DNA of 64,000 bases from Chitinophagaceae bacterium (GTDB lineage: Bacteria; Bacteroidota; Bacteroidia; Chitinophagales; UBA10324). Made by a program: the position numbers and the translations under genes. Positions 1-64,000 of the stretch are shown piece by piece. Where the stretch lies: the NCBI GenBank assembly GCA_947469485.1, contig CANIPU010000014.1, forward strand, positions 1 to 64,000, written 5' to 3'. Under the pieces are notes generated by a model that made no database searches, was not told the DNA's origin, and saw only the letters and a list, made by a program, of their open reading frames with translations. The first letter of the stretch is position 1. Every line of letters starts with the position of its first letter.

Positions 1-545
1 AAATCATCCACATGATTCGGAGTTCCACCACCCATCATGTAATCCGGTTTCCAATACTGGTTCGGATAAATAATTCCATATTGACCATCTACTAAATTGG
101 TCCAGATGTTTACACCATTACTGTCATTGTAAATGGTTCCGCCAATCACTTTGCTTTCCGGTAACCCGATTGAATCCATCAGGTGCACAACATCCGGATA
201 AATGTATTGCGACTCATGTGCGTGCGGATCCATTTCAACTCCTTTATCCTCGTGCATCCAGCGAAGAATATTTTTATTTCCTGTTGAAGGAAAAAAAGTG
301 GTGTCTTGCATAATTACATTGTTCAGATACACCCAATCAGATTGCATGTTCCAGGTAATTCCCTTCAGATTAAAATAATTACTGAGAGAAATAAGTTTAG
401 TTCGGTTTGCAGAATAAAAATTTGGAACATTCCATTGAAAGGTTTCTTCGTTGTGGGTTACAAAATTGAAATACACAATTGGCGTCTGTGCAAAAACATT
501 GAATGACGAAACGAAAAATAAAAAAGCAAGTAATTGTCTTTTCAT
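1..545 (-). CDS. Secreted protein of unknown function, 3' end outside the window
   Basis: Reading the minus strand from the ATG at 545 gives an open frame to the window edge (about 181 residues, no stop). It opens with a typical Sec signal peptide (MKRQLLAFLFF...NVFAQ) cut after AQ, as in many Bacteroidota exported proteins. The mature part is rich in aromatic residues and contains a His-rich stretch, MDPHAHESQ, near residue 105 and a GGTIYND segment after it. The His/Asp cluster could be a metal or active site, but I do not recognise the family. A C-terminal T9SS sorting domain is possible because other long secreted proteins here carry one, but that end is not visible. It is separated from topA by a strong terminator, so it is probably its own transcription unit. 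Confidence 0.7.
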   Translation of the reverse strand, partial: MKRQLLAFLFFVSSFNVFAQTPIVYFNFVTHNEETFQWNVPNFYSANRTKLISLSNYFNLKGITWNMQSDWVYLNNVIMQDTTFFPSTGNKNILRWMHEDKGVEMDPHAHESQYIYPDVVHLMDSIGLPESKVIGGTIYNDSNGVNIWTNLVDGQYGIIYPNQYWKPDYMMGGGTPNHVDD

Positions 546-667
546 AAAATGAATTTAGCGATTGTGACTTTTGTAAACATAAAAAGTTTAGTTGGCTGTT
601 CGATAAATTGATATCAAAAATTTAAAGCCAGAACAATATCCGGTGAATAATTTTGTAATAACCTGAA

Positions 668-701
668 ATAAAAAAACTGCGCCTTTGGAGCGCAGTTTTT
701 T
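668..701 (-). terminator. Rho-independent terminator after topA
   Basis: A perfect hairpin with stem AACTGCGC/GCGCAGTT and a short loop is flanked by A and T runs that extend the stem. Read on the minus strand it sits just past the topA stop and is followed by a T tract. Confidence 0.85.
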
Positions 702-723
702 CGGTGTAACAGTTTGAGAAAAT

Positions 724-3318
724 TTATTTCTTCACCTTCTTCGCAGCAGTCTTTCTTGCCACAAAAGGTTTCTTAACAGCAAATGGTTTTTTCGCAGCAG
801 CTTTCTTGAATGTTTTTATTGGTCCAATCATGCCACGGCATTCTTCCACTGTAATGGTTTCAGGATCCATTCCTTTTGGAACTCCAACCATTTTCCGACC
901 CGCTTTTATAATGGCACCCCAGCGACCTTTCATTACCACAATTCCATCTTCACTGAAATCCTGAATAATTTTTGCCTGCTTCTCTTCTATTAAAACAATT
1001 GCTTCGGCCAATGTGATTGTCATTAAATCCTGACCTTTTTTCAATGAGCAGAATTTATCATTCCATAAAACATAAGGACCGAATCTTCCTTTGTTGACTT
1101 TTACTTCCTTGCCATCGTAAGTTCCTAATGTTTTTGGAAACTCTAATAACTTCATTGCCAGTTCAACATCAACCATTGATGGTTCTGTTTCTTTCGGTAT
1201 GCTTGCAATCTTTGGTTTTTCTTCTCCATCACTTTCACCCAACTGAACTGCCATTCCATACTGTGTATTGCGGAGGTAAACATTTTTCTTTGATACTGGA
1301 TCAACACCAATCAGTTTCGGATACTTGAACAATTCCATTGCTTCTTCATAAGTAATGGTCTCAATGCTTTGTCCGCGCGTGAGCGATGCAATTTTTGGTT
1401 TCTCTTCATCATCCGGTTTTCCGATTTGCACATACGGACCGAAGCGGCCCATGCGGGCACTTACAGGTTTACCACTCTTCGGATCAATACCTAGTTCTTT
1501 TTCACCGGTTGCACGCTTGGCATTTTCCAGGGTATTCTCAACGCTCTTGTGAAATGGCTTGTAAAAATCTTTCAGCATTTTATGCCACTCCAGATTTCCG
1601 TTACTCACCTCATCAAATTCCTTTTCAATCTCCGCAGTGAAACTGAAATCCATCACCACCGGAAAATATTCCAACAGAAAATCTGTTACAATCATTCCGA
1701 TGTCAGTCGGGCACAATTTTCCTTTTTCGCTTGCGTAAGTTTCTTTTTCAATTCTGCTTTCAACTTTATCATTTCGCAACGAAATGATTCGCATGTCGCG
1801 CAATTTTCCTTCAATATCTTTTCGCTCCACATATTCTCGCTTCTGAATAGTGCTGATAGTTGGCGCATAAGTAGAAGGGCGACCGATTCCCAACTCTTCT
1901 AATTTTTTCACCAGCATCGCTTCCGTATATCGTGCAGTTGCTTTTGTAAATTTTTGTGTGGCAACCATTTCTTTCAAGTCAAGATTTTGTCCGACTTCCA
2001 ATGCAGGCAACATGGTGCTCTCATCCACATTTTCATCATCAGTTGATTCCATATATACTTTCAGGAATCCATCGAACTTAATCATCTCGCCTTTTGCTTC
2101 CAGTTCATTGTCATCAGTTGCTTTTCCTTTTTTAAGAATAGAAATACGCGCAATTGTTTTTTCAATTTCAGCATCCGCCATTTGCGATGCAATGGTTCTC
2201 TTCCAGATTAAATTATATAATTTCTGTTCTTCAATGCTTCCGTCAGTTTCCTTGTTCTCTATATATGATGGACGAATGGCTTCGTGCGCTTCCTGTGCGT
2301 TTGCAGTTTTATTTGCATACGCTGTACGCTTATAATATGGATCGCCAAAGCTGCTGCGAATTTCATTTTCAATAGCATCCATTGCTGTTTCAGATAAACT
2401 AACAGAATCAGTACGCATGTAAGTAATCTTTCCTGCCTCGTACAATCGCTGTGCAACGCTCATGGTTCGACCGACTGCAAAACCAAGCTTGCGACTTGCC
2501 TCCTGTTGCAAAGTGGATGTAGTGAACGGCGCAGCCGATGAGCGCTTGCCGGGCTTCACCTGAATGTCACTTACTTTATAATCAGCGCCAACACAACTTT
2601 CTAAAAACTGTTGCGCGTTTTTTTCGTCGGGTTTATTCTTCGCTAACTCTGCCTTGAACGAAATGGCATTTCCAAATTTATCTTTTGCCGTGAAGTAAGC
2701 AACGAGTTTGAATGATGATTCAGAATTGAAATTATTTATCTCGCGCTCACGATCAACAATCAATCGTACCGCAACTGATTGCACACGACCGGCACTCAAT
2801 CCATTCTTGTTCGAAATTTTCCGCCAGAGAATCGGTGATAATTCAAAACCAACTATGCGATCTAAAATTCTGCGTGCCTGTTGTGCATTCACCAGGTCTA
2901 TATTAATGGTACGCGGATTTTCTACTGCTTCCTTAATTGCCTTCTTAGTGATTTCGTGAAACACAATTCGCTTTGCGTTGGTCGCATCCAATCCAAGTGC
3001 CTCACACAAATGCCAGCTAATGGCTTCTCCTTCGCGGTCCTCATCCGTAGCTAACCAAACTTCCTGTGCATTCTTCGCTAACTTTTTCAGTTCGCTTACA
3101 ACAGAAGTTTTATCAGGAGAGATTTCGTATTGCGGTTCAAAATTATTTTTGAAGTCAATGGCTTTATCATTTTTCGGCAGATCGCGGATGTGGCCATAAC
3201 TCGACTTCACAATAAATTTATTATCGAGAAATTTTTCAATGGTTTTTGCTTTTGCAGGACTCTCCACAATCATCAGCGACTTGCCTGTTCCACCTGTTTT
3301 AGTAACTTTTGTAGCCAT
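724..3318 (-). CDS. topA: DNA topoisomerase I (type IA)
   Basis: This enzyme relaxes negatively supercoiled DNA by cutting and rejoining one strand, in the cytoplasm. The 864-residue protein has the TOPRIM domain at the N-terminus (VESPAKAKTIE at 18-28, acidic DEDREGE at 92-98). The catalytic tyrosine is Y300 in the GKITYMRTDS motif. The C-terminal third lacks the cysteine zinc fingers of the E. coli enzyme. Instead it carries repeats of the GRFGPYV type (about four copies between residues 640 and 820) and a Lys/Ala-rich tail that probably binds DNA. This repeat-type C-terminus is usual in Bacteroidota. The start is the only good one: an ATG followed directly by the conserved N-terminal motif. 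It ends 23 bases before a strong terminator. Confidence 0.97.
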   Translation of the reverse strand: MATKVTKTGGTGKSLMIVESPAKAKTIEKFLDNKFIVKSSYGHIRDLPKNDKAIDFKNNFEPQYEISPDKTSVVSELKKLAKNAQEVWLATDEDREGEAISWHLCEALGLDATNAKRIVFHEITKKAIKEAVENPRTINIDLVNAQQARRILDRIVGFELSPILWRKISNKNGLSAGRVQSVAVRLIVDREREINNFNSESSFKLVAYFTAKDKFGNAISFKAELAKNKPDEKNAQQFLESCVGADYKVSDIQVKPGKRSSAAPFTTSTLQQEASRKLGFAVGRTMSVAQRLYEAGKITYMRTDSVSLSETAMDAIENEIRSSFGDPYYKRTAYANKTANAQEAHEAIRPSYIENKETDGSIEEQKLYNLIWKRTIASQMADAEIEKTIARISILKKGKATDDNELEAKGEMIKFDGFLKVYMESTDDENVDESTMLPALEVGQNLDLKEMVATQKFTKATARYTEAMLVKKLEELGIGRPSTYAPTISTIQKREYVERKDIEGKLRDMRIISLRNDKVESRIEKETYASEKGKLCPTDIGMIVTDFLLEYFPVVMDFSFTAEIEKEFDEVSNGNLEWHKMLKDFYKPFHKSVENTLENAKRATGEKELGIDPKSGKPVSARMGRFGPYVQIGKPDDEEKPKIASLTRGQSIETITYEEAMELFKYPKLIGVDPVSKKNVYLRNTQYGMAVQLGESDGEEKPKIASIPKETEPSMVDVELAMKLLEFPKTLGTYDGKEVKVNKGRFGPYVLWNDKFCSLKKGQDLMTITLAEAIVLIEEKQAKIIQDFSEDGIVVMKGRWGAIIKAGRKMVGVPKGMDPETITVEECRGMIGPIKTFKKAAAKKPFAVKKPFVARKTAAKKVKK

Positions 3319-3320
3319 TT

Positions 3321-3360
3321 AATCAGTTCAAAGTTTAAAGTTCAAATCAGTTTAAAGTTG
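3321..3360. repeat. Short direct repeat upstream of topA
   Basis: Two near-identical 16-mers beginning AATCAGTT lie at 3321-3336 and 3345-3360 (two mismatches) in a run of AAAGTT units. They lie between topA and the upstream gene, in the likely topA leader. No function is evident; this may be simple-sequence drift. Confidence 0.4.
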
Positions 3361-3512
3361 AAAAATTGTGACAGATTTTATCCCTTCTGTTTATTTTCAA
3401 TGGCGACAAAGAAATATTTTTTGAGTTGATATTTCCAAATATCTTTTACAGCAGTCATACCCACACAGTCCGAAAAGCTATGTGCAGCAATAGTTTCGGC
3501 GGAATAAATTTA

Positions 3513-4853
3513 TTATTTATTGACCTGTTTTATGGTTTCGTTGAATACCACTCCCAATTCTTTCAGCTCTTTCAAAGCAGGTTCATATACTTCCTTCATC
3601 ACAGGAATATGAACACCTTTCAGTTTTAAATCAGTGGTTAAAATCAGTTTTACCATAATGCCTAGCGGCAAGCCAACAGTTTTTGCCATGGCAGTATGCT
3701 GCTTCTCTCCTTCTAAAACCATTGTGCTGTTGTGTATGAATTTTTTCTTTCCAATTGTGTATTCAAATTCGTGAAGCATGACCACCATGTCGCGGTCATT
3801 TTTTTTCATCACCCATTTTTCTTCCATCAATGTTTGAAGAATTTGTGCAGGTGTAACAGTCCTTGCTCCGATTTTTTTATTGTCAGTAATTCCGAGCCAC
3901 TTCAATCGCTCAATAATTTTATCATCTTTTTTTATTCCGAGTGTACGAGCCAATGTTTTGACAACATCTTCATCTTTCTTTTTTGGCAGCAAAAATCCAT
4001 ACAGCCAATCGCGGTAAGTCATTTTATCTGAAACTTCAATGGTGTATGAATCATCTGTTACACCTAATTGCACCAATGCATTCCATGCTGAACAATATCC
4101 ATCCTTTCTTAAAGTTGCGCGAATGATGGTTTCAATTCCATTCAGTTTATAAGTATCAATGTAAGAAAGACTATCTCGGTTCGGATACAATTCAAAATTT
4201 CCGTAGCCCTTAATTTTTATTGCCTCTGCATCGGCAAACAAGCGATGGTAAGGTTTGAATTTTTTTATTCCATGTTCGAGATACTGTGCTGTTGCCTGAC
4301 CGGCTAATACCACATTACGCGGATTCCAGGAAATTTTATAATGCCACGGATTATCATCACATGCAGGTGCAACCAATCCGCCACACGATGATTTGAAGGA
4401 AGAAATTTTTCCGCCTTTCGATTTTACTTCATCAATAATCTGCATCGCGCTCATGTGATCAATACCGGGATCGAGGCCCATTTCGCACATGAATAAAATT
4501 CCCTTCTTGCTTGCTGCATCATTCAGCTCGTGCATCTTCTTTGACACATAGGAAGCAGTAACTAAATGTTTTGAATGTGTTAAACAATGCGCAGCAACAC
4601 GATCATGCAAGTGCGGTGGCAACATTGAAACCACTATATCTTGTTCGCTGATTATATAACTCGCTCTGTCTTCATCATCAATAGTAAATGAAATGGCTGT
4701 TCCGTTTGGGTGATTATTTATTCTTTCACTTGCATGTTTCACATCAATATCGGCAACAGTTATTTTCCAATTATACTGAACAGAATTTTTCAATAAATAA
4801 TCAATGGCTGCAGAAGATGAACGACCGGCTCCGAGAACTAAAATCTTTTTCAT
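3513..4853 (-). CDS. Saccharopine dehydrogenase family protein
   Basis: The 446-residue cytoplasmic oxidoreductase starts with a Rossmann nucleotide-binding motif (ILVLGAGRSSSA, residues 4-15). It continues with motifs typical of saccharopine reductases, including MLPPHLH, the MGLDPGIDHMSAM segment near residues 125-138, and an SSCGGLVAP segment. In lysine metabolism such enzymes interconvert saccharopine with aminoadipate semialdehyde and glutamate. The similarity to the Lys9/LKR-SDH C-terminal half is clear, but substrate specificity cannot be proven from sequence. No other lysine gene lies beside it. It is transcribed toward topA with a 194-base gap, so co-transcription is uncertain. Its ATG lies 7 bases before an intergenic A/T stretch with no Shine-Dalgarno sequence. 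Confidence 0.85.
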   Translation of the reverse strand: MKKILVLGAGRSSSAAIDYLLKNSVQYNWKITVADIDVKHASERINNHPNGTAISFTIDDEDRASYIISEQDIVVSMLPPHLHDRVAAHCLTHSKHLVTASYVSKKMHELNDAASKKGILFMCEMGLDPGIDHMSAMQIIDEVKSKGGKISSFKSSCGGLVAPACDDNPWHYKISWNPRNVVLAGQATAQYLEHGIKKFKPYHRLFADAEAIKIKGYGNFELYPNRDSLSYIDTYKLNGIETIIRATLRKDGYCSAWNALVQLGVTDDSYTIEVSDKMTYRDWLYGFLLPKKKDEDVVKTLARTLGIKKDDKIIERLKWLGITDNKKIGARTVTPAQILQTLMEEKWVMKKNDRDMVVMLHEFEYTIGKKKFIHNSTMVLEGEKQHTAMAKTVGLPLGIMVKLILTTDLKLKGVHIPVMKEVYEPALKELKELGVVFNETIKQVNK

Positions 4854-4902
4854 AGGGCAATATTAGTGATTTGAATATTTGAAATTGAAATGCAAATCTA
4901 TA

Positions 4903-4954
4903 ACCGCAGAGGCGCAGAGAAATTTAATATAAAAAAACTTTGCGGCTCTGTGGT
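4903..4954. repeat. Intergenic imperfect palindrome (CCGCAGAGGCGCAGAG type)
   Basis: Arms of about 17 bases (ACCGCAGAGGCGCAGAG on the left, CTTTGCGGCTCTGTGGT on the right) pair with about three mismatches around an A/T-rich centre of 18 bases. It lies between the divergent saccharopine-dehydrogenase-like gene and cdd, and is clearly richer in GC than its surroundings. It resembles dispersed intergenic palindromes seen in many environmental genomes. Only one copy is visible here. Confidence 0.55.
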
Positions 4955-5003
4955 AAATATTAATCCTTGAACATTTACTTATTTTGCCCTCAACAATTTT
5001 TAC

Positions 5004-5489
5004 ATGATTAAGAAAATTATTCAATCAACTATTACCGAATACGATAAACCAAGTGAATTAAGTGCAGCCGATCGTAACTTATTAAACGAAGCAGGAAAAG
5101 CAACCGGAAATTCGTATTCGCCATACTCAGAATTTAAAGTAGGTGCTGCGGCTTTGCTTTCGAATGGAGAAATTGTTACAGGCAGTAATCAGGAAAATGC
5201 CTCTTATCCAATTGGCATTTGTGCGGAGCGTGTTACTCTTTCTGCGGTATCAGCTGTTCATCCGAAACAAAAAATAGTTTCTCTTGCCATTACTTTTAAA
5301 AGCAAAATGAAATGGTCAACACCGGTTAGTCCGTGCGGAATTTGCCGACAGACTTTATTGGAATACGAACAACGGCAGAAAAAAAATATCAGGATCATAT
5401 TGCGTGGCGAAGGCGGGAAAATTCAAATCATTGAATCAGCAAAAGATTTATTGCCCTTGTATTTTGACAAATCCGTTTTAGGAAAATAA
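5004..5489 (+). CDS. cdd: Cytidine deaminase
   Basis: This enzyme hydrolytically deaminates cytidine and deoxycytidine to uridine and deoxyuridine in pyrimidine salvage. The 161-residue protein has the two zinc motifs of the family: C73-A-E75 in GICAERV (zinc ligand plus catalytic Glu) and P110-C-G-I-C114 (two more Cys ligands). The NQENASYP segment binds the ribose. Its length fits the tetrameric, single-domain class. The ATG at 5004 follows an A/T-rich leader. The gene stands alone, divergent from the gene on its left and convergent with the receptor on its right, with a hairpin between them. Confidence 0.95.
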   Translation: MIKKIIQSTITEYDKPSELSAADRNLLNEAGKATGNSYSPYSEFKVGAAALLSNGEIVTGSNQENASYPIGICAERVTLSAVSAVHPKQKIVSLAITFKSKMKWSTPVSPCGICRQTLLEYEQRQKKNIRIILRGEGGKIQIIESAKDLLPLYFDKSVLGK

Positions 5490-5516
5490 TTTTCATAAAA
5501 GATTTTATAAAATAAA

Positions 5517-5549
5517 AAACCTTCCAAGTCTTAACGACTTGGAAGGTTT
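5517..5549 (-). terminator. Terminator between cdd and the TonB-dependent receptor
   Basis: A perfect 14-bp stem (AAACCTTCCAAGTC / GACTTGGAAGGTTT) has a 5-base loop. On the minus strand a T-rich run follows, so it chiefly ends the receptor transcript. It may also stop cdd transcription. Confidence 0.85.
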
Positions 5550-5572
5550 AGCTGTATGAAAATTATTTTATT

Positions 5573-8035
5573 CTAAAATCTCGCTCTTAGTGTTGCAATT
5601 AAATTTCTTCCAGGAGCACTTAAACCGGAAGCAAAATATCTGTAATTCTGATCAAGAATATTTTCAACAGAAACCTGCAATTGCAGAATTTTATTTATCT
5701 GGTATCCAATTCTTGCATTCACGGTAATCCATGCCGGATTGTAACCATTAACCGGATCGAGCGAATACAATTGATTGTCCTCTCCCAGCAAGTTGTAATC
5801 TTTTTTTGCTTTCGCTCCATTGTACATCACGAATGCTTCGCCCGAAAATCGTTTCAGGTTCAGTTGTATTCCGGTTTTACCGAACATGGGCGGAATGTGA
5901 TCGAGCGGATAATCAACTGTATCGGTTTTGATTCTTCCGTAAGTGTATGTTACAGTTGAATACACGATAAAATTTTTAGTTACATCAGCATACAAACTAC
6001 CTGTGGCTCCATAAACAAATGCTTCGCCTTTGTTTACTGCGCTTTTTACTTTGGTCATTACCCCTTCATACAACAAACTATCAGCACCATTGAAAGTTGC
6101 ATAGTCGGTTGTGATTGCATTTTTATACATCGCATACCATCCAGTTGCTTCGAGGCGAACCGCTTTATTAAATGTTTTACTGATTGTTAATTCAGTATTG
6201 TACAATTGTTCAGGTTTCAAATCAGCATTCGGAACAATCACTGCATCTCCACCTGCGGTTTCAAAAACTTTGGTCATGTCATCCACATTCGGTGTGCGGA
6301 ATCCATTGGAGAAAAGCAAACTGATGTTCCATCCTTCGCATGGTTTGAAGACCAAACCGATGTTTCCTGTAACTGCGTTTGATGATTGAGTAATGTCTTT
6401 AAATGGAAATTTAAAAAATGTAGTGTCGTTAAAAGTTGATTGCAAATTGTTGTTTGTGAAACGCAATCCCTGACTGAAAACTATTTTCTTTCCAATCTCC
6501 CAACTGTGTGTTAAGTAAGCAGCAAGGGAACGAGTGCTTGATCCACCATCCGGAAATCGGGTATCAGCCGCTCCTGTTTCACCGGAAATCAGTTCAACAA
6601 AATCAGCTGTTGATTCTACTTTATTCATCACGGCTTCCAATCCGTAACGAAATTCATGCGACGAAAATCTTTTTTCGAAATCAGCATTCAACGATAGGAC
6701 TGTTACATGCTCATTTCTGTTCGTAAGTTTTCCGCTGTTGAATTTGCGGGAGTGGCGACTTTCCTCCACATCCTGATAAGCCAAAATAATATTCGCATTA
6801 TTGTAAAATCCTTTATCAGCTTTCAATCCGAGATTGTAAGAACCCAGTACTCTTTTTTGCGGACCATAGTACCAATCACCATTACTCAGATTTCCATTGC
6901 CACCAATTTCACTCAAGCGATCGTAACGCGGAACATCAGTAGTAGTGCTGAATTGAAAATTCAATAAGTGCGACACATGATCATTTTGTTTGAACAATAA
7001 TTTTTCCATTACATCATACTGCTTGTAACCGGTTCCAACCTGCACATTCGGGTCATCGTTTTTAACCATAGAATCTCCGGTACCTGTCCACATCGCATAG
7101 TAATTTCTTTTCCCCCAATCGCCGTACATCGGATTGCGAATATTTCCCTGACGCAAATCGCCAAAATCAGAATAACTAACAGAAGTAAGTGAAGCGAATT
7201 TATTTGTTCCGAAATTAAAATCAACATGACCAGCCATGCCTTCGTCCACTGAAGTATATCTTCCCCACACTCCTGCCTTTATCAATGATTTATCTCCGGA
7301 TGACAATTGCGGTTTCTTTGTATATAAATGTATCACTCCACCAAATGCATCGCTGCCATACATTACAGAGCCGGGTCCGAAAATTAATTCCATGCGATCG
7401 AGTGATGATGGATCGAGTGTAATAACATTTTGCAAATGACCTCCACGGAATATAGCGTTGTTCATTCGAACACCATCTACTACGATTAAAATTTTATTTG
7501 CCTCGAACCCCCGAAGCGTGGGGCTGCTTCCACCGTACTGACTGTGTTGTACAAACACCTGCCCGCTTTGTTCAAGCAATGTTCCGTTGTTGTTCGGATT
7601 TATATTTTCAATTTGCTTGCTGGTTAAAACGGTAATTTGATTGGGTACATCGCTCTTCTTTTCTTCAAAGCGACTGCTCGATACCACAATTTCATCAATA
7701 CTGTAGCTGGTTGGGTTTAATCCAACCTTCCACTTGATGGCTTCCAGTTCGTTCCAAGTGAATCCGGCTTCCTGATAACCGATGCAGGAAATTATTATAT
7801 TTTTTGAAGTTGAAAAAGTGCTGATGTCGGCCTCGCCTTTCTCATTAGTAATTCGCGTAGAAACATTATCGAACTGAATGGTGACTTTATTTAACGGTTG
7901 AAGAGTGGTGTTATCAAACACATTTATTATTTGTGCTTGCGAGGTGTAGAAAATTGAAATGAGAAAGAGACAAGAAAAAACGCTCTTTCTGTTTGCTTTA
8001 TAAAAATGAGTTATGTATTTATGAATTGATTTCAT
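5573..8035 (-). CDS. TonB-dependent outer-membrane receptor (haem/cobalamin-receptor-like)
   Basis: The 820-residue receptor begins with a signal sequence (cleavage near SQAQ, about residue 35). A CarboxypepD-regulatory-like beta domain (about 36-110) and a TonB-box-like stretch EIVVSSSR (about 116-123) follow. The plug domain contains GGSSPTLRGF, DGVRMNNAIFRGG and GPGSVMYGSDAFGG. A 22-strand beta-barrel ends in an aromatic residue (ATLRARF), as required for BamA-dependent insertion. The plug motifs resemble receptors for haem, siderophores or cobalamin, but the ligand cannot be named. The next gene upstream (8113-8646) encodes a small membrane protein on the same strand and may belong to the same unit. 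A terminator lies just past the stop. Confidence 0.93.
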   Translation of the reverse strand: MKSIHKYITHFYKANRKSVFSCLFLISIFYTSQAQIINVFDNTTLQPLNKVTIQFDNVSTRITNEKGEADISTFSTSKNIIISCIGYQEAGFTWNELEAIKWKVGLNPTSYSIDEIVVSSSRFEEKKSDVPNQITVLTSKQIENINPNNNGTLLEQSGQVFVQHSQYGGSSPTLRGFEANKILIVVDGVRMNNAIFRGGHLQNVITLDPSSLDRMELIFGPGSVMYGSDAFGGVIHLYTKKPQLSSGDKSLIKAGVWGRYTSVDEGMAGHVDFNFGTNKFASLTSVSYSDFGDLRQGNIRNPMYGDWGKRNYYAMWTGTGDSMVKNDDPNVQVGTGYKQYDVMEKLLFKQNDHVSHLLNFQFSTTTDVPRYDRLSEIGGNGNLSNGDWYYGPQKRVLGSYNLGLKADKGFYNNANIILAYQDVEESRHSRKFNSGKLTNRNEHVTVLSLNADFEKRFSSHEFRYGLEAVMNKVESTADFVELISGETGAADTRFPDGGSSTRSLAAYLTHSWEIGKKIVFSQGLRFTNNNLQSTFNDTTFFKFPFKDITQSSNAVTGNIGLVFKPCEGWNISLLFSNGFRTPNVDDMTKVFETAGGDAVIVPNADLKPEQLYNTELTISKTFNKAVRLEATGWYAMYKNAITTDYATFNGADSLLYEGVMTKVKSAVNKGEAFVYGATGSLYADVTKNFIVYSTVTYTYGRIKTDTVDYPLDHIPPMFGKTGIQLNLKRFSGEAFVMYNGAKAKKDYNLLGEDNQLYSLDPVNGYNPAWITVNARIGYQINKILQLQVSVENILDQNYRYFASGLSAPGRNLIATLRARF

Positions 8036-8112
8036 GAATTTGAATTTTGATTAATAAAAAATTTGAAACACTTTTCCCTTTTTAAAAGGAACAAGAAATA
8101 ATGCTTAATAAT

Positions 8113-8646
8113 TTAAGCTTCGAAATCAGGAGGAGAATAAAGTATAGTTTTATAACCGGATAAAATCTTTTTTACAGATTCTGAACTATACATTTTATGA
8201 AAATTATTTTTTGAAAGAGCAACTGAAATAAAAACAGGAGGATATTCCTTGCTCAATGATTTCATAAATGAAATCAATCCCTGTTGACTGTTATTGTCAT
8301 TTTGATTTTCAATTGATAACATTATTTCCGACTCCTTATTATCAGTGATACAATAGAAAATTTCGCAATCGCCTTCACCTGTTTTGTAAACTATATCAAA
8401 CCATTCCCCGTTAAATTCAATTTCCTTGCTATTTCTTTTAATAGCTTTTTTATTCTGCTTTAAATTAATGGCAGTTAATTTTTCAACAGGAATATTTTTT
8501 TCAATTTTTTCTTTTTGAAAATGAAGGTTCTGATTCCACAAACAAAAAACAATTAACCAGCAGAAGGCTGACTGCAACAGAATTGTTACAGCCATAAAAA
8601 CCGAAACCGATTGAATTATTTTTTTCACTGTGCCAAATGTAATCAT
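8113..8646 (-). CDS. Small membrane-anchored protein of unknown function
   Basis: The open frame extends upstream to 8709 through a TTG codon. The first ATG, at 8646, gives 177 residues and leaves room for the divergent rocD promoter; an ATG at 8595 is an alternative. The protein has one hydrophobic segment near its N-terminus (SVFMAVTILLQSAFCWLIVFC) and then a charged, probably periplasmic domain. That domain has two close cysteines (GDCEIFYC) and a C-terminal SPPDFEA. I do not recognise a family. It lies 77 bases upstream of a TonB-dependent receptor on the same strand, so it may be an accessory factor for the same nutrient. Confidence 0.6.
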   Translation of the reverse strand: MITFGTVKKIIQSVSVFMAVTILLQSAFCWLIVFCLWNQNLHFQKEKIEKNIPVEKLTAINLKQNKKAIKRNSKEIEFNGEWFDIVYKTGEGDCEIFYCITDNKESEIMLSIENQNDNNSQQGLISFMKSLSKEYPPVFISVALSKNNFHKMYSSESVKKILSGYKTILYSPPDFEA

Positions 8647-8744
8647 GCGAAACAATTTTCCCCAAAAGACTGCGTCGGTTTTAAAAACCAAAATAGTCTT
8701 TGCAAGCAATATAAACCGACTCCTGCTAATTGAATCTTGTGAAG

Positions 8745-8752
8745 TATTTTTG
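8745..8752 (+). promoter_or_regulatory. Candidate -7 element of rocD (TATTTTTG)
   Basis: This matches the Bacteroidota -7 consensus TAnnTTTG and ends 19 bases before the rocD ATG. No clear -33 TTTG lies at the expected distance, so the call rests on the -7 box and position. Confidence 0.35.
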
Positions 8753-8771
8753 CTGTTGAAAATTTAATCTC

Positions 8772-9989
8772 ATGATGGCTTCAACAAAAATTAACCACAT
8801 CGGACTGGAAGACAAATACGGTGCTCATAATTATCATCCTCTTCCCGTTGTTCTCGAAAGAGGTGAAGGTGTTTTTGTTTATGACACCGATGGAAAAAGA
8901 TACTTCGATTTTCTATCAGCATATTCGGCTGTTAATCAAGGTCATTGTCATCCACGGATAATTCAATCGTTAATTGATCAGGCGCAGAAACTGACTTTAA
9001 CCAGTCGCGCTTTTCATAATAATTTATTGGGGCAGTATGAAGAATACATCACCCAGCTTTTTGGTTACGATAAAGTTCTGCCAATGAACACCGGTGTGGA
9101 AGGAGTTGAAACTGCTTTGAAATTGTGTCGCCGTTGGGCTTATGATGTAAAAGGCATAAAAAGCAACGAAGCAAAAATTGTTGTCTGCAATGGAAATTTT
9201 CATGGCCGAACCACCACTGTAATTTCGTTCAGCAGTGATCCTGATTCAAAAAAAGGATTCGGTCCGTATATGACCGGATTCATCAATATCCCTTACAATG
9301 ATTTAGATGCTTTGGAAAATGCATTGCGGGATTCAACAGTGGCCGGATTTTTAGTGGAACCAATTCAGGGCGAAGCCGGAGTTGTAGTTCCGGACGAAGG
9401 ATATTTATCCAAGGCAAAAAAATTATGCGCTGCTAAAAATGTTTTATTCATTGCTGATGAAATTCAAAGCGGTTTGGCGCGTACAGGAAAAATGCTTGCC
9501 TGTGATTATGAAAATGTGCATCCTGATATTTTAATTCTCGGAAAGGCTTTGAGTGGAGGAACTCTTCCGGTTTCAGCAGTTTTATGTAACGATGAAATCA
9601 TGCTGACAATTAAACCCGGAGAACACGGCAGTACTTATGGTGGCAATCCGCTTGCGTGTGCTGTGACTATGACCGCGTTGGATGTTTTACTGGATGAAAA
9701 ATTAGCAGAGAATTCTTTTTACCTCGGAGATATTTTGAGGGAAGAATTAAATAAGCTGAATAAAAATTTAGTGACCACTGTGCGCGGCAAAGGATTGTTC
9801 AATGCAATAGTTATTAAACCCCACAAAGGAAAAGATGCATGGGATTTTTGTATTGAAATGATGAAGAACGGATTACTTGCTAAACCAACTCACGGAGATA
9901 TTATTCGCTTTGCTCCACCGCTTGTAATGACTGAAGAGCAATTGATGGAATGTGTGGAAATAATTAAAAAGACTGCCGAGGAGTTTTAA
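8772..9989 (+). CDS. rocD: Ornithine aminotransferase
   Basis: This PLP-dependent class III aminotransferase transfers the delta-amino group of ornithine to 2-oxoglutarate, giving glutamate semialdehyde (arginine/proline metabolism). The 405-residue length fits the family. Landmarks are [15 protein letters not shown] near the N-terminus, typical of ornithine rather than acetylornithine enzymes, and [13 protein letters not shown] for phosphate binding. The cofactor aspartate is in FIADEIQSG, and the Schiff-base lysine K258 is in [10 protein letters not shown]. Two ATG codons lie in tandem at 8772 and 8775; either could be used. The stop overlaps by four bases the stop of the convergent receptor gene. 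Confidence 0.95.
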
Positions 9990-12457
9990 AACTTCACTAC
10001 CACTCTCAAATTAATGCGGCGTGCAGTTAAATAATTCGGAACTGCATAAACAGTCTGATAACTATCCTTCACCCATAAATAAGAAATGGTGTTTGGTATA
10101 GCGAGTAAATTAAATACCTCGAGCGAAGCCCAGATGGAGGATAAATTTTTCCATAGTTTCTGATCGTTGTGTTTTTTTCCATCTAATAATAAAGCAGAGA
10201 ATCCAATATCAACGCGCCGATAAGAAGGTAAGCGAAGAGTATCTGCATATCGATTGTGATCTGGCGGTCCTGTAGGAAATCCAGTTCCGAATAACACATT
10301 CAAGTGAACTTTAAAATTCTCATGACCTGGAACATAATCCTGAATAAATGCTCCAACACTAAACCTTTGATCACTAGGTCGAGCAACATAACCCGGGTAA
10401 ACAGTAGTAGTATCTAATTGTGTAATTTCTCCTGATGTATTGAATGTGGTATCAAACACATAATCAAAATCAGACTTCAGATTTTCTTTAGTATTCAGGT
10501 AATTTAAACTTATCCAGCTTTCAAGGTCCTTTACAATTTCACCATGCAAACGCAAATCAATACCATAAGCATAACCAATTGCATCATTATTTCCGAAATA
10601 CCTGATTCGAACATTATCTAATTCATATGGATTTAAATCATACAAATTTTTATAGTAAGCTTCACTTATAAATTTGAATGGCCTATTCCACATTGTTAAA
10701 TTATAATCAGCTCCTACAACAACATGAATACTTCTTTGCGCCTTCACATTCAAATTCAAATCACCATTAAGATTTCGTAATTCACGATAAAAAGGAGGCT
10801 GGTCATAAGAACCAATTGCTGCACGAAATACGATATCAGTTGAATCCCACTTGGGGTAAAATGATAATTGTGCGCGTGGACTCATGATAAACTGATTATT
10901 CACATCCCAGAAATTAAATCTGGAACCAATGTTCAAAGTCACATTACCACTATGGCTCAAATTCCATGTATCTTGAACATAGCCTGAATATCGGTTACTT
11001 TCTAAAATATTTTTTGTTTTATAAACATAATAAGCATTCACATCAGTAACTGAGTAGTTCAAATTATAACCTGCTGAATCAACCACTCCCCACTGGTTCA
11101 ATTTATCACTTATGTATTCACGATTGTATTTTAAACCCCATTGTAAAAAATGATTTTTCAAATCAAGTGAACCTTTGTGCTCTCCCGAAAAAACTGCTGC
11201 ATCCAGATAATTTCGTCCCCAATCCTGAATTGCACCAACTCCCAATGAATAAACCACCTGATTGAAATTTGCATTTCCCAGGTTAGTTGACACTTCTCCT
11301 AAAAAATATTCAGCTATTAAATCATAAGTTTCGTCTTCTCGTGTATAATAAGTTGATGCAAGAAATTTTAATTTCAGTTTTTTATTAGGCTGAAATGAGA
11401 GCGAAGCGCCGCCCATTCCAGAATTGAACTTATCAATTTCCTGACCGTCAAAATACATTGTTAACCTTACAGCTCTGTTTACTAAACCAAAAGTTGTAGT
11501 TCTGTCTTGTGGTACAAACCAATAGCGGTTTCTTGAGTAGTTTCCAATAATTTCTAATTGGGTTTTTTCTGAAAACTGATAAGTAAGCAATGCTTGTGCA
11601 TCTGTAAATGAAGGTTTGTAATCTCCTTTGGTTTCCAAAGAATTTAAAATGTATTGATTTGATTTTTGCCGAACTCCAAATAAATATGTGAATCGGTGAT
11701 TTTTTGTTCCTCCTTCCAAATGAACATTTGCTCCCAACAAACTTGCGGATACATTTCCTTTAAATTCTTTTGGTTTACGATAAGTAATATCCAGTACGCT
11801 ACTCATTTTATCGCCATACTTTGCTGCAAATCCACCCTGAGAAAAAAGCACATTCCCAACTAAATCCGAATTAACAAAGCTCAATCCTTCCTGTTGACCA
11901 TTGTTAACCAAAAATGGCCGATAGATTTCAAAGTCATTAACATAAACCAGGTTTTCATCAAAGTTGCCTCCTCTCACAGAATATTGAGATGATAATTCGT
12001 TGTTGGAATTGGTAAATAATTTTAAGATAGCTTCAACTCCTCCAGTTGGTCCGGGTAAACCTTCAAAATCTTTTGGATTAATTTCTATTATTGGTTGATC
12101 ACGAATTGCAGTTTGCTTAACAGTTATTGAATCAAGAGTCATATACTGTAATGTAAAATTCAAAGGAAAACTTTGACCTGCCTTTAAATTCACTGTTTTT
12201 TTTGACTCAATAAAACCAACATATGAAACTTTTACTTCAATTGATTGATTTGCAGGAAGATTAAAAGAATATTTTCCTTCAGAATCTGTAGAAGTTCCTT
12301 TTTTTAAGGAAGGAAATGAAACAGTAGCACCTATTAGAATCTCTCCAGATTCGGAGGTTACTTTCCCTGATAAAACAGCGTCCTGCGCAAGCAGTAAAAA
12401 AGGATTAGCAACAATCAGGCTTAGTAATAAAACAAAAAAAACATGAAATCTTTGCAT
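9986..12457 (-). CDS. TonB-dependent receptor with carboxypeptidase-regulatory-like domain
   Basis: Starting at the ATG at 12457, rather than a TTG at 12469, gives 823 residues with a clean signal peptide ending in LLLAQ. A CarboxypepD-regulatory-like domain covers about residues 26-105 ([17 protein letters not shown]). The plug has the motifs [18 protein letters not shown] and FAAKYGDK, and the barrel ends in [10 protein letters not shown]. This plug type is a conserved Bacteroidota subgroup without a known ligand. The protein is not SusC-like: no SusD partner is present. It follows rpe by 19 bases on the same strand, suggesting co-transcription, and converges on rocD. Confidence 0.92.
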
Positions 12458-12476
12458 TAAGTCGCCCAAACGATAA

Positions 12477-13151
12477 TTAATTTGATAAAGTATGTAAGCT
12501 AGAATTTTTCAGCTTTGAAATTGCTTCTTCTGGATTTTTTGCACCAAAAACGGTATTACCTGCAACTAAAACATCAGCTCCGGCTTTAATTAATTTAGAC
12601 ACATTGTTAAAATCAACTCCGCCGTCAATTTCAATTTTTGCTTTAGAGTTTTTACTGATAATTAAATTTTTCAATCGTTCAATTTTGGAGTATGTGTTTT
12701 CTATAAATTTTTGTCCCCCGAATCCCGGATTCACACTCATTAAACAAACCAAATCAATGTCAGAAATGATTTCATTTAATAATTCAATTGAAGTATGAGG
12801 ATTAATTGCAACACCTGGACTCATGCCTAAATCTCTTATTCCATTAATAGTTCTGTGTAAATGTGAAGAAACTTCAATATGCACTGTTAATATGTCGGCT
12901 CCTGCTTTTTTAAAATCAACCAGATATTTTTCAGGTTCAACAATCATCAGGTGAACATCTAAAGGTTTTTGAGCTACCCTTTTAACTGCAGAAAGAACTG
13001 GAAAACCGAAAGTTATATTTGGAACAAAACGACCATCCATTACATCGCAATGAATCCAGTCAGCTTCACTTCTATTAATAAGTTCTATGCTTTCGTAAAT
13101 TTTCCCGAAATCTGATGAAAGTATTGAAGGTGCAATCAATGTATTTTTCAT
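12477..13151 (-). CDS. rpe: Ribulose-phosphate 3-epimerase
   Basis: This TIM-barrel enzyme interconverts ribulose 5-phosphate and xylulose 5-phosphate in the pentose phosphate pathway. The 224-residue length is normal. Conserved blocks are APSILSSDFG at the start, HCDVMDGRFVPNITFG (metal-binding His/Asp), LDVHLMIVEPE, LMSVNPGFGGQKF (phosphate loop) and EIDGGV (catalytic Asp). The ATG sits at 13151 after an A-rich leader. The receptor gene follows 19 bases downstream. The upstream neighbour rpoD ends at a terminator, so rpe should have its own promoter in 13152-13203. Confidence 0.96.
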   Translation of the reverse strand: MKNTLIAPSILSSDFGKIYESIELINRSEADWIHCDVMDGRFVPNITFGFPVLSAVKRVAQKPLDVHLMIVEPEKYLVDFKKAGADILTVHIEVSSHLHRTINGIRDLGMSPGVAINPHTSIELLNEIISDIDLVCLMSVNPGFGGQKFIENTYSKIERLKNLIISKNSKAKIEIDGGVDFNNVSKLIKAGADVLVAGNTVFGAKNPEEAISKLKNSSLHTLSN

Positions 13152-13203
13152 GAAGCAAAAATAAAATTAGGTCGCATGCATTTTGAAATTGTTTTCCCCA
13201 AAA

Positions 13204-13236
13204 TAAAAAATCCCGATGGTATTTAACCATCGGGAC
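13204..13236 (-). terminator. Terminator of rpoD
   Basis: A perfect 10-bp stem (TCCCGATGGT / ACCATCGGGA) has a 5-base loop. Read on the minus strand it is followed by a T tract, 22 bases past the rpoD stop. Confidence 0.9.
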
Positions 13237-13257
13237 CTTTAATTTTAAAAATCCTTT

Positions 13258-14127
13258 CTATTTACCTAAGTATCCACGCAGTGTTTTGGTATGCGAAGTT
13301 TTACGCAAACGCCGAATTGCTTTCTCTTTAATCTGCCGAACACGCTCACGAGTCAAACTGAATCTAGAACCTATTTCATCCAGATTTAAAGCCTCTTCAC
13401 CATTTATTCCAAAAAAACAACTAACAATTGCTGCATCTCTTTGATTCATTGTCTGGAGTAATCCTGAAATATCCTTCTTTAATGATTCACTCATTAAAAC
13501 ATCTTCAGCACTTCCTTTTAAATCTTCACCAGCAAAAAAATCAATCATTGTAGCATCCTCACCTTCGCCAACCGGAGCATCCATACTAATGGTTTTGCTC
13601 ATCCCTTTCATCATTTCATCAATATCCTTGTCAGTTACATTCAATAGTTCAGCTAATTCATCTTTTGAAGGTTCGCGCTCATACCTTTGCTCGAACTTCA
13701 TCATCATTTTATTGATTTTGCTGTATGAACCAATTTTGTTCAATGGTAAACGAACTAATCGTGCATTTTCAACTAAAGCCTGTAAAATCGATTGACGGAT
13801 CCACCAAACTGCATAGGATATAAATTTAAATCCACGAGATTCATCAAATCTTTGGGCGGCTTTTATCAAACCAATATTTCCCTCATTAATTAAATCGGCT
13901 AGGGATAAGCCTTGATTTTGGTATTGCTTAGCAACAGAAACCACAAACCGAAGGTTTGCTCTGGTCATTTCCTCCAAAGCATCCGCATCTCCCATTCTAA
14001 TTTTCTTTGCTAACTCAACCTCTCGGTCAGCATTAATCATTGGTAATTTTGCAATATCTGATAAGTAACGCTCCAATGAATCGTTCTCACGCTGTGTTAT
14101 TTGCTGGCTAATTTTTAGTTGTCTCAT
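13258..14127 (-). CDS. rpoD: Primary RNA polymerase sigma factor (Bacteroidota type)
   Basis: This is the housekeeping sigma-70 factor that directs RNA polymerase to promoters. The 289-residue protein lacks region 1.1 and the long non-conserved region, as is usual for the phylum. Region 1.2 is at about 17-50 (DSLERYLSDIAKLPMI). Region 2 is at about 55-130, with the core-binding segment and the -10 motif FISYAVWWIRQSI. Region 3 is at about 130-205 and region 4 at about 220-285, with the helix-turn-helix LTRERVRQIKEKAIRRLR. The start fits the family sequence MRQLKISQQIT. A 319-base intergenic region upstream presumably holds its promoters. Confidence 0.97.
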   Translation of the reverse strand: MRQLKISQQITQRENDSLERYLSDIAKLPMINADREVELAKKIRMGDADALEEMTRANLRFVVSVAKQYQNQGLSLADLINEGNIGLIKAAQRFDESRGFKFISYAVWWIRQSILQALVENARLVRLPLNKIGSYSKINKMMMKFEQRYEREPSKDELAELLNVTDKDIDEMMKGMSKTISMDAPVGEGEDATMIDFFAGEDLKGSAEDVLMSESLKKDISGLLQTMNQRDAAIVSCFFGINGEEALNLDEIGSRFSLTRERVRQIKEKAIRRLRKTSHTKTLRGYLGK

Positions 14128-14446
14128 AGTGTTATCTGTGTTTTTAACGCTTTAGTGTGGGCTTTGTTTCATTGCCTTTTCAACAATTTACTGTTTGTAT
14201 GACGCTTAACTAACCGTAAATGTTGTATGAAAGGTTCCATTATTTTGATTTTTACATTTACATGACAAAACCATTCATGCTTTCTAAATCCTTCAGTTAC
14301 AATTACTATACCCCAATATTTTAGAGTAACAAGTGTCCTGATTTCGTAAATCTTCCTTTTTGAAATATTTAATTTTTGTTATGCTTATTAAATAATTAAG
14401 ATAAATATTTCTGTCTTCCTATTTTTCGTTCGAAAAACAAATTTTA
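14128..14446. other. Divergent intergenic region between rpoD and acs
   Basis: This is 319 bases of A/T-rich sequence with no credible reading frame. It must hold divergent promoters for rpoD and acs. TACATTTA at about 14261 resembles a -7 box, but its placement is far from acs. The only clear structure is the small inverted repeat at 14422-14437, listed separately. Confidence 0.6.
14422..14437. promoter_or_regulatory. Inverted repeat just upstream of acs
   Basis: A perfect 7-bp inverted repeat (TTTTTCG-TT-CGAAAAA) ends 9 bases before the acs ATG. It could be an operator, a leader hairpin affecting translation, or chance in A/T-rich DNA. Confidence 0.3.
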
Positions 14447-16345
14447 ATGCTACAAAAAATATCATCTCATGAAGAGTATACTAATGCGTTTAATGAATCA
14501 ATAAATAATCCCAATGATTTTTGGGGGAAAGTGGCGCATTCTTTTTCATGGAAAAAAAAATGGGATAAGGTATTTTCAGGAGGATTTGAAAAAGCAGATT
14601 ATAAATGGTTTGAAGGTGGAAGACTAAACATCACTGAAAATTGTTTAGACAGATATCTTGAATCAATCGGAGATAAAACAGCCATTATTTGGGAACCAAA
14701 TAATCCATCTGAAAAAAACAGGCAGTTAACTTATAGAGAATTACATGAGGAAGTATGCAGGTTCAGCAATGCATTGGAAAAAACCGGAGTTAACAAGGGC
14801 GATACAGTTTGTTTATATATGCCAATGATACCGGAATTGGCTATAGCAATGCTGGCATGTGCGAGGATTGGTGCAATCCATTCAATTGTATTCGGGGGAT
14901 TTTCAGCTCAATCTATTGCAGATAGAATTAAGGATGCTGAATGCAAATGGATGATAACTGCTGATGGTTGTTTTCGTGGAGACAAACCTTTGTATCTGAA
15001 AAAAATAGTTGATGAGGCTTTGGAACAATGTCCATCAATACAAAAATCAATCGTATTCAACAGAAGCAACTTTGATTGCAATATGAAACCCGGAAGAGAT
15101 TTATGGTGGGCTGATATTATAAAGGATTGTACTACAACACATGATTCTGCAATCATGGAATCAGAAGATCCCTTATTTATACTTTATACTTCAGGTTCTA
15201 CCGGAAAACCCAAAGGTGTATTGCACACAATCGCCGGGTACATGGTATACGCAGCATACACATTTTTAAATGTTTTTCAATATAAACCTGAACAGATTTA
15301 TTGGTGCACAGCCGATATAGGTTGGGTTACAGGTCATAGTTACATTGTTTATGGTCCACTTTTAAATGGTGCCACAACATTGATTTATGAAGGTGTTCCA
15401 CAGTTTCCTGATTGGGGACGCTGGTGGGATATAATTGATAAATACAAAGTTAACATATTCTATACCGCCCCTACTGCAATCCGTTCATTAGAGGCTCAAG
15501 GAACCAATTGGCTGAAACGAAAATCTCTTTTATCGCTTTCGGTATTAGGAACAGTTGGAGAACCAATAAACGAAGAAGCCTGGGTTTGGTATTTTAAAAA
15601 TATTGGTAAAGAAAATTGCCCTATTGTTGACACTTGGTGGCAGACAGAAACCGGTGGGATTCTAATTTCTTCACTTGCAGGTATCACTCCAACCAAACCA
15701 TCATATGCCACTCTCCCATTACCGGGTGTTGAACCAATAATTGTTGATGCAAACGGAAATGAAATAATAGAACCAATTGCTGAAGGAAATTTATGTATCA
15801 GAAAATCATGGCCTGGCCAAGCACGCACAGTTTATAAAGACCATAAAAGATTTATTCAAACTTACTTTACTACATATCCGGGCAAGTATTTTACAGGTGA
15901 TGGCTGTAAAAGAGATTCAAATGGTAACTATAGAATTACAGGAAGGGTTGATGATGTGATAAATGTTTCCGGACATCGAATAGGAACTGCCGAAGTTGAA
16001 AATGCAATAAACGAACATTCAGAAGTATATGAAAGTGCTGTGGTTGGATTTCCACATGCAATTAAAGGTCAGGGGATATTTGCTTTTGTTTCGTGTCAGC
16101 CTCATCCGAACGATTTAATTCTTTTTAAACAGGAAGTATTGAACATAGTGGCAAAAATTATCGGCCCATTTGCAAAACCTGACAGAATTGAAATTGTAAG
16201 TGGCTTGCCAAAAACACGAAGCGGAAAAATTATGCGTCGTATTCTTCGAAAAATTGCTGAAGGAGAATTCGACAAAGTGGGAGATGTAACTACTCTTTTA
16301 AATCCTGAAGTTGTAGAAGAAATTATAAAAAAAGTAAAAACATGA
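14447..16345 (+). CDS. acs: Acetyl-CoA synthetase (AMP-forming)
   Basis: This enzyme activates acetate to acetyl-CoA through acetyl-AMP, for acetate assimilation. The 632-residue protein has the AMP-binding P-loop LYTSGSTGKPKG (about 243-254) and the acetate-pocket segment around WWQTETGG. The hinge region is YFTGDGC..GRVDDVINVSGHR, and the catalytic, acetylatable lysine is K594 in KTRSGKIMRR. The ending LLNPEVVEEI is also typical. The start is an ATG without a Shine-Dalgarno sequence. Its stop overlaps the next ATG by four bases, so the small YdeI-like gene is translationally coupled. Confidence 0.97.
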   Translation: MLQKISSHEEYTNAFNESINNPNDFWGKVAHSFSWKKKWDKVFSGGFEKADYKWFEGGRLNITENCLDRYLESIGDKTAIIWEPNNPSEKNRQLTYRELHEEVCRFSNALEKTGVNKGDTVCLYMPMIPELAIAMLACARIGAIHSIVFGGFSAQSIADRIKDAECKWMITADGCFRGDKPLYLKKIVDEALEQCPSIQKSIVFNRSNFDCNMKPGRDLWWADIIKDCTTTHDSAIMESEDPLFILYTSGSTGKPKGVLHTIAGYMVYAAYTFLNVFQYKPEQIYWCTADIGWVTGHSYIVYGPLLNGATTLIYEGVPQFPDWGRWWDIIDKYKVNIFYTAPTAIRSLEAQGTNWLKRKSLLSLSVLGTVGEPINEEAWVWYFKNIGKENCPIVDTWWQTETGGILISSLAGITPTKPSYATLPLPGVEPIIVDANGNEIIEPIAEGNLCIRKSWPGQARTVYKDHKRFIQTYFTTYPGKYFTGDGCKRDSNGNYRITGRVDDVINVSGHRIGTAEVENAINEHSEVYESAVVGFPHAIKGQGIFAFVSCQPHPNDLILFKQEVLNIVAKIIGPFAKPDRIEIVSGLPKTRSGKIMRRILRKIAEGEFDKVGDVTTLLNPEVVEEIIKKVKT

Positions 16346-16812
16346 GTTTGAAAAAATTTAAAGCAAAAATGATAAGTGCCGGAAGCGGTGGTATGTATGT
16401 AAAAGTTCCATTTGATGTTGAAAAAGAATATGGAAAGAAAAACATGATTCCTGTAAATGCAACATTCGATGGAGAGCTTTATCGTGGAAGCATTGCAAAT
16501 ATGGGTGATGGACCTTGCCTCATAATTTTAAAATCCATCAGCGAAAAAATCGGAAAAAAAGAAGGAGATATTTTATCGATAACTATTGAGCATGATACCG
16601 CAACCCGAAAAGTGGAAATTCCGAATGATGTAAAATCTGAATTGAATAAAAACAAATCTGAAAAAGAATATTTTAACTCACTTGCGTTTACTCATCAAAA
16701 AGAATATATAAAATGGATAATAGAGGCCAAGCGGACTGAAACCCGATTAACCAGAATAGCAAAAATGATACTTATGCTGAAGGAGAAAAAGAAAAATCCT
16801 TCAATAAAATAA
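16342..16812 (+). CDS. DUF1905/YdeI-like (OmdA-type) protein
   Basis: The 156-residue soluble protein has an N-terminal DUF1905-type beta domain (about 1-90: GGMYVKVPFDVEKEYG, LKSISEKIGKKEGD). A C-terminal helical YdeI/OmdA-like segment follows (about 100-150: AFTHQKEYIKWIIEAKR, TRLTRIAKMI), a fusion widespread in Bacteroidota. Family members are linked to stress and antimicrobial tolerance in some bacteria, but a biochemical activity is not established. The ATG overlaps the acs stop by four bases (ATGA). The tail is Lys-rich. It probably shares the acs transcript. Confidence 0.8.
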   Translation: MSLKKFKAKMISAGSGGMYVKVPFDVEKEYGKKNMIPVNATFDGELYRGSIANMGDGPCLIILKSISEKIGKKEGDILSITIEHDTATRKVEIPNDVKSELNKNKSEKEYFNSLAFTHQKEYIKWIIEAKRTETRLTRIAKMILMLKEKKKNPSIK

Positions 16813-16856
16813 TTCGTCATAATAAATCTTGATTTCATTTCCGTTCTTTGCAATCA

Positions 16857-17246
16857 ATGACAACTGATAAAAATATTTCACTCGCAGCAGGAATGTGGAA
16901 GATGAAATGCCCAAATTGCCGCAAGGGTGATTTATTCCAAACAAAAAATCCGTGGATATTGAGTAAGTTAGATTCAATGCCACCTCGTTGTCCGGTTTGC
17001 AATCAATCTTATTTTCCTGAGGTAGGCTTTTATTATGGAGCCATGTATATTTCCTACATGGTTTCAATTGCTGTTGAAGTTCCTATTTTCTTTTTTATGC
17101 TTCTTCTATTCGGTTTCCAAATGATTCCAATGGTAGCTACTCTTTGTATCTCGTTGGTTTTCTTCTTTCCATATATCTATCGTTATAGCAGAGTGATTTG
17201 GATATATGTAACAATTCCGTTTGGAGGAGTTAGGACTGATAAGTGA
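16857..17246 (+). CDS. DUF983 membrane protein with zinc-ribbon-like motif
   Basis: The frame can be extended to a TTG at 16848, but the ATG at 16857 is preferred. It gives 129 residues beginning MTTDKNISLAAGMW. Two CxxC pairs (CPNCRKGDLF near residue 17 and CPVCNQSYF near 45) suggest a small zinc ribbon on the cytoplasmic side. Two hydrophobic segments (about 60-85 and 90-115) follow, with the DUF983 signature FPEVGFYYGAMY between ribbon and membrane. The molecular role of DUF983 is unknown. It lies 44 bases after the YdeI-like gene and is probably read from the same promoter. Confidence 0.8.
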   Translation: MTTDKNISLAAGMWKMKCPNCRKGDLFQTKNPWILSKLDSMPPRCPVCNQSYFPEVGFYYGAMYISYMVSIAVEVPIFFFMLLLFGFQMIPMVATLCISLVFFFPYIYRYSRVIWIYVTIPFGGVRTDK

Positions 17247-17296
17247 AAAAAATATTTTAATTTTTCAGCTTATTAATTTCAACAAATAGTAATCTG

Positions 17297-17758
17297 CTAC
17301 TGACAATTAACAACTATAACAGGAGTTTGTATTTCGTTACTTTTATTTCCAGCTCTATCAACAATAACAATTTTATAAGTAACACTATCAGTAATTCTAA
17401 ACGGAATACATGTAATTCCCGGAAGGTTTATTGTAATTTTTCCTGATATATCTTTTGTTGTTCCCTTAGGAGAAACAAAAGGGATTTTATAATTATAAGT
17501 ATAATCCGGTTTACCTGTTCTGTGATCAGTAATGAAGCAATTTGTGCTGGTATCAGACTCAAGTGAACCTAAATCACCATCGCCATCTTTAAAACTAATT
17601 ACCATTTGAATTGAATCAACCATTTGTTGAACCTGTGTACTGTTAATACTTACAAACTCAATTAATGGAGTTTCTGAAAACTTTGGCGGCTTAAGACATG
17701 AGTTAAATATCGAAATGCTAAAAACGACTAAAGCGAATACAAGAGAACTTTTAATCAT
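17297..17758 (-). CDS. Putative lipoprotein with an Asp/Gly-rich motif
   Basis: The 153-residue protein starts with a lipoprotein signal peptide. The lipid-accepting cysteine is at about residue 21 (ISIFNSC). The mature part is predicted all-beta with a motif SFKDGDGDLGS, and an ending VIVDRAGNKSNEIQTPV that recalls Ig-like or cadherin-like beta sandwiches. Short lipoproteins of this layout are common in Bacteroidota, but no function is known. It is downstream of the LolC/E-type permease on the same strand (36-base gap) and may be co-transcribed. It converges on the DUF983 gene. Confidence 0.7.
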   Translation of the reverse strand: MIKSSLVFALVVFSISIFNSCLKPPKFSETPLIEFVSINSTQVQQMVDSIQMVISFKDGDGDLGSLESDTSTNCFITDHRTGKPDYTYNYKIPFVSPKGTTKDISGKITINLPGITCIPFRITDSVTYKIVIVDRAGNKSNEIQTPVIVVNCQ

Positions 17759-17794
17759 GCTTTAAAAATGTTTAACAAAGATATATTATATGTT

Positions 17795-19015
17795 TTATCT
17801 GAAATGAATTGCTTTTACAGGACTAACCTTGGAAACCAAATAGCTTGGAATTAACAATACAATCAAACAAACAGCTAAAACACCAATATTTACTATTAAA
17901 ATAAACAATGGATCGAAATGAACCGGGGCTACTTTTACATAGTATGATTCTTCTGCTAATCTTATTAAACCATAACGAGACTGCAGATAACACAATCCAA
18001 GACCAATAAAATTCCCAATTACAATTCCCTGAAAGATTATTATACCCGCATGATACAAAAATATCTTTCGGATAAAGCTATTTGTTGCTCCCTGAGTTTT
18101 TAGAACTCCTATCATATTTGTTCTTTCTAAAATCAATATCAACAAAGCAGTAGCCATATTAATAATTGCAACAATGGTCATCAAAATAAGAATTACATAT
18201 TCATTAATATTTTGAAGTTCAAGCCAATCAAAAATATTAGGGTTTATTTCCTTCATTGTTTGAGCCACAAGATTCTGACCAATATAGTTTTCATTAATTT
18301 TCTTTCCCATTATTGTAATGTCTTTTACATCATCAATAAATATCTCAAAACCACTTACAGAATCCGCTGACCAATTATTTAATTGTTGTATATCAGCTAT
18401 ATCAGTTATAGCGTATAACTTGTCAAACTCCTCTAATCCGGTTTTATAAATTCCCTCAATTTTAAATTTCCGAACTCTTGGTGGTTGTTGAATAAAATAG
18501 ATAATTATATCGTCATTCACTTTCAACTTTAATCGGTTTGCAGTTGATTGAGATATCAAGATTTTGCGGGGATGGGAGGTATCACCCGCCTGAATTATTC
18601 TTCCTGACTGCATACACTTGGAAATAAAACCAGTGTCAAAATCCCCACCGTACCCACGAACAACAATGCTTTCTATTTCGTTTTTTGTTTTTATAATACC
18701 CGGCTTATTGGCATAAACCTGTATGTGTTTTACACCAGGCATTTTCTCAATAGAGGGATAAAATTTCTGATGGATGGAAACAGCCTTGTCCTGGAACCCC
18801 ATTGTACTGTTATAATCATAGATTCTTATATGCCCCCAGAAACCGAAAATCTTTTCGCTAATCTCTTTTTGAAATCCGCTTACTAAACTGCCAGCAATAA
18901 TCATTACCGTAATACTTAAAGCAATTGCTGCTACTGCCACCCGAATAATAAATCTGCTGAAATTCGGTTGCCGACTCAGCGCAATCTTTCGTGTAATAAA
19001 CCATGCAGTATTCAT
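17795..19015 (-). CDS. ABC transporter permease of the LolC/LolE (MacB-FtsX) type
   Basis: The 406-residue inner-membrane protein has the four-helix MacB/FtsX layout. TM1 is at about 25-47 (AAIALSITVMIIAGSLVSG) and is followed by a periplasmic domain of about 220 residues. Three C-terminal helices follow (about 275-300, 320-345, 370-395). The N-terminus MNTAWFITRKIAL and the opening of TM1 match LolC/LolE proteins, which extract lipoproteins from the inner membrane with the ATPase LolD. No LolD-type ATPase lies next to it, as is common in this phylum. A lipoprotein gene follows directly. Confidence 0.85.
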   Translation of the reverse strand: MNTAWFITRKIALSRQPNFSRFIIRVAVAAIALSITVMIIAGSLVSGFQKEISEKIFGFWGHIRIYDYNSTMGFQDKAVSIHQKFYPSIEKMPGVKHIQVYANKPGIIKTKNEIESIVVRGYGGDFDTGFISKCMQSGRIIQAGDTSHPRKILISQSTANRLKLKVNDDIIIYFIQQPPRVRKFKIEGIYKTGLEEFDKLYAITDIADIQQLNNWSADSVSGFEIFIDDVKDITIMGKKINENYIGQNLVAQTMKEINPNIFDWLELQNINEYVILILMTIVAIINMATALLILILERTNMIGVLKTQGATNSFIRKIFLYHAGIIIFQGIVIGNFIGLGLCYLQSRYGLIRLAEESYYVKVAPVHFDPLFILIVNIGVLAVCLIVLLIPSYLVSKVSPVKAIHFR

Positions 19016-19092
19016 TCTGTTAAGTTGGCACTTTTAATGCGATGTAACTTTATTGCTATTTAATATTGCAAAGAAAAGAATACAAATCATTC

Positions 19093-20286
19093 ATGAAGCA
19101 TTCATTTATTTTATTACTTCTGCTTTTACTATTTTTTCAGAATAAAACTGTTAAAGCTCAAGAGTTTGGTGCTTTTCCTTCTGTAAAAACCGGGGCTGAG
19201 CAAACTGAAAAATACATTTCAAAATTAAAAGACAAAAAGGTTGCACTCGTTGTTAATGCGACCTCTTATATAAACAACACTCATTTAGTGGACTCATTAT
19301 TATCTATGGGCATAAATGTTAAAAAAATATTTGCTCCTGAGCATGGCTTTCGCGGAAATGCTGATGCAGGCTTTGATATTTCGAATTCATTTGATTCATT
19401 AACAAAACTTCCAATAATTTCTCTTTATGGGAATCATAAAAAACCAACTGTTGAAGATTTAACGAATATTGATATTGTGATTTATGATATTCAGGATGTT
19501 GGAGTTCGCTTTTATACTTATATCAGCACATTGCAATATGTTATGGAAGCTTGTGCAGAAAATAAAAAACAGTTTTTAATTTTTGATCGTCCGAACCCTA
19601 ACGGCTGGTATATTGATGGTCCTGTTCTTGATAAGAAGTATGAATCATTTGTAGGTATGCAATCAATTCCAATTGTTTATGGAATGACTCCTGCAGAATA
19701 TGCAATGTTTTTAAATGGAGAAAAATTATTAAAGGATTCCGCTTATTGTGAAACAAGTTATATCCTCTGTGAAGGTTATGATCATAATGTAAAATATATT
19801 TTACCTCGTAAACCTTCGCCCAATTTAAAAAACATGACTGCAGTTTACCTCTATCCTTCCACCTGCTTATTTGAAGGAACGCCATTGAGTTTAGGTCGCG
19901 GAACAGATAAACCTTTTGAACTAATAGGATTTCCAGGAAGCAAAATTGGTAAAACATACTTTACACCGGTTAGCAAACCCGGAGCTTCAAATCCAGTTTA
20001 TGCCAATCAACAGTGTTTAGGTATTGATTTATCAATTTACAACGGAGGCTTCTTTTTTGATCAGAAAAAAATCTTCTTAACCTGGTTAATTCAATTCTAT
20101 TTAGTCTATCCTGATAAGAATGAATTTTTTACAAGTTATTTTGATAAGCTGGCAGGAACAGAAAAACTTAAAGAAGATATTAAAACAGGAAAATCTGATT
20201 TTATGATTCATCAGGAATGGCAGCCTGATTTATTGAAATTTAACGAAACCAGAAAGAAACACTTGTTGTATAAAGATTTTGAATGA
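19093..20286 (+). CDS. namZ: NamZ-type exo-beta-N-acetylmuramidase (DUF1343)
   Basis: The frame opens at a TTG at 19066, but the ATG at 19093 gives a proper signal peptide (MKHSFILLLLLLLFF...VKAQ) and 397 residues. The DUF1343 family includes exo-beta-N-acetylmuramidases that release MurNAc from peptidoglycan fragments (Bacillus and Tannerella NamZ). Typical blocks are KVALVVNATSYI, KIFAPEHGFRG, YDIQDVGVRFYTYISTL, FDRPNPNGWYIDGP and the P(T/S)PNL-like KPSPNLKNMT. The protein should act in the periplasm in cell-wall recycling. Its stop overlaps the fmt start by four bases. Confidence 0.88.
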   Translation: MKHSFILLLLLLLFFQNKTVKAQEFGAFPSVKTGAEQTEKYISKLKDKKVALVVNATSYINNTHLVDSLLSMGINVKKIFAPEHGFRGNADAGFDISNSFDSLTKLPIISLYGNHKKPTVEDLTNIDIVIYDIQDVGVRFYTYISTLQYVMEACAENKKQFLIFDRPNPNGWYIDGPVLDKKYESFVGMQSIPIVYGMTPAEYAMFLNGEKLLKDSAYCETSYILCEGYDHNVKYILPRKPSPNLKNMTAVYLYPSTCLFEGTPLSLGRGTDKPFELIGFPGSKIGKTYFTPVSKPGASNPVYANQQCLGIDLSIYNGGFFFDQKKIFLTWLIQFYLVYPDKNEFFTSYFDKLAGTEKLKEDIKTGKSDFMIHQEWQPDLLKFNETRKKHLLYKDFE

Positions 20287-21254
20287 GCACATTATCAGAG
20301 AATAAACCAAAGATGAGAATAGTTTTTATGGGCACTCCTGAATTTGCTGTGCCTTCATTAAAAATTTTATTAGAAAATAGTTATGAAGTGGTTGGGGTTG
20401 TAACTGCGCCTGACAAACCTGCCGGAAGAGGTATGCAATTGAATGAATCTGCAGTGAAAAAATTTTCTTTACAAAACAACCTTAATATTCTTCAACCTGA
20501 AAAATTAAAGTCTCCTGAATTTGCCGAACAACTTCGAGCGCTCAACCCCGATTTACAAATTGTGGTTGCCTTTCGTATGTTGCCCGAAGCAATTTGGAGA
20601 ATGCCCCATATAGGAACTTTTAATTTGCATGCTTCCCTCCTGCCGCAATATCGCGGAGCTGCACCAATCAATTGGGCAATCATTAACGGAGAAAAAGAAA
20701 CCGGTGCAACTACTTTTTTCCTTGAACATGAAATTGACACCGGAAAAATTATACTTCAACAAAAAATACAAATTTCTGAAGATGAAACTGCCGGCGAACT
20801 GCATGATGAGATAATGAAAGTTGGCTCTGAACTGGTTTTAAAAACAGTGCAGTTAATTGAAGATGGAAATTATGCGCTCCTACCTCAAACTATTTCTGAT
20901 GAAATAAAATCAGCTCCGAAATTATTTACTAAAACCTGCCACATTAATTGGAATAATTCAGCCCAACACATTCACAATCTTATACGCGGCCTCTCGCCCT
21001 ACCCTGCTGCTTTTACAAAATTGAACGGAAAGACATTAAAAATTTTCAGAAGTAAATTAATTTCAAATAATCAGTTTTCAGGTAATATGAAACTTTCTCT
21101 CGGAGAAATTTTTACTGATGGAAAGACATTTTTGAGAATTCAATGCGGTGACAGTTTGATTGAAATTCTGGAATTGCAACTGGAAGGAAAAAAGAAAATT
21201 AAGACAGATGAATTTTTAAGGGGATACAGATTTGAAAGCGGGGGGGGGGGGTGA
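20283..21254 (+). CDS. fmt: Methionyl-tRNA formyltransferase with aberrant 3' end
   Basis: This enzyme formylates initiator Met-tRNA using 10-formyl-tetrahydrofolate. The frame gives 323 residues. It includes the family motif MRIVFMGTPEFAVPSL (residues 11-26), the catalytic Asn-His in FNLHASLLP, the folate loop RGAAPINWAI, and the catalytic Asp in EHEIDTG. The ATG at 20283 overlaps the namZ stop; an ATG at 20313 starts exactly at the conserved motif and is an alternative. The last residues read GYRFESGGGG, created by a 12-G run. Removing 21237-21262, the run with one copy of a flanking 9-bp repeat, would give GYRFE followed by TAA. That looks like the original end. Confidence 0.93.
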   Translation: MSTLSENKPKMRIVFMGTPEFAVPSLKILLENSYEVVGVVTAPDKPAGRGMQLNESAVKKFSLQNNLNILQPEKLKSPEFAEQLRALNPDLQIVVAFRMLPEAIWRMPHIGTFNLHASLLPQYRGAAPINWAIINGEKETGATTFFLEHEIDTGKIILQQKIQISEDETAGELHDEIMKVGSELVLKTVQLIEDGNYALLPQTISDEIKSAPKLFTKTCHINWNNSAQHIHNLIRGLSPYPAAFTKLNGKTLKIFRSKLISNNQFSGNMKLSLGEIFTDGKTFLRIQCGDSLIEILELQLEGKKKIKTDEFLRGYRFESGGGG

Positions 21255-21262
21255 GATTTGAA
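21228..21262. repeat. 12-G homopolymer flanked by 9-bp direct repeats at the fmt 3' end
   Basis: The sequence AGATTTGAA occurs at 21228-21236 and again at 21254-21262. Between them lie AGC, twelve consecutive G (21240-21251) and TG. The second copy is followed by TAA, in frame with fmt if the first copy is joined to it. The structure is either a small insertion with a 9-bp target duplication or a sequencing/assembly artefact; see findings. Confidence 0.85.
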
Positions 21263-21349
21263 TAAGCTGGTGTAGCAACACAGTTGCAACACTGCTGAGC
21301 TGGCAAAATTGGGGAACACCAACAAGTTACTAACCCCGCTAGAACTGAA

Positions 21350-22215
21350 TTATTTTGGAATAGTAAATTTTAAAACTTGTCTTCTGGGTTCCTGATAATC
21401 ATCTGGTAGTTCTTTTAATAATTCAGCTACATAAATCCCAGGTAAATAATTATCAAGAGAAACGGAAAACTGCACAGGGTATTCTTTTATTTTCATATTC
21501 AACAATGGTTGCCCTTACTCATTAAAAATTCTGAAAACTCCATTAAAATAGTTCTCGTTTTTATCGTAAATAAATAATCTATTATTTTCAATGTAAATTA
21601 ATGAAGTGTCAATTATTGTTTGAGGAATCAATGGAGTTTCAGGAGTCCAATACCCTGCTTCAACTTCTTTGTTAGCTTCTGAATTATATGCATAGTCGAA
21701 AAATGCAGGATTAAAATTCTTTAATCGAACCCACCATAATAAATATTGCCCGCTGCCTCCAGTTTTAACCCAAGAAAATGCAAGCTGTCATCTGTCCATT
21801 TTCCAGACTGCTGTTCAAAAGCTGCATAATTTCCCCATTCCTGTTCATGATGATATAATACCCCTGATTTAATAAAATTCTTATTTGAGTTAATTTTTTT
21901 TCCGGAATCAAGTGGCATGGGATAATTAAGATTTCCCAAAACATAATTATTATTAAGTGCGATTACATCAAAATTTAAATCATAAAACCATGAGCTCCCG
22001 CCACTTGAACTACTAACAAAAAGGAAGTTGAATTTAAAATCATCAATTCCATCATTATTAAGGTCAAGAAAATAGTTAGAATGCCATCCTTGCATTTCAT
22101 GATCCGGATTTATATCGGTATAAATCACCTGTGCATCCGCAGCATTGCTTCGCGCTAAAACAGCAACTGCCATTGCAGAATAACCCGCTATTTTTTTCTT
22201 CAGTGATTCAGTCAT
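21350..22215 (-). pseudogene. Frameshifted secreted protein with T9SS-type C-terminal tail
   Basis: From the ATG at 22215 the frame encodes a twin-charged N-terminus and hydrophobic signal (MTESLKKKIAGYSAMAVAV...AADAQ), then VIYTDINPDHEMQ and a DLNNDGIDDF calcium-type motif. It stops at 21721. A one-base shift near 21729-21737 restores the reading NIYYG-WVRLKNFNPAFFDYAYNS, which fits the same type of protein. That frame runs on to the end with one in-frame TAA at 21515-21517 (FRIFNE*GQPLLN). It then reads a T9SS type A-like tail (GIYVAELLKE..RQVLKFTIPK) to the stop at 21350. So the gene has one frameshift and one nonsense codon. Sequencing error could explain either lesion, but two lesions and decayed flanks favour a pseudogene. 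Confidence 0.72.
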
Positions 22216-22284
22216 TGTCCAATATTGCGCAAAGGTATCGCAATTCTTAATTCGTTTTTTCCCTATCCACTTCTTCCCCACCAT

Positions 22285-22494
22285 CTCCTATAACCAATCC
22301 CACTCCCTATCCATATCCAAATTTTTTTTCTCCAACTCACTCACCTGCTGTTGCAGTTCTTTTTAGCGGTTGGTGGCGTGCAGGTTTTCGGGACGCAGTG
22401 TGGCTCACACTTCAAACAAATTAGTATCGAGATACAAACTGAATGCGAATAGTTGCGAAATGCTGTACTTGTATTTCAAATAACCAATAACTAT
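22285..22494 (-). pseudogene. Coding remnant with three in-frame stops
   Basis: Reading the minus strand in one frame from 22494 gives protein-like text, VIGYLKYKYSISQLFAFSLY..NLFEV, then a stop (TGA, 22405-22407). Next come ATLRPENLHATNR, a stop (TAA, 22363-22365) and the coiled-coil-like KELQQQVSELEKKNLDMD. A third stop (TAG, 22288-22290) follows. The frame then runs without a break into residues upstream of the neighbouring pseudogene's ATG. It looks like the 3' end of an unidentified gene whose upstream part is lost next to corA. I do not recognise the family. Confidence 0.45.
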
Positions 22495-22514
22495 TCAACA
22501 AATAACTTTCTCCC

Positions 22515-23462
22515 TTACCACCACTTCAATTTCTTAAATAAAATAATAAGACCGATGGCAACTGCCAAACAAAAAGTAATTATAAAATAGAAAGCATATT
22601 TATTTCCTTCGTAGGGGATGTTTACATTCATGCCATACAAACTTGCAATCAACATCGGAACGGTTAATACAACAGTAACCGAAGTCAAGCGACGCATCAC
22701 CACATTCAGATTATTACTGATAATGCTTGCAAAAGCATCCATCGTGCCACCTAAAATATTGGTGTAAGTATTCGACATCTCCAGCGCCTGACTCATATCA
22801 ATAATAGTATCCCCAAAAAATTCCTGTTGATCTTCATCAGTTTTAATTTTCAGAAAATCAGTTCTCTGAATCTTTAACATCATTAATTCATTACTTCGAA
22901 GAGATGTAACAAAATACACAAGACTCTTCTCAATCTTAAGCAACTTCAATAACTCCTCATTTCTCATGGAATCATACAATTCCTTTTCATAAGCATTGCT
23001 TTCATTATTTATCTCTTTCAAAAAATAGAGGTAATAAAAAACACACCGATCAAAAATTTGTAAAACAAATTTTGAACGGGCACTGATGTTAACATTCTTG
23101 ACATTATTATTTAAAAAACAATCAATTACTTGATTTTCATAAGGACTGATTGTAATTACAATGTCTTGAACCAAAATTATTCCCAATGGAATGGTTATAA
23201 ATCTGGCTTCTCGCTCATTCTCAGCATCATTGGCCATCGGAATTTTTAATACAATAAGGTCTGTATCATCTTCGTGTTCGAAACGGGAACGCTCTTCAAT
23301 ATCTAAAGAGTCAATTAAAAAGTCAATGGGTATATTATACTTTTCGCTAAGTTTTTTAAGATTGTCGTGGTTAAAAGGAGGATAAATATTTATCCAGCAA
23401 CCAGACTCCGGCGCATCCAACTGATTAAGCTTGCCCTCATATGTTTTGTAGTATTTGATCAT
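22515..23462 (-). CDS. corA: CorA-family magnesium/cobalt transporter
   Basis: This divalent-cation channel of the inner membrane takes up Mg2+ and Co2+. The 315-residue protein has the large N-terminal cytoplasmic alpha/beta domain (about 1-250). Two C-terminal helices follow (about 255-276 and 285-308), with the diagnostic GMN motif at 277-279 (LYGMNVNIPYEG). A basic end, KKLKWW, follows. The acidic segment IPYEGN after GMN matches the periplasmic loop of the family. The ATG at 23462 is clear, with no SD sequence. The gene is preceded by 172 intergenic bases and followed by degenerate sequence. Confidence 0.93.
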   Translation of the reverse strand: MIKYYKTYEGKLNQLDAPESGCWINIYPPFNHDNLKKLSEKYNIPIDFLIDSLDIEERSRFEHEDDTDLIVLKIPMANDAENEREARFITIPLGIILVQDIVITISPYENQVIDCFLNNNVKNVNISARSKFVLQIFDRCVFYYLYFLKEINNESNAYEKELYDSMRNEELLKLLKIEKSLVYFVTSLRSNELMMLKIQRTDFLKIKTDEDQQEFFGDTIIDMSQALEMSNTYTNILGGTMDAFASIISNNLNVVMRRLTSVTVVLTVPMLIASLYGMNVNIPYEGNKYAFYFIITFCLAVAIGLIILFKKLKWW

Positions 23463-23634
23463 CGCCGTCCATCTAACGCAGTTAATATTTGGTGCGCTAC
23501 AAAAGTAACTTATACATTTTAGCAGACAACCTTGTTTTATAAAAAAATCTGATCCTGCCAGATTTAGGTATTATTAAACTTCTTTATTTCAAATTGAATT
23601 TATTTTTACATTTAGATTACTAAAATCAATTACT

Positions 23635-24018
23635 ATGAAAGCTTTTTTAATAACAATAGTTTGTTTTGTAGTTGTTAATTGTAATTCAGTGTACTCTCAA
23701 AATTTAACCGAAATTTCATCAAACATTACCACAACACCGAACGATATTCACTGTATACTAACAAACAAAACAACCGAAGCTGATTTAACTATTTTAAAAG
23801 AGGAATTAATGCAAAAAGGTGTTAAACTGACAGTTCTTTCCCTTAATAGAAAATCAAATGGTTTAATAAAAAGCATTTCAATTCGGGTGAGCAGCGCTGA
23901 TGGAGTTGTTACTTTTAATAGTGATAATTTAAAAGATACGAACAGTATTGTAATTGAAAGAAATAAATCAACCGCAATTGGAATAAGTGGAGGTGATTTA
24001 ACTAAAATAAAGAAATAA
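23635..24018 (+). CDS. Small secreted protein resembling the tail domain of M56-type peptidases
   Basis: The 127-residue protein has a signal peptide (MKAFLITIVCFVVVN...VYSQ). Its mature region carries the pattern TEADLTILKEELMQKGVKLTV followed by RKSNGLIKSISIRV. That pattern resembles the C-terminal domain often attached to Bacteroidota M56/BlaR1-type membrane metallopeptidases (DL..I...L...G......V.R...G.I..I.I). Here it stands alone with no peptidase beside it. Function unknown. It is preceded by TACATTTAG (about 23608), a near match to a -7 box 20 bases upstream of the ATG. It converges on the gene at 24046. Confidence 0.65.
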   Translation: MKAFLITIVCFVVVNCNSVYSQNLTEISSNITTTPNDIHCILTNKTTEADLTILKEELMQKGVKLTVLSLNRKSNGLIKSISIRVSSADGVVTFNSDNLKDTNSIVIERNKSTAIGISGGDLTKIKK

Positions 24019-24045
24019 ACTCAAGCCAAAACTTAATTATTTGAA

Positions 24046-24597
24046 TTAATAATTGGGTCTGGTTAAAATAACAGACTGAATAAGCGCCTCGCGAGCATTT
24101 AATTGATAAGATATATCCTCTTCCTTAAAATCATAAGGTTTAATTTCATACATATCATTTTTAGCATTTATTGTTGTAGATATTCCTTCGTCAGGAATTC
24201 CTCTCATCACATCAATAGCTAATTCATCTGCACTTCTTTCATTAACATTAGCCTCATCAACATTCATAGGAACAAATACCTTTTCCTGAACCGATTTCTT
24301 CTTTTTGTTATAGGCTGCCTGCGATTTTTGAGAAGCTGTTTGTGATTTAGTAATTGTTTTCTTTACCTCTTGTTTTTTAAACTGTGCTTCCTGTGTAATA
24401 GTTCTAATTAATTCCTCCCAGGAAGTTGCAGCAGGTGTCGGTTTCTCAATTACTGTTTGCTGGTTATTATTTCCGGACGGATTTAATTTTTTTTCTTCAA
24501 TAGCCTTTTTCTTCTCTGCTTCCTTCTTGCTTTTTGCATAAGAAGAGTAAATTCCATATGCAATAATTATTAAAATATAAATCAGTTTTCCGTCCAT
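24046..24597 (-). CDS. Conserved membrane-anchored protein of unknown function
   Basis: The 183-residue protein has one N-terminal membrane helix (LIYILIIIAYGIYSSYA, about 4-20) and a long Lys/Glu/Gln-rich, probably disordered middle. A short conserved C-terminus reads ISYQLNAREALIQSVILTRPNY. The helix-linker-AxxxSxIL.RPY layout is one I associate with uncharacterised Bacteroidota proteins, in which only the last 25 residues are well conserved. The C-terminus may be a binding motif for a partner. It is divergent from the DUF1573 gene. Confidence 0.65.
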   Translation of the reverse strand: MDGKLIYILIIIAYGIYSSYAKSKKEAEKKKAIEEKKLNPSGNNNQQTVIEKPTPAATSWEELIRTITQEAQFKKQEVKKTITKSQTASQKSQAAYNKKKKSVQEKVFVPMNVDEANVNERSADELAIDVMRGIPDEGISTTINAKNDMYEIKPYDFKEEDISYQLNAREALIQSVILTRPNY

Positions 24598-24674
24598 TGG
24601 AATTTAAGAAGAACCAAATATATACTGGAAGAATTAATATCTATTGAAAATACCATATTGCTCAAATCTTACTA

Positions 24675-24682
24675 TAAATTTG
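24675..24682 (+). promoter_or_regulatory. Candidate -7 element of the DUF1573 gene (TAAATTTG)
   Basis: An exact TAnnTTTG match ends 7 bases before the ATG at 24690. A TTG lies at 24658-24660, closer than the usual -33 spacing. If functional, the transcript would be almost leaderless. Confidence 0.4.
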
Positions 24683-24689
24683 CCGCCCG

Positions 24690-25136
24690 ATGAAAACGAT
24701 TTTTTCTGTTCTGGTTTTCCTTGCTGTATTTTCCGCTTGTTCAAATAGCGGTAATAAAGATAGATTGCCTGGAAACCTAATTAATAATCCTGCATCAATG
24801 GACAAACCACCAATAGGTGATTATCCTGTTATTAGTTTTGATTCCACTCAATTTAACTTTGGAAAAATTATTGAGGGAGATGTTGCAACTCATTCATTTA
24901 ATTTTAGAAATACAGGAACAGCCAATTTAATAATAACCGATGTTCGTGCTTCCTGTGGTTGTACTTCTCCTTTTTGGCCGAAGGAAATTATAAAGCCGGG
25001 AGATTCAAACAAAATAATTGTTAAATACAATAGTGATGGCCGGGAAGGAAAATTCAACAAGGGTATTACTGTATATTGTAATGCGTATCCAAATTCAGCA
25101 ATTTTAAAAATTCAAGGCGAAGTAATTTCTAACTAA
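24690..25136 (+). CDS. DUF1573 lipoprotein
   Basis: The 148-residue protein starts with a lipoprotein signal peptide; the lipid cysteine is at about residue 17 in FSACSNSG. It contains the DUF1573 beta-sandwich at about 45-145. Typical features are FNFGKIIEGDVATHSFNFRN, the conserved RASCGCTSPFW and the IVKYNSDGREG turn. DUF1573 domains resemble Ig-like ASH/MSP folds and are very common on Bacteroidota surfaces or in their periplasm; their ligand is unknown. The gene lies 15 bases before yajC and is probably in one operon with yajC and coaE. Confidence 0.85.
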   Translation: MKTIFSVLVFLAVFSACSNSGNKDRLPGNLINNPASMDKPPIGDYPVISFDSTQFNFGKIIEGDVATHSFNFRNTGTANLIITDVRASCGCTSPFWPKEIIKPGDSNKIIVKYNSDGREGKFNKGITVYCNAYPNSAILKIQGEVISN

Positions 25137-25151
25137 ATAATAAATAAACAA

Positions 25152-25490
25152 ATGATTCAATTTCTTTTAATGTCTCCTCCTGCAGGTGGAAGTAGTGATT
25201 CTTCAGGTGGATGGTTCAACATGGTTTTTCTGGTTGGCATTTTTGCTGTGATGTATTTCTTTATGATTCGGCCACAAACCAAGAAAGCAAAAGACCAGAA
25301 AAATTTTATTGATAGTATAGAAAAGGGAACAAAAATAGTAACAGTTTCGGGTGTGCATGGTCGAATTACAAAAGTGAATGAGAACGGTACACTTGAAGTG
25401 GAAATTGACACCAACACAAAAGTTGTGATGGAGCGCAGTGGTATTTCAATGGAAATGACCAAAGCGAGATTAGAGAATAAGCCTGTATAA
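25152..25490 (+). CDS. yajC: Preprotein translocase accessory subunit YajC
   Basis: This small inner-membrane protein associates with SecDF-YidC. The 112-residue protein has a Gly/Ser-rich N-terminus, one membrane helix (MVFLVGIFAVMYFFMI, about 24-39) and the diagnostic RPQTKKAK. The soluble domain SIEKGTKIVTVSGVHGRITKVNE then follows. The ATG at 25152 is used here; an ATG six codons on is an alternative. It sits between DUF1573 and coaE with gaps of 15 and 5 bases, so the three are likely co-transcribed. Confidence 0.93.
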   Translation: MIQFLLMSPPAGGSSDSSGGWFNMVFLVGIFAVMYFFMIRPQTKKAKDQKNFIDSIEKGTKIVTVSGVHGRITKVNENGTLEVEIDTNTKVVMERSGISMEMTKARLENKPV

Positions 25491-25495
25491 TTTTT

Positions 25496-26080
25496 ATGCT
25501 GACTGTTGGAATAACAGGAGGAATCGGAAGTGGTAAATCAACCATCTGCCGAATATTTGAAGTAATGGAAGTACCGGTATTTAATGCCGATGCTGAAGCT
25601 CGTCGTATACAAAATGAAGATCCGAATATTCGTTCTTCAATGATTTCTTTATTTGGTAATGAAGTTTATAACGATGATGGTTTAAACAGAAAACTTGTTG
25701 CTGAATTAGTTTTTAATAATAAATTATTGCTGGATCAGCTTAATAAAATCATTCATCCGGCAACCCTGGTTGCTTTTGAAAAATGGAAACAGGATTATTC
25801 AAGCAACCATTATGTTATTAAAGAAGCAGCAATTTTATTTGAATCAAAATCAAATATCGGTTTAGATAAAATTATAGTTGTTTCAGCTGCGGAAGAATTA
25901 AGAATTGAACGAATTGTAAAACGAGATAATATTTCTCGGGAACAAATTATTTCAAGAATGAATAATCAACTTGCCGAGGAAGAAAGAATAGCTAAGGCTG
26001 ATTTCGTCATAGTTAATGATGAAAAATCTGCCATTATCCCACAGGTATTAGCAGTTCATGAAAAACTTTTAGCTCTATAA
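25496..26080 (+). CDS. coaE: Dephospho-CoA kinase
   Basis: This enzyme catalyses the last step of coenzyme A synthesis, ATP-dependent phosphorylation of dephospho-CoA. The 194-residue protein begins with the P-loop GITGGIGSGKST (5-16) and continues with the DA.A block (PVFNADAEARR). HP in IIHPATL and the ARRIVKRDNIS-like lid (RIERIVKRDNISREQ) complete the family pattern. It ends by overlapping the last six bases of the convergent maf gene. Confidence 0.95.
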   Translation: MLTVGITGGIGSGKSTICRIFEVMEVPVFNADAEARRIQNEDPNIRSSMISLFGNEVYNDDGLNRKLVAELVFNNKLLLDQLNKIIHPATLVAFEKWKQDYSSNHYVIKEAAILFESKSNIGLDKIIVVSAAEELRIERIVKRDNISREQIISRMNNQLAEEERIAKADFVIVNDEKSAIIPQVLAVHEKLLAL

Positions 26081-26692
26081 GTTCTTTTCTCCTACTATTT
26101 GATTAGAATTCATTCCGGTTATTCCAAATTGTTTTAGGGCTTCAATTACCTTTCTCATTGGCATTCCCATTACATTAAAATAACAGCCTTCAATACGCTC
26201 TACTATTCTTACACCAATCCAATCCTGAATACCATAACCTCCTGCCTTGTCAAACGGATTGTGATTTTTTATATAATATTCTAACTCTTGTTTATCAAGC
26301 GTTCGAAAAAAAACTCTAGAAAGATCATCAAAGGAAACTTCAAAATCTGGGGTTCTTATATTGACTCCTGTTATAACTTCATGAACTTTTCCACTCAAAG
26401 TTTCAAGCATTTGTGTTGCCTCAAGAACATTTTTTGGTTTTCCAAAAACTTTATCCTCACAAACCACTATGGTATCAGCAGCTATAACAACTGTATCTGA
26501 TCCAAGATTAAATTGCTCAATTACTGCTGCGGCCTTTTTTTTTGCTAGAATTTTTGGGGCTTCATAAATATTCCAATCATTTAATATTGTTTCATCAACA
26601 TCAGATACTTTAATATTAAAATTATAACCTGCGATTTTCATTAACTCATTTCTACGAGGAGATTGTGAAGCAAGTACAAGTGTCTTAAACAT
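26075..26692 (-). CDS. maf: Maf-like nucleoside triphosphate pyrophosphatase
   Basis: The 205-residue protein belongs to the Maf/HAM1-like family, which hydrolyses non-canonical or excess nucleotides (dTTP/UTP-type enzymes) and was first linked to septum inhibition. Family marks are LASQSPRRNELM (7-18), SDVDET, AADTIVVCEDKVFGKP and the central GKVHEVITGV. The C-terminal motif is KAGGYGIQDWIGVRIVERIEGCYFNVMGMP. It starts 3 bases after the stop of the UbiA gene on the same strand, so the pair are translationally close, and it is tail-to-tail with coaE. Confidence 0.94.
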   Translation of the reverse strand: MFKTLVLASQSPRRNELMKIAGYNFNIKVSDVDETILNDWNIYEAPKILAKKKAAAVIEQFNLGSDTVVIAADTIVVCEDKVFGKPKNVLEATQMLETLSGKVHEVITGVNIRTPDFEVSFDDLSRVFFRTLDKQELEYYIKNHNPFDKAGGYGIQDWIGVRIVERIEGCYFNVMGMPMRKVIEALKQFGITGMNSNQIVGEKNL

Positions 26693-26695
26693 ATA

Positions 26696-27640
26696 TTAAA
26701 CCATTAAAAAATAAAAATAGGCCATTGTCAATATCCCCATAAGCATAACAACTTTTACCAAAGTACTTATTCGATTAAAATCCTTTTGCGTATCAGCTCG
26801 ATATAGCAACCACATCATTACAAACAATGGAAATTGAACTGTTTGCATAAGATATATAACAGTTACATAGTCACCAACTTTCAGTGGTGTGGCCTGCACT
26901 AAACAAACTAAAGAAAGAACTATGATACCAAGCATATATACAATACTTTTTGTTTTTGGAATCCCAAAAACAATTGGCAAAGTTTTGCAGCCATACTTTG
27001 AATCCCCTTCAATATCCTCCATGTCTTTTACAATTTCACGAATAAGAGAAACAAGGAATGCAAAAATGAAATAATAAAATGCCCGAAGAAAAATTGAATA
27101 TGCAGCAAGAAAGTCAAGATTACCAATGGGATGAAAAAGAGGTTGTTCAAATAAAACAACAATGAGAATAACCATTCCTGTAAGTAATGAAACAATTAAA
27201 TTACCAATCAATGGCTGTTTTTTATATCCAGTAGAATACAACCACAATAAAGCTGCAACTAATGGATTTATCATTAAGAGCTTCATATTTTCCACCCTCC
27301 ATGAAAGATAAATTCCAATCGCTATCGCAATAAAATTAAAGATCTGATGAATTAAAATGGCAGGTCTTCTATTAAAAGATTTTCCGATAAAAAGTTTTCG
27401 TGGCTTATTAATCGAATCAATCTTAACATCAAAATAATCATTGATTATATATCCTGCAGCTGCTAATAATACAGTTGAAAAAACTAAAAGAAAAAAATCA
27501 ATATCATTAAGTGCAGATTTAAGCTCCACACTTTTCAAAATTGGTGTAATAATGAGATAATGAAAAAATGATTGCGTAAGTACAATAAAAAATATATTAG
27601 GATACCGGATTAATCGGAGAAATGTGTAAATGCTTTTCAT
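26696..27640 (-). CDS. UbiA-family prenyltransferase
   Basis: The frame extends to a TTG at 27679, inside a hairpin, but the ATG at 27640 gives a natural start (MKSIYTFLRLIRYPN) and 314 residues. UbiA enzymes join an isoprenoid diphosphate to an aromatic or glycerol-phosphate acceptor within the membrane. The first Asp-rich motif is N67-D68-YFD71-VKID75, and the second is the DMEDIEGDSKYG segment near 200. About eight or nine hydrophobic helices are visible. The acceptor is unknown: menaquinone (MenA-like) and geranylgeranylglyceryl-phosphate-type activities are both possible. maf follows after 3 bases. Confidence 0.85.
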   Translation of the reverse strand: MKSIYTFLRLIRYPNIFFIVLTQSFFHYLIITPILKSVELKSALNDIDFFLLVFSTVLLAAAGYIINDYFDVKIDSINKPRKLFIGKSFNRRPAILIHQIFNFIAIAIGIYLSWRVENMKLLMINPLVAALLWLYSTGYKKQPLIGNLIVSLLTGMVILIVVLFEQPLFHPIGNLDFLAAYSIFLRAFYYFIFAFLVSLIREIVKDMEDIEGDSKYGCKTLPIVFGIPKTKSIVYMLGIIVLSLVCLVQATPLKVGDYVTVIYLMQTVQFPLFVMMWLLYRADTQKDFNRISTLVKVVMLMGILTMAYFYFLMV

Positions 27641-27660
27641 ATATCGCGGCAAAATAAAGA

Positions 27661-27685
27661 GGTCAGTTGCATAATACAACTGACC
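27661..27685 (-). terminator. Hairpin between the TonB-like gene and ubiA
   Basis: A perfect 9-bp stem (GGTCAGTTG / CAACTGACC) has a 7-base loop, 37 bases past the TonB-like stop. The following sequence on the minus strand is only moderately T-rich (CTCTTTATTTT), so termination may be partial. Confidence 0.5.
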
Positions 27686-27721
27686 GGTTCATTTCTTATA
27701 ATTCGAATAGACTACTTGAAT

Positions 27722-28567
27722 CTATTCTTTCACAAATTTCACTGGTAATCGAAAGAGAACGCTAACAGGATTACCATTGTTTTTGCCTGCCTTCCATTTT
27801 GGCATTTCTTCAAAAATTGAAAGATTTAATTCTGCAATTCCATACTTTACCCCATCACTTATAATTTTAATATTTCTTACATTTCCGTCCTTACCAATTA
27901 CAAATTCATAAATAACTTTCCCGTCGAAACCATTTTCCCTCCACAAATTATTTGTTCTAATCTTTTTTGAAATCAGTTTGTTTAAAGCTTGCATACCTCC
28001 TGGAAACTCAGGCATCTCAGGAACCCATGATAAAAGAGTATCATTATTCTCTCCACCTGAATTTCCAAAGCCTCCTGTAACTGGACCTTTTCCGCCACCA
28101 ATAGGTTTCTTATCTCCAACTGAATCATTTCCCTTTCCTGAACCAAAAGTTAAGGAGGAAGAATCATTTATAACATCATTTATTATTGAGTCTTTAGAAA
28201 TTGCAACATGCCCATTTGTTTTTTGAGTTTGTTTTTGCTCATACACCTCTTTTTTCAATTCAGGAAGGAGAAACTCTTTAGGTTGAGTCGGAGCGACTGT
28301 AAAAACATCATCAATTATTATTTTCTCCGAACTTCTAAAAATTGCATACGAAAGAAAAAATGTAACAATGAAACTTACGCTTACTAAAAATGCGATGGAT
28401 AAATTGTGCTGATAATTTACACGAAGATTAAAGGCCCCATAGTCTTTATTTCTATCTTGGAAAACTGCTTCATTCCAATCATTAGACAGAATACCTGGTT
28501 GAAATAAGCTAAAATCAGATTCAACATTTAAACCTTTCAGAATTTTATTTATGGTTTGCTTTTTCAT
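27722..28567 (-). CDS. TonB family energy-transducer-like protein
   Basis: The 281-residue protein has a cytoplasmic N-terminus with the DRNKDYGAF motif, typical of Bacteroidota TonB proteins. One membrane helix follows (about 56-78), then a periplasmic linker rich in Gly, Lys and Thr. The C-terminal TonB domain is at about 190-281 (PEMPEFPGGMQALNKLISKKI, GKVIYEFVIGKDGNV, PKWKAGKNNGNPVSVLFRLPV). TonB carries energy from ExbBD to outer-membrane receptors. The linker is Gly-rich rather than Pro-rich, so it may be a divergent member. It is not adjacent to exbBD, unlike the TonB at 36438. Confidence 0.85.
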   Translation of the reverse strand: MKKQTINKILKGLNVESDFSLFQPGILSNDWNEAVFQDRNKDYGAFNLRVNYQHNLSIAFLVSVSFIVTFFLSYAIFRSSEKIIIDDVFTVAPTQPKEFLLPELKKEVYEQKQTQKTNGHVAISKDSIINDVINDSSSLTFGSGKGNDSVGDKKPIGGGKGPVTGGFGNSGGENNDTLLSWVPEMPEFPGGMQALNKLISKKIRTNNLWRENGFDGKVIYEFVIGKDGNVRNIKIISDGVKYGIAELNLSIFEEMPKWKAGKNNGNPVSVLFRLPVKFVKE

Positions 28568-28655
28568 AATTGAAGAATTTTATAATTATGAAACGCAAAT
28601 AGTCAGTTTTCCATAAGTCAGAAAACTAAACTGACAATTAAATTACAATTGACTA

Positions 28656-29345
28656 TTAAAAAATATGTAATGCTACTAAAAAGAAAAACATTATTAAAAA
28701 AACTGCTGGTGCAATTGGATTACGCAATTTTGCTTTTGCATTATAGAAATATAATAACATTAAAAACGCAAACAAAAACCATGCAGCATAATTCTGTAAT
28801 GGAACAGGATTGTATTTTGATAGAGGATCTTTTTTTGTGAGCCAATACCACATTTCATTTTTCTTTGCAATTGGTTCTAAAACAATATCATACAAAACCA
28901 ACATAAAGGCTCCTAATAAAGATTTCTGAACCTTGGTGTATGTTAGATTTTTTAATAATAATCCAACGCAATAAATTAATATTAGCCAATTAACGCCTAT
29001 AAGTAATGGAGTATTCCAAACCTTTGGTTGCAACGCTGCTCCATAAACGAAAGGTCCAAATGGATATCCTCCATAAAAAACATTATTAACATTATAAACA
29101 GTGTTAACACCAATTGCTTGAATTAAAAATCCAGAACAAAATGTAAAAAAAATAAAAAGAAGCGCATTTATATTCCAATGCAATTGATAATAGAGAAGAA
29201 ATACTAAACATAAAACTAAATCTACAGCAATATATGGGAAATAGAAATCCATAGCAGCTTCAGATTTTAACCCCCATATTGAAATAATATGAACAACTGA
29301 TAATATGATAACACTATTAAATAATTTATTTTTTGCTTTCTCCAT
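28656..29345 (-). CDS. CruF-like carotenoid biosynthesis membrane protein
   Basis: The 229-residue protein has about seven hydrophobic helices. It carries the carotenoid-hydratase-type (CruF/DUF422) motifs NVFYGGYPFGPFVYG, PLLIGVNWLILIY and LYDIVLEPIA, with acidic DIVLEP residues in the membrane region. CruF proteins hydrate the 1',2' double bond of gamma-carotene/lycopene-type ends. Other DUF422 proteins are less clear, so the reaction here is inferred. No other carotenoid gene lies next to it. It ends in a strongly hydrophobic tail (FLIMFFFLVALHIF). Confidence 0.8.
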   Translation of the reverse strand: MEKAKNKLFNSVIILSVVHIISIWGLKSEAAMDFYFPYIAVDLVLCLVFLLYYQLHWNINALLFIFFTFCSGFLIQAIGVNTVYNVNNVFYGGYPFGPFVYGAALQPKVWNTPLLIGVNWLILIYCVGLLLKNLTYTKVQKSLLGAFMLVLYDIVLEPIAKKNEMWYWLTKKDPLSKYNPVPLQNYAAWFLFAFLMLLYFYNAKAKLRNPIAPAVFLIMFFFLVALHIF

Positions 29346-29472
29346 TCAATTAAAAACAATTAGGTAATAAAATAACAGTGCCAATGTATATAAACATCGT
29401 GAATTGAAATAGATGAAATTATTATTTTTAACTAATTATTGAACCATTTCAAGTTGCAATTAGCTTCGTCCA

Positions 29473-31071
29473 ATGAAAAAAACAATCCTGTTAATCACTT
29501 TCATGCTTTTTTCAATACATGGGGTTTCACAATCCACAATTGATTCATTACCCTTTTCAATTAGCATTGAAGAAATAGACAGTAGCATAGCTGATCTTCC
29601 GGGAATTCACTCGTTCGCATATGCAAAATCCGGAAGCAGATGGTTGATTGTAACAGGTAGAATTGAAGGCCTTCATGGATTCAGCACTAATAATTCTTTC
29701 GAATCTGTTTATGCCAACAGCAATTTATTAGTTATTGATACTTCAAACTGGCAGTTATATACATTCCCAGTTGATTCTCTTGACTCAATTTACCATTCTA
29801 TTCTTCGTTCAACAAATACTCAATTTTACCAGGACGGAAACAATCTTTTTATTTTAGGAGGATATACCTGGGAAGCGAGTGTGGGATTTTATACCTCTCC
29901 ATATATAATCTCGATTGATGTTGACGAAATGATTGACGCGGTTATAAATCATACGACAAACTCAGCAATTCAGCACATCAGAAGCTCCAACGACACCATT
30001 GCAGCTGTTACAGGTGGTAAATTAATGAAACTTGGAAATGATTATTATCTTGTAATGGGAAACCGTTTTGATGGTTTTTATAATCAGCAATTTGTGATTT
30101 ACACACAGTATTACACTGAAGCTATAAGAAAGTTTAATATAATTGATAATGGCACAACGGTTTCAATTTCAAATTTTACCTCTATTACTGATACAAACAA
30201 TTTTCACAGAAGGGATTTAAATGTTGAATATTATAAAGATACAAACGGTCAAACCGGAATTGCAGCCTTCGGCGGTGTATTCAGAAAAAATCAAGACTGG
30301 CCTTTTTTGAACCCAATTTATTTTGATGGAGCAAACTATTCTATTGATACTTTTAATCAAAAGATGAGTCAATATACATGTCCGGTTGTTTCACTTTTTG
30401 ACAGTACTGAGAAAGAAATGTACCAGATATTTTTTGGTGGAATTAGCCTATATAATTATTTAGATAGTTCTGGCATACAAATTCAGGATTCATTGGTTCC
30501 GTTTATTAATGACATAACAGTTCAAATAAAAAAACAAGATGGTTCATCTTTCGAATCAATTCTTGATTTGAAAATGCCCGAGCTCTTGGGTAGTAATATG
30601 GTTTTTATTCCTTCAGAGCGAGGTGCACAATTTGATCATGGTATTTATAATTCAAGAAAAGATTCAGGTAGAACTATGATTGGATATTTATATGGTGGAA
30701 TAAAAGCAACTCTTCCAAATACAGGATTAAGTTCTGCAAATAATAAAATATATCGCTTATATCTTGAAACCTACTACCCTGTAGATACGACCTCTGATAC
30801 TACAGGAGTTTTCGGCTATTTGACTGAAAACAATTTTTCAATTTTCCCTAATCCGGTTAATGATTTTCTAAATTTTTCAGGTTTGCAAAAAAATCACAAT
30901 TACGATATTGAAATTACTGATGTTTTCGGTAGAAGTATTTTAACTAAGTCAAACTTTCAAGCTACTTCATTATCTGCAAGTATTGGCATTAGTCAATTGT
31001 ATTCCGGATTTTACTTTATTAAAATAAAATCAGAAAATGATTCAATTGTTTTAAAATTTATAAAAAAATAA
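29473..31071 (+). CDS. T9SS-exported protein with type A sorting domain
   Basis: The 532-residue protein has a signal peptide (MKKTILLITFMLFSIHGVSQ) and ends in a T9SS type A sorting domain (FSIFPNPVNDFLNF, DVFGRSILTKSNF, LYSGFYFIKIKSENDSIVLKF; about 455-532). Sorting domains direct export through the type IX machinery and attachment to the cell surface. The middle (about 40-440) is beta-rich with repeated Gly-Gly turns (FILGGYTWEA, IAAFGGVF, FFGGISLY), compatible with a Kelch-like propeller. I do not name a function. A TAGCTTCG at 29461, like a variant -7 box, lies 4 bases before the ATG. Confidence 0.85.
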   Translation: MKKTILLITFMLFSIHGVSQSTIDSLPFSISIEEIDSSIADLPGIHSFAYAKSGSRWLIVTGRIEGLHGFSTNNSFESVYANSNLLVIDTSNWQLYTFPVDSLDSIYHSILRSTNTQFYQDGNNLFILGGYTWEASVGFYTSPYIISIDVDEMIDAVINHTTNSAIQHIRSSNDTIAAVTGGKLMKLGNDYYLVMGNRFDGFYNQQFVIYTQYYTEAIRKFNIIDNGTTVSISNFTSITDTNNFHRRDLNVEYYKDTNGQTGIAAFGGVFRKNQDWPFLNPIYFDGANYSIDTFNQKMSQYTCPVVSLFDSTEKEMYQIFFGGISLYNYLDSSGIQIQDSLVPFINDITVQIKKQDGSSFESILDLKMPELLGSNMVFIPSERGAQFDHGIYNSRKDSGRTMIGYLYGGIKATLPNTGLSSANNKIYRLYLETYYPVDTTSDTTGVFGYLTENNFSIFPNPVNDFLNFSGLQKNHNYDIEITDVFGRSILTKSNFQATSLSASIGISQLYSGFYFIKIKSENDSIVLKFIKK

Positions 31072-31141
31072 TTTTCTTGAAAGACAATAACCGAAATAAA
31101 TTTCAGTTAAGATCAATTGAATATATTTATTCCCGAATTTG

Positions 31142-32782
31142 ATGACTCGATTCACTTCGATTTTTATTCTTGTATTATTTGTTTTTACAGCTTGTAATCC
31201 ATCAAAGCCTAAAGAGGTAGATGTAATTAAAAATCCAACACTCCTTCGCAAAGCGATTACAAATAACATTAAAGAAAGAGTAATGTACTTTCAAAATTCA
31301 ACTGACAACTTTGAAGATTTAATTGATAAAGATGCCTTACTGTTGTTTTATAAAAGCAATTCTTTTAATTCCGTTTGGTGTGATAGTAGTGATTGGCTTT
31401 CAATAACTGATTCTCTTTTAGCCTTACTAGTTACTGCTCCTGATAATGGAATTGACACACAATTTATTCACCTTAATAAAATCACATCCCTTATTAATAA
31501 AACTAAAACTGACACAATTTCTTCAAAAGATGCAGCTTTATACGCCCGCATAGATATTTTATTGACTGATGCATACTTCAGTTATGCTAATCGCATTTGT
31601 TTCTCGCAATTATCTCCAGATAGTATTCGAATTCGAAATCAAAAAACATTTTCAGATTCCATACTTTTAAAAATGCTTTCAACAGGCCTTAAAACAAAAA
31701 ACCTTTTTCAACCAATTTCTCAATTTGAACCAACCCACCAACAATATTTAAACATTAAAGTCGCGCTTAAAAATTACCGAATGGATTTTTTAAATGTTCA
31801 TTTTACAAATGTTCAGGATTCATTTGGTTTTTCGTCTGAATTTAAAAAATTATTAAAGATCAGATTACTTGAAAGTTGTGATTTTGACAGTTCCTTAAAA
31901 AAATCAGATTCCTTAAAGCTTGCGTTAGCGATAAAATCTTTCCAGAAAAAACATGGTTTATTTCCTGATGGTGTTCCCGGAAAAAGAACTTTAAAAGAAA
32001 TGAATGTTTCTCCGGAAGAAAGAATTAAACAAATTAACCATACACTTGATCAATGGAGGGCAGAACTAGACACTTTTCCAAACAGATATATTTATGTTAA
32101 CCTTCCTTCTTTCTCTCTGGAGTACTGGGTAAACGATACACTTAGATTGGAATCAAAAATTATTTGCGGATCACCAAATCACAATTCACCAGTTTTAAAC
32201 AGCAAGATAAATTACTTGGTTTTATATCCATATTGGACTGTTCCTTTCAGTATTGCTACAAAAGAAATCTTACCCCATTTAAAAAACGACACCTCTTACT
32301 TGAGAAAACAAAACATGGAAGTTTTAAATTCTTCCAGACAAGTAATTGATGCAAAAAAAATTAACTGGAAAAAATATTCTAAAACATATTTCCCTTTTAT
32401 TTTAAGGCAGCGTGAGGGTTTAGATAATTCTTTAGGTGTAGTGAAGTTTATTTTTCCAAGCAAGTACGGAATTTATCTTCATGAAACCAATACACGAAAT
32501 ATGTTTAAAAAAGATTACCGTGCTTTATCTCATGGGTGTATAAGAGTTGAACAGGCTGTAAATCTTGCTTTTCAATTATCTATTCCAGATTCGACAAAAT
32601 ACCCAGTCGATAGCATACAATATTGGCTTGACTCTAAAACAAAAAAGCAACTTAATTTAAGTGAAAAAATCCCTGTCTATATAAGATACAATCTTTGCGA
32701 GGTAAAGGAAGGAAAATTATATTTCTTTGAAGATATTTATAATTATTTTGACAGAAACATGAATGTAAATACCCCCTTATAA
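31142..32782 (+). CDS. L,D-transpeptidase (YcbB/LdtD-like lipoprotein)
   Basis: The ATG at 31142 is preferred to the TTG just before it. It gives 546 residues with a lipoprotein signal peptide (lipobox FVFTAC, Cys at about 18). L,D-transpeptidases form 3-3 cross-links in peptidoglycan or attach proteins to it. After a long N-terminal scaffold domain comes a peptidoglycan-binding-like motif (FQKKHGLFPDGVPGKRTLKEMN, about 278-300). The YkuD catalytic domain then carries the active-site C466 in SHGCIRV, with its His partner upstream in YLHETN. The size and layout match YcbB-type enzymes. It is convergent with the universal stress protein gene. Confidence 0.92.
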   Translation: MTRFTSIFILVLFVFTACNPSKPKEVDVIKNPTLLRKAITNNIKERVMYFQNSTDNFEDLIDKDALLLFYKSNSFNSVWCDSSDWLSITDSLLALLVTAPDNGIDTQFIHLNKITSLINKTKTDTISSKDAALYARIDILLTDAYFSYANRICFSQLSPDSIRIRNQKTFSDSILLKMLSTGLKTKNLFQPISQFEPTHQQYLNIKVALKNYRMDFLNVHFTNVQDSFGFSSEFKKLLKIRLLESCDFDSSLKKSDSLKLALAIKSFQKKHGLFPDGVPGKRTLKEMNVSPEERIKQINHTLDQWRAELDTFPNRYIYVNLPSFSLEYWVNDTLRLESKIICGSPNHNSPVLNSKINYLVLYPYWTVPFSIATKEILPHLKNDTSYLRKQNMEVLNSSRQVIDAKKINWKKYSKTYFPFILRQREGLDNSLGVVKFIFPSKYGIYLHETNTRNMFKKDYRALSHGCIRVEQAVNLAFQLSIPDSTKYPVDSIQYWLDSKTKKQLNLSEKIPVYIRYNLCEVKEGKLYFFEDIYNYFDRNMNVNTPL

Positions 32783-32806
32783 TAGTTAAAATTACACCTG
32801 TAAATT

Positions 32807-33619
32807 TTAAGCGTGAAAGGCTATAAGCGGCACATCAGTATGATAAATCATTTCCTTAGTTATACTACGATCAAATAGCTTTTTAAAAAATCCGCGATGG
32901 TGTGTAACCATAACCAATGCATCAGTTTTTTGCAATCGAATTGCCTGATCAATTCCTTCAACTATACTTCCGCTAAACTGCCGGTAAAAGGTTTTTACAT
33001 TATACAATTTTGCATCAGCTAAATCCTGAAACTGATTAAGCTCCATTCTGTATTTATCATCAGGATTAAAAGTGTGCACAATATGTACTTCAGCACCAAA
33101 ATGCTTTAAGAGTTCATTTAGTTTTTCGAGGGCTGGCAATTCTTCCTGATGTAAAGCAGAGGCGAAAATAATTTTATCAAACCCTCTGAATTGCGCATTA
33201 ATTGGAATAGCAATAACCGGTTTCTTTATTTTATCTATACATGCAGCAGTATTACTTCCCATTATGGACCTGGCTATACCAGCAGAACCTGTTGTTCCCA
33301 TAACCACATATTCTATGTCAAAATCTTCAGCCGCCTGATTAATTGCATCTACAGTAAACCCAAAAGACGCGGCAGTTTCTATATGTAGGTTTTCTTTTTG
33401 CAGCAATTCGTTTTTTAAATTATCCAACTTCTTCATTACACTTTCATGTAATGCATCAACAGTAATTTCAGGCATAGGCATGTTCGGGTCCATTACATGA
33501 ACCTGATATGCATGAAATAGTACAATTCGAATGTTATTTCTTTTTGCAATCTGTATTGCAAATTCAAGTGCATTTAGAGAAGCAGTAGAAAAATCTGTAG
33601 GAAACAATAAGCCAGACAT
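32807..33619 (-). CDS. Universal stress protein with two UspA domains
   Basis: The 270-residue cytoplasmic protein consists of two tandem UspA folds (about 1-140 and 145-270). The first starts GLLFPTDFSTASLNALEFAI and has the nucleotide-binding-type motif MGTTGSAGIARSIMGSNT. The second ends VMVTHHRGFFKKLFDRSIT. Tandem Usp proteins are common in Bacteroidota and are linked to starvation and redox stress; a precise partner is unknown. The start ATG at 33619 follows a T-rich leader. It lies apart from the TPR gene upstream (86-base gap). Confidence 0.9.
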   Translation of the reverse strand: MSGLLFPTDFSTASLNALEFAIQIAKRNNIRIVLFHAYQVHVMDPNMPMPEITVDALHESVMKKLDNLKNELLQKENLHIETAASFGFTVDAINQAAEDFDIEYVVMGTTGSAGIARSIMGSNTAACIDKIKKPVIAIPINAQFRGFDKIIFASALHQEELPALEKLNELLKHFGAEVHIVHTFNPDDKYRMELNQFQDLADAKLYNVKTFYRQFSGSIVEGIDQAIRLQKTDALVMVTHHRGFFKKLFDRSITKEMIYHTDVPLIAFHA

Positions 33620-33705
33620 AAAATTTTATTTCAATAAAGGTAAAATTGAAACCTCATACCTCAATGACAAAAGTCATTTAGTTTAAATTGCGCAAACAAA
33701 AAGTC

Positions 33706-35334
33706 TCATTTTGTTTTCAAGCTTTTTTGTGAAGCTTTAATAGCTTCAATGGTTTTCTTCACATCCGGATTTTCAGGATCAAGTAGCAAGTACTTTTCAT
33801 AAAAACCAAGTGACTCATTATAATTTTCCTTAAGTGTATTATAGTCTCCTAAATACCGATAGGCTTCCTTTAATTCCTTAGGATATTTTGCAGCAGTTAC
33901 TGAGTCTGTTGTTGCCTTTTCAATTAATAATAAATAATACGGAACTGCAAATCCCTGAGCAGATGAATCCATTTTATCCAGGTTTAAGTTACTTCTTGCT
34001 CTCCACTGATAGCCAATAGGCCACGCGGGACTAAGCTGTGTTATTCTCTTAAAAGAAGAATCAGCCATTACATAAGATGAATCAAAATAATATGAACGAC
34101 CTAAAGAAAACCAATCCTGAATAATTGGCTTAACTGATTTTTTAATTTTTAAATCATAATAATAGGCAGCAGTACCATAAGCCTTTTTATCATAATATAA
34201 TTTTGCTAAATCCCCAAGCATTTCTGCTTTTGAACTATCCATACCAACTGATTTTACTATGTTTAATGCACCAAGTGAATCATTACCAGACTTCAATAAT
34301 AGTTTTCCATAATATTCATAATCCGATGCAAGTATTTTTTTACTTCCGGCATTGCTGAAGAAATATTCTATAGCAATTAAGCCATTTGTATAATCGCCGG
34401 TTTCAAAAGAACAATAACCTGCAAGACGAAATAAATTTAGATTTTTCGGATTGCGTGATTTTAAATCATTTACAATTTGCAAACACTTAGAATAATCTTT
34501 TGTAAAAAATAAAAACTGTGCATACCTATATTGAGTTTCATCATTTTTATCAGCCAGTTCTAAATATTTTGTAAATGTTTCTTTGGCTTTATCATACTGA
34601 GCTGTATTAAAATACAATTCCGCCAAATCTCTATAAGCTGGTGCAAAATTCGGGTCAATACTTAAAGCTTGGTCAAATGCCGTTTTTGACTGTGAATAAT
34701 TTCTAGCCAGATTCCAAATAAATCCGATTCTAGAATAAGATCGGGCATTGGTTTTATTTAATGTTGCACTTCTTTCATAAGATGTAACAGCCTCCCCTCC
34801 TTTGTTAAGTATTTTATAACCATCTCCCATTAACATATATAATCTCGAATCATTTATAGAAATGTTTTCAGCTTGTTTTAACAATCGTATAGCTTCTTCA
34901 GCATTTGGGTTTTCGTTATATATGTATGCATCAGCAAGATATATTGCTATGTTAATGTCTTTGTTAGCATTAACTAAACTCTTTGCTTCATCAAAATATT
35001 TCAATGCATCTGCTGTTTTGTTTTCGCTTAAATAAGTTTTTCCAATGCCAACAAAACAGGCCGTTCCCTTGGGATTTACTTTTGTTCCTTGGATATATGC
35101 AATTCTTGCAGAATCATTTTTTTCTAAAAAGCAATAATTATTACCAAGATAATACCACCCTAATGCGTCGGCTGGATTTGACTTTGTATAGTTAAGAAAT
35201 ATTCTTCTCGCACTTTCGTAATTTTCATTGTCAATTGCTCTCAATCCATCATCAATAGATTGGGCATTTACTTGATTAGTAAAGGAAATCAACAATGTAA
35301 TTGCAACAATTATTATTTTACTATTCCTGTTCAT
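33706..35334 (-). CDS. Tetratricopeptide-repeat secreted protein
   Basis: The 542-residue protein has a signal peptide (MNRNSKIIIVAITLLISFTNQVNAQ). Roughly a dozen TPR-type helix pairs follow (for example ALGWYYLGNNYCFLEKNDSA, NFAPAYRDLAELYFNTAQYD). TPR arrays bind protein partners, so it is probably a periplasmic scaffold. It is the last gene of the exbB-exbD-exbD-tonB-(61 aa)-PstS-like-TPR set, 9 bases downstream of the PstS-like gene, which suggests a role with TonB or its cargo. The start is an unambiguous ATG. Confidence 0.88.
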   Translation of the reverse strand: MNRNSKIIIVAITLLISFTNQVNAQSIDDGLRAIDNENYESARRIFLNYTKSNPADALGWYYLGNNYCFLEKNDSARIAYIQGTKVNPKGTACFVGIGKTYLSENKTADALKYFDEAKSLVNANKDINIAIYLADAYIYNENPNAEEAIRLLKQAENISINDSRLYMLMGDGYKILNKGGEAVTSYERSATLNKTNARSYSRIGFIWNLARNYSQSKTAFDQALSIDPNFAPAYRDLAELYFNTAQYDKAKETFTKYLELADKNDETQYRYAQFLFFTKDYSKCLQIVNDLKSRNPKNLNLFRLAGYCSFETGDYTNGLIAIEYFFSNAGSKKILASDYEYYGKLLLKSGNDSLGALNIVKSVGMDSSKAEMLGDLAKLYYDKKAYGTAAYYYDLKIKKSVKPIIQDWFSLGRSYYFDSSYVMADSSFKRITQLSPAWPIGYQWRARSNLNLDKMDSSAQGFAVPYYLLLIEKATTDSVTAAKYPKELKEAYRYLGDYNTLKENYNESLGFYEKYLLLDPENPDVKKTIEAIKASQKSLKTK

Positions 35335-35343
35335 ATTTTCTTT

Positions 35344-36243
35344 TTAAAAATCGTTTTTAACTTCTATCATTCTTAAAGGAAGCCTTGCCGGAATCAATCC
35401 GGCCCGCTTAATTATTGTTTGACCTATGTCGGTGGTCATGAATTTTGCAAACCCCGTGCCCAAGCCGGGCCATGATTCACCGCACACAATATATACTTCT
35501 CTTCGAAAAGGATAAAAGCCTGATCGGATATTTGTTTCATCTGGAGAATAATTTTTAAAATCAGTATTTTTTATGGAAACAACTCTTGCTTTTTGTAAAA
35601 TAGAGTCTGAATTATATAACAAACTATTAAAACCAATAACTCCAATTGCTGATTCGTGAGTTGAAATATAATTAGTCAATTCAGAAAGATTATTAGTTGC
35701 AAAAAAATTAGAAGGAAGACTTTTTAGGTTATATAAATTTTTAAAATATTGAATTTCACCTGATCCATTTGAATTAAACACTACTGAATTTTCATTCTTC
35801 GATTCTCCTTGAAATAGTTTTTGAATTCCGGCTTTATTATAAACTGAATCAGGGTTTTTTTTATTAACGATTAAAACTACTGCATCAAACGCTATAAAAA
35901 AGTGCAAGGGGTTTAAATCATTTTTTTTTCCATAACTAATTTCATCATCAGTTAATTTACGAGTTGTAATTACTGCTCTGAAATTCTTATCTAAAAACTC
36001 CTGTATTCCTTTCGCTTCAGGGAGTTTCACTAATTCAATTTTTGAGTTAGGTGTTTCTTTCTCAAAAACCGACACTTCATCATTTAAAAGGGGAAGAAAT
36101 GATTCATCAACTGCAATTGAAATTCTTCCGCTATTTGGTGTATCACCAGAAATTGGTTCCTTATTTCCGGTTTTCTTTCCGTTACAGGAAACAATCAGAA
36201 ATAATAAAAGAATATAAAATATATTAAGCTTCATATTTCTCAA
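35344..36243 (-). CDS. PstS-like phosphate-binding lipoprotein family protein
   Basis: The 299-residue protein has a lipoprotein signal (FLIVSC, Cys at about 20). It has the type II periplasmic-binding fold seen in PstS-like proteins: SISVDESFLPLL-type start, FDAVVLIVNKKNPDS hinge, NSNGSGEIQYFKNLY ligand loop, and an ending with KFMTTDIGQTIIKRAGL. No ABC permease or ATPase lies near. Instead it follows a TonB operon, a recurrent Bacteroidota arrangement whose meaning is not settled. It may bind phosphate or another anion for TonB-linked uptake, or act as a sensor. It overlaps the 61-residue gene by four bases and abuts the TPR gene. Confidence 0.85.
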   Translation of the reverse strand: MRNMKLNIFYILLLFLIVSCNGKKTGNKEPISGDTPNSGRISIAVDESFLPLLNDEVSVFEKETPNSKIELVKLPEAKGIQEFLDKNFRAVITTRKLTDDEISYGKKNDLNPLHFFIAFDAVVLIVNKKNPDSVYNKAGIQKLFQGESKNENSVVFNSNGSGEIQYFKNLYNLKSLPSNFFATNNLSELTNYISTHESAIGVIGFNSLLYNSDSILQKARVVSIKNTDFKNYSPDETNIRSGFYPFRREVYIVCGESWPGLGTGFAKFMTTDIGQTIIKRAGLIPARLPLRMIEVKNDF

Positions 36244-36425
36244 TATTGGCGATAGACCTTATAAGTACGGTAAATTGCATATAACAACAATACAAACCCA
36301 AACAACCTGTATTGTTGTGAAGAAAATTGATCCATATGAACCGGAGGAAAAACTATTAAATAAACAGAAGCCCCGATGAAAATCAAAATCATCAGGGCTT
36401 GAGCCAATATCACAATTTTATTCAA
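36240..36425 (-). CDS. 61-residue membrane protein in the TonB operon
   Basis: This small protein has two membrane segments (about 7-27 and 41-56) separated by a short loop, FPPVHMDQFSSQQYRLFG, and ends in a basic tail (YRTYKVYRQY). It lies between tonB (12-base gap) and the PstS-like gene (4-base overlap), which supports it being real and translated. Function unknown. It could be a small subunit of the Ton complex. Confidence 0.75.
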   Translation of the reverse strand: MNKIVILAQALMILIFIGASVYLIVFPPVHMDQFSSQQYRLFGFVLLLYAIYRTYKVYRQY

Positions 36426-36437
36426 TTTATAAATTTA

Positions 36438-37238
36438 TTAATCGCCGCTTCCAAGCTTAAAGGTTACTGGCAGATTAAAATAAACCGGCACTGCATTTCC
36501 ATTTTGTTTTCCAGGCGACCATTTTGGCATCATCATTACCACACGCTTTGCTTCATCAGTGCACCCCCCTGCTATATCTCTCAGCACTTTTATATCTGAA
36601 ATCTGCCCATCAGGATTTACTACAAACTGCAACACTACTTTTCCTTCAATATTGTTTTCACGAGCTGCATTAGGATAACGAATATTCTTATTAATAAATG
36701 CAGTCATAGCTTTTTCTCCGCCTGGAAATTGAGGCATTTGCTCAACATACATAAATGGCTGTTGTTTTTCTTCGGCAACAGGTGGAGCAACATCATTAAA
36801 ATTCACATTTGCATTCGGGTCTACTTCAGTGGTTGGCCCTGGGTCAACCTTCTGCAATTCCTCAACGGGTGGTGGCACATCTTCTTGCTTTACCTCTTCA
36901 TCAGGTTTAATAACAGGAGGAGTAAATTTTATTGTCTTTGGTGGAGGTGGAGGTAAATTAGGTGGAGGAGGTGGAGGTGTATTTTTATCAATAGGTGGTG
37001 GTTCTGAAAGTTCTGTATAAGAAATTTTCTTTTTTGCTACTTCAACCTCAGCTGTTTTAAACATTGATAAAATGTACGGGGTTGTAAATCCTGTTATATA
37101 AAGCCCCATGCCTACAAAAAGAGCAATCAATAAAAAACGATCGTAGTTTTTGCGAAGCTCATAAGCGCCGTAGGCTTTATTTCTGCCTTCGAAAACCATG
37201 TCGTCAAAACTTGCGGTTAAAAATTCTTTTGCTTCCAT
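36438..37238 (-). CDS. tonB: Energy transducer TonB
   Basis: The 266-residue protein starts with a cytoplasmic stretch containing GRNKAYGAYELRKNY, a motif shared with the TonB at 27722. A membrane helix (about 33-55) and a Pro-rich linker (PPPPPPNLPPPPPK, about 85-105) follow. The C-terminal TonB domain is at about 165-266 (MPQFPGGEKAMTAFINKNIRYP, GKVVLQFVVNPDGQISDIKV, MMPKWSPGKQNGNAVPVYFNLPV). The Pro-rich linker is the classic TonB feature that spans the periplasm. It is downstream of two exbD genes on the same strand, so this is the dedicated TonB of the operon. Confidence 0.95.
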   Translation of the reverse strand: MEAKEFLTASFDDMVFEGRNKAYGAYELRKNYDRFLLIALFVGMGLYITGFTTPYILSMFKTAEVEVAKKKISYTELSEPPPIDKNTPPPPPPNLPPPPPKTIKFTPPVIKPDEEVKQEDVPPPVEELQKVDPGPTTEVDPNANVNFNDVAPPVAEEKQQPFMYVEQMPQFPGGEKAMTAFINKNIRYPNAARENNIEGKVVLQFVVNPDGQISDIKVLRDIAGGCTDEAKRVVMMMPKWSPGKQNGNAVPVYFNLPVTFKLGSGD

Positions 37239-37287
37239 GTTTTAAAATTTATTTAAAAGAGTAGCCTGCTTATTAAATTCCATAAAA

Positions 37288-37836
37288 TTATTTTGGCAAC
37301 ATTTCTATTTCCTCAGAAGATGGATCAAGAATGGCATATGACCGTATGCCGGTAATCTTCATTTCATCCAACATGTTTACTAAGTTTTCATACTTTGACT
37401 CATCTGTAGGTTTTATTCCAATATAAACTCCATTATAATTCCCGTTTGATTGCCAGCCATTTGCTTTTTGCAATGCAAGAACTTCTTCGTTTTTATCTTT
37501 TATTATTTTTCTAACTTTATTAAAATATGTAACTTCAACAGTTGGTTGGGTTTGACCGTAGTAATAAAATATTCTATCGTTTGATCCTAATAATATCGTC
37601 ATTGCTTCAGACTCACGAATCTTTGACATTTGAGTTGAATCTTTAACATCTTTATCAGGCATAACTACCTGCATCGCCTTTGGCTTTGACATTGTTGTTG
37701 TTAATATAAAAAAAGTAACAAGCAAAAATCCTAAATCAACCATAGGTGTCATGTCAATTCTTGTTGACATTTTTTTTGCCCTAACCCCTCCTCGTTTTTT
37801 GCCTTTTGGGCCACCGCCACTTTCTAATTCAGCCAT
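37288..37836 (-). CDS. exbD: ExbD/TolR family protein (second copy)
   Basis: The 182-residue protein has a basic N-terminus (GKKRGGVRAKKMSTRID), the membrane helix MVDLGFLLVTFFILTT preceded by the conserved Asp in IDMTPMVDLG, and a periplasmic domain. ExbD forms the proton-driven motor with ExbB that energises TonB. Paired ExbD genes are the rule in this phylum. It follows the first exbD by 13 bases and precedes tonB. Confidence 0.95.
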   Translation of the reverse strand: MAELESGGGPKGKKRGGVRAKKMSTRIDMTPMVDLGFLLVTFFILTTTMSKPKAMQVVMPDKDVKDSTQMSKIRESEAMTILLGSNDRIFYYYGQTQPTVEVTYFNKVRKIIKDKNEEVLALQKANGWQSNGNYNGVYIGIKPTDESKYENLVNMLDEMKITGIRSYAILDPSSEEIEMLPK

Positions 37837-37849
37837 TGTTGTTAGCGTT

Positions 37850-38470
37850 TTATTTTATGGTTTCAATAGGTGCTGCTTCATCAGCAGTTATTAATCCGAA
37901 TTTGGTAACTTTTCTATCAGCAAGAGTTTTAAAAACATTCTTTACCGCTGGATAATTTGACTTAGAATCACCTTTAATAAGAATAACAGGATTGTTTCCA
38001 GCGATTCTTGCATTTACCAGCCAAACACCGAGTTCATTTGAAAGATTTTGAGTAGTATCAACCGGTATTCCAGGTTGTTCCACTTTCTTTCTTTCCTCAG
38101 GACTCATGTCTAAGTAATTCTTCATTCCGCCCATTGGAATGCCAATACTGCTTCCGGTTGCAAATGCATTTACTTCATCAACAGAAAAAGCTATATTATA
38201 TGAATCGCCCATTTTTTCAATTAGCGATTTGCGAAAAACCTGATTGTCCAAATCAAAAAACAATCTACCATCATCAGCTATAGTTACAATAATTTTTCCG
38301 TGTTCAGGAGGATTTGATACTGAAGTTGAACTTGGTGTAACAACCTGAACAGGTTCGTCAGGACGAAACTGCGTTGTTAAAATGAAAAAAGTAACGAGCA
38401 AAAAAGCCATGTCAACCATTGGCGTCATGTCAATGGAAACACTGCTTTTCGGCATTTTTATTTTAGACAT
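37850..38470 (-). CDS. exbD: ExbD/TolR family protein (first copy)
   Basis: The 206-residue protein has the ExbD helix SIDMTPMVDMAFLLVTFF (about 11-28) with the proton-path Asp, then a periplasmic domain. That domain carries an insertion near residues 100-135 (GSSIGIPMGGMKN, EERKKVEQPG) not seen in the second copy, and an ending KVTKFGLITADEA. The two ExbD proteins therefore differ and may form hetero-dimers in the motor. It follows exbB by 9 bases. Confidence 0.95.
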   Translation of the reverse strand: MSKIKMPKSSVSIDMTPMVDMAFLLVTFFILTTQFRPDEPVQVVTPSSTSVSNPPEHGKIIVTIADDGRLFFDLDNQVFRKSLIEKMGDSYNIAFSVDEVNAFATGSSIGIPMGGMKNYLDMSPEERKKVEQPGIPVDTTQNLSNELGVWLVNARIAGNNPVILIKGDSKSNYPAVKNVFKTLADRKVTKFGLITADEAAPIETIK

Positions 38471-38479
38471 TGTCAGTGC

Positions 38480-39277
38480 TTAGTTAAAGCGTGAATCAAA
38501 TGTTTTTGTAATGCTATATCCTGCCTCATCAATCATATAGGTCAAAGAATCTATTTGATGAGAAAAGTAGTTGTATGAAATTATTGCTAATGCAGAAGTG
38601 ATAATACCTGTAGCAGTATTAACAAGGGCCTCAGAAATACCAACAGAAAGAGCCACCGAATCTGCAGCCCCTGATGTTCCCATTGCAGCAAACGAACGAA
38701 TCATACCAAATACAGTACCTATCAAACCGGCAAGAGTTCCGAGAGGAGCAATTGTGGCAATAAAAGGTAAATTCTGCTGAAGCATTGGTAATTCAAGCGC
38801 AGTAGATTCCTCAATTTCTTTTTGAATTGCAATAACTTTTTGTTCATGAGTTAATTCTTTATTATTCATCATCTCACGATACTTTCTTAAACCATTCTTT
38901 ACAACATTCGCAACAGAACCTTTTTGTTTATCGCATTCAGCCTCAGCTGCATCTAAATTATTTTCAGTCAAATGATATTGCACCTGACGCACAAAGTTTA
39001 CCACATTGCCTTTTCCCTTTGCTTTCATAATGGTAAAAATTCTTTCAAGTGAAAAAACTATAACCATTAAAAGCATAGTTAATATAATAGGAACTAAAAA
39101 TCCTCCTTTATACATAATTCCAAGAATACTTCCTGATTTAGGTTTTTCTCTTAACTCATCAACAAAGTTTGCTGAGTTTCCAAGGAAAAATTCGAATATG
39201 CAATATGAAACTGCAAAGCATCCGATTATTACGATAAGTGGGAAAAAAGCCGATAGGCTACTATTTTTCTTCTGCAT
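38480..39277 (-). CDS. exbB: MotA/TolQ/ExbB proton channel family protein
   Basis: The 265-residue inner-membrane protein has three helices: about 12-32, about 57-79 (GGFLVPIILTMLLMVIVF) and a C-terminal pair region. It carries the family signature PLGTLAGLIGTVFGMI (about 182-197) followed by ALVNTATGIITSALAI. ExbB forms the pentameric channel of the Ton motor. It is the first gene of the operon, and 220 bases of A/T-rich sequence upstream, without a visible gene, should hold the operon promoter. Confidence 0.94.
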   Translation of the reverse strand: MQKKNSSLSAFFPLIVIIGCFAVSYCIFEFFLGNSANFVDELREKPKSGSILGIMYKGGFLVPIILTMLLMVIVFSLERIFTIMKAKGKGNVVNFVRQVQYHLTENNLDAAEAECDKQKGSVANVVKNGLRKYREMMNNKELTHEQKVIAIQKEIEESTALELPMLQQNLPFIATIAPLGTLAGLIGTVFGMIRSFAAMGTSGAADSVALSVGISEALVNTATGIITSALAIISYNYFSHQIDSLTYMIDEAGYSITKTFDSRFN

Positions 39278-39497
39278 GTTGTTTTATTTGAATTTGAAAT
39301 TTTTAGAGGTTTGCAAATTTAGAATTAAAATCAAGTCGTCAAAACAATCTGAAATTTATTTAAACATATCTTAAAACTCAGATTAAAAATTACTAATTAT
39401 TTATTTCAATTTTAATTATCAGAAAACAAAAAACGGCTACAAAAGTTTTTCATTATATCTCCGTTGTTGTTTTTACAAAAGAGTGACAATTCTTAAA

Positions 39498-40874
39498 CTA
39501 AACAGAGTGAATTATGCCTGGTAAAACACCTAGTACAATTGTCGCAATTGATAAAAGGATCAATAGGATAGATTCGGTTCTCTTCAGTTCAATTAAATTA
39601 TCTGTATGAGAATCTTTGAAATAAGCTTCAATCAAAGGTTTGAAATAATAATAAATGCTGATAAATGAATTTACCACTGCTAAACAAACAAGCAAAACAT
39701 ATCCACCCTCAATTGCTGAAGAGAATAAGTAAAATTTACCAATGAATCCTGCAGTGAGCGGTATTCCAGAAAGGGACAACATGCTTATTGCGGTAATTAA
39801 TGAGAGCATTTTATTTTTTTTCGCCAATCCTGTAAATCCATTTATTTCATCTGATCCTGTTTGGATTTGAATAATATGAATTGAGATAAATGCAGACATA
39901 GATGAAATGCCATAAGCCAAAGAATAGAAAAGTATAGCATTCCCTCCAACATAAGCCGGAGAAAGTAATGCCAATAACATGTATCCGGCATGTGCAATAC
40001 TTGAATAAGCAAGCATGCGCTTCAAATTTTTCTGTTGAAGAGCAGTAATGTTTCCAATGAACATAGTTAAGATTGCTACTACCATTATAGTACCACTCCA
40101 CTCAGCAGAAATCGGAGCAAAACAAAGTTGGAACAATCGATAAAATGCGCCAAACGAAGCAATCTTTCCGACCGTGGCAAAAAACCCTGTGATAATGGTT
40201 GGAGCACCTTGGTAAACATCAGGTGTCCAAAAATGAAACGGAGCGGCAGCAACCTTAAAAAGCAAACCAACTAAAATCATTAACACACCACAAATTAGTA
40301 GATAATTAGTTGCAGCCCCATTCATTTTCACAAAAGCGGTTATTGCTGCTAAATCAAATGAAGCTGTGGCACCATAAATTAATGCAATTCCAAAAAGTAA
40401 AAATCCAGTGGAAAAAGAGCCCATCAGAAAATATTTCATTGCTGCTTCATTGCTGCCAAGATCTTTCTTTTTTAATCCTGCCAGAATATAAAAACTTATA
40501 GAAAGAATTTCAATTCCTAAAAACAACATTAGCAAATTGGTATAAGAAACCATTATGATAGATCCTGCTAGTGCAAAAACAATAATTGAAAGTACTTCAG
40601 CAAGATGATGGTCTTCATCTCCCATAAAACGATTATAAAAAACAATTAAAACAGCTCCCAATACAATACAAACTGCACCCAACGAGCAAGCATAATTATC
40701 CATCACCATCATATGATTAAAAAATGGCAGATTCTTATTCCAATACATTGTATTAAAAATCAATGCTGTAATTAATCCAATAACTGAAAGGATAGGTGTA
40801 ATTTTTCTGTAATTGAAAATGCTTCCGAATAAATTTAAAATCCCGGTTATGGTTAAAGCGATTACTACATTCAT
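39498..40874 (-). CDS. nuoN: NADH-quinone oxidoreductase subunit N
   Basis: This antiporter-like membrane subunit of complex I contributes to proton pumping. The 458-residue protein has about 13-14 helices. It carries the family motifs GIEILSISFYILAGL, AAMKYFLMGSFSTGF, FKVAAAPFHFWTPDVYQGAPT (conserved Lys and His) and LKRMLAYSSIAHAGYML. Its ATG overlaps the nuoM stop by four bases. It is the last gene of nuoL-nuoM-nuoN; the remaining complex I genes are not in this window. Confidence 0.96.
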   Translation of the reverse strand: MNVVIALTITGILNLFGSIFNYRKITPILSVIGLITALIFNTMYWNKNLPFFNHMMVMDNYACSLGAVCIVLGAVLIVFYNRFMGDEDHHLAEVLSIIVFALAGSIIMVSYTNLLMLFLGIEILSISFYILAGLKKKDLGSNEAAMKYFLMGSFSTGFLLFGIALIYGATASFDLAAITAFVKMNGAATNYLLICGVLMILVGLLFKVAAAPFHFWTPDVYQGAPTIITGFFATVGKIASFGAFYRLFQLCFAPISAEWSGTIMVVAILTMFIGNITALQQKNLKRMLAYSSIAHAGYMLLALLSPAYVGGNAILFYSLAYGISSMSAFISIHIIQIQTGSDEINGFTGLAKKNKMLSLITAISMLSLSGIPLTAGFIGKFYLFSSAIEGGYVLLVCLAVVNSFISIYYYFKPLIEAYFKDSHTDNLIELKRTESILLILLSIATIVLGVLPGIIHSV

Positions 40875-42340
40875 AATGTTGAAACTAAGTTTGAATGGTT
40901 AGCAATCAGATTCAATAGTTTATTGACTGCAGGGGCAGAAATATTCAATAAAAGATTCGGGAATATTCCTAATACAATTATCAAAGCAATCAATTTGTAG
41001 CTCATTATTGTTTCTATAATGGTGGTCTTGGAAATTGATCTGCCGGCCTCACTTATTTCCCCGAAGAAAACATGCCGATATAAACGCAACATGTAAACTG
41101 CTCCCAAGATAATTGTCAGTCCTGCAAACATTGCTGCATACATATTCCATTGATAAACTCCCATCAATAATAAAAACTCTCCGACAAATCCATTTGTCAA
41201 GGGCAATCCAACACTGCCTAACATCACAATCGCAAAAACCACAGCAACTCGTTTATTCACCGAAGCTACTCCACCTAACTTATCCATCATTCGTGTTCCG
41301 CTTCTTCTTTCCAATAAATCAATTAAGAATAAAAGAGCGACTGCATTTATACCGTGATTGAACATCTGAATCATTGCACCTTGAATGCCTTGAACATTCA
41401 TAGAAAATATTCCGGCTGCAATTAAACCGACATGAGCAAGTGATGAAAAAGCAACTACAGTTTTTAGATCGTTCTGTCGGAGTGCAATTATGCTTCCATA
41501 AATAATTCCGCAAACACACAAAAAAATTGCAACTGTGTTCCAGTGTGCAACAGCTTCAGGAACAATTGGTAGAACAAAACGAATTATTCCATACAAACCC
41601 ATCTTCAACATAATACCAGCAAGCAACATAGTTCCTACAGTTGGAGCTGTGGTGTAAGTTGATGGTTGCCAGCTGTGAAATGGGAAAATTGGGACTTTAA
41701 CGGCAAAAGCGAGAAAAAATCCAAGGAAAATCCAAGACTGTTCAGTCGATGAAAGATTAAGTTTATAAAATTCTGAAATTTCGAAAGTGTGATTTCCGGG
41801 TGTTTGCAAATACAGATATATAATTGAAATAAGCATGAATAAGCTTCCTGCCAAAGTGTATATAAAAAACTTAAGAGTAACAGCTATTCTGTTTTCGCCA
41901 CCCCACAATCCACAAATAAAATAAATCGGTATTAGGGCAACCTCATAACTTACATAAAACAGGAATGAATCCATCGCTGTAAAGGCGCCTAACATTCCGG
42001 CTTGCATTAAAAGTATAAGCCCATAAAATGCACTTGAGTTTTCAATATCTTTTTGAAGTGAAGTAAGTATGATAAATGGAGTTAAAATAGTTGTAAGCAG
42101 AACGAGAATTAATGAAATGCCATCAATGCCAACATGAAAATTTATTCCGAAAGAAGAAATCCATGATTGATTGAATTCGTCAAAGTATCCGTTAAAATGT
42201 AAATAAATTGCAATAATTATTGAAACAATAAAAGATAAAATTGAACTTATCAGAGCAACATATCCGGCTGTTTTTCCTTTAAGAAAAAAAACAATCGCCA
42301 TGAAAACAATAGGTATAATCAACAACAACAATGTGTGCAT
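40871..42340 (-). CDS. nuoM: NADH-quinone oxidoreductase subunit M
   Basis: This is the second antiporter-like subunit of complex I. The 489-residue protein contains GIDGISLILVLLTTILTP, SYEVALIPIYFICGLWGG (key Glu), AVKVPIFPFHSWQPSTYTTAPT (Lys) and LKTVVAFSSLAHVGLI. Fourteen hydrophobic helices fit the family. It starts one base after the nuoL stop and overlaps nuoN by four bases, so the three genes are tightly coupled. Confidence 0.96.
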   Translation of the reverse strand: MHTLLLLIIPIVFMAIVFFLKGKTAGYVALISSILSFIVSIIIAIYLHFNGYFDEFNQSWISSFGINFHVGIDGISLILVLLTTILTPFIILTSLQKDIENSSAFYGLILLMQAGMLGAFTAMDSFLFYVSYEVALIPIYFICGLWGGENRIAVTLKFFIYTLAGSLFMLISIIYLYLQTPGNHTFEISEFYKLNLSSTEQSWIFLGFFLAFAVKVPIFPFHSWQPSTYTTAPTVGTMLLAGIMLKMGLYGIIRFVLPIVPEAVAHWNTVAIFLCVCGIIYGSIIALRQNDLKTVVAFSSLAHVGLIAAGIFSMNVQGIQGAMIQMFNHGINAVALLFLIDLLERRSGTRMMDKLGGVASVNKRVAVVFAIVMLGSVGLPLTNGFVGEFLLLMGVYQWNMYAAMFAGLTIILGAVYMLRLYRHVFFGEISEAGRSISKTTIIETIMSYKLIALIIVLGIFPNLLLNISAPAVNKLLNLIANHSNLVSTL

Positions 42341-42341
42341 A

Positions 42342-44255
42342 TCAGAAGCTGACTTTTTTTACAAGTGAGAAAAAAATAATTGCCACAATTCCAATCACCA
42401 TCATTAAAACATAAAAGCCAATGTTTCCGCTTTGTAAATTCTTTAACATTGAACTGAAAAAGTAAACCGTATGCCCGCCCCCGTTCACAGCACCATCAAT
42501 TACTTTTTTCTCTATTGAATTGAAAAAGAAATTGCTCATTCCATTCAAAGGATTTACTATAATTTTATTATACAATTCATCAACATAAAATTTATGTAAC
42601 GAAAGCTTGTACCATAAACTCATTTTTGATTCTTCAACACTCTTTTCAATTGATTTCTTATCGTAGCGCTGTTTAGTAAATTGATACATAAGTATTATGA
42701 ATACAACAGAAACTATCATCAATCCATATTCAAACAAATGAGAAACTTCATGAGATTGAATTCTTGTATTGCCTCCAAAAACAGGAGAGAAATATTCATT
42801 GAGAAAATGTTTTCCGCCTAATGCTTCAGGAATTCCAAAGAATCCACCTACAGCTGAAAACACCATCAATATCATTAAAGGAACTGTCATTGATTTGGGC
42901 GACTCGTGAAGGTGATCCAGTTGGTGTTTTGTTCCACGAAAGGCTCCAAAAAAAGTCAGGAAAAATAAGCGGAACATATATAATGATGTGAGAACTGAAG
43001 TAACAGCTAGAATCACAAACAAAAACATTGAATGAGAATAAGCAGCAGCTAATATTTCATCTTTTGAAAAGAAACCTGCAAATGGAGGGAATCCAGCAAT
43101 TGCCAAAGTTGCAATCGCCATTGTGATGAAAGTAATAGGTAAATTTTTTCTAAGTCCTCCCATCTTGCGCATGTTTTGTTCGCCGCTCATTGCATGAATC
43201 ACACTTCCTGCACCAAGAAATAAAAGTGCTTTGAAAAAAGCATGTGTCATCACATGGAACATTGCACTTGAATAGGCAGTAACACCAAGCGCAACAAACA
43301 TGTATCCCAGCTGACTAACTGTTGAATAAGCCAATACCTTTTTAATGTCTGTTTGTGTAAGTGCAATAATTCCCGCTATCAAAGCGGTAAGTGCACCAAT
43401 AATTGCAACAAACTCACTTGTTGAAGGTGCAAGTGCATACATAATGTTTGAACGGGCTATCATGTAAATACCTGCTGTAACCATTGTAGCTGCATGTATA
43501 AGTGCACTCACAGGTGTAGGTCCGGCCATTGCATCAGGCAACCAAGTAAAGAGTGGTATCTGTGCACTTTTACCCATTGCCCCAATAAAAAGGAAAAGAG
43601 TTATAAGCGCAATGGTTGTATTACCTGAAGAAAAGCTTCTTGCGCTATTAAATACTGAAGCGAAATCAGAAGTACCGAAAGTTTTAAAGATCAAAAATAT
43701 GCCAAGTAAAAACCCTAGATCACCAATACGATTCATAATGAATGCCTTGTTAGCTGCGGCAGTGTAATCATGATTCTTGTACCAGAAACCAATTAAGAGA
43801 TATGAACAAAGACCAACTCCTTCCCAGCCTATAAATAGCATTACATAATTAGAACCCAGAACCAAAACCAACATACTAAACATGAATAAATTCATGTAGG
43901 CAAAAAACTTCCCGAATCCAGCATCATCATGCATATATCCTGCTGAGTAAATATGTATAAGGAAACCAACCCCCGTTACAATCAGCATCATAATTATGCT
44001 TAGGCGGTCAATTAAAAAAGAAAAATCAACAGAAATATTTCCGGCAGTTATCCAGGTGAAATAAGTTTTCTGAACAGCGGTTCCACTGCGGCCAAGGTCT
44101 TCATAAAAAATTCCAGCGGCAATAATAAATGAAAGAAAAACAGAACCACAACCAATAATTGCTGCAAGATTTTTTGATATTTTACCAAAACCCAACCCGT
44201 TAATAATGAAACCAATTAAGGGTAATAACGGCACTAACCAAACTAATTCTGTCAT
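42342..44255 (-). CDS. nuoL: NADH-quinone oxidoreductase subunit L
   Basis: This is the largest antiporter-like subunit, with the long lateral helix at its C-terminus. The 637-residue protein has GWEGVGLCSYLLIGFWY, GKSAQIPLFTWLPDAMAGPTPVSALIHAATMVTAG and KKVLAYSTVSQLGYMFVALG. Near the end comes an amphipathic stretch and a last helix (YVLMMVIGIVAIIFFSLV). It is the first gene of the trio. Upstream lies a 149-base gap to a divergent T9SS cargo gene, so nuoLMN has its own promoter and is not attached to nuoA-K. Confidence 0.96.
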   Translation of the reverse strand: MTELVWLVPLLPLIGFIINGLGFGKISKNLAAIIGCGSVFLSFIIAAGIFYEDLGRSGTAVQKTYFTWITAGNISVDFSFLIDRLSIIMMLIVTGVGFLIHIYSAGYMHDDAGFGKFFAYMNLFMFSMLVLVLGSNYVMLFIGWEGVGLCSYLLIGFWYKNHDYTAAANKAFIMNRIGDLGFLLGIFLIFKTFGTSDFASVFNSARSFSSGNTTIALITLFLFIGAMGKSAQIPLFTWLPDAMAGPTPVSALIHAATMVTAGIYMIARSNIMYALAPSTSEFVAIIGALTALIAGIIALTQTDIKKVLAYSTVSQLGYMFVALGVTAYSSAMFHVMTHAFFKALLFLGAGSVIHAMSGEQNMRKMGGLRKNLPITFITMAIATLAIAGFPPFAGFFSKDEILAAAYSHSMFLFVILAVTSVLTSLYMFRLFFLTFFGAFRGTKHQLDHLHESPKSMTVPLMILMVFSAVGGFFGIPEALGGKHFLNEYFSPVFGGNTRIQSHEVSHLFEYGLMIVSVVFIILMYQFTKQRYDKKSIEKSVEESKMSLWYKLSLHKFYVDELYNKIIVNPLNGMSNFFFNSIEKKVIDGAVNGGGHTVYFFSSMLKNLQSGNIGFYVLMMVIGIVAIIFFSLVKKVSF

Positions 44256-44404
44256 CCTGTTTTTTTGTGCGCGACAAAACTAATAATACAGGCCACAGAT
44301 GCAAATGAGAATTACCTATCTGTTTGTATAATTGTCAACGCATTTTTTTCTGTCAATAGTTTAAGCAAGTTTTGCTTTTACATTTACACACCCAATAAAA
44401 TTAC

Positions 44405-47400
44405 ATGATGAAAAAAACTTTTCTGTCAATTCTTCCATTTATCTTTTTTGTTTTTATTTTAAATTCTGCCGAAGCGCAAACTTCAACTGAAGACACCACT
44501 GTTGTTCAGTGTTTCACTTATCAATCTCCGCAAGACGCCTGGTTTAATTTCCCATCAGATACCAATCAATACAGAAAGATTCTGATGATGTATAATCTTC
44601 ATTGTCCTGATCCAACTCAGTGTGGTGAGTGGGATTATCTTACTTATACTTTTTTATACGATCACACAGGAGTAATGGATAGTACATTATTAAATCACTC
44701 AAGTTTTACTGTGGACGGAAATTCACCTGATTCAATTTCTTACATGAACTCTCCATCCTATTCCTATCAAACTTCTTTGCAATATTCCTTGATTATTGAT
44801 AGTACTATTTCTTCTAATTTATTTTCAATAGGTACAGGTACTCAATCTTCAGTACATCCATTTAATACAACTGCTGATGCAAGAGCCCGATCAGTTTATT
44901 TATGGAAAGCATCAGAACTTTCATCAGCAGGCTTAACGGCTGGAAATATTTCATCAATTAAATTAACCGCCGCTTTTTCATGGTCTACTGAATTAAATCA
45001 TTTAAAAATACGACTTGCATCAACAAACATTGATTCAATGGAAGATGGCCTGTTATCTGCATCGTGGGTTCAGGTTTTTGACCATAATACATACCTTTCA
45101 ACTGGCGCAAATACTCTTCAATTTATTCAACCCTATTTATGGGACGGAACTTCTAATCTGCTAATTGAGGTGTGTTATGATAATGATGGTATCGGGTGGG
45201 ACAACTTGATTGAAACCACTCCAGAAATCTGGAGTGCCGGCATAACATCATCAGGCAATGATCGAAATATATTTTTTAATGGTTCTGAATTTGTTCAGGT
45301 TCCAAAAGAGGCTTTTAGTAGTATTGATTCATTTGTAACAGTTGCTTATTGGTCTTATGGTGATCCTTCGTCTCAACCAAACGATGGAACTTGTTTTGAA
45401 GCAGTTGCTGCCGATGGTCACCGTATTTTAAATGCACATTGTCCTTGGAGTAACAGCAATATATATTGGGATGCAGGAAGCGACGGATCAAATTTCGATC
45501 GAATTAATTATGCTGCCACAACCGCTCAAACCGAAGGTCAATGGAACTATTGGGCATTTACTAAAAATATTGCAACCGGATCAATGAAAATATATTTGAA
45601 CGGAAATCTTTGGAACAGTGCTACCGGAATGACAAAACCAATGAATGGCATTGAATATTTCAGGATAGGAAAAGGCAACTGGAACGGGGCACAATCATAC
45701 AGAGGTGCAATGGATGAATTTTCAGTTTGGAATACAGAGCTAAATGCTGCCACTATTCAAGAGTACATGTATAAAGATATTGATGCTCTGCATCCGAATT
45801 ATTCTAATCTGGTTTGTTATTATAATTTCAATGTAAAAACAAACAACACATTTGCTGATGGCTCATCAGGCAACCATACTGCAATCGTTATGAGCAATTT
45901 GGATAATCCATTTGTTTCTTCACAAACTCTTTTCAGGAATTATGTAAAAATTTACGAAAGACCGAACATAACTTTCGAGCAAGGAATTTTTAATTCCCAT
46001 CTTGATTCAACTTTAGTTATTGATACTATTGAAAATGCTCCATTTACAATAGTACTGTATGGCGACTCATTGAATCCGACCACCGCAACTGATACTGTTT
46101 ATGTCTGGTCAAATTTTTATACTAATTATTTATACAACAATGCTGGTAATGCTATTGATTCTTCATTTGAAAATCCAGATGATACATTATATAAACAAAC
46201 CTGGTATTATTACAGTGCACCATTTGAAATTGTTGATCGCTATGAATTGGGACGATTTATTACTTTGTATGGAAATGGCACTACAGTAGGCCCAAATGGA
46301 AGAACATGGGTTTATGATTTAACAAACCTTGCGCCTCTTTTACACGATTCCGTTCATTTATCAGCAGGCAACTGGCAGGAATGGCTTGATATGAAATTCA
46401 TTATGATAAAAGGCAAGCCTGCCAGAGATCCAATTAGCGTAAAAAATTTATGGAACGGGTATGGTTATTCTTATGATGCAAACATTGAAAATGCATTAAC
46501 ACCAATAAGGTTAAAAATTGATCCTGCTGCAAAAAATACTATGTGGAGAACAATCACAACCGGTCATGGTATGAATGGCCCGCAAAACTGTGCAGAGTTC
46601 TGTGCAAAGTACCAATATGGAAAAGTTAATGGTGTACAGCAATTTCAGCAATTAATATGGAGGGATGATTGTGGAAGAAACCCACTTTATCCTCAGGGAG
46701 GAACATGGGTTTATCAACGAGCCAACTGGTGTCCGGGAGCTGAGGTGTGGGAGTATAACTGGGAATTGACACCTTATGTAACGCCAGGCGATTCTGAAAC
46801 AATTGATTTAAACCTGGAACCATATAGTGGAAGCAATGGTACTTATGTAATTGCTTCACAATTAATTAGTTTTAAAGAACCGAATTTCACTCTTGATGCT
46901 GAAATGTACGATATACTTACGCCATCAGATAAAGATGAATGGAGCAGATTAAATCCAATATGTTCTGAACCTACTGTAAGAATCAGAAACGGTGGAACAA
47001 CGCCATTAACATCTGCAACTATTACATATGGTTTAGTAGGCGGTGCCGTTTATACATATAACTGGACCGGCACTCTGGGCTTTTTACAGAAAGCAGATGT
47101 AACATTGCCATCAATGTGGTGGGTTGGTGATGGCTCAAATAAGTTTTATGCTACAATTAGTTCACCTAATGGAGGTATTGATGGCAACAGTAAAAACGAC
47201 AAGGCGACTTCTCATTTTAATGCACCTGCTGTTTATAATCTTTCTGCATCAACAACACAGAAATTTATAGTTGAAGTTAAAACAAATGCTTATGGCTTTG
47301 AAACTTCCTATCAATTACGAAAAACTGGTGGAATAATACTTGTTGATAGAAATAACCTTGCAGCCAATACTACTTATAAGGATACAATAAGTTTTAACTC

Positions 47401-47866
47401 ATATGAGTGTTATACTTTCGAAATATTTGATGCAGGTGAAGACGGATTAAGTTTCTGGGCAAATTCTGCTCAGGGCAGTGGATATTCAAGAATAAAAAAA
47501 GCTGAACTACCAACAATTTTAAAAGCCTTTCCTTCAGATTTCGGCGCTGAGTACATTCATAATTTTAAAATTAATTTTCCTCTTGATGTCAATGATATTC
47601 CAAAAGTTGAATCCTCAATGGATGTTGTGCCCAACCCTGCAATTGATATGATTGATGTTACCATGCAATTACCTGATCCATCTGATAAAGTTATTGCTAC
47701 AATTCTTGATTTATCAGGAAGAGAATTAAAAAAACAAATTCAGGCATATTCAATAGCAACTGAATTTAATTTTGGAGTCAACGATCTTGCACCTGGTTTA
47801 TACTTTGTTAAAGTAAAATCAGGAAATCAGGAATTTGTTCAGAAATTTTTAAAACTTGCTGAATAA
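44405..47866 (+). CDS. PNGase F-like glycoprotein amidase with LamG-like insertion and T9SS tail
   Basis: Tandem ATGs at 44405 and 44408 start an 1153-residue exported protein (signal peptide ending in AEAQ). Parts of the Flavobacterium PNGase F (peptide N-glycosidase) sequence can be matched. HCPDPTQCGEWDYLTY at 67-81 fits the segment with the catalytic Asp (here D77). RYELGRFITLYG at 612-623, RTTISGWGH-like WRTITTGHG at 714-722, NCAEFC at 728-733 (catalytic Glu, here E731) and RANWCPG at 772-778 match the rest. Between the first and second block lie about 500 extra residues, including a LamG/concanavalin-like domain at about 288-450. The end (about 1075-1153) is a T9SS type A sorting domain. 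Likely role: removing N-glycans from host or environmental glycoproteins at the cell surface. Confidence 0.82.
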   Translation: MMKKTFLSILPFIFFVFILNSAEAQTSTEDTTVVQCFTYQSPQDAWFNFPSDTNQYRKILMMYNLHCPDPTQCGEWDYLTYTFLYDHTGVMDSTLLNHSSFTVDGNSPDSISYMNSPSYSYQTSLQYSLIIDSTISSNLFSIGTGTQSSVHPFNTTADARARSVYLWKASELSSAGLTAGNISSIKLTAAFSWSTELNHLKIRLASTNIDSMEDGLLSASWVQVFDHNTYLSTGANTLQFIQPYLWDGTSNLLIEVCYDNDGIGWDNLIETTPEIWSAGITSSGNDRNIFFNGSEFVQVPKEAFSSIDSFVTVAYWSYGDPSSQPNDGTCFEAVAADGHRILNAHCPWSNSNIYWDAGSDGSNFDRINYAATTAQTEGQWNYWAFTKNIATGSMKIYLNGNLWNSATGMTKPMNGIEYFRIGKGNWNGAQSYRGAMDEFSVWNTELNAATIQEYMYKDIDALHPNYSNLVCYYNFNVKTNNTFADGSSGNHTAIVMSNLDNPFVSSQTLFRNYVKIYERPNITFEQGIFNSHLDSTLVIDTIENAPFTIVLYGDSLNPTTATDTVYVWSNFYTNYLYNNAGNAIDSSFENPDDTLYKQTWYYYSAPFEIVDRYELGRFITLYGNGTTVGPNGRTWVYDLTNLAPLLHDSVHLSAGNWQEWLDMKFIMIKGKPARDPISVKNLWNGYGYSYDANIENALTPIRLKIDPAAKNTMWRTITTGHGMNGPQNCAEFCAKYQYGKVNGVQQFQQLIWRDDCGRNPLYPQGGTWVYQRANWCPGAEVWEYNWELTPYVTPGDSETIDLNLEPYSGSNGTYVIASQLISFKEPNFTLDAEMYDILTPSDKDEWSRLNPICSEPTVRIRNGGTTPLTSATITYGLVGGAVYTYNWTGTLGFLQKADVTLPSMWWVGDGSNKFYATISSPNGGIDGNSKNDKATSHFNAPAVYNLSASTTQKFIVEVKTNAYGFETSYQLRKTGGIILVDRNNLAANTTYKDTISFNSYECYTFEIFDAGEDGLSFWANSAQGSGYSRIKKAELPTILKAFPSDFGAEYIHNFKINFPLDVNDIPKVESSMDVVPNPAIDMIDVTMQLPDPSDKVIATILDLSGRELKKQIQAYSIATEFNFGVNDLAPGLYFVKVKSGNQEFVQKFLKLAE

Positions 47867-47917
47867 CTTTTTCGAAACTACTATTTTCAAACTTCTTATA
47901 AAATTTCAGAGGTGTTA

Positions 47918-47955
47918 ATGAATAAGCCGCTATCAAATGATAGCGGCTTATTCAT
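47918..47955. terminator. Long perfect inverted repeat, probable bidirectional terminator
   Basis: Arms of 18 bases (ATGAATAAGCCGCTATCA and its exact complement) are separated by only 2 bases. It lies 52 bases past the stop of the PNGase F-like gene. No T run follows, so the terminator call rests on stem strength and position. A processing site or palindromic repeat is the alternative. Confidence 0.55.
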
Positions 47956-47984
47956 ATGAAATAAACTTTTATTTCAATATAAAT

Positions 47985-47992
47985 TATATTCG
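47985..47992 (+). promoter_or_regulatory. Candidate -7 element of the acyltransferase gene (TATATTCG)
   Basis: One mismatch to TAnnTTTG, ending 5 bases before the ATG at 47998. If real, the mRNA would be nearly leaderless. Confidence 0.25.
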
Positions 47993-47997
47993 CACCA

Positions 47998-48864
47998 ATG
48001 CAGGCCTTCTGGTTTTATTTAGTTTATCCATTGTTATATCTGATTTCATGTCTGCCTTTTTGGATGCTTTATGGTCTGTCTGATTTCTTTTGCATTCTTC
48101 TTAAATTATCCGGTTACAGAAAAACCGTTGTGCTAAATAATCTTCGTAATTCGTTCCCATATAAAAATGAAAAGGAGATAAAAGAAATAAGTAATCGCTT
48201 CTTTCAATATTTATGTGATTTGATACTTGAAACACTGAAAACAATGACCATGAGTTCTGGTCAGGCTCAAAAAAGGTGCGTGTTTCATAACCCCGAATGG
48301 TTAAATGAAATTTATGCAGAAGGTAAAAGTATTATTGTATTGATGGGTCATTATGGAAACTGGGAGTGGGCAGGACCAGCATTTTCACTATCTACAAAGT
48401 TCCAATTAGTGGTAATTTACAGACCGCTTTCAAATCCCTACTTTGAAAAGATGACTGTTGGAATGCGTACAAGACATGGAACAAAAATTACTGCCGTAAA
48501 TAGTACTCTCAGAGATATGGTTGCCAATCGAAAATCGATAACCGCCACAGCCTTTATTGCTGACCAAACTGCAACTCCAGAAAATGCATACTGGACAGAA
48601 TTTTTAAATCAGGATACAGCAATATTCACCGGACCTGAAAAGCTTGCTAAAAAATTTGATTATCCTGTAGTTTATATGAATGTGAAGCGAACAAAGAGAG
48701 GCTGTTACGAGGTATTTCCTGAGTTGCTTTTTTTGCATCCTAAAGAAACTAAGGAAAATGAAATTCTTGATGCTTTTACCAAACGATTGGAGAAAGAAAT
48801 AAATATTGATCCTTCTATATGGTTATGGTCTCATAGAAGATGGAAACATAAGAGAAACTATTAG
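47998..48864 (+). CDS. Lysophospholipid/lipid A acyltransferase (LpxL/HtrB family)
   Basis: The 288-residue inner-membrane enzyme adds a secondary acyl chain to lipid A or a related lipid from acyl-ACP. The N-terminus is hydrophobic (FWFYLVYPLLYLISCLPFWML), and the catalytic HX4E motif is H118-YGNW-E123 in MGHYGNWEW. Further conserved parts are VIYRPLSNPYFE, FIADQTATPENAYW and the C-terminal SIWLWSHRRWKHK. The layout fits LpxL/HtrB, but exact acyl donor and acceptor cannot be told. It has its own short intergenic leader after the long inverted repeat. Confidence 0.9.
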   Translation: MQAFWFYLVYPLLYLISCLPFWMLYGLSDFFCILLKLSGYRKTVVLNNLRNSFPYKNEKEIKEISNRFFQYLCDLILETLKTMTMSSGQAQKRCVFHNPEWLNEIYAEGKSIIVLMGHYGNWEWAGPAFSLSTKFQLVVIYRPLSNPYFEKMTVGMRTRHGTKITAVNSTLRDMVANRKSITATAFIADQTATPENAYWTEFLNQDTAIFTGPEKLAKKFDYPVVYMNVKRTKRGCYEVFPELLFLHPKETKENEILDAFTKRLEKEINIDPSIWLWSHRRWKHKRNY

Positions 48865-48942
48865 TGAACAGTGAATAGTTAAAAGTGAATAGTGAATTGC
48901 GGGGAAATATCCTTCACACTTCATTCTTAGATATTCACTCAC
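48863..48942. repeat. Intergenic GTGAATAGT repeats with inverted arms
   Basis: Several GTGAA(T/C)AGT units occur in 48863-48897, and TTCACACTTCAT and TATTCACTCAC occur in complementary orientation by 48942. AGTGAATA and TATTCACT can pair. This fills most of the 124-base gap before the desaturase gene and may be a small palindromic repeat. Confidence 0.4.
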
Positions 48943-48965
48943 TACAAGTTTTTCGTTATAAAAAT

Positions 48966-48973
48966 TATCTTTG
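48966..48973 (+). promoter_or_regulatory. Candidate -7 element of the desaturase gene (TATCTTTG)
   Basis: An exact TAnnTTTG match ends 15 bases before the ATG at 48989. No convincing -33 TTTG is seen. Confidence 0.45.
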
Positions 48974-48988
48974 CCTTAATACCTATAG

Positions 48989-49963
48989 ATGCGAACAGGA
49001 AAGGAATTGATTCTGGCTACCAAGCCTTTTACTATTGAAAACAGATTCCGCAGTTGGTTTGAAACTATTCTCACTCTTACACTACTTGCACTTTCATTAA
49101 GTATCACTTTTATTCCGCAACCTTTAATATTCAGATTGTTTTTTTGTTTAACTACTTCCTTGCTTTATGTTAGGATGTTTGTGATTTATCACGATTACCA
49201 ACATCATTCGATATTGCAGAAATCAAAAGCTGCTGCCCGACTGATGAAGCTTTTTGGAATTTATATTCTTGCTCCGCAAACTATTTGGAAACGCTCACAT
49301 GATTTTCATCACAACCATAATTCGAAACTTACGATTAATGGAATTGGCTCCTATCCTACTATCAGTAAAAAGAGGTTTTTAAAGCTGACAAAAACTGAAC
49401 GCATCATTTATTTACTGAACAGGCATCCCCTGGTAATTATATTCGGATATTTTACTTTGTTTTTTTATTGGCTTAATATACGCTCTTTTATACAAAGTCC
49501 GAAGAAGCATATAGATTCTTTGGTAGCAATTCTGCTGCATGTTTGTATTTCTATTTTGATTTTCAATTATCTGGGTGTAGTTACTTTTTTCATCAGTTGG
49601 TTCACTCCCTTTTTTATTGCATTTGCAATGGGTTCATATATGTTTTATTGTCAGCATAATTTTCCAGCAGCACAGTTTCGCGAGAATCCGGATTGGAAGT
49701 ATGATTCAGCTGCTATGTACTCGACCAGCTTTATGAGTATGCCTCGATTGATGCATTGGTTTACCGGAGATATCGGCTACCATCATGTGCATCACATGAA
49801 TTCTCGCATACCATTTTATAGTTTACAAAAAACAATGGCAAGTATGCCGGAATTGCAATCGGTGGTGAAGACCTCGTGGAACCCCATAGAAATTTGGAAG
49901 TGTTTTCAGCTAAAATTATGGGATGAGGAACAGAAAAGGATGATTCGATTAAACGAATTATAG
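48989..49963 (+). CDS. Membrane fatty acid desaturase
   Basis: The 324-residue protein has the three histidine clusters of di-iron desaturases: H68-DYQHH73, H104-DFHHNH110 and HHVHH near residue 264. Hydrophobic spans lie between them (about 27-60 and 140-215). Such enzymes introduce a double bond into membrane acyl chains, using a reductant chain, and help adapt membrane fluidity. The substrate and position are not known. The Asn/Trp-containing third box (GYHHVHHMNSRIP) fits the acyl-lipid/delta-12-like class. It follows the acyltransferase gene, which also modifies lipids, but has its own promoter-like element. Confidence 0.93.
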   Translation: MRTGKELILATKPFTIENRFRSWFETILTLTLLALSLSITFIPQPLIFRLFFCLTTSLLYVRMFVIYHDYQHHSILQKSKAAARLMKLFGIYILAPQTIWKRSHDFHHNHNSKLTINGIGSYPTISKKRFLKLTKTERIIYLLNRHPLVIIFGYFTLFFYWLNIRSFIQSPKKHIDSLVAILLHVCISILIFNYLGVVTFFISWFTPFFIAFAMGSYMFYCQHNFPAAQFRENPDWKYDSAAMYSTSFMSMPRLMHWFTGDIGYHHVHHMNSRIPFYSLQKTMASMPELQSVVKTSWNPIEIWKCFQLKLWDEEQKRMIRLNEL

Positions 49964-50100
49964 AACTTAATTCTTCTGATATTATACAAAGTAAAATTCT
50001 GATTTTAGATTTTAAAATATATTACCTTCCTGTTTTATAACTTATCGTTTACCAATCCTTTATGGAATTGAAATATATTCTTTTTTTTCATATAGAATAT

Positions 50101-50108
50101 TACATTTG
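50101..50108 (+). promoter_or_regulatory. Candidate -7 element of rpsA (TACATTTG)
   Basis: An exact TAnnTTTG match ends 36 bases before the GTG start. A -33 TTTG is not evident. Confidence 0.4.
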
Positions 50109-50144
50109 CAACCCTTAAAAAACAAAACAAAAAGGAACCACAAA

Positions 50145-52094
50145 GTGGAAGAAAACCAAATTGAAAACCAAACAGCCGATACTACGGCAAACCCTGGAGC
50201 TACACATGTTGCAGCACCGGTAAAAGTTTCCATGCACGACGATTTCGATTGGGAAACAAGTAAAAAGAATGTTCGTACCTACGCAGCTGAAGAGCGTGAA
50301 AAGTATGAGAAAATTTATGACACCACTTTTAAAACCATTCAAAACAATGACATTGTAGAAGGTGCTGTTGTTTCAATCACCAACAACGATGTGGTATTGA
50401 ATGTTGGTTTTAAATCAGATGGACTGGTTCCATTATCGGAATTCCGGGATTTAACGGAATTGAAAGTAGGAGACCATGTTGAAGTTTTAGTAGTAGATAA
50501 AGAAAGCCCTAAAGGCCAATTAATTTTATCTCGCAAGAGCGCTAAACTTGTTAGAGCTTGGCAGCAAATTGTTGACGCTTATAAAGAAGGTACTATTGTG
50601 ATGGGTAACATTACAAGTAAAACCAAGGGCGGCTTGATTGTTGAAATTTTTGGTAAAGAAACTTTCTTACCGGGTTCACAAATTGATGTAAAACCAATTA
50701 CTGATTATGATGTTTATGTTGGTCAAACTATGGAATTTAAAGTGGTTAAGATTAACGAGATTATCAAGAATGCGGTTGTATCGCACAAGGCATTAATTGA
50801 AAATGATATTGAACAACAGCGCCAGGTTATTATTTCTAAATTAGAAAAAGGTCAGGTATTAGAGGGGACTATTAAAAACATTACTGACTTTGGTGCATTT
50901 ATAGATTTAGGTGGTGTAGATGGTTTACTTTATATAACTGATATTTCTTGGGGAAGAATTAATCATCCAAATGAGGTATTGAAAATAAACCAGAAATTAA
51001 ATGTGGTTGTTTTAGAATATGATGACGAAAAGAAGCGTATTTCTCTTGGATTAAAGCAATTGACTCCTCAACCTTGGGATACACTTGAAACAAATATTGA
51101 AGTTGGAAGTAAAGTAAAAGGTAAGATTGTAAACATTGAAGATTATGGCGCATTCCTGGAAATTATTCCTGGTGTTGAAGGCTTGATTCATGTAAGCGAA
51201 ATCAGCTGGAGCAACACTCCTATTAACTCAAAAGAGTTCTTCAAACAAAATGACGAATATGAAGCAATGGTTGTAACCCTTGACCGTGCTGAACGCAAAA
51301 TGAGTTTGAGTTTGAAGCAAATGACTCAGGATCCTTGGAGCGATGTTGAAGTTAAGTTCCCTGTTGGTAGCCGCCAGAAAGGAATAGTTCGCAATATCAG
51401 TGCTTATGGTTTATTTGTTGAATTGCAAGCAGGTATTACCGGATTTGTTCATGTAAGCGACCTTTCATGGTTAAAGCGCATTCATCATCCGAATGAATTT
51501 ACTAAAATTGGTAATGAGTTAGATGTTGTTGTTCTTGAAATAGATAAAGAGAATCGCAAGTTGTCATTAGGTCATAAGCAAGTTGAAGAAGATCCTTGGG
51601 ATACTTTTGAAACAACTTTCCCTGTTGGAAGTATTCATCAGGCTACAGTTATTAAGAAGGATGACAAAGGAGCTGTTATTTTGTTCCCTTATGGTTTGGA
51701 AGCATTTGCACCAACCAAGCACCTTAAAAAGGAAAATGGCAAATCAGCCGAGGCTGATGAAACTCTTGACTTTAAGGTATTAGAGTTTGACCGTGGAAAT
51801 AAAAAGATGATCGTTTCTCATGCCCGAATTTGGGAAGAGAAGAAAGATGAAATAAAGAAAGAAGAAGGGGCAGCTAAAGATAAAGAACGCAAAGACACCC
51901 GTTCAACAGTTCAAACCATTAACCGTAAAGTTGAGAAATCGACTTTGGGTGAATTGGGGGGATTAGCTGATTTGAAGAAGAAGATGGAAAAATCAGAGGC
52001 TCCGAAAGCTGCAACTGATTCTACTCCAGAAGCGACTTCAACTCCTGAAACTCCTTCAGCTGAATCTACCGAAGAACCAAAGACTAAAGAATAG
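50145..52094 (+). CDS. rpsA: 30S ribosomal protein S1
   Basis: S1 binds mRNA and helps initiate translation. The frame stays open to a TTG at 50106, but that codon lies inside a promoter-like box. The GTG at 50145 is preceded by AAAGGA at about 50131 and gives the normal acidic N-terminus (MEENQIENQT, 649 residues). Six S1 (OB-fold) domains follow in order: DIVEGAVVSITNND, VMGNITSKTKGGL, LEGTIKNITDFGAF, VKGKIVNIEDYGAF, QKGIVRNISAYGLF and HQATVIKKDDKGAV. The tail is a low-complexity Thr/Pro/Glu stretch. A strong terminator follows. Confidence 0.95.
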   Translation: MEENQIENQTADTTANPGATHVAAPVKVSMHDDFDWETSKKNVRTYAAEEREKYEKIYDTTFKTIQNNDIVEGAVVSITNNDVVLNVGFKSDGLVPLSEFRDLTELKVGDHVEVLVVDKESPKGQLILSRKSAKLVRAWQQIVDAYKEGTIVMGNITSKTKGGLIVEIFGKETFLPGSQIDVKPITDYDVYVGQTMEFKVVKINEIIKNAVVSHKALIENDIEQQRQVIISKLEKGQVLEGTIKNITDFGAFIDLGGVDGLLYITDISWGRINHPNEVLKINQKLNVVVLEYDDEKKRISLGLKQLTPQPWDTLETNIEVGSKVKGKIVNIEDYGAFLEIIPGVEGLIHVSEISWSNTPINSKEFFKQNDEYEAMVVTLDRAERKMSLSLKQMTQDPWSDVEVKFPVGSRQKGIVRNISAYGLFVELQAGITGFVHVSDLSWLKRIHHPNEFTKIGNELDVVVLEIDKENRKLSLGHKQVEEDPWDTFETTFPVGSIHQATVIKKDDKGAVILFPYGLEAFAPTKHLKKENGKSAEADETLDFKVLEFDRGNKKMIVSHARIWEEKKDEIKKEEGAAKDKERKDTRSTVQTINRKVEKSTLGELGGLADLKKKMEKSEAPKAATDSTPEATSTPETPSAESTEEPKTKE

Positions 52095-52114
52095 TTTTTC
52101 GATAAGTAATTGAT

Positions 52115-52150
52115 TAAAAAAAGGCGTCTGCAATGCGGCGCCTTTTTTTT
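52115..52150 (+). terminator. Rho-independent terminator of rpsA
   Basis: A GGCG/CGCC stem extended by A7 and T8 runs begins 21 bases past the rpsA stop and is followed directly by T residues. Confidence 0.85.
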
Positions 52151-52192
52151 ATTTTAAAACACCTCTAATTATTGTGCTTCAACTAAAAACTG

Positions 52193-53968
52193 TTAGTTCT
52201 TATCTTCTGCTTTCATAATTTCCCATATATACTTTACGGGAACACTTCCATAACTCAGAAATTTCTCGTGAAAAGATTTTAAAGAAAAACTGCTACCCAA
52301 TACTTTTTTCTGGTCTTCACGCAATGCATATATTTCTGTGTATCCTGTGAAATAACAACATAACTGTGTTTGTGTTAAAGTTGCTCTTCTCCATTTTCCT
52401 TCAGCTTCAGCTTTGGTTTGAAAACCTTCCTCAATCATTAATTTCAAAGCATCGTCTTTACTCATATTCAAGCATTGAACACTGTAATCAAGTATTGTAT
52501 TAATAGTAGAACGAAGGTGCCATTTATAATACATAAGCCACATTTCAGGAGTGTTGTTTCCATATCCTTCTTCAAGCATCATTCGTTCGCCATAAACTGC
52601 CCAACCTTCAATCATTGCATTATTCTGAAATACAGATTTTATAATATCATCTACTTTATTTGAATAAACTAATTGTGCATAGTGCCCGGGTAAAGCTTCA
52701 TGGATATTTAATATTTGTAAAATCCAATTATTATACTCTCTCAGATAACTTTCTGCATCATCCGGCGAATACCCATCAAGGGGAGTAACATTGTAATAAG
52801 TTTTCGCGTTTTTATCATAAGGTCCGGGCGCATTAATACTTGCTCCTGCCCCTCCTCCTCGCAGGTATTTTGGAGTTTCACGCACCTCCAAAGGTTTGTT
52901 GCTATCAAGGGTTAAAAGATTTTTTTGCTTTATAAATACCTCAAGTTCCGGAATTTGTTTTTTTATAGTCTCAACATATAATTCTGGCAAACAATGTTGC
53001 TTGCTCAATGTATCAATCATCATTTTTACTGAAGCAAGCCCTTCTGGCATTTCAACAGCGCCAAAATATTTTGACCATAATTGTTTAGTATAGCCAATCA
53101 TTTCATTTTGTATTTCAGTTTTATGATCTTTTGCTTTTTGAAATATCTGATCAACCGAAAAACAACTTTGCATTTCAAATTGAAATTTCTTTTCATACAA
53201 CGCTTTCCCTAACCGAAAAGACCGCGATGTTGTAGTATCACTTTCAAAGCCTTTTTTAACCTGCTCCAGGTATGAAACATACTCCTTTATACTTACGATT
53301 GCTTGAGACAATCGATTATTCAATTCAGTTTTTTCTTCAACTGTTAATTTGCTTATTCCAATACTGTCAGGAATATTCTTTTCAAAAATTTCCAAAGCCC
53401 CTTTGTTTTGAAGAATGGCTAATTCCGTATGTTCTATTGTAGGTTTTTGGATATTAGATTTTGCAACTATATAAAACTCAGGGACATACTTTAATCTGTT
53501 ATTAATAACTGATAATCTTTTTTCTAAAACGAGTTTAGAATTTCCTAAAATTAAATCAAAGCCTTCTCCAACATTGTACTCAGCTGGGTTCCATTCAAAG
53601 CTTTTTAATTCATAACAATTCCAGTTAAATGATTCCAGGTAATTCATCATGATTCTTGCATCAATTGAATTTTCAGGAGTTATTTTTTTCCAATCGTACT
53701 TTTTTAAGCTATCTGTTAACGATTTATAGATGCCGATCTTTTTATCGCGGTTTTCTTTTGATGGAATTTCTAATCGCTCATCGTATTCATGATTTCCTAA
53801 TGCTAGAGCCCAATCAGGGTTTCTTTCCCAAATTGTTGCAATAAACAATTTCTTGAAATTTTCGAAGCTTTCGTTTTGACTATATATTTTTTTCTTTGAA
53901 TTACACGAAAAAAATGAAAATGATACTATCATTAATATTTCAATTAGAAGATTTATGTTTTTTTTCAT
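52193..53968 (-). CDS. DUF885 metallopeptidase-like lipoprotein
   Basis: The 591-residue protein has a lipoprotein signal (SFSFFSCNSKKK, Cys at about 22) and the DUF885 domain. Its zinc-peptidase-like motif is H423-EALPG-H429, with the downstream Glu in NNAMIEGWAVYGERMM about 25 residues later. Many DUF885 proteins are annotated as carboxypeptidase-like, but substrates are unknown. Family motifs NPAEYNVGEGFDL near residue 130 and YSPDDAESYLREYN upstream of the zinc site agree. The start ATG at 53968 is followed by a convincing signal. It is convergent with rpsA and divergent from the secreted pair to its right. Confidence 0.88.
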   Translation of the reverse strand: MKKNINLLIEILMIVSFSFFSCNSKKKIYSQNESFENFKKLFIATIWERNPDWALALGNHEYDERLEIPSKENRDKKIGIYKSLTDSLKKYDWKKITPENSIDARIMMNYLESFNWNCYELKSFEWNPAEYNVGEGFDLILGNSKLVLEKRLSVINNRLKYVPEFYIVAKSNIQKPTIEHTELAILQNKGALEIFEKNIPDSIGISKLTVEEKTELNNRLSQAIVSIKEYVSYLEQVKKGFESDTTTSRSFRLGKALYEKKFQFEMQSCFSVDQIFQKAKDHKTEIQNEMIGYTKQLWSKYFGAVEMPEGLASVKMMIDTLSKQHCLPELYVETIKKQIPELEVFIKQKNLLTLDSNKPLEVRETPKYLRGGGAGASINAPGPYDKNAKTYYNVTPLDGYSPDDAESYLREYNNWILQILNIHEALPGHYAQLVYSNKVDDIIKSVFQNNAMIEGWAVYGERMMLEEGYGNNTPEMWLMYYKWHLRSTINTILDYSVQCLNMSKDDALKLMIEEGFQTKAEAEGKWRRATLTQTQLCCYFTGYTEIYALREDQKKVLGSSFSLKSFHEKFLSYGSVPVKYIWEIMKAEDKN

Positions 53969-54092
53969 GCTTTTGTTTTATAAACAAAATTTGTTAACGG
54001 TAAATGAACAAGACCTTTTTTGCGAAAAAGAATTATTTTTTACACCATTGATTGTTGAATTACCATATTATTTTAGCCCTGCTAATTTACCG

Positions 54093-54878
54093 ATGCTTAA
54101 AAATCTTATTTCACTTCTCTTATTTGTTCCAATATCTTTCTCTGCATTAGGTCAAATTATTTATTTAAGTAATGGTGTTTTAGAGAATGGAAAACATACT
54201 CCAATTAGTAATCACTCAATTAACCTTGAAAATTATTCGGGCTTTCATAAAGTGATTTTTAACACTACTGATATTTCTATATCTAAGCCAATCTTATTAG
54301 TATCGAAAAAAAATGATTCCTTATTTCAACCCATAAAATGGGTTAAACTTGTAAAAAGATATAATTCCGAATTTTTTTCTGCAGATATTGAATGGGGAGA
54401 AGACGGAGAATACAAATTATCTGTAATTGAAGCACAAAAAGAAATTATCAGTGATTATTACTCATTAAATGTTAATGAAGAAGATGCATTATCAATTTCA
54501 GAAGGACAATATGATGATGAAGAGAAATATAATGACCCGAATAACACTTTTTATTACATTGATTCAAAAGTTGAATTTTGTGAATTTGTAAATGGTAATT
54601 CTGAACCTGTAAATTTCAACTCTGAATTTCCAGTCGGGAATGTATCTATTCATGTAACTAACTATAAGCCAATTATTTCAGATGAATTAAAAATTTATAT
54701 TTATAGATTAAAAGGAAAAAAGGATCAGGAATTGATTGATAAGAAATACTTTCCAATAAATTCGGGTAGCTTAAGTGAATCTTTTACTTATTACTTCGGT
54801 ACTAAAGGTTCTTTTGTGGTAAGCGTATATGCCAATGAAGATGTTTGGGTGAACGATGGAAACATAAAAATTAAATAA
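54093..54878 (+). CDS. Secreted protein with a module shared with the adjacent protease
   Basis: The frame opens at 53955, overlapping the divergent DUF885 gene, but the ATG at 54093 starts a clear signal peptide (MLKNLISLLLFVPISFSALGQ) and gives 261 residues. Residues about 20-125 are a beta-rich domain of unknown type. Residues about 146-261 form a module (YNDPNNTFYYIDSKVEFC ... YYFGTKGSFVVSVY ... WVNDGNIKIK) that also occurs twice in the protease encoded 33 bases downstream. DNA identity in the FYYIDSKVEFC segment is high, pointing to duplication. No enzyme motif is visible. It may be a binding partner or regulator of the protease. Confidence 0.75.
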   Translation: MLKNLISLLLFVPISFSALGQIIYLSNGVLENGKHTPISNHSINLENYSGFHKVIFNTTDISISKPILLVSKKNDSLFQPIKWVKLVKRYNSEFFSADIEWGEDGEYKLSVIEAQKEIISDYYSLNVNEEDALSISEGQYDDEEKYNDPNNTFYYIDSKVEFCEFVNGNSEPVNFNSEFPVGNVSIHVTNYKPIISDELKIYIYRLKGKKDQELIDKKYFPINSGSLSESFTYYFGTKGSFVVSVYANEDVWVNDGNIKIK

Positions 54879-54911
54879 ATAACTATTCAATAAGTAAAAT
54901 AAATCAACAAA

Positions 54912-56375
54912 ATGAAACGCACAATTATTCTCCTATTAGTTTTGATTTCAGGCTTAAACTCCTTCGCTCAAACAGATCTTACAACATTAATTGACAAATG
55001 CTCACCGTCAATTTTTAAAATTACTACTTACGATGCGTCAGGTAATGAATATGCTGTAGGTACTGGTTTTTTTATTAGTGCAACTGGTACTGCTCTTTCT
55101 AACTACCATGTATTTCAGGGCGCTTCCAAAGCTAAAATAAAAACCTCCGACAATAAGACATACCTCGTTGAAAATGTGATCGGATGGAGTAAAGAGAGTG
55201 ATCTTTTAAAGTTTACCGTTAAGAATGAATTAAGTGAAACATTTCCTTTTTTAAAAATGAATGCTGTTTCGCCAAAACAAGGTGAAAAAATCTTTATCAT
55301 TGGAAATCCACTTGGCTTGGAAAAGTCTGTTGCAGACGGAATAGTATCATCTGTCAGAGCAGATGAGAAAATGGGAGAGACCATTCAGATAACCGCCCCT
55401 ATTTCTCATGGAAATAGCGGAAGTCCACTTATGAATATGAACGGCGATGCATTAGGTATAGTTACTTATTATTTAGAAAGCGGCCAGAATTTAAATTTCG
55501 CCGTAAGTGTTAAAAACCTGAATATTCTTGAACCTATAAATGCCTATAAGTTTCCACCTGAAGATGGGCAGGAAACTGTGGTTTCTAACAACAGCAATAA
55601 CAGCTCAAATAGCAATTCAAATACAACAACATCAGATATTTATGCTGGTTCAAAAGTGACCTTTTGTGAAAGTGTTGATGATGCTGGTTATCCGGTAACT
55701 GTTAGTTCGGTTTTTAACATAGAAAGTGGAGGAGGTAATGTTACTGTTTATGTTGACAATGGAAGCACACAAATACAATCAACCGGTTTGGTTGTTGACA
55801 TTTATAAAAAAGGAAGTTCAGATAAATATGATCAGTTTATTGAAACAAAAAACTATACTATCAAATCTTCTCTTGTTGCTACATATTTCGATTACTTTTT
55901 TGCAACAGCTGGCGAGTATGTAGTTCATGTATATAATGGAGAAGAAAAATGGATTAATGATGGTTATATCACAATTAATAATAAAAGTGGCAGTCTAGAT
56001 ATTGATTATAATGACCCAAGCAGTACATTTTATTACATTGATTCCAAGGTTGAATTTTGTACTGAATTAGATAATCTAAATAGTTGTTCAAATGCCGGTA
56101 GCGTGTTTAATATAAGCAAAAGCGGAAGCTATGTATATGTATGGGTAGGTCAGGATAAAGCATTGAAAACAAGCGGGGTAACGCTTGATATATACAAGAA
56201 GAAAGGTGGTGATTATGATGATTTTGTTGAGACAAAAAACTACACCATTAATCCTGACAAGAGTGCATTTTATATTGAATATACTTTTTATAATGCCGGA
56301 GATTATAAATTTAAATTCTATACCGACAATAGTGTATGGATTCAAGACGGGACAGTTACAATTAAATATAAATAA
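54912..56375 (+). CDS. Secreted trypsin-like (S1C) serine protease with two C-terminal modules
   Basis: The 487-residue protein has a signal peptide (LNSFAQ) and a DegP/HtrA-like protease domain at about 21-210. Its catalytic triad is H66 (SNYHVF), D97 (SKESDLLKF) and S169 (SHGNSGSPL). No PDZ domain follows. Instead, after an Asn/Ser-rich linker (about 222-241), there are two copies of a roughly 115-residue beta module (about 241-356 and 364-487). Each has a Cys near its start (KVTFCES, KVEFCTE), a D-I-Y-K-K block, NYTI, and an ending W-I-(N/Q)-D-G. The gene at 54093 carries the same module. The layout suggests a protease with ligand-binding or dimerising modules, perhaps substrate-sensing in the periplasm or on the surface. 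Confidence 0.85.
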   Translation: MKRTIILLLVLISGLNSFAQTDLTTLIDKCSPSIFKITTYDASGNEYAVGTGFFISATGTALSNYHVFQGASKAKIKTSDNKTYLVENVIGWSKESDLLKFTVKNELSETFPFLKMNAVSPKQGEKIFIIGNPLGLEKSVADGIVSSVRADEKMGETIQITAPISHGNSGSPLMNMNGDALGIVTYYLESGQNLNFAVSVKNLNILEPINAYKFPPEDGQETVVSNNSNNSSNSNSNTTTSDIYAGSKVTFCESVDDAGYPVTVSSVFNIESGGGNVTVYVDNGSTQIQSTGLVVDIYKKGSSDKYDQFIETKNYTIKSSLVATYFDYFFATAGEYVVHVYNGEEKWINDGYITINNKSGSLDIDYNDPSSTFYYIDSKVEFCTELDNLNSCSNAGSVFNISKSGSYVYVWVGQDKALKTSGVTLDIYKKKGGDYDDFVETKNYTINPDKSAFYIEYTFYNAGDYKFKFYTDNSVWIQDGTVTIKYK

Positions 56376-56393
56376 TTGATATAGTTACGATTA

Positions 56394-56900
56394 ATGCTGC
56401 CAGAATATCAAAAAATAATTGATTCGGCAAAACTTAAAAAGGCAGAGACACAGAAGCTATTTGAAAAGCTAAAAAAACAAAAGCCTAAAAATCTTGATCG
56501 AGTAACAAATGAGTTACACGATCAGGCTTTTGAGAACATTGATTGCCTGAAATGTGCAAACTGTTGCAGAACAACTGGCCCATTATTAAAAAACAAGGAT
56601 ATTGAACGGCTTGCTTCTCATTTTAAACTAAAACCTTCCTTGTTTACTGAGAAATATTTGCGCATTGACGAGGATGGTGATTTTGTTTTTAAGGCTATGC
56701 CTTGTCCTTTTTTGGGCACTGATAATTATTGTTCTGTATATGAATCAAAACCAAGCGCCTGTGCTAATTACCCTCATACTCAACAAAGAGATATACTTCA
56801 AAAGCTAAAAATCACTTATCACAACAGTATGATATGTCCAGCTGTGGCTGAGGTGGTTGAAGGTTTAAAGAAAATATACCAGACCTCAGTTATTAGTTAG
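56394..56900 (+). CDS. YkgJ-family cysteine cluster protein
   Basis: The 168-residue cytoplasmic protein has the CxxCxxCC cluster (C51, C54, C57, C58) and further cysteines at about 104, 113 and 123 in the CPFL..NYCSVYESKPSAC block. This pattern is that of YkgJ/UPF0153 proteins, which probably bind zinc or an iron-sulfur cluster; function unknown. It starts 18 bases after the protease stop and may be part of the same transcript, though the two have different cell locations. Confidence 0.88.
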   Translation: MLPEYQKIIDSAKLKKAETQKLFEKLKKQKPKNLDRVTNELHDQAFENIDCLKCANCCRTTGPLLKNKDIERLASHFKLKPSLFTEKYLRIDEDGDFVFKAMPCPFLGTDNYCSVYESKPSACANYPHTQQRDILQKLKITYHNSMICPAVAEVVEGLKKIYQTSVIS

Positions 56901-56994
56901 CGATTGTTAGTTTGTATAGAAATGATTTAAGACAATGCTAATTGCTGTGTTAACTCCAGCTAATATGAAAAATCGAGTACTTATGTTCCACATT

Positions 56995-57002
56995 TATATT
57001 TG
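56995..57002 (+). promoter_or_regulatory. Candidate -7 element of the small gene at 57021 (TATATTTG)
   Basis: An exact TAnnTTTG match ends 18 bases before the ATG. An unusually good Shine-Dalgarno sequence (TTGGAGGAAA, 57011-57020) lies between the box and the start. Confidence 0.4.
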
Positions 57003-57020
57003 AATCAAAGTTGGAGGAAA

Positions 57021-57272
57021 ATGAAACAATTATTGGTTGATAATGCAAAAGGAAAGGATATCATCATCAGAAAGAATATAATTATTGAACCTACGATTGA
57101 TTCATTGCAAAAACAAAGGAACTATCATATAACACAAATAGAGTTGCATCAATGTGAGTTAACCATGATTGATGCTAAAATCAGAAAGTTTAAACAAAGG
57201 GCTGAAGGGGAAACTGTGGCTGATTTTCAGAATTCGCCTTTAAGGTTGAAATCAGGAGGCTCTTTTATTTAG
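57021..57272 (+). CDS. Small basic protein of unknown function
   Basis: The ATG at 57021 gives 83 residues and sits 3 bases after a GGAGG sequence, rare in this genome, which supports translation and the chosen start. The frame also extends to a TTG at 57000, but that codon lies in the promoter-like box. The protein is charged and mostly helical (SLQKQRNYHITQIELHQCE, DAKIRKFKQRAEGE), with no signal peptide or membrane segment. I do not recognise a family. It lies in a 394-base gap between the YkgJ gene and a convergent large gene. Confidence 0.55.
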   Translation: MKQLLVDNAKGKDIIIRKNIIIEPTIDSLQKQRNYHITQIELHQCELTMIDAKIRKFKQRAEGETVADFQNSPLRLKSGGSFI

Positions 57273-57294
57273 CAAACTTAAATGAAGTTCACAA

Positions 57295-59934
57295 TTACCT
57301 CAACAAAGTAGCATTGCCTTTCAGCATGAATATTTTTCCGGTGATATTGTCTTTGTAACGAACTATATACGCATACACTCCAATACTGCATGGGGTTTCG
57401 TAGTATTTTCCATCCCAATTCATATCGCCGTCTGCATAGGTAAATACTTTTTCTCCCCACCGGTTGTAAATATCATACTGAACCAACATGGCATTGCCTA
57501 TTCTTATCGGGAACAGAAAGTCGTTCACTCCATCGCCATTCGGTGAAAATGCATTCGGCATTATGTATGCACCCGGACATTCTGTTATTTTTATTGTGTC
57601 AACATCGTATCCGCATGGATTGCTGACATCAACCCAATAGGTACCTGCTTTCGGAATATTAATGGATTGTGTAGTGTCGCCTGTTGACCATAAAAAATTA
57701 TTTATATTGGAATAGGCCAGTATAAAATATCCCTCCGGAGCGCATAGTACTGTATCGCCGGGAAGTGTTACATATGGAAACGGGTCTAACTTGATTGATA
57801 CCGTGTCGGTAGCTACTCCGCATAAGTTACTTACCAGAACTATCAGCGGTCCGGCTGTATTGATAGTTACCTGTGGGGTAACTGCATTATTTGACCACAG
57901 GTAGTTACAGGCAATGCATGTTGCATCAAAGCTGGTTGTAAAGCTTCCGCAGAATGAGGTGTCGTTTCCAAGGTTTACTGTCGGAGCTGATGCCTGTATA
58001 ATGTGAATGGTATCTGTAATTGCTCCGCAGTTGTTATTCAATTGAACCCAGTAGGTACCTGCCTGATTTACTGTAATGGTTTGATCTGTTGTTCCATCAG
58101 ACCACAGGTAGCTTGTTGTGCTTGTTCCGCCATCCAGTAGTCTTGTGAAATTGCTGCAGTAAAGTGTATCATTCCCTAATGCTGAAACCGGTGGTGATGA
58201 TTGTGTGATGTTTATGGTATCGGTTGCTGTTCCGCAGTTGTTTGAAACATTCACCCAGTAAATTCCGGCTGTGCTTGCATTAATGCTTGCTGCATTGCTT
58301 GTGTTTGACCAGCTATAACTTGCTCCTGCATTGGTGGCATCGAGCAACTGAATGAAGGCTGAACAGTACAGCGTGTCATTGCCCAACGAAACCTGTGGTG
58401 AGGCATATTGATTGAAGACAATGGAATCTGTTATGCTTCCGCAGTTATTGGAAATAATTACCCAGTAGGTTCCTGCTGCATTTACATTCAGCGTTTGCTG
58501 ATTGGTGTTATTGTTCCACAAGTATGTGGCGCCGCTGTTTGCTGCATTCAATTGCAAATTAAAATTGCTGCAGTAGGTGGTATCGTTTCCTAAAGCAGGA
58601 ACAGGTGATGATGCGATGGAAATAGTTATATTATCGTTTTGGTTTGCACAAACATTGGTTACCACAACAGAATAATTGCCGGCGGCATTTACGCTAATGC
58701 TTTGCGTGGTTGCATTGGTTGACCACAGGTAGGTGCTTCCGGCATTGCCGGCATCAAGTGTTACAGATTGTCCGTTACATATGGTGGTATCGTTACCAAG
58801 GTTCAGAGAGCCTGAGGTGCCTATTGTAATTGAAATGCTATCGGTTACTGAGCAGTTTCCGTTTCCTACTGTTACCCAGTAAATTCCTGAAGTACCAGCT
58901 ACGATTGTCTGGGTTGTGGCATTTGTATTCCACAAATAAGTTTGACCCGGATTTCCTGCATCCAGTAACATGCTTTGTCCTGAACATATGATCGTGTCAT
59001 TGCTTAAGTTGACTGCGAGGGTGTTTTGAATGGAGATTGTAATTGTATCGGCACCAACACAGGTTCCATTCGTAACGGTTACCCAAAATGTACCACTTGT
59101 ATTAACACTTATTGTTTGTGATGTTGCTCCTGTATTCCATAAAAAGCTTGAGCCGACATTGCCAGCATCAAGTATTGTTGGTTGACCATTACATATTGTT
59201 ATATCGGGACCAAGATTTACGCCAACAGTTATTGGCGATGCACAGTTATAAGTATTGGATGCAAGATTAGTGAGAATATTTTCCATTAACAGAGTTGAAG
59301 TATTTTGATTAACCCAATCCTGGTCAGTAGTTTGAATAACCCGGCCTCCATTTGTATTAGGTGCACAATAAATAAATCCAAAATAATCACCGCCAAATTC
59401 CAAAAATGGTTCTACTATACTACAGGCGCCAGGAAGGCCACGGCAACCATACCAGTAATAACTTAATGAAGGAACCGCGTTATTGGTTGTAGATAGACTT
59501 CCAAGAACATTCATTGGCACTAAAGTTCCTGGAATAGTTCCAAGATAATTAAACGGACCTCCTCCAAACTGCGCTATCAGATTTTCGAAGAGCGCATTGG
59601 TATTATATGCTGAGCAATCATATTCTCCTTCAATATATGCCCGGCCACCTTGTGCAATGTATCCGGCAACATTTGTCATCGCTACAGCGGAAAGTGCAAT
59701 TACACCCGAAGAAATAATGAGGATATCAGTAGTTGAATAAAATACATTGTTGTCTAAAGTTGTTTGCGGGTTAATGGTGGCAGTGAATCCTATACCTGTT
59801 GCAACTGTTTGCCAGTTAATATCCATAACATGACCTGCATTATAGCTCTGACTTTCTATAATAGTTACATTCTGACACAAGGAAACTTTTGCGATAAACA
59901 AAAAGAAAATAACAACACAAATCTTAAGTTTCAC
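57295..59934 (-). CDS. Eight-repeat adhesin-like protein with gliding-motility-type C-terminal domain
   Basis: The 879-residue protein has a signal peptide (MKLKICVVIFFLFIAKVSLCQ) and an N-terminal domain at about 22-235 (ThuA/amidotransferase-like, with IIESQSYNAGHVMDINW). Eight tandem beta repeats of about 62-66 residues follow (about 241-775), each starting LGNDT.C and containing LW(S/N) and (T/N)C(G/N) positions. The end (about 790-879) is the gliding-motility-associated C-terminal domain (PNAFSPNGDGVNDFL, YNRWGEKVF, ADGDMNWDGKY), a type B T9SS export signal. Likely a surface or adhesive protein. The repeats resemble PKD/Ig-like folds. It is convergent with the small gene on its right flank. 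Confidence 0.9.
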   Translation of the reverse strand: MKLKICVVIFFLFIAKVSLCQNVTIIESQSYNAGHVMDINWQTVATGIGFTATINPQTTLDNNVFYSTTDILIISSGVIALSAVAMTNVAGYIAQGGRAYIEGEYDCSAYNTNALFENLIAQFGGGPFNYLGTIPGTLVPMNVLGSLSTTNNAVPSLSYYWYGCRGLPGACSIVEPFLEFGGDYFGFIYCAPNTNGGRVIQTTDQDWVNQNTSTLLMENILTNLASNTYNCASPITVGVNLGPDITICNGQPTILDAGNVGSSFLWNTGATSQTISVNTSGTFWVTVTNGTCVGADTITISIQNTLAVNLSNDTIICSGQSMLLDAGNPGQTYLWNTNATTQTIVAGTSGIYWVTVGNGNCSVTDSISITIGTSGSLNLGNDTTICNGQSVTLDAGNAGSTYLWSTNATTQSISVNAAGNYSVVVTNVCANQNDNITISIASSPVPALGNDTTYCSNFNLQLNAANSGATYLWNNNTNQQTLNVNAAGTYWVIISNNCGSITDSIVFNQYASPQVSLGNDTLYCSAFIQLLDATNAGASYSWSNTSNAASINASTAGIYWVNVSNNCGTATDTINITQSSPPVSALGNDTLYCSNFTRLLDGGTSTTSYLWSDGTTDQTITVNQAGTYWVQLNNNCGAITDTIHIIQASAPTVNLGNDTSFCGSFTTSFDATCIACNYLWSNNAVTPQVTINTAGPLIVLVSNLCGVATDTVSIKLDPFPYVTLPGDTVLCAPEGYFILAYSNINNFLWSTGDTTQSINIPKAGTYWVDVSNPCGYDVDTIKITECPGAYIMPNAFSPNGDGVNDFLFPIRIGNAMLVQYDIYNRWGEKVFTYADGDMNWDGKYYETPCSIGVYAYIVRYKDNITGKIFMLKGNATLLR
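57600..59214 (-). repeat. Eight tandem coding repeats (about 190-200 bp each)
   Basis: The region codes for eight successive units with consensus LGNDT-x-x-C...LDAxN..YLW...T.QTI.VN.AGTYWV.V.N.C...TD.I.I. Units 4-6 share the start LGNDTLYCS-type and the core TYLWNNN-type. The sequence is coding throughout, so the repeats reflect domain duplication and probably recombine. Confidence 0.85.
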
Positions 59935-59975
59935 TTATGGATAATTATGATGTAAAGTTAACAGAATGAATAGCA

Positions 59976-60695
59976 TTATTTCAATACAAAAAGATTATCA
60001 ACTCCAATAGTTTTATTTACAGTAAAGCCCTCTGCATATGGCACTCCAATAATTTTCCCCCATAAGCGCATTCGCCCTTTTAAAGCATCTAAAAAATCAG
60101 GGGAAGAAATATAAGTTGAAGGCTCAGAACTTTCTGAGTTATAAAATTGCGAATTGAAAGCAAGAATACTTTGCATTTTCTTTTCAGTGAACTCTGAAAC
60201 ATCCACTAAAAAATCAGGTTCTAAATCTTTATCCTGAATATAATGATATACCGCCTTTGGTCGCCAGGACTCTTGCACTTCACCCTCTATATCTGTTTTT
60301 ACTTTCATAAGTCCTGAAAGAAAAGCGGAATCCTTTATTAACCGAGCTGCTTTTCCATGGTCGGGATGGCGGTCTTCAATTGCATTTGCAAGTATTACAT
60401 CTGGCCGATATTTTCTTATCAACTTTATTACAGCCAATTGATGCTTTTCATCATTTTGAAAAAATCCATCTCTGAAATTCAGATTCTCGCGAAAAGAAAC
60501 TCCAATAATATCTCCTGCTTTTTTTGCTTCTATTTCACGGAGTTCAGCAGATCCCCTGGTACCCAATTCACCTCTGGTTAAATCAACAATTCCAAAATCA
60601 TTACCAATTGAAGCCTGTTTCATTAAAGTTCCTGAACAACTCATTTCTACATCATCAGGATGAGCACCAAAGGCCATAATTTTTATTTTATTCAT
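59976..60695 (-). CDS. bshB1: Bacillithiol biosynthesis deacetylase BshB1
   Basis: This enzyme removes the acetyl group from GlcNAc-malate in the second step of bacillithiol synthesis. The 239-residue protein has the PIG-L zinc motif A11-HPDDVE17 and the second motif H110-PDH113. It also has the BshB1-type blocks VDLTRGELGTRGSAELREIEA and SQFYNSE. Its length and motifs fit BshB1 rather than the broader PIG-L deacetylases. It is on the same strand as gpx and trxB upstream of it; the gap to gpx is 70 bases. bshA and bshC are not in the window. Confidence 0.93.
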   Translation of the reverse strand: MNKIKIMAFGAHPDDVEMSCSGTLMKQASIGNDFGIVDLTRGELGTRGSAELREIEAKKAGDIIGVSFRENLNFRDGFFQNDEKHQLAVIKLIRKYRPDVILANAIEDRHPDHGKAARLIKDSAFLSGLMKVKTDIEGEVQESWRPKAVYHYIQDKDLEPDFLVDVSEFTEKKMQSILAFNSQFYNSESSEPSTYISSPDFLDALKGRMRLWGKIIGVPYAEGFTVNKTIGVDNLFVLK

Positions 60696-60765
60696 ATGTA
60701 TAATTTTAATACAATTTGCATAAATTAATATTGAGTTGATCTTTTAAAAAAGATTGCCAACGAAA

Positions 60766-61272
60766 CTATTTAAAATTCTCAACTAACAATTCCTCGATTT
60801 TTTTAGTAACTCGTTTGCTATCAGGGTTAGTGATAGTTATAAAAAAATCGCGAACCTTTCCATTTTTATCAATTAGGAATTTATGAAAATTCCAAAGTGG
60901 CTTTGACTGAATATTACCATTTCGTTTTCTACTACTAAGATACTGATATAATGGATGAGCATCACTTCCGCGTACTTTTATTTTTGCAAAAACAGGAAAT
61001 GTTATTCCGTATTCATTTTTACAAAAGTGAATTATTCCGCTGTCTGTTAATGGTTCTTGTTCGCCAAAATCATTGGATGGAAATGCAAGCACCTCAAATC
61101 CCTTCTCTCTATATGTTTCGTAAATTTTCTGCAATTTAGAGTATTGTGGAGTGTAACCACATGCAGTTGCTGTATTGACAATTAAAAGAACTTTTCCGTT
61201 ATAATTATTTAAACAAATTTCATTATCAAGAAAATCCTTAACTATAAAATCGTGTACGCTTTGTTCCACCAT
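60766..61272 (-). CDS. gpx: Glutathione peroxidase family (probably thioredoxin-dependent)
   Basis: The 168-residue protein reduces peroxides. It has the peroxidatic C38 in NTATACGYTPQY, the Gln of the catalytic tetrad (Q72 in SNDFGEQEP), and W127-N128 in WNFHKF. A second cysteine, C84 in IHFCKNEYG, lies where thioredoxin-dependent members carry the resolving Cys. The Cys usual in FPCNQFG is Ser here (S66). Glutathione is unlikely to be the reductant in a bacillithiol-making organism, and the trxB gene directly upstream supports thioredoxin. The start is the ATG at 61272. Confidence 0.92.
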   Translation of the reverse strand: MVEQSVHDFIVKDFLDNEICLNNYNGKVLLIVNTATACGYTPQYSKLQKIYETYREKGFEVLAFPSNDFGEQEPLTDSGIIHFCKNEYGITFPVFAKIKVRGSDAHPLYQYLSSRKRNGNIQSKPLWNFHKFLIDKNGKVRDFFITITNPDSKRVTKKIEELLVENFK

Positions 61273-61317
61273 GTTCTATTTATTAAAGGCAACAATTAAA
61301 AACATGATTTGTTTTAA

Positions 61318-62250
61318 TTAATGGCCCAAAGCCGATAAATATCTTTCAGAATCCAATGCAGCCATACACCCTGAACCGGCTGCTGTTACTGCCTGGCGAT
61401 AAATTTTATCCTGTACATCACCACAGGCAAAAACTCCAGCAACATTTGTGCGTGAAGAATTTGGTTGAGTAATTATGTATCCCTGTTCATCGGTGTCAAT
61501 AAATTCTTTGAATGGTCCTGAATTTGGTTGGTGACCTATGGCAACAAAAAAACCATCAATTTTTATTTCTGTTTTATCACTGGTTTTATTATTAACTAAT
61601 CTGGCACCAGTTACAGCTTTATCACCAAGCACCTCGTCGGTTAATGTGTTCCAATAAACTTTAATGTTTTTTGTTTTAGTAACCCTATCCTGCATAACTT
61701 TTGAGGCACGCATTTTATCACCACGAACAATCATATGAACTTCTGTGCAAAGTTTACTAAGATATATTGCCTCCTCACAAGCAGTATCTCCGGCACCAAC
61801 TATTGCAACAGGTTTACCTTTATAAAAAAACCCATCACAAACTGCGCAGGCTGAAACTCCACTCCCGTTCAATCTGGTTTCAGAGGGTATTCCTAACCAT
61901 TTAGCCGTGGCTCCTGTGGAAATAATAACTGTTTTAGCTTGCAATTCTTTAGTTTCATCCATCCAAACTTTATGAACTGCTCCTGAAAAATCAACTTTAT
62001 TCACATATCCAAAACGAATCTCAGTTCCCATTCTTTCAGCTTGCTTTCTAAAATCTTCCATCATTTCAGGTCCCAATATTCCATTAGGATAGCCAGGATA
62101 ATTCTCAACATCTGTTGTATTCATTAATTGCCCCCCTTGTTCTAAACCGGTTATCATTACAGGTTTCAGGTTTGCTCTCGCTGCATAAATGGCTGCTGTA
62201 TAACCAGCTGGGCCAGAACCTATAATCAAACATTCAATAATTTCAGACAT
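61318..62250 (-). CDS. trxB: Thioredoxin reductase (NADPH-dependent)
   Basis: This flavoprotein transfers electrons from NADPH to thioredoxin. The 310-residue length is normal for the low-molecular-weight class. It has the FAD motif IGSGPAGYTAA (10-20), the redox-active C135-AVC138, the NADPH motif GAGDTACEEA (about 152-161) and the C-terminal FACGDVQDK. It is the first gene of a thiol-redox run (trxB, gpx, bshB1) on the minus strand with gaps of 45 and 70 bases. Divergent from the PorV-like gene across 267 bases. Confidence 0.96.
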   Translation of the reverse strand: MSEIIECLIIGSGPAGYTAAIYAARANLKPVMITGLEQGGQLMNTTDVENYPGYPNGILGPEMMEDFRKQAERMGTEIRFGYVNKVDFSGAVHKVWMDETKELQAKTVIISTGATAKWLGIPSETRLNGSGVSACAVCDGFFYKGKPVAIVGAGDTACEEAIYLSKLCTEVHMIVRGDKMRASKVMQDRVTKTKNIKVYWNTLTDEVLGDKAVTGARLVNNKTSDKTEIKIDGFFVAIGHQPNSGPFKEFIDTDEQGYIITQPNSSRTNVAGVFACGDVQDKIYRQAVTAAGSGCMAALDSERYLSALGH

Positions 62251-62517
62251 TCTTAAAAAAATTTAGTGGTGCAAAATAAAAATCAATCCGAACAACGAAA
62301 CTGAGAAATATTAGTTCAAAACAAAAAACTGGTATCTGTATTTGAACCAAAGTGCTTTTTTAATCATTAAATTGAGTTAAATAAATAATTTTTAACCAAA
62401 ACCTTTAACTATTCAGTTCGTAACAGCCCGTGCATTTCTAAAATTAGTGAATTGAAAGGAATAAGTAATTTTACAGAAATGTGTTCGTTAAGTAGCGAAG
62501 AATTAAAAAAACACACC

Positions 62518-63606
62518 ATGAAATCAAGGACTTTAAGCCTAGTGCTTATTATTTTTTTAGCTTCTAATTATTCAGCTATAGGTCAATTTAGGAAATACAG
62601 TAATGATTTTTTAAATATCGGAGTTGGTGCCAGAGCCTTAGGAATGAGCAGTGCTCAGGTTGCCTCAGTTGATGATGTAACATCAGGCTACTGGAATCCG
62701 GCGGGATTACTTTCTATTTCAGAGAATATGCAAATTGCTGCTATGCATAGTGAATATTTTGCAGGAATTGCTAAATATGATTATGCTGCTTTTGCAAAAC
62801 CATTAACTGATAAATCAAAAGCAATTGGCTTTTCAATAATTCGGTTTGGTGTTGATGATATTCCAAATACATTGTTTTTAAAGAATGCCGATGGCAGCAT
62901 TAATTATGATAATATAACTTCATTTTCTGTTGCAGATTATGCATTCATTGGATCATTTGCTTCAACAACTCCAATTGAGGGTTTATCTTGGGGTGTTAAT
63001 GCAAAAATAATTCATAGGACTGTTGGAGATATGGCTCACTCTTGGGGAATAGGGGCTGATGCAGGCGCTCAGTTTAAAAAGGGGAATTGGAAATTCGGTT
63101 TTATGGCAAAAGATATTACTACAACTTTCAATGCGTGGAGTTTCACTTTTACTGATGATGAGGCTCAGGCATTGCTATCAGCTGATAACATTGTTCCAAC
63201 GAGCAGCACTGAGCTAACAGCGCCTAAATTTATTTTAGGTGCATGCTATGATTATAAGATTGGTGATAAGTTTTCATTAAACCCTGAAATCAATATAGCA
63301 TTGACAACTGATGGCAAAGAAAATGTTTTGATACCATCTAAATTTTTAAGCGTTGATCCGAAAATCGGAGTTGAAGCAAATTATTTGAAAACAATTTATT
63401 TGCGTGCAGGTATTGGAAATTTTCAAAAAGCTACAAATGATATTGATGGAGGAAAAATTACAACAATGCAACCAAATATTGGTGTCGGACTACATATAAA
63501 AAAAATTATGATTGACTATGCTTTAACCAATGTTGGAAATTTCTCTTCTTCTCTTTATTCAAATGTTTTCTCATTGCGATTTAGCCTTAATAATAAAACA
63601 CAATAA
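62518..63606 (+). CDS. porV: PorV/PorQ-family outer-membrane protein
   Basis: The longer frame starts at 62452, but the ATG at 62518 gives a clear signal peptide (MKSRTLSLVLIIFLASNYSAIGQ) and 362 residues. The mature protein is a beta-barrel with the family signatures NIGVGARALGMSSAQVA, YWNPAGLL, and an ending with an aromatic residue before a short tail (SLRFSLNNKTQ). PorV shuttles T9SS cargo from the translocon to the attachment complex. PorQ is a relative, so the exact member is not certain. The TAA stop overlaps the next ATG (TAATG), so the PorU-like gene is translationally coupled. In the 267-base upstream gap no gene is seen. Confidence 0.88.
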   Translation: MKSRTLSLVLIIFLASNYSAIGQFRKYSNDFLNIGVGARALGMSSAQVASVDDVTSGYWNPAGLLSISENMQIAAMHSEYFAGIAKYDYAAFAKPLTDKSKAIGFSIIRFGVDDIPNTLFLKNADGSINYDNITSFSVADYAFIGSFASTTPIEGLSWGVNAKIIHRTVGDMAHSWGIGADAGAQFKKGNWKFGFMAKDITTTFNAWSFTFTDDEAQALLSADNIVPTSSTELTAPKFILGACYDYKIGDKFSLNPEINIALTTDGKENVLIPSKFLSVDPKIGVEANYLKTIYLRAGIGNFQKATNDIDGGKITTMQPNIGVGLHIKKIMIDYALTNVGNFSSSLYSNVFSLRFSLNNKTQ

Positions 63607-64000
63607 TGAAGAAATATTTATTGCTGATTTCAGGATTATTCATTTTCCTTTCAAGTATATCCAACGCTCAGTTTTACGGAAACGAATGGATTAATTATAG
63701 TCAGACATATTACAAAATCAAGATTTCGCAGGATGGATTGTATCGTATTACATACGATGTTTTACAACAATATGGAGTTCCTGTATCAAGTGTAAATGGT
63801 GCTGATTTTCAAATTTTTGGACGAGGCCAAGAAGTTCCAATTTATGTCACTACTAATTCAACTTTTGGGAATTCAGATTATATTGAGTTTTATGCTTTAA
63901 AGAATGATGGCTCGCTTGATTCAAATATGTATGCTAATAAAGCTTGGCAAGGAAATGCCCGATTAAGTTTATTTAATGATACTGCTGCTTACTTTTTAAC
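63606..64000 (+). CDS. PorU/C25-type T9SS protein, N-terminus only
   Basis: An ATG overlapping the PorV stop starts a frame open to the window edge (131 codons). The signal peptide is MKKYLLLISGLFIFLSSISNAQ. The mature start has WINYSQTYYKIKISQDGLYRI, TYDVLQQYGVP, FQIFGRGQEVPIY and DYIEFYALKNDG. These are typical of N-terminal domains of PorU (the T9SS sortase) and other C25 gingipain-like proteins. Adjacency to porV favours PorU, but the catalytic domain lies outside the window, so a different C25 protein remains possible. Confidence 0.7.
   Translation, partial: MKKYLLLISGLFIFLSSISNAQFYGNEWINYSQTYYKIKISQDGLYRITYDVLQQYGVPVSSVNGADFQIFGRGQEVPIYVTTNSTFGNSDYIEFYALKNDGSLDSNMYANKAWQGNARLSLFNDTAAYFL

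Follow-up and report, generated by a model that had tools for sequence, protein, structure and literature searches.

The locus at 54093–56375 raises the question of why a serine protease carries copies of a module that is also present in a small exported protein, the product of the gene directly upstream, and whether the two products act together. The first-pass annotation of the window (the whole stretch of 64,000 nucleotides analysed here) had regarded them as a possible two-protein system, in which a protease lacking a PDZ domain is combined with a modular sensor or inhibitor.

The gene pair and the catalytic domain

Both genes were confirmed at the positions at which they had first been annotated, on the forward strand. 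The upstream gene (54093–54878), an open reading frame whose start is backed by orthologues, encodes an exported protein of 261 amino acids, hereafter the neighbour, which is made up of a signal peptide, a divergent N-type module (54156–54482; placed in the N-type clade with support of 100/95 and 100/97) and a C-type module (54513–54875; profile i-E 5.2e-33; grouped with the second module of the protease, 100/89). Following an intergenic gap of 33 bp (54879–54911), the downstream gene (54912–56375, same strand) encodes an exported S1C/Trypsin_2 serine protease of 487 amino acids with two C-terminal modules, as indicated by the open reading frame, domain matches and orthologues. Its catalytic domain (54972–55541) is connected by an Asn/Ser/Thr-rich linker, evident from the sequence (55572–55640), to two C-type tail modules, the first at 55596–55988 (i-E 4.5e-50, the profile envelope taking in part of the linker) and the second at 55992–56372 (i-E 4.1e-54, also backed by an AlphaFold2 model and its structural neighbours). 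The gap measures 31–34 bp in three orthologous pairs, and this short same-strand arrangement is consistent with a single transcript. The protease gene is followed after 18 bp by a gene for a CxxC-rich small protein (56394–56900, YkgJ-like by eye), which is kept at this place in the organism's own genus (g1), not in genera g6 or g3.

The catalytic domain matches Trypsin_2 (PF13365; Pfam) at residues 50–183 (E=1.5e-22, 81 bits), the closest solved proteins to the protease are HtrA/Deg proteases, and the catalytic part alone matches the NCBIfam HtrA/Deg models (DegP/DegQ/DegS/HtrA). As aligned with solved HtrA proteins, the triad consists of His66, Asp97 and Ser169 (SNYHVF, KESDLL, GNSGSP) and is kept in all eight fusion proteins. 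At full length, every NCBIfam HtrA/Deg equivalog model scored far under its cut-off (e.g. 98.7 versus 416.2 bits). No PDZ domain was matched in the protease by Pfam at E up to 10, as had been stated at first reading; the two modules fill the tail instead. The accompanying suggestion that these may replace the PDZ domain is likewise supported, in that they take the position held by PDZ domains in HtrA proteases.

The protease resembles the Deg/HtrA family (MEROPS S1C; DegP, DegQ, DegS, HTRA1/2) in its exported trypsin-type domain, its His-Asp-Ser triad and the presence of extra C-terminal domains in the PDZ position, but differs from it in carrying two Ig-like modules instead of PDZ. The number of PDZ domains allowed in S1C proteases ranges from 0 to 4 (PMC4877387), and because Deg/HtrA members without any have been described (PMC4877387, PMC3473262), absence of PDZ alone is not new. 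The use of an S1C-like domain for sensing is also already known from RsgI9 of Clostridium thermocellum, a protease-like anti-sigma sensor which combines an S1C with an NTF2-like domain and is reported to bind cellulose (PMC12203970). The RsgI9 ectodomain (PDB 7sjy) is among the closest solved sequences to the window protease (E=5.5e-17) and similarly joins an S1C domain to another domain; however, the alignment shows a changed serine motif in RsgI9, whereas GNSGSP is intact in the window protease, and the accessory domains are different ones, with no kinship between them shown.

The N-termini of both proteins were read by eye as Sec signal peptides ending in AQ or GQ and without a lipobox (for the neighbour, MLKNLISLLLFVPISFSALGQ). 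The NCBIfam library gave no match to a T9SS sorting domain (TIGR04131/TIGR04183) for either of the two, but picked up a T9SS protein encoded at 57295–59934 of the window, the positive control, above the TIGR04131 cut-off. T9SS secretion of the pair was rejected on the lack of a C-terminal sorting domain in both proteins, and the periplasm is therefore the default location that we infer. The product of the control gene, which lies on the reverse strand, is a T9SS type B cargo protein carrying serial repeats of ∼75 residues (GNDT..C....LDAGN.G..YLW.). For the protease at full length, the predicted model was of low quality (pLDDT 62, pTM 0.32), the catalytic part and linker falling below pLDDT 50 over long stretches, which is too low to read off how the domains are arranged or where the tail lies with respect to the active site.

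Copies and predicted fold of the shared module

A protein alignment of the neighbour C-module with the two protease modules covers ∼120 residues, 22 of its columns being invariant, and the protease modules are 33–37% identical to the neighbour's module; over the copies within the pair, identity amounts to 33–41% for protein and ∼59–65% for DNA. When the 261-residue protein was used as query against its own genome, the protease modules were recovered at E=1.3e-13 and 1.7e-12, far past chance. The repeat reported earlier is thus genuine, but the three copies counted then are four, as the N-terminal copy of the neighbour had been missed. This divergent copy spans residues ∼11–130 and is matched with i-E 1.9e-16 in the window and 1e-22 to 1e-27 in the orthologues, values which are partly given by construction because the profile included the N-terminal halves of the orthologues. 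A first profile built without these halves gave them marginal scores (i-E 0.0025 to 0.41), and the N-terminal module is independently supported by the tree and by unrelated families whose proteins show this two-module layout too.

A fairly recent duplication had been deduced from nearly identical DNA shared by the two genes. In the correct register (54546–54581 versus 56025–56060, 33/36 bases), the shared DNA corresponds to one conserved motif, YYIDSKVEFC, whereas whole modules show the 59–65% DNA identity given above. Across genomes, the same motif is identical at 34/36 bases between the window protease and the neighbour of genome G003 and at 35/36 between the window neighbour and that of G004, and the within-genome identity is no higher than these values. 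In addition, the split of the copies in the tree is older than the divergence of genera g1 and g6. The tree, the identity of the motif across genomes and synonymous change close to saturation led to the rejection of a recent duplication; by these comparisons, the module duplication is old.

The three modules first recognised in the window matched no Pfam or NCBIfam family above the curated cut-off, and five homologous module proteins matched no Pfam family above cut-off. The profile search recommended at first reading thus places the module in no described family of these two libraries above threshold, and no match to a described family with known function emerged. The best sub-threshold match is that of one of the three modules to Crystall_2 (PF09076, beta/gamma-crystallin), with 20.8 bits against a cut-off of 25 and a best stretch of 27 residues; the gathering score for membership is not reached, the fold itself staying possible, and beta/gamma-crystallins are absent among the structural neighbours listed, which excludes nothing. 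A candidate Ig-like sandwich is suggested by weak matches to the PKD, Y_Y_Y and KY Ig-like models.

Structure prediction, likewise recommended at first reading, gave an AlphaFold2 model of the second protease module with eight strands (pLDDT 94.8, pTM 0.86). Its best structural neighbour is 6oe6_B, an uncharacterised Leptospira protein (Z 11.3, rmsd 2.6 Å, 104 residues), and many Ig/FN3-like chains follow at Z 8–9.5. The module is accordingly predicted, with high confidence, to be an Ig-like beta-sandwich; these structural neighbours tell its fold, not its function. A G-x-Y motif, with G in 100% and Y in 84–91% of N-type, solo and C-type modules, is read as a tyrosine corner. The predicted fold is shared with Ig-like, FN3 and PKD beta-sandwiches and with Leptospira 6oe6, but no sequence relationship to these was found: the profile search against the PDB returned nothing significant, and homology in sequence to a solved protein was rejected at a best match of E=0.51.

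Distribution of the module and its fusion to enzymes

We counted matches of a 22-row module profile in sampled genomes of the order, class and phylum, and detected the module in 60/299, 41/395 and 33/395 genomes, respectively; most genomes have no match, others up to seven. In family f61, which belongs to another class, all 29 of 29 genomes carry it. The module is therefore widespread across Bacteroidota. Most module proteins are exported proteins with either a solo module (∼130–150 residues) or two modules (∼250–300 residues), and the genome under study itself has one further gene of each kind. The second two-module gene (L042:5361–6167; G000:C3:152426–153151), of N+C type, is nearest to one from family f14 and was seen in no other member of its own family; a horizontal gain is possible. 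Three consecutive module genes with open frames of ∼170–190, 150 and 140 residues occur in family f61 (e.g. G1022:C27:6994–8191 and G1020:C18:60429–61644), and in two genomes of genus g29 (L051:5247–6092, L052:5046–5876) a two-module gene adjoins apparent rpsF-rpsR-rplI ribosomal genes, with a row of exported paralogues of ∼140 residues (GNLQFNQV...) on the far side. The neighbourhoods of other module genes, where read, gave no consistent functional hint.

Trees split the modules into an N-type (the first of two-module proteins), a solo type and a C-type. The two modules of the protease tail belong to the C-type, while the neighbour combines N-type and C-type. The C-module of the neighbour is nested among the protease tail modules, as sister to protease module 2 (100/89) in a group which also holds the tail from genus g3, a more remote one (98/81). 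The simplest story is that a protease adjoining an N+C gene gained the C-module of that gene, although the rooting of the C-type group holding the neighbour C-module is compatible with copying in either direction.

The idea that fusion to an enzyme is unique to this locus was rejected, since a second protease lineage and a kinase also carry the module. In families f89 and f113 of the same class, a Trypsin_2 protease of ∼590 residues bears the same double C-type tail. A tree with both sets of module-bearing protease heads in a single clade was rejected (p-AU 4.5e-7). The f89/f113 heads are also joined by paralogues that gave no module match, and this points to the module having entered the two sets in separate fusions. 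The corresponding test on the tail modules left a single clade standing at the 0.05 level (p-AU 0.058), and the different heads may thus carry related tail modules. In two of these loci (L126:1140–2816, L125:520–2064) a second long Trypsin_2 protease lies directly, or one gene, upstream of the module-bearing one, and no module was found in these upstream copies. In genome G745, a gap of 27 bp separates the protease gene from a free solo module gene on its downstream side, whose module clusters with the tail of that protease (100/99).

The kinase fusion (L120:2859–4460; genome G466, family f61) comprises a PknB-like Ser/Thr kinase, a membrane segment and one C-terminal module; it was read in G466, and genomes G1031 and G1032 of genus g241 have module matches in open frames of similar length. 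Because the kinase and membrane part matches the PASTA kinase model, the module, following the membrane segment, stands in place of PASTA repeats. The protein thus has the kinase-membrane-extracytoplasmic domain layout of PASTA kinases (PknB/Stk1), but with a C-terminal module instead of PASTA repeats, and in one genus. Further module genes of G466, for proteins of 137 and 179 residues (the latter a likely lipoprotein), lie ∼4 kb from the kinase gene.

Taken together, the module behaves like a mobile extracytoplasmic domain that occupies the PDZ position of HtrA proteases and the PASTA position of kinases. No paper was found on such a protease-module fusion, nor on PDB 6oe6. What is new, within the libraries and papers searched, is that the tail is an unnamed Bacteroidota-wide Ig-like module present on more than one enzyme lineage.

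Conservation of the pair and its possible function

The protease fusion occurs in 6/6 genomes of genus g1, one genome of g6 and one of g3. In five of these eight (G000, G002, G003, G004 and G010) the neighbour lies upstream of the protease, its orthologues in G002, G003 and G010 measuring 249–265 residues and that of G004 being a contig-edge copy, while it is absent beside the protease in G001, G005 and G007. At the end of the G004 contig (L007:1–300), the 5′ end of the neighbour gene is replaced by a short repetitive stretch, probably an assembly end. The two genes therefore do co-occur, and their adjacency is found in both g1 and g6 despite differing flanking genes; an obligate two-protein system is at odds with the three proteases that stand without the neighbour, which is linked to the protease but dispensable. 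Between the window and G002, G003 and G010, identity amounts to 92–96% for the catalytic head, 65–89% for the tail and 38–73% for the halves of the neighbour; for G010 of genus g6, it is 92% for the head, 65% for the tail and 38–41% for the neighbour modules. Such a gradient would fit a constant enzyme with diversifying binding parts.

According to the reading we prefer, to which we assign a probability of roughly one half, the locus probably encodes an active HtrA-type (S1C) protease, Sec-exported and periplasmic, with two Ig-like modules standing in the PDZ position after a flexible linker rich in Asn and Ser. From the placement of the module in the PDZ position of an HtrA protease and in the PASTA position of a kinase, we infer that the module binds a ligand or protein and thereby directs or regulates the enzyme to which it is attached. 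By domain position, which is no more than an analogy for function, the modules may dock the protease onto a protein, a peptide or a ligand at the surface within the envelope, thereby selecting its substrates or where it acts. The neighbour, whose C-module shares its lineage with the tail, would probably be a binding protein of two modules (N+C) that is exported on its own; it may recognise the same or a related ligand and would most likely act as adaptor or competitor for the protease. Of the roles envisaged in the first-pass annotation, that of a modular sensor is supported indirectly, in its sensing or binding part, by analogy with the kinase carrying the module in the PASTA position and with the protease of another catalytic lineage.

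The adjacency of the pair could also be a by-product of local module duplication: a module gene lay beside the protease, which acquired a copy of it, and the two proteins now act separately without a joint function. We consider this rather improbable, albeit the strongest competitor. It would account for the three proteases lacking the neighbour, for solo and tandem module genes found elsewhere without an adjoining protease in the neighbourhoods read, and for the fast evolution of the neighbour (38–73% identity); yet adjacency has been kept in two genera with different flanks, the neighbour is under purifying selection (dN/dS about 0.15–0.17 for the window versus G003, synonymous sites of the N-half being near saturation), no neighbour-type gene was seen in family f1 apart from the protease fusion, and a free module gene again adjoins the protease in G745.

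A homotypic assembly, in which the modules of neighbour and tail bind each other and the neighbour serves as scaffold or anchor for the protease, is less probable still. The sister relationship of the neighbour C-module and protease module 2 and the clustering of the free G745 module with the tail of the adjacent protease are as expected for such an assembly, but shared descent alone accounts for this similarity, and most module proteins occur alone.

A dedicated inhibitor or regulator, binding the active site or displacing the tail, is very improbable: apart from the upstream, co-directional position of the neighbour gene and the partial Crystall_2 match, a family that includes a Streptomyces metalloprotease inhibitor, nothing specific speaks for the inhibitor proposed initially, and this match is sub-threshold, covers 27 residues, lies on a protease module rather than on the neighbour and concerns metalloproteases, while three proteases exist without the neighbour.

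Beyond the adaptor or competitor role that we prefer for this pair, a broader and speculative proposal is that the module represents an undescribed phylum-wide envelope ligand-recognition domain, which has repeatedly been fused to enzymes, namely to proteases of at least two lineages and to one kinase, the free module proteins beside some of these being matching receptors, adaptors or decoys. If true, this would constitute a recurring enzyme-plus-free-receptor arrangement in Bacteroidota, and the presence of the module on two catalytic lineages of protease and on a kinase suggests a common envelope ligand or binding mode. A curated domain model for the module would annotate many small uncharacterised exported proteins across Bacteroidota lineages. 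For the HtrA family, the tail adds a PDZ replacement which could help to probe how these proteases are guided by their accessory domains.
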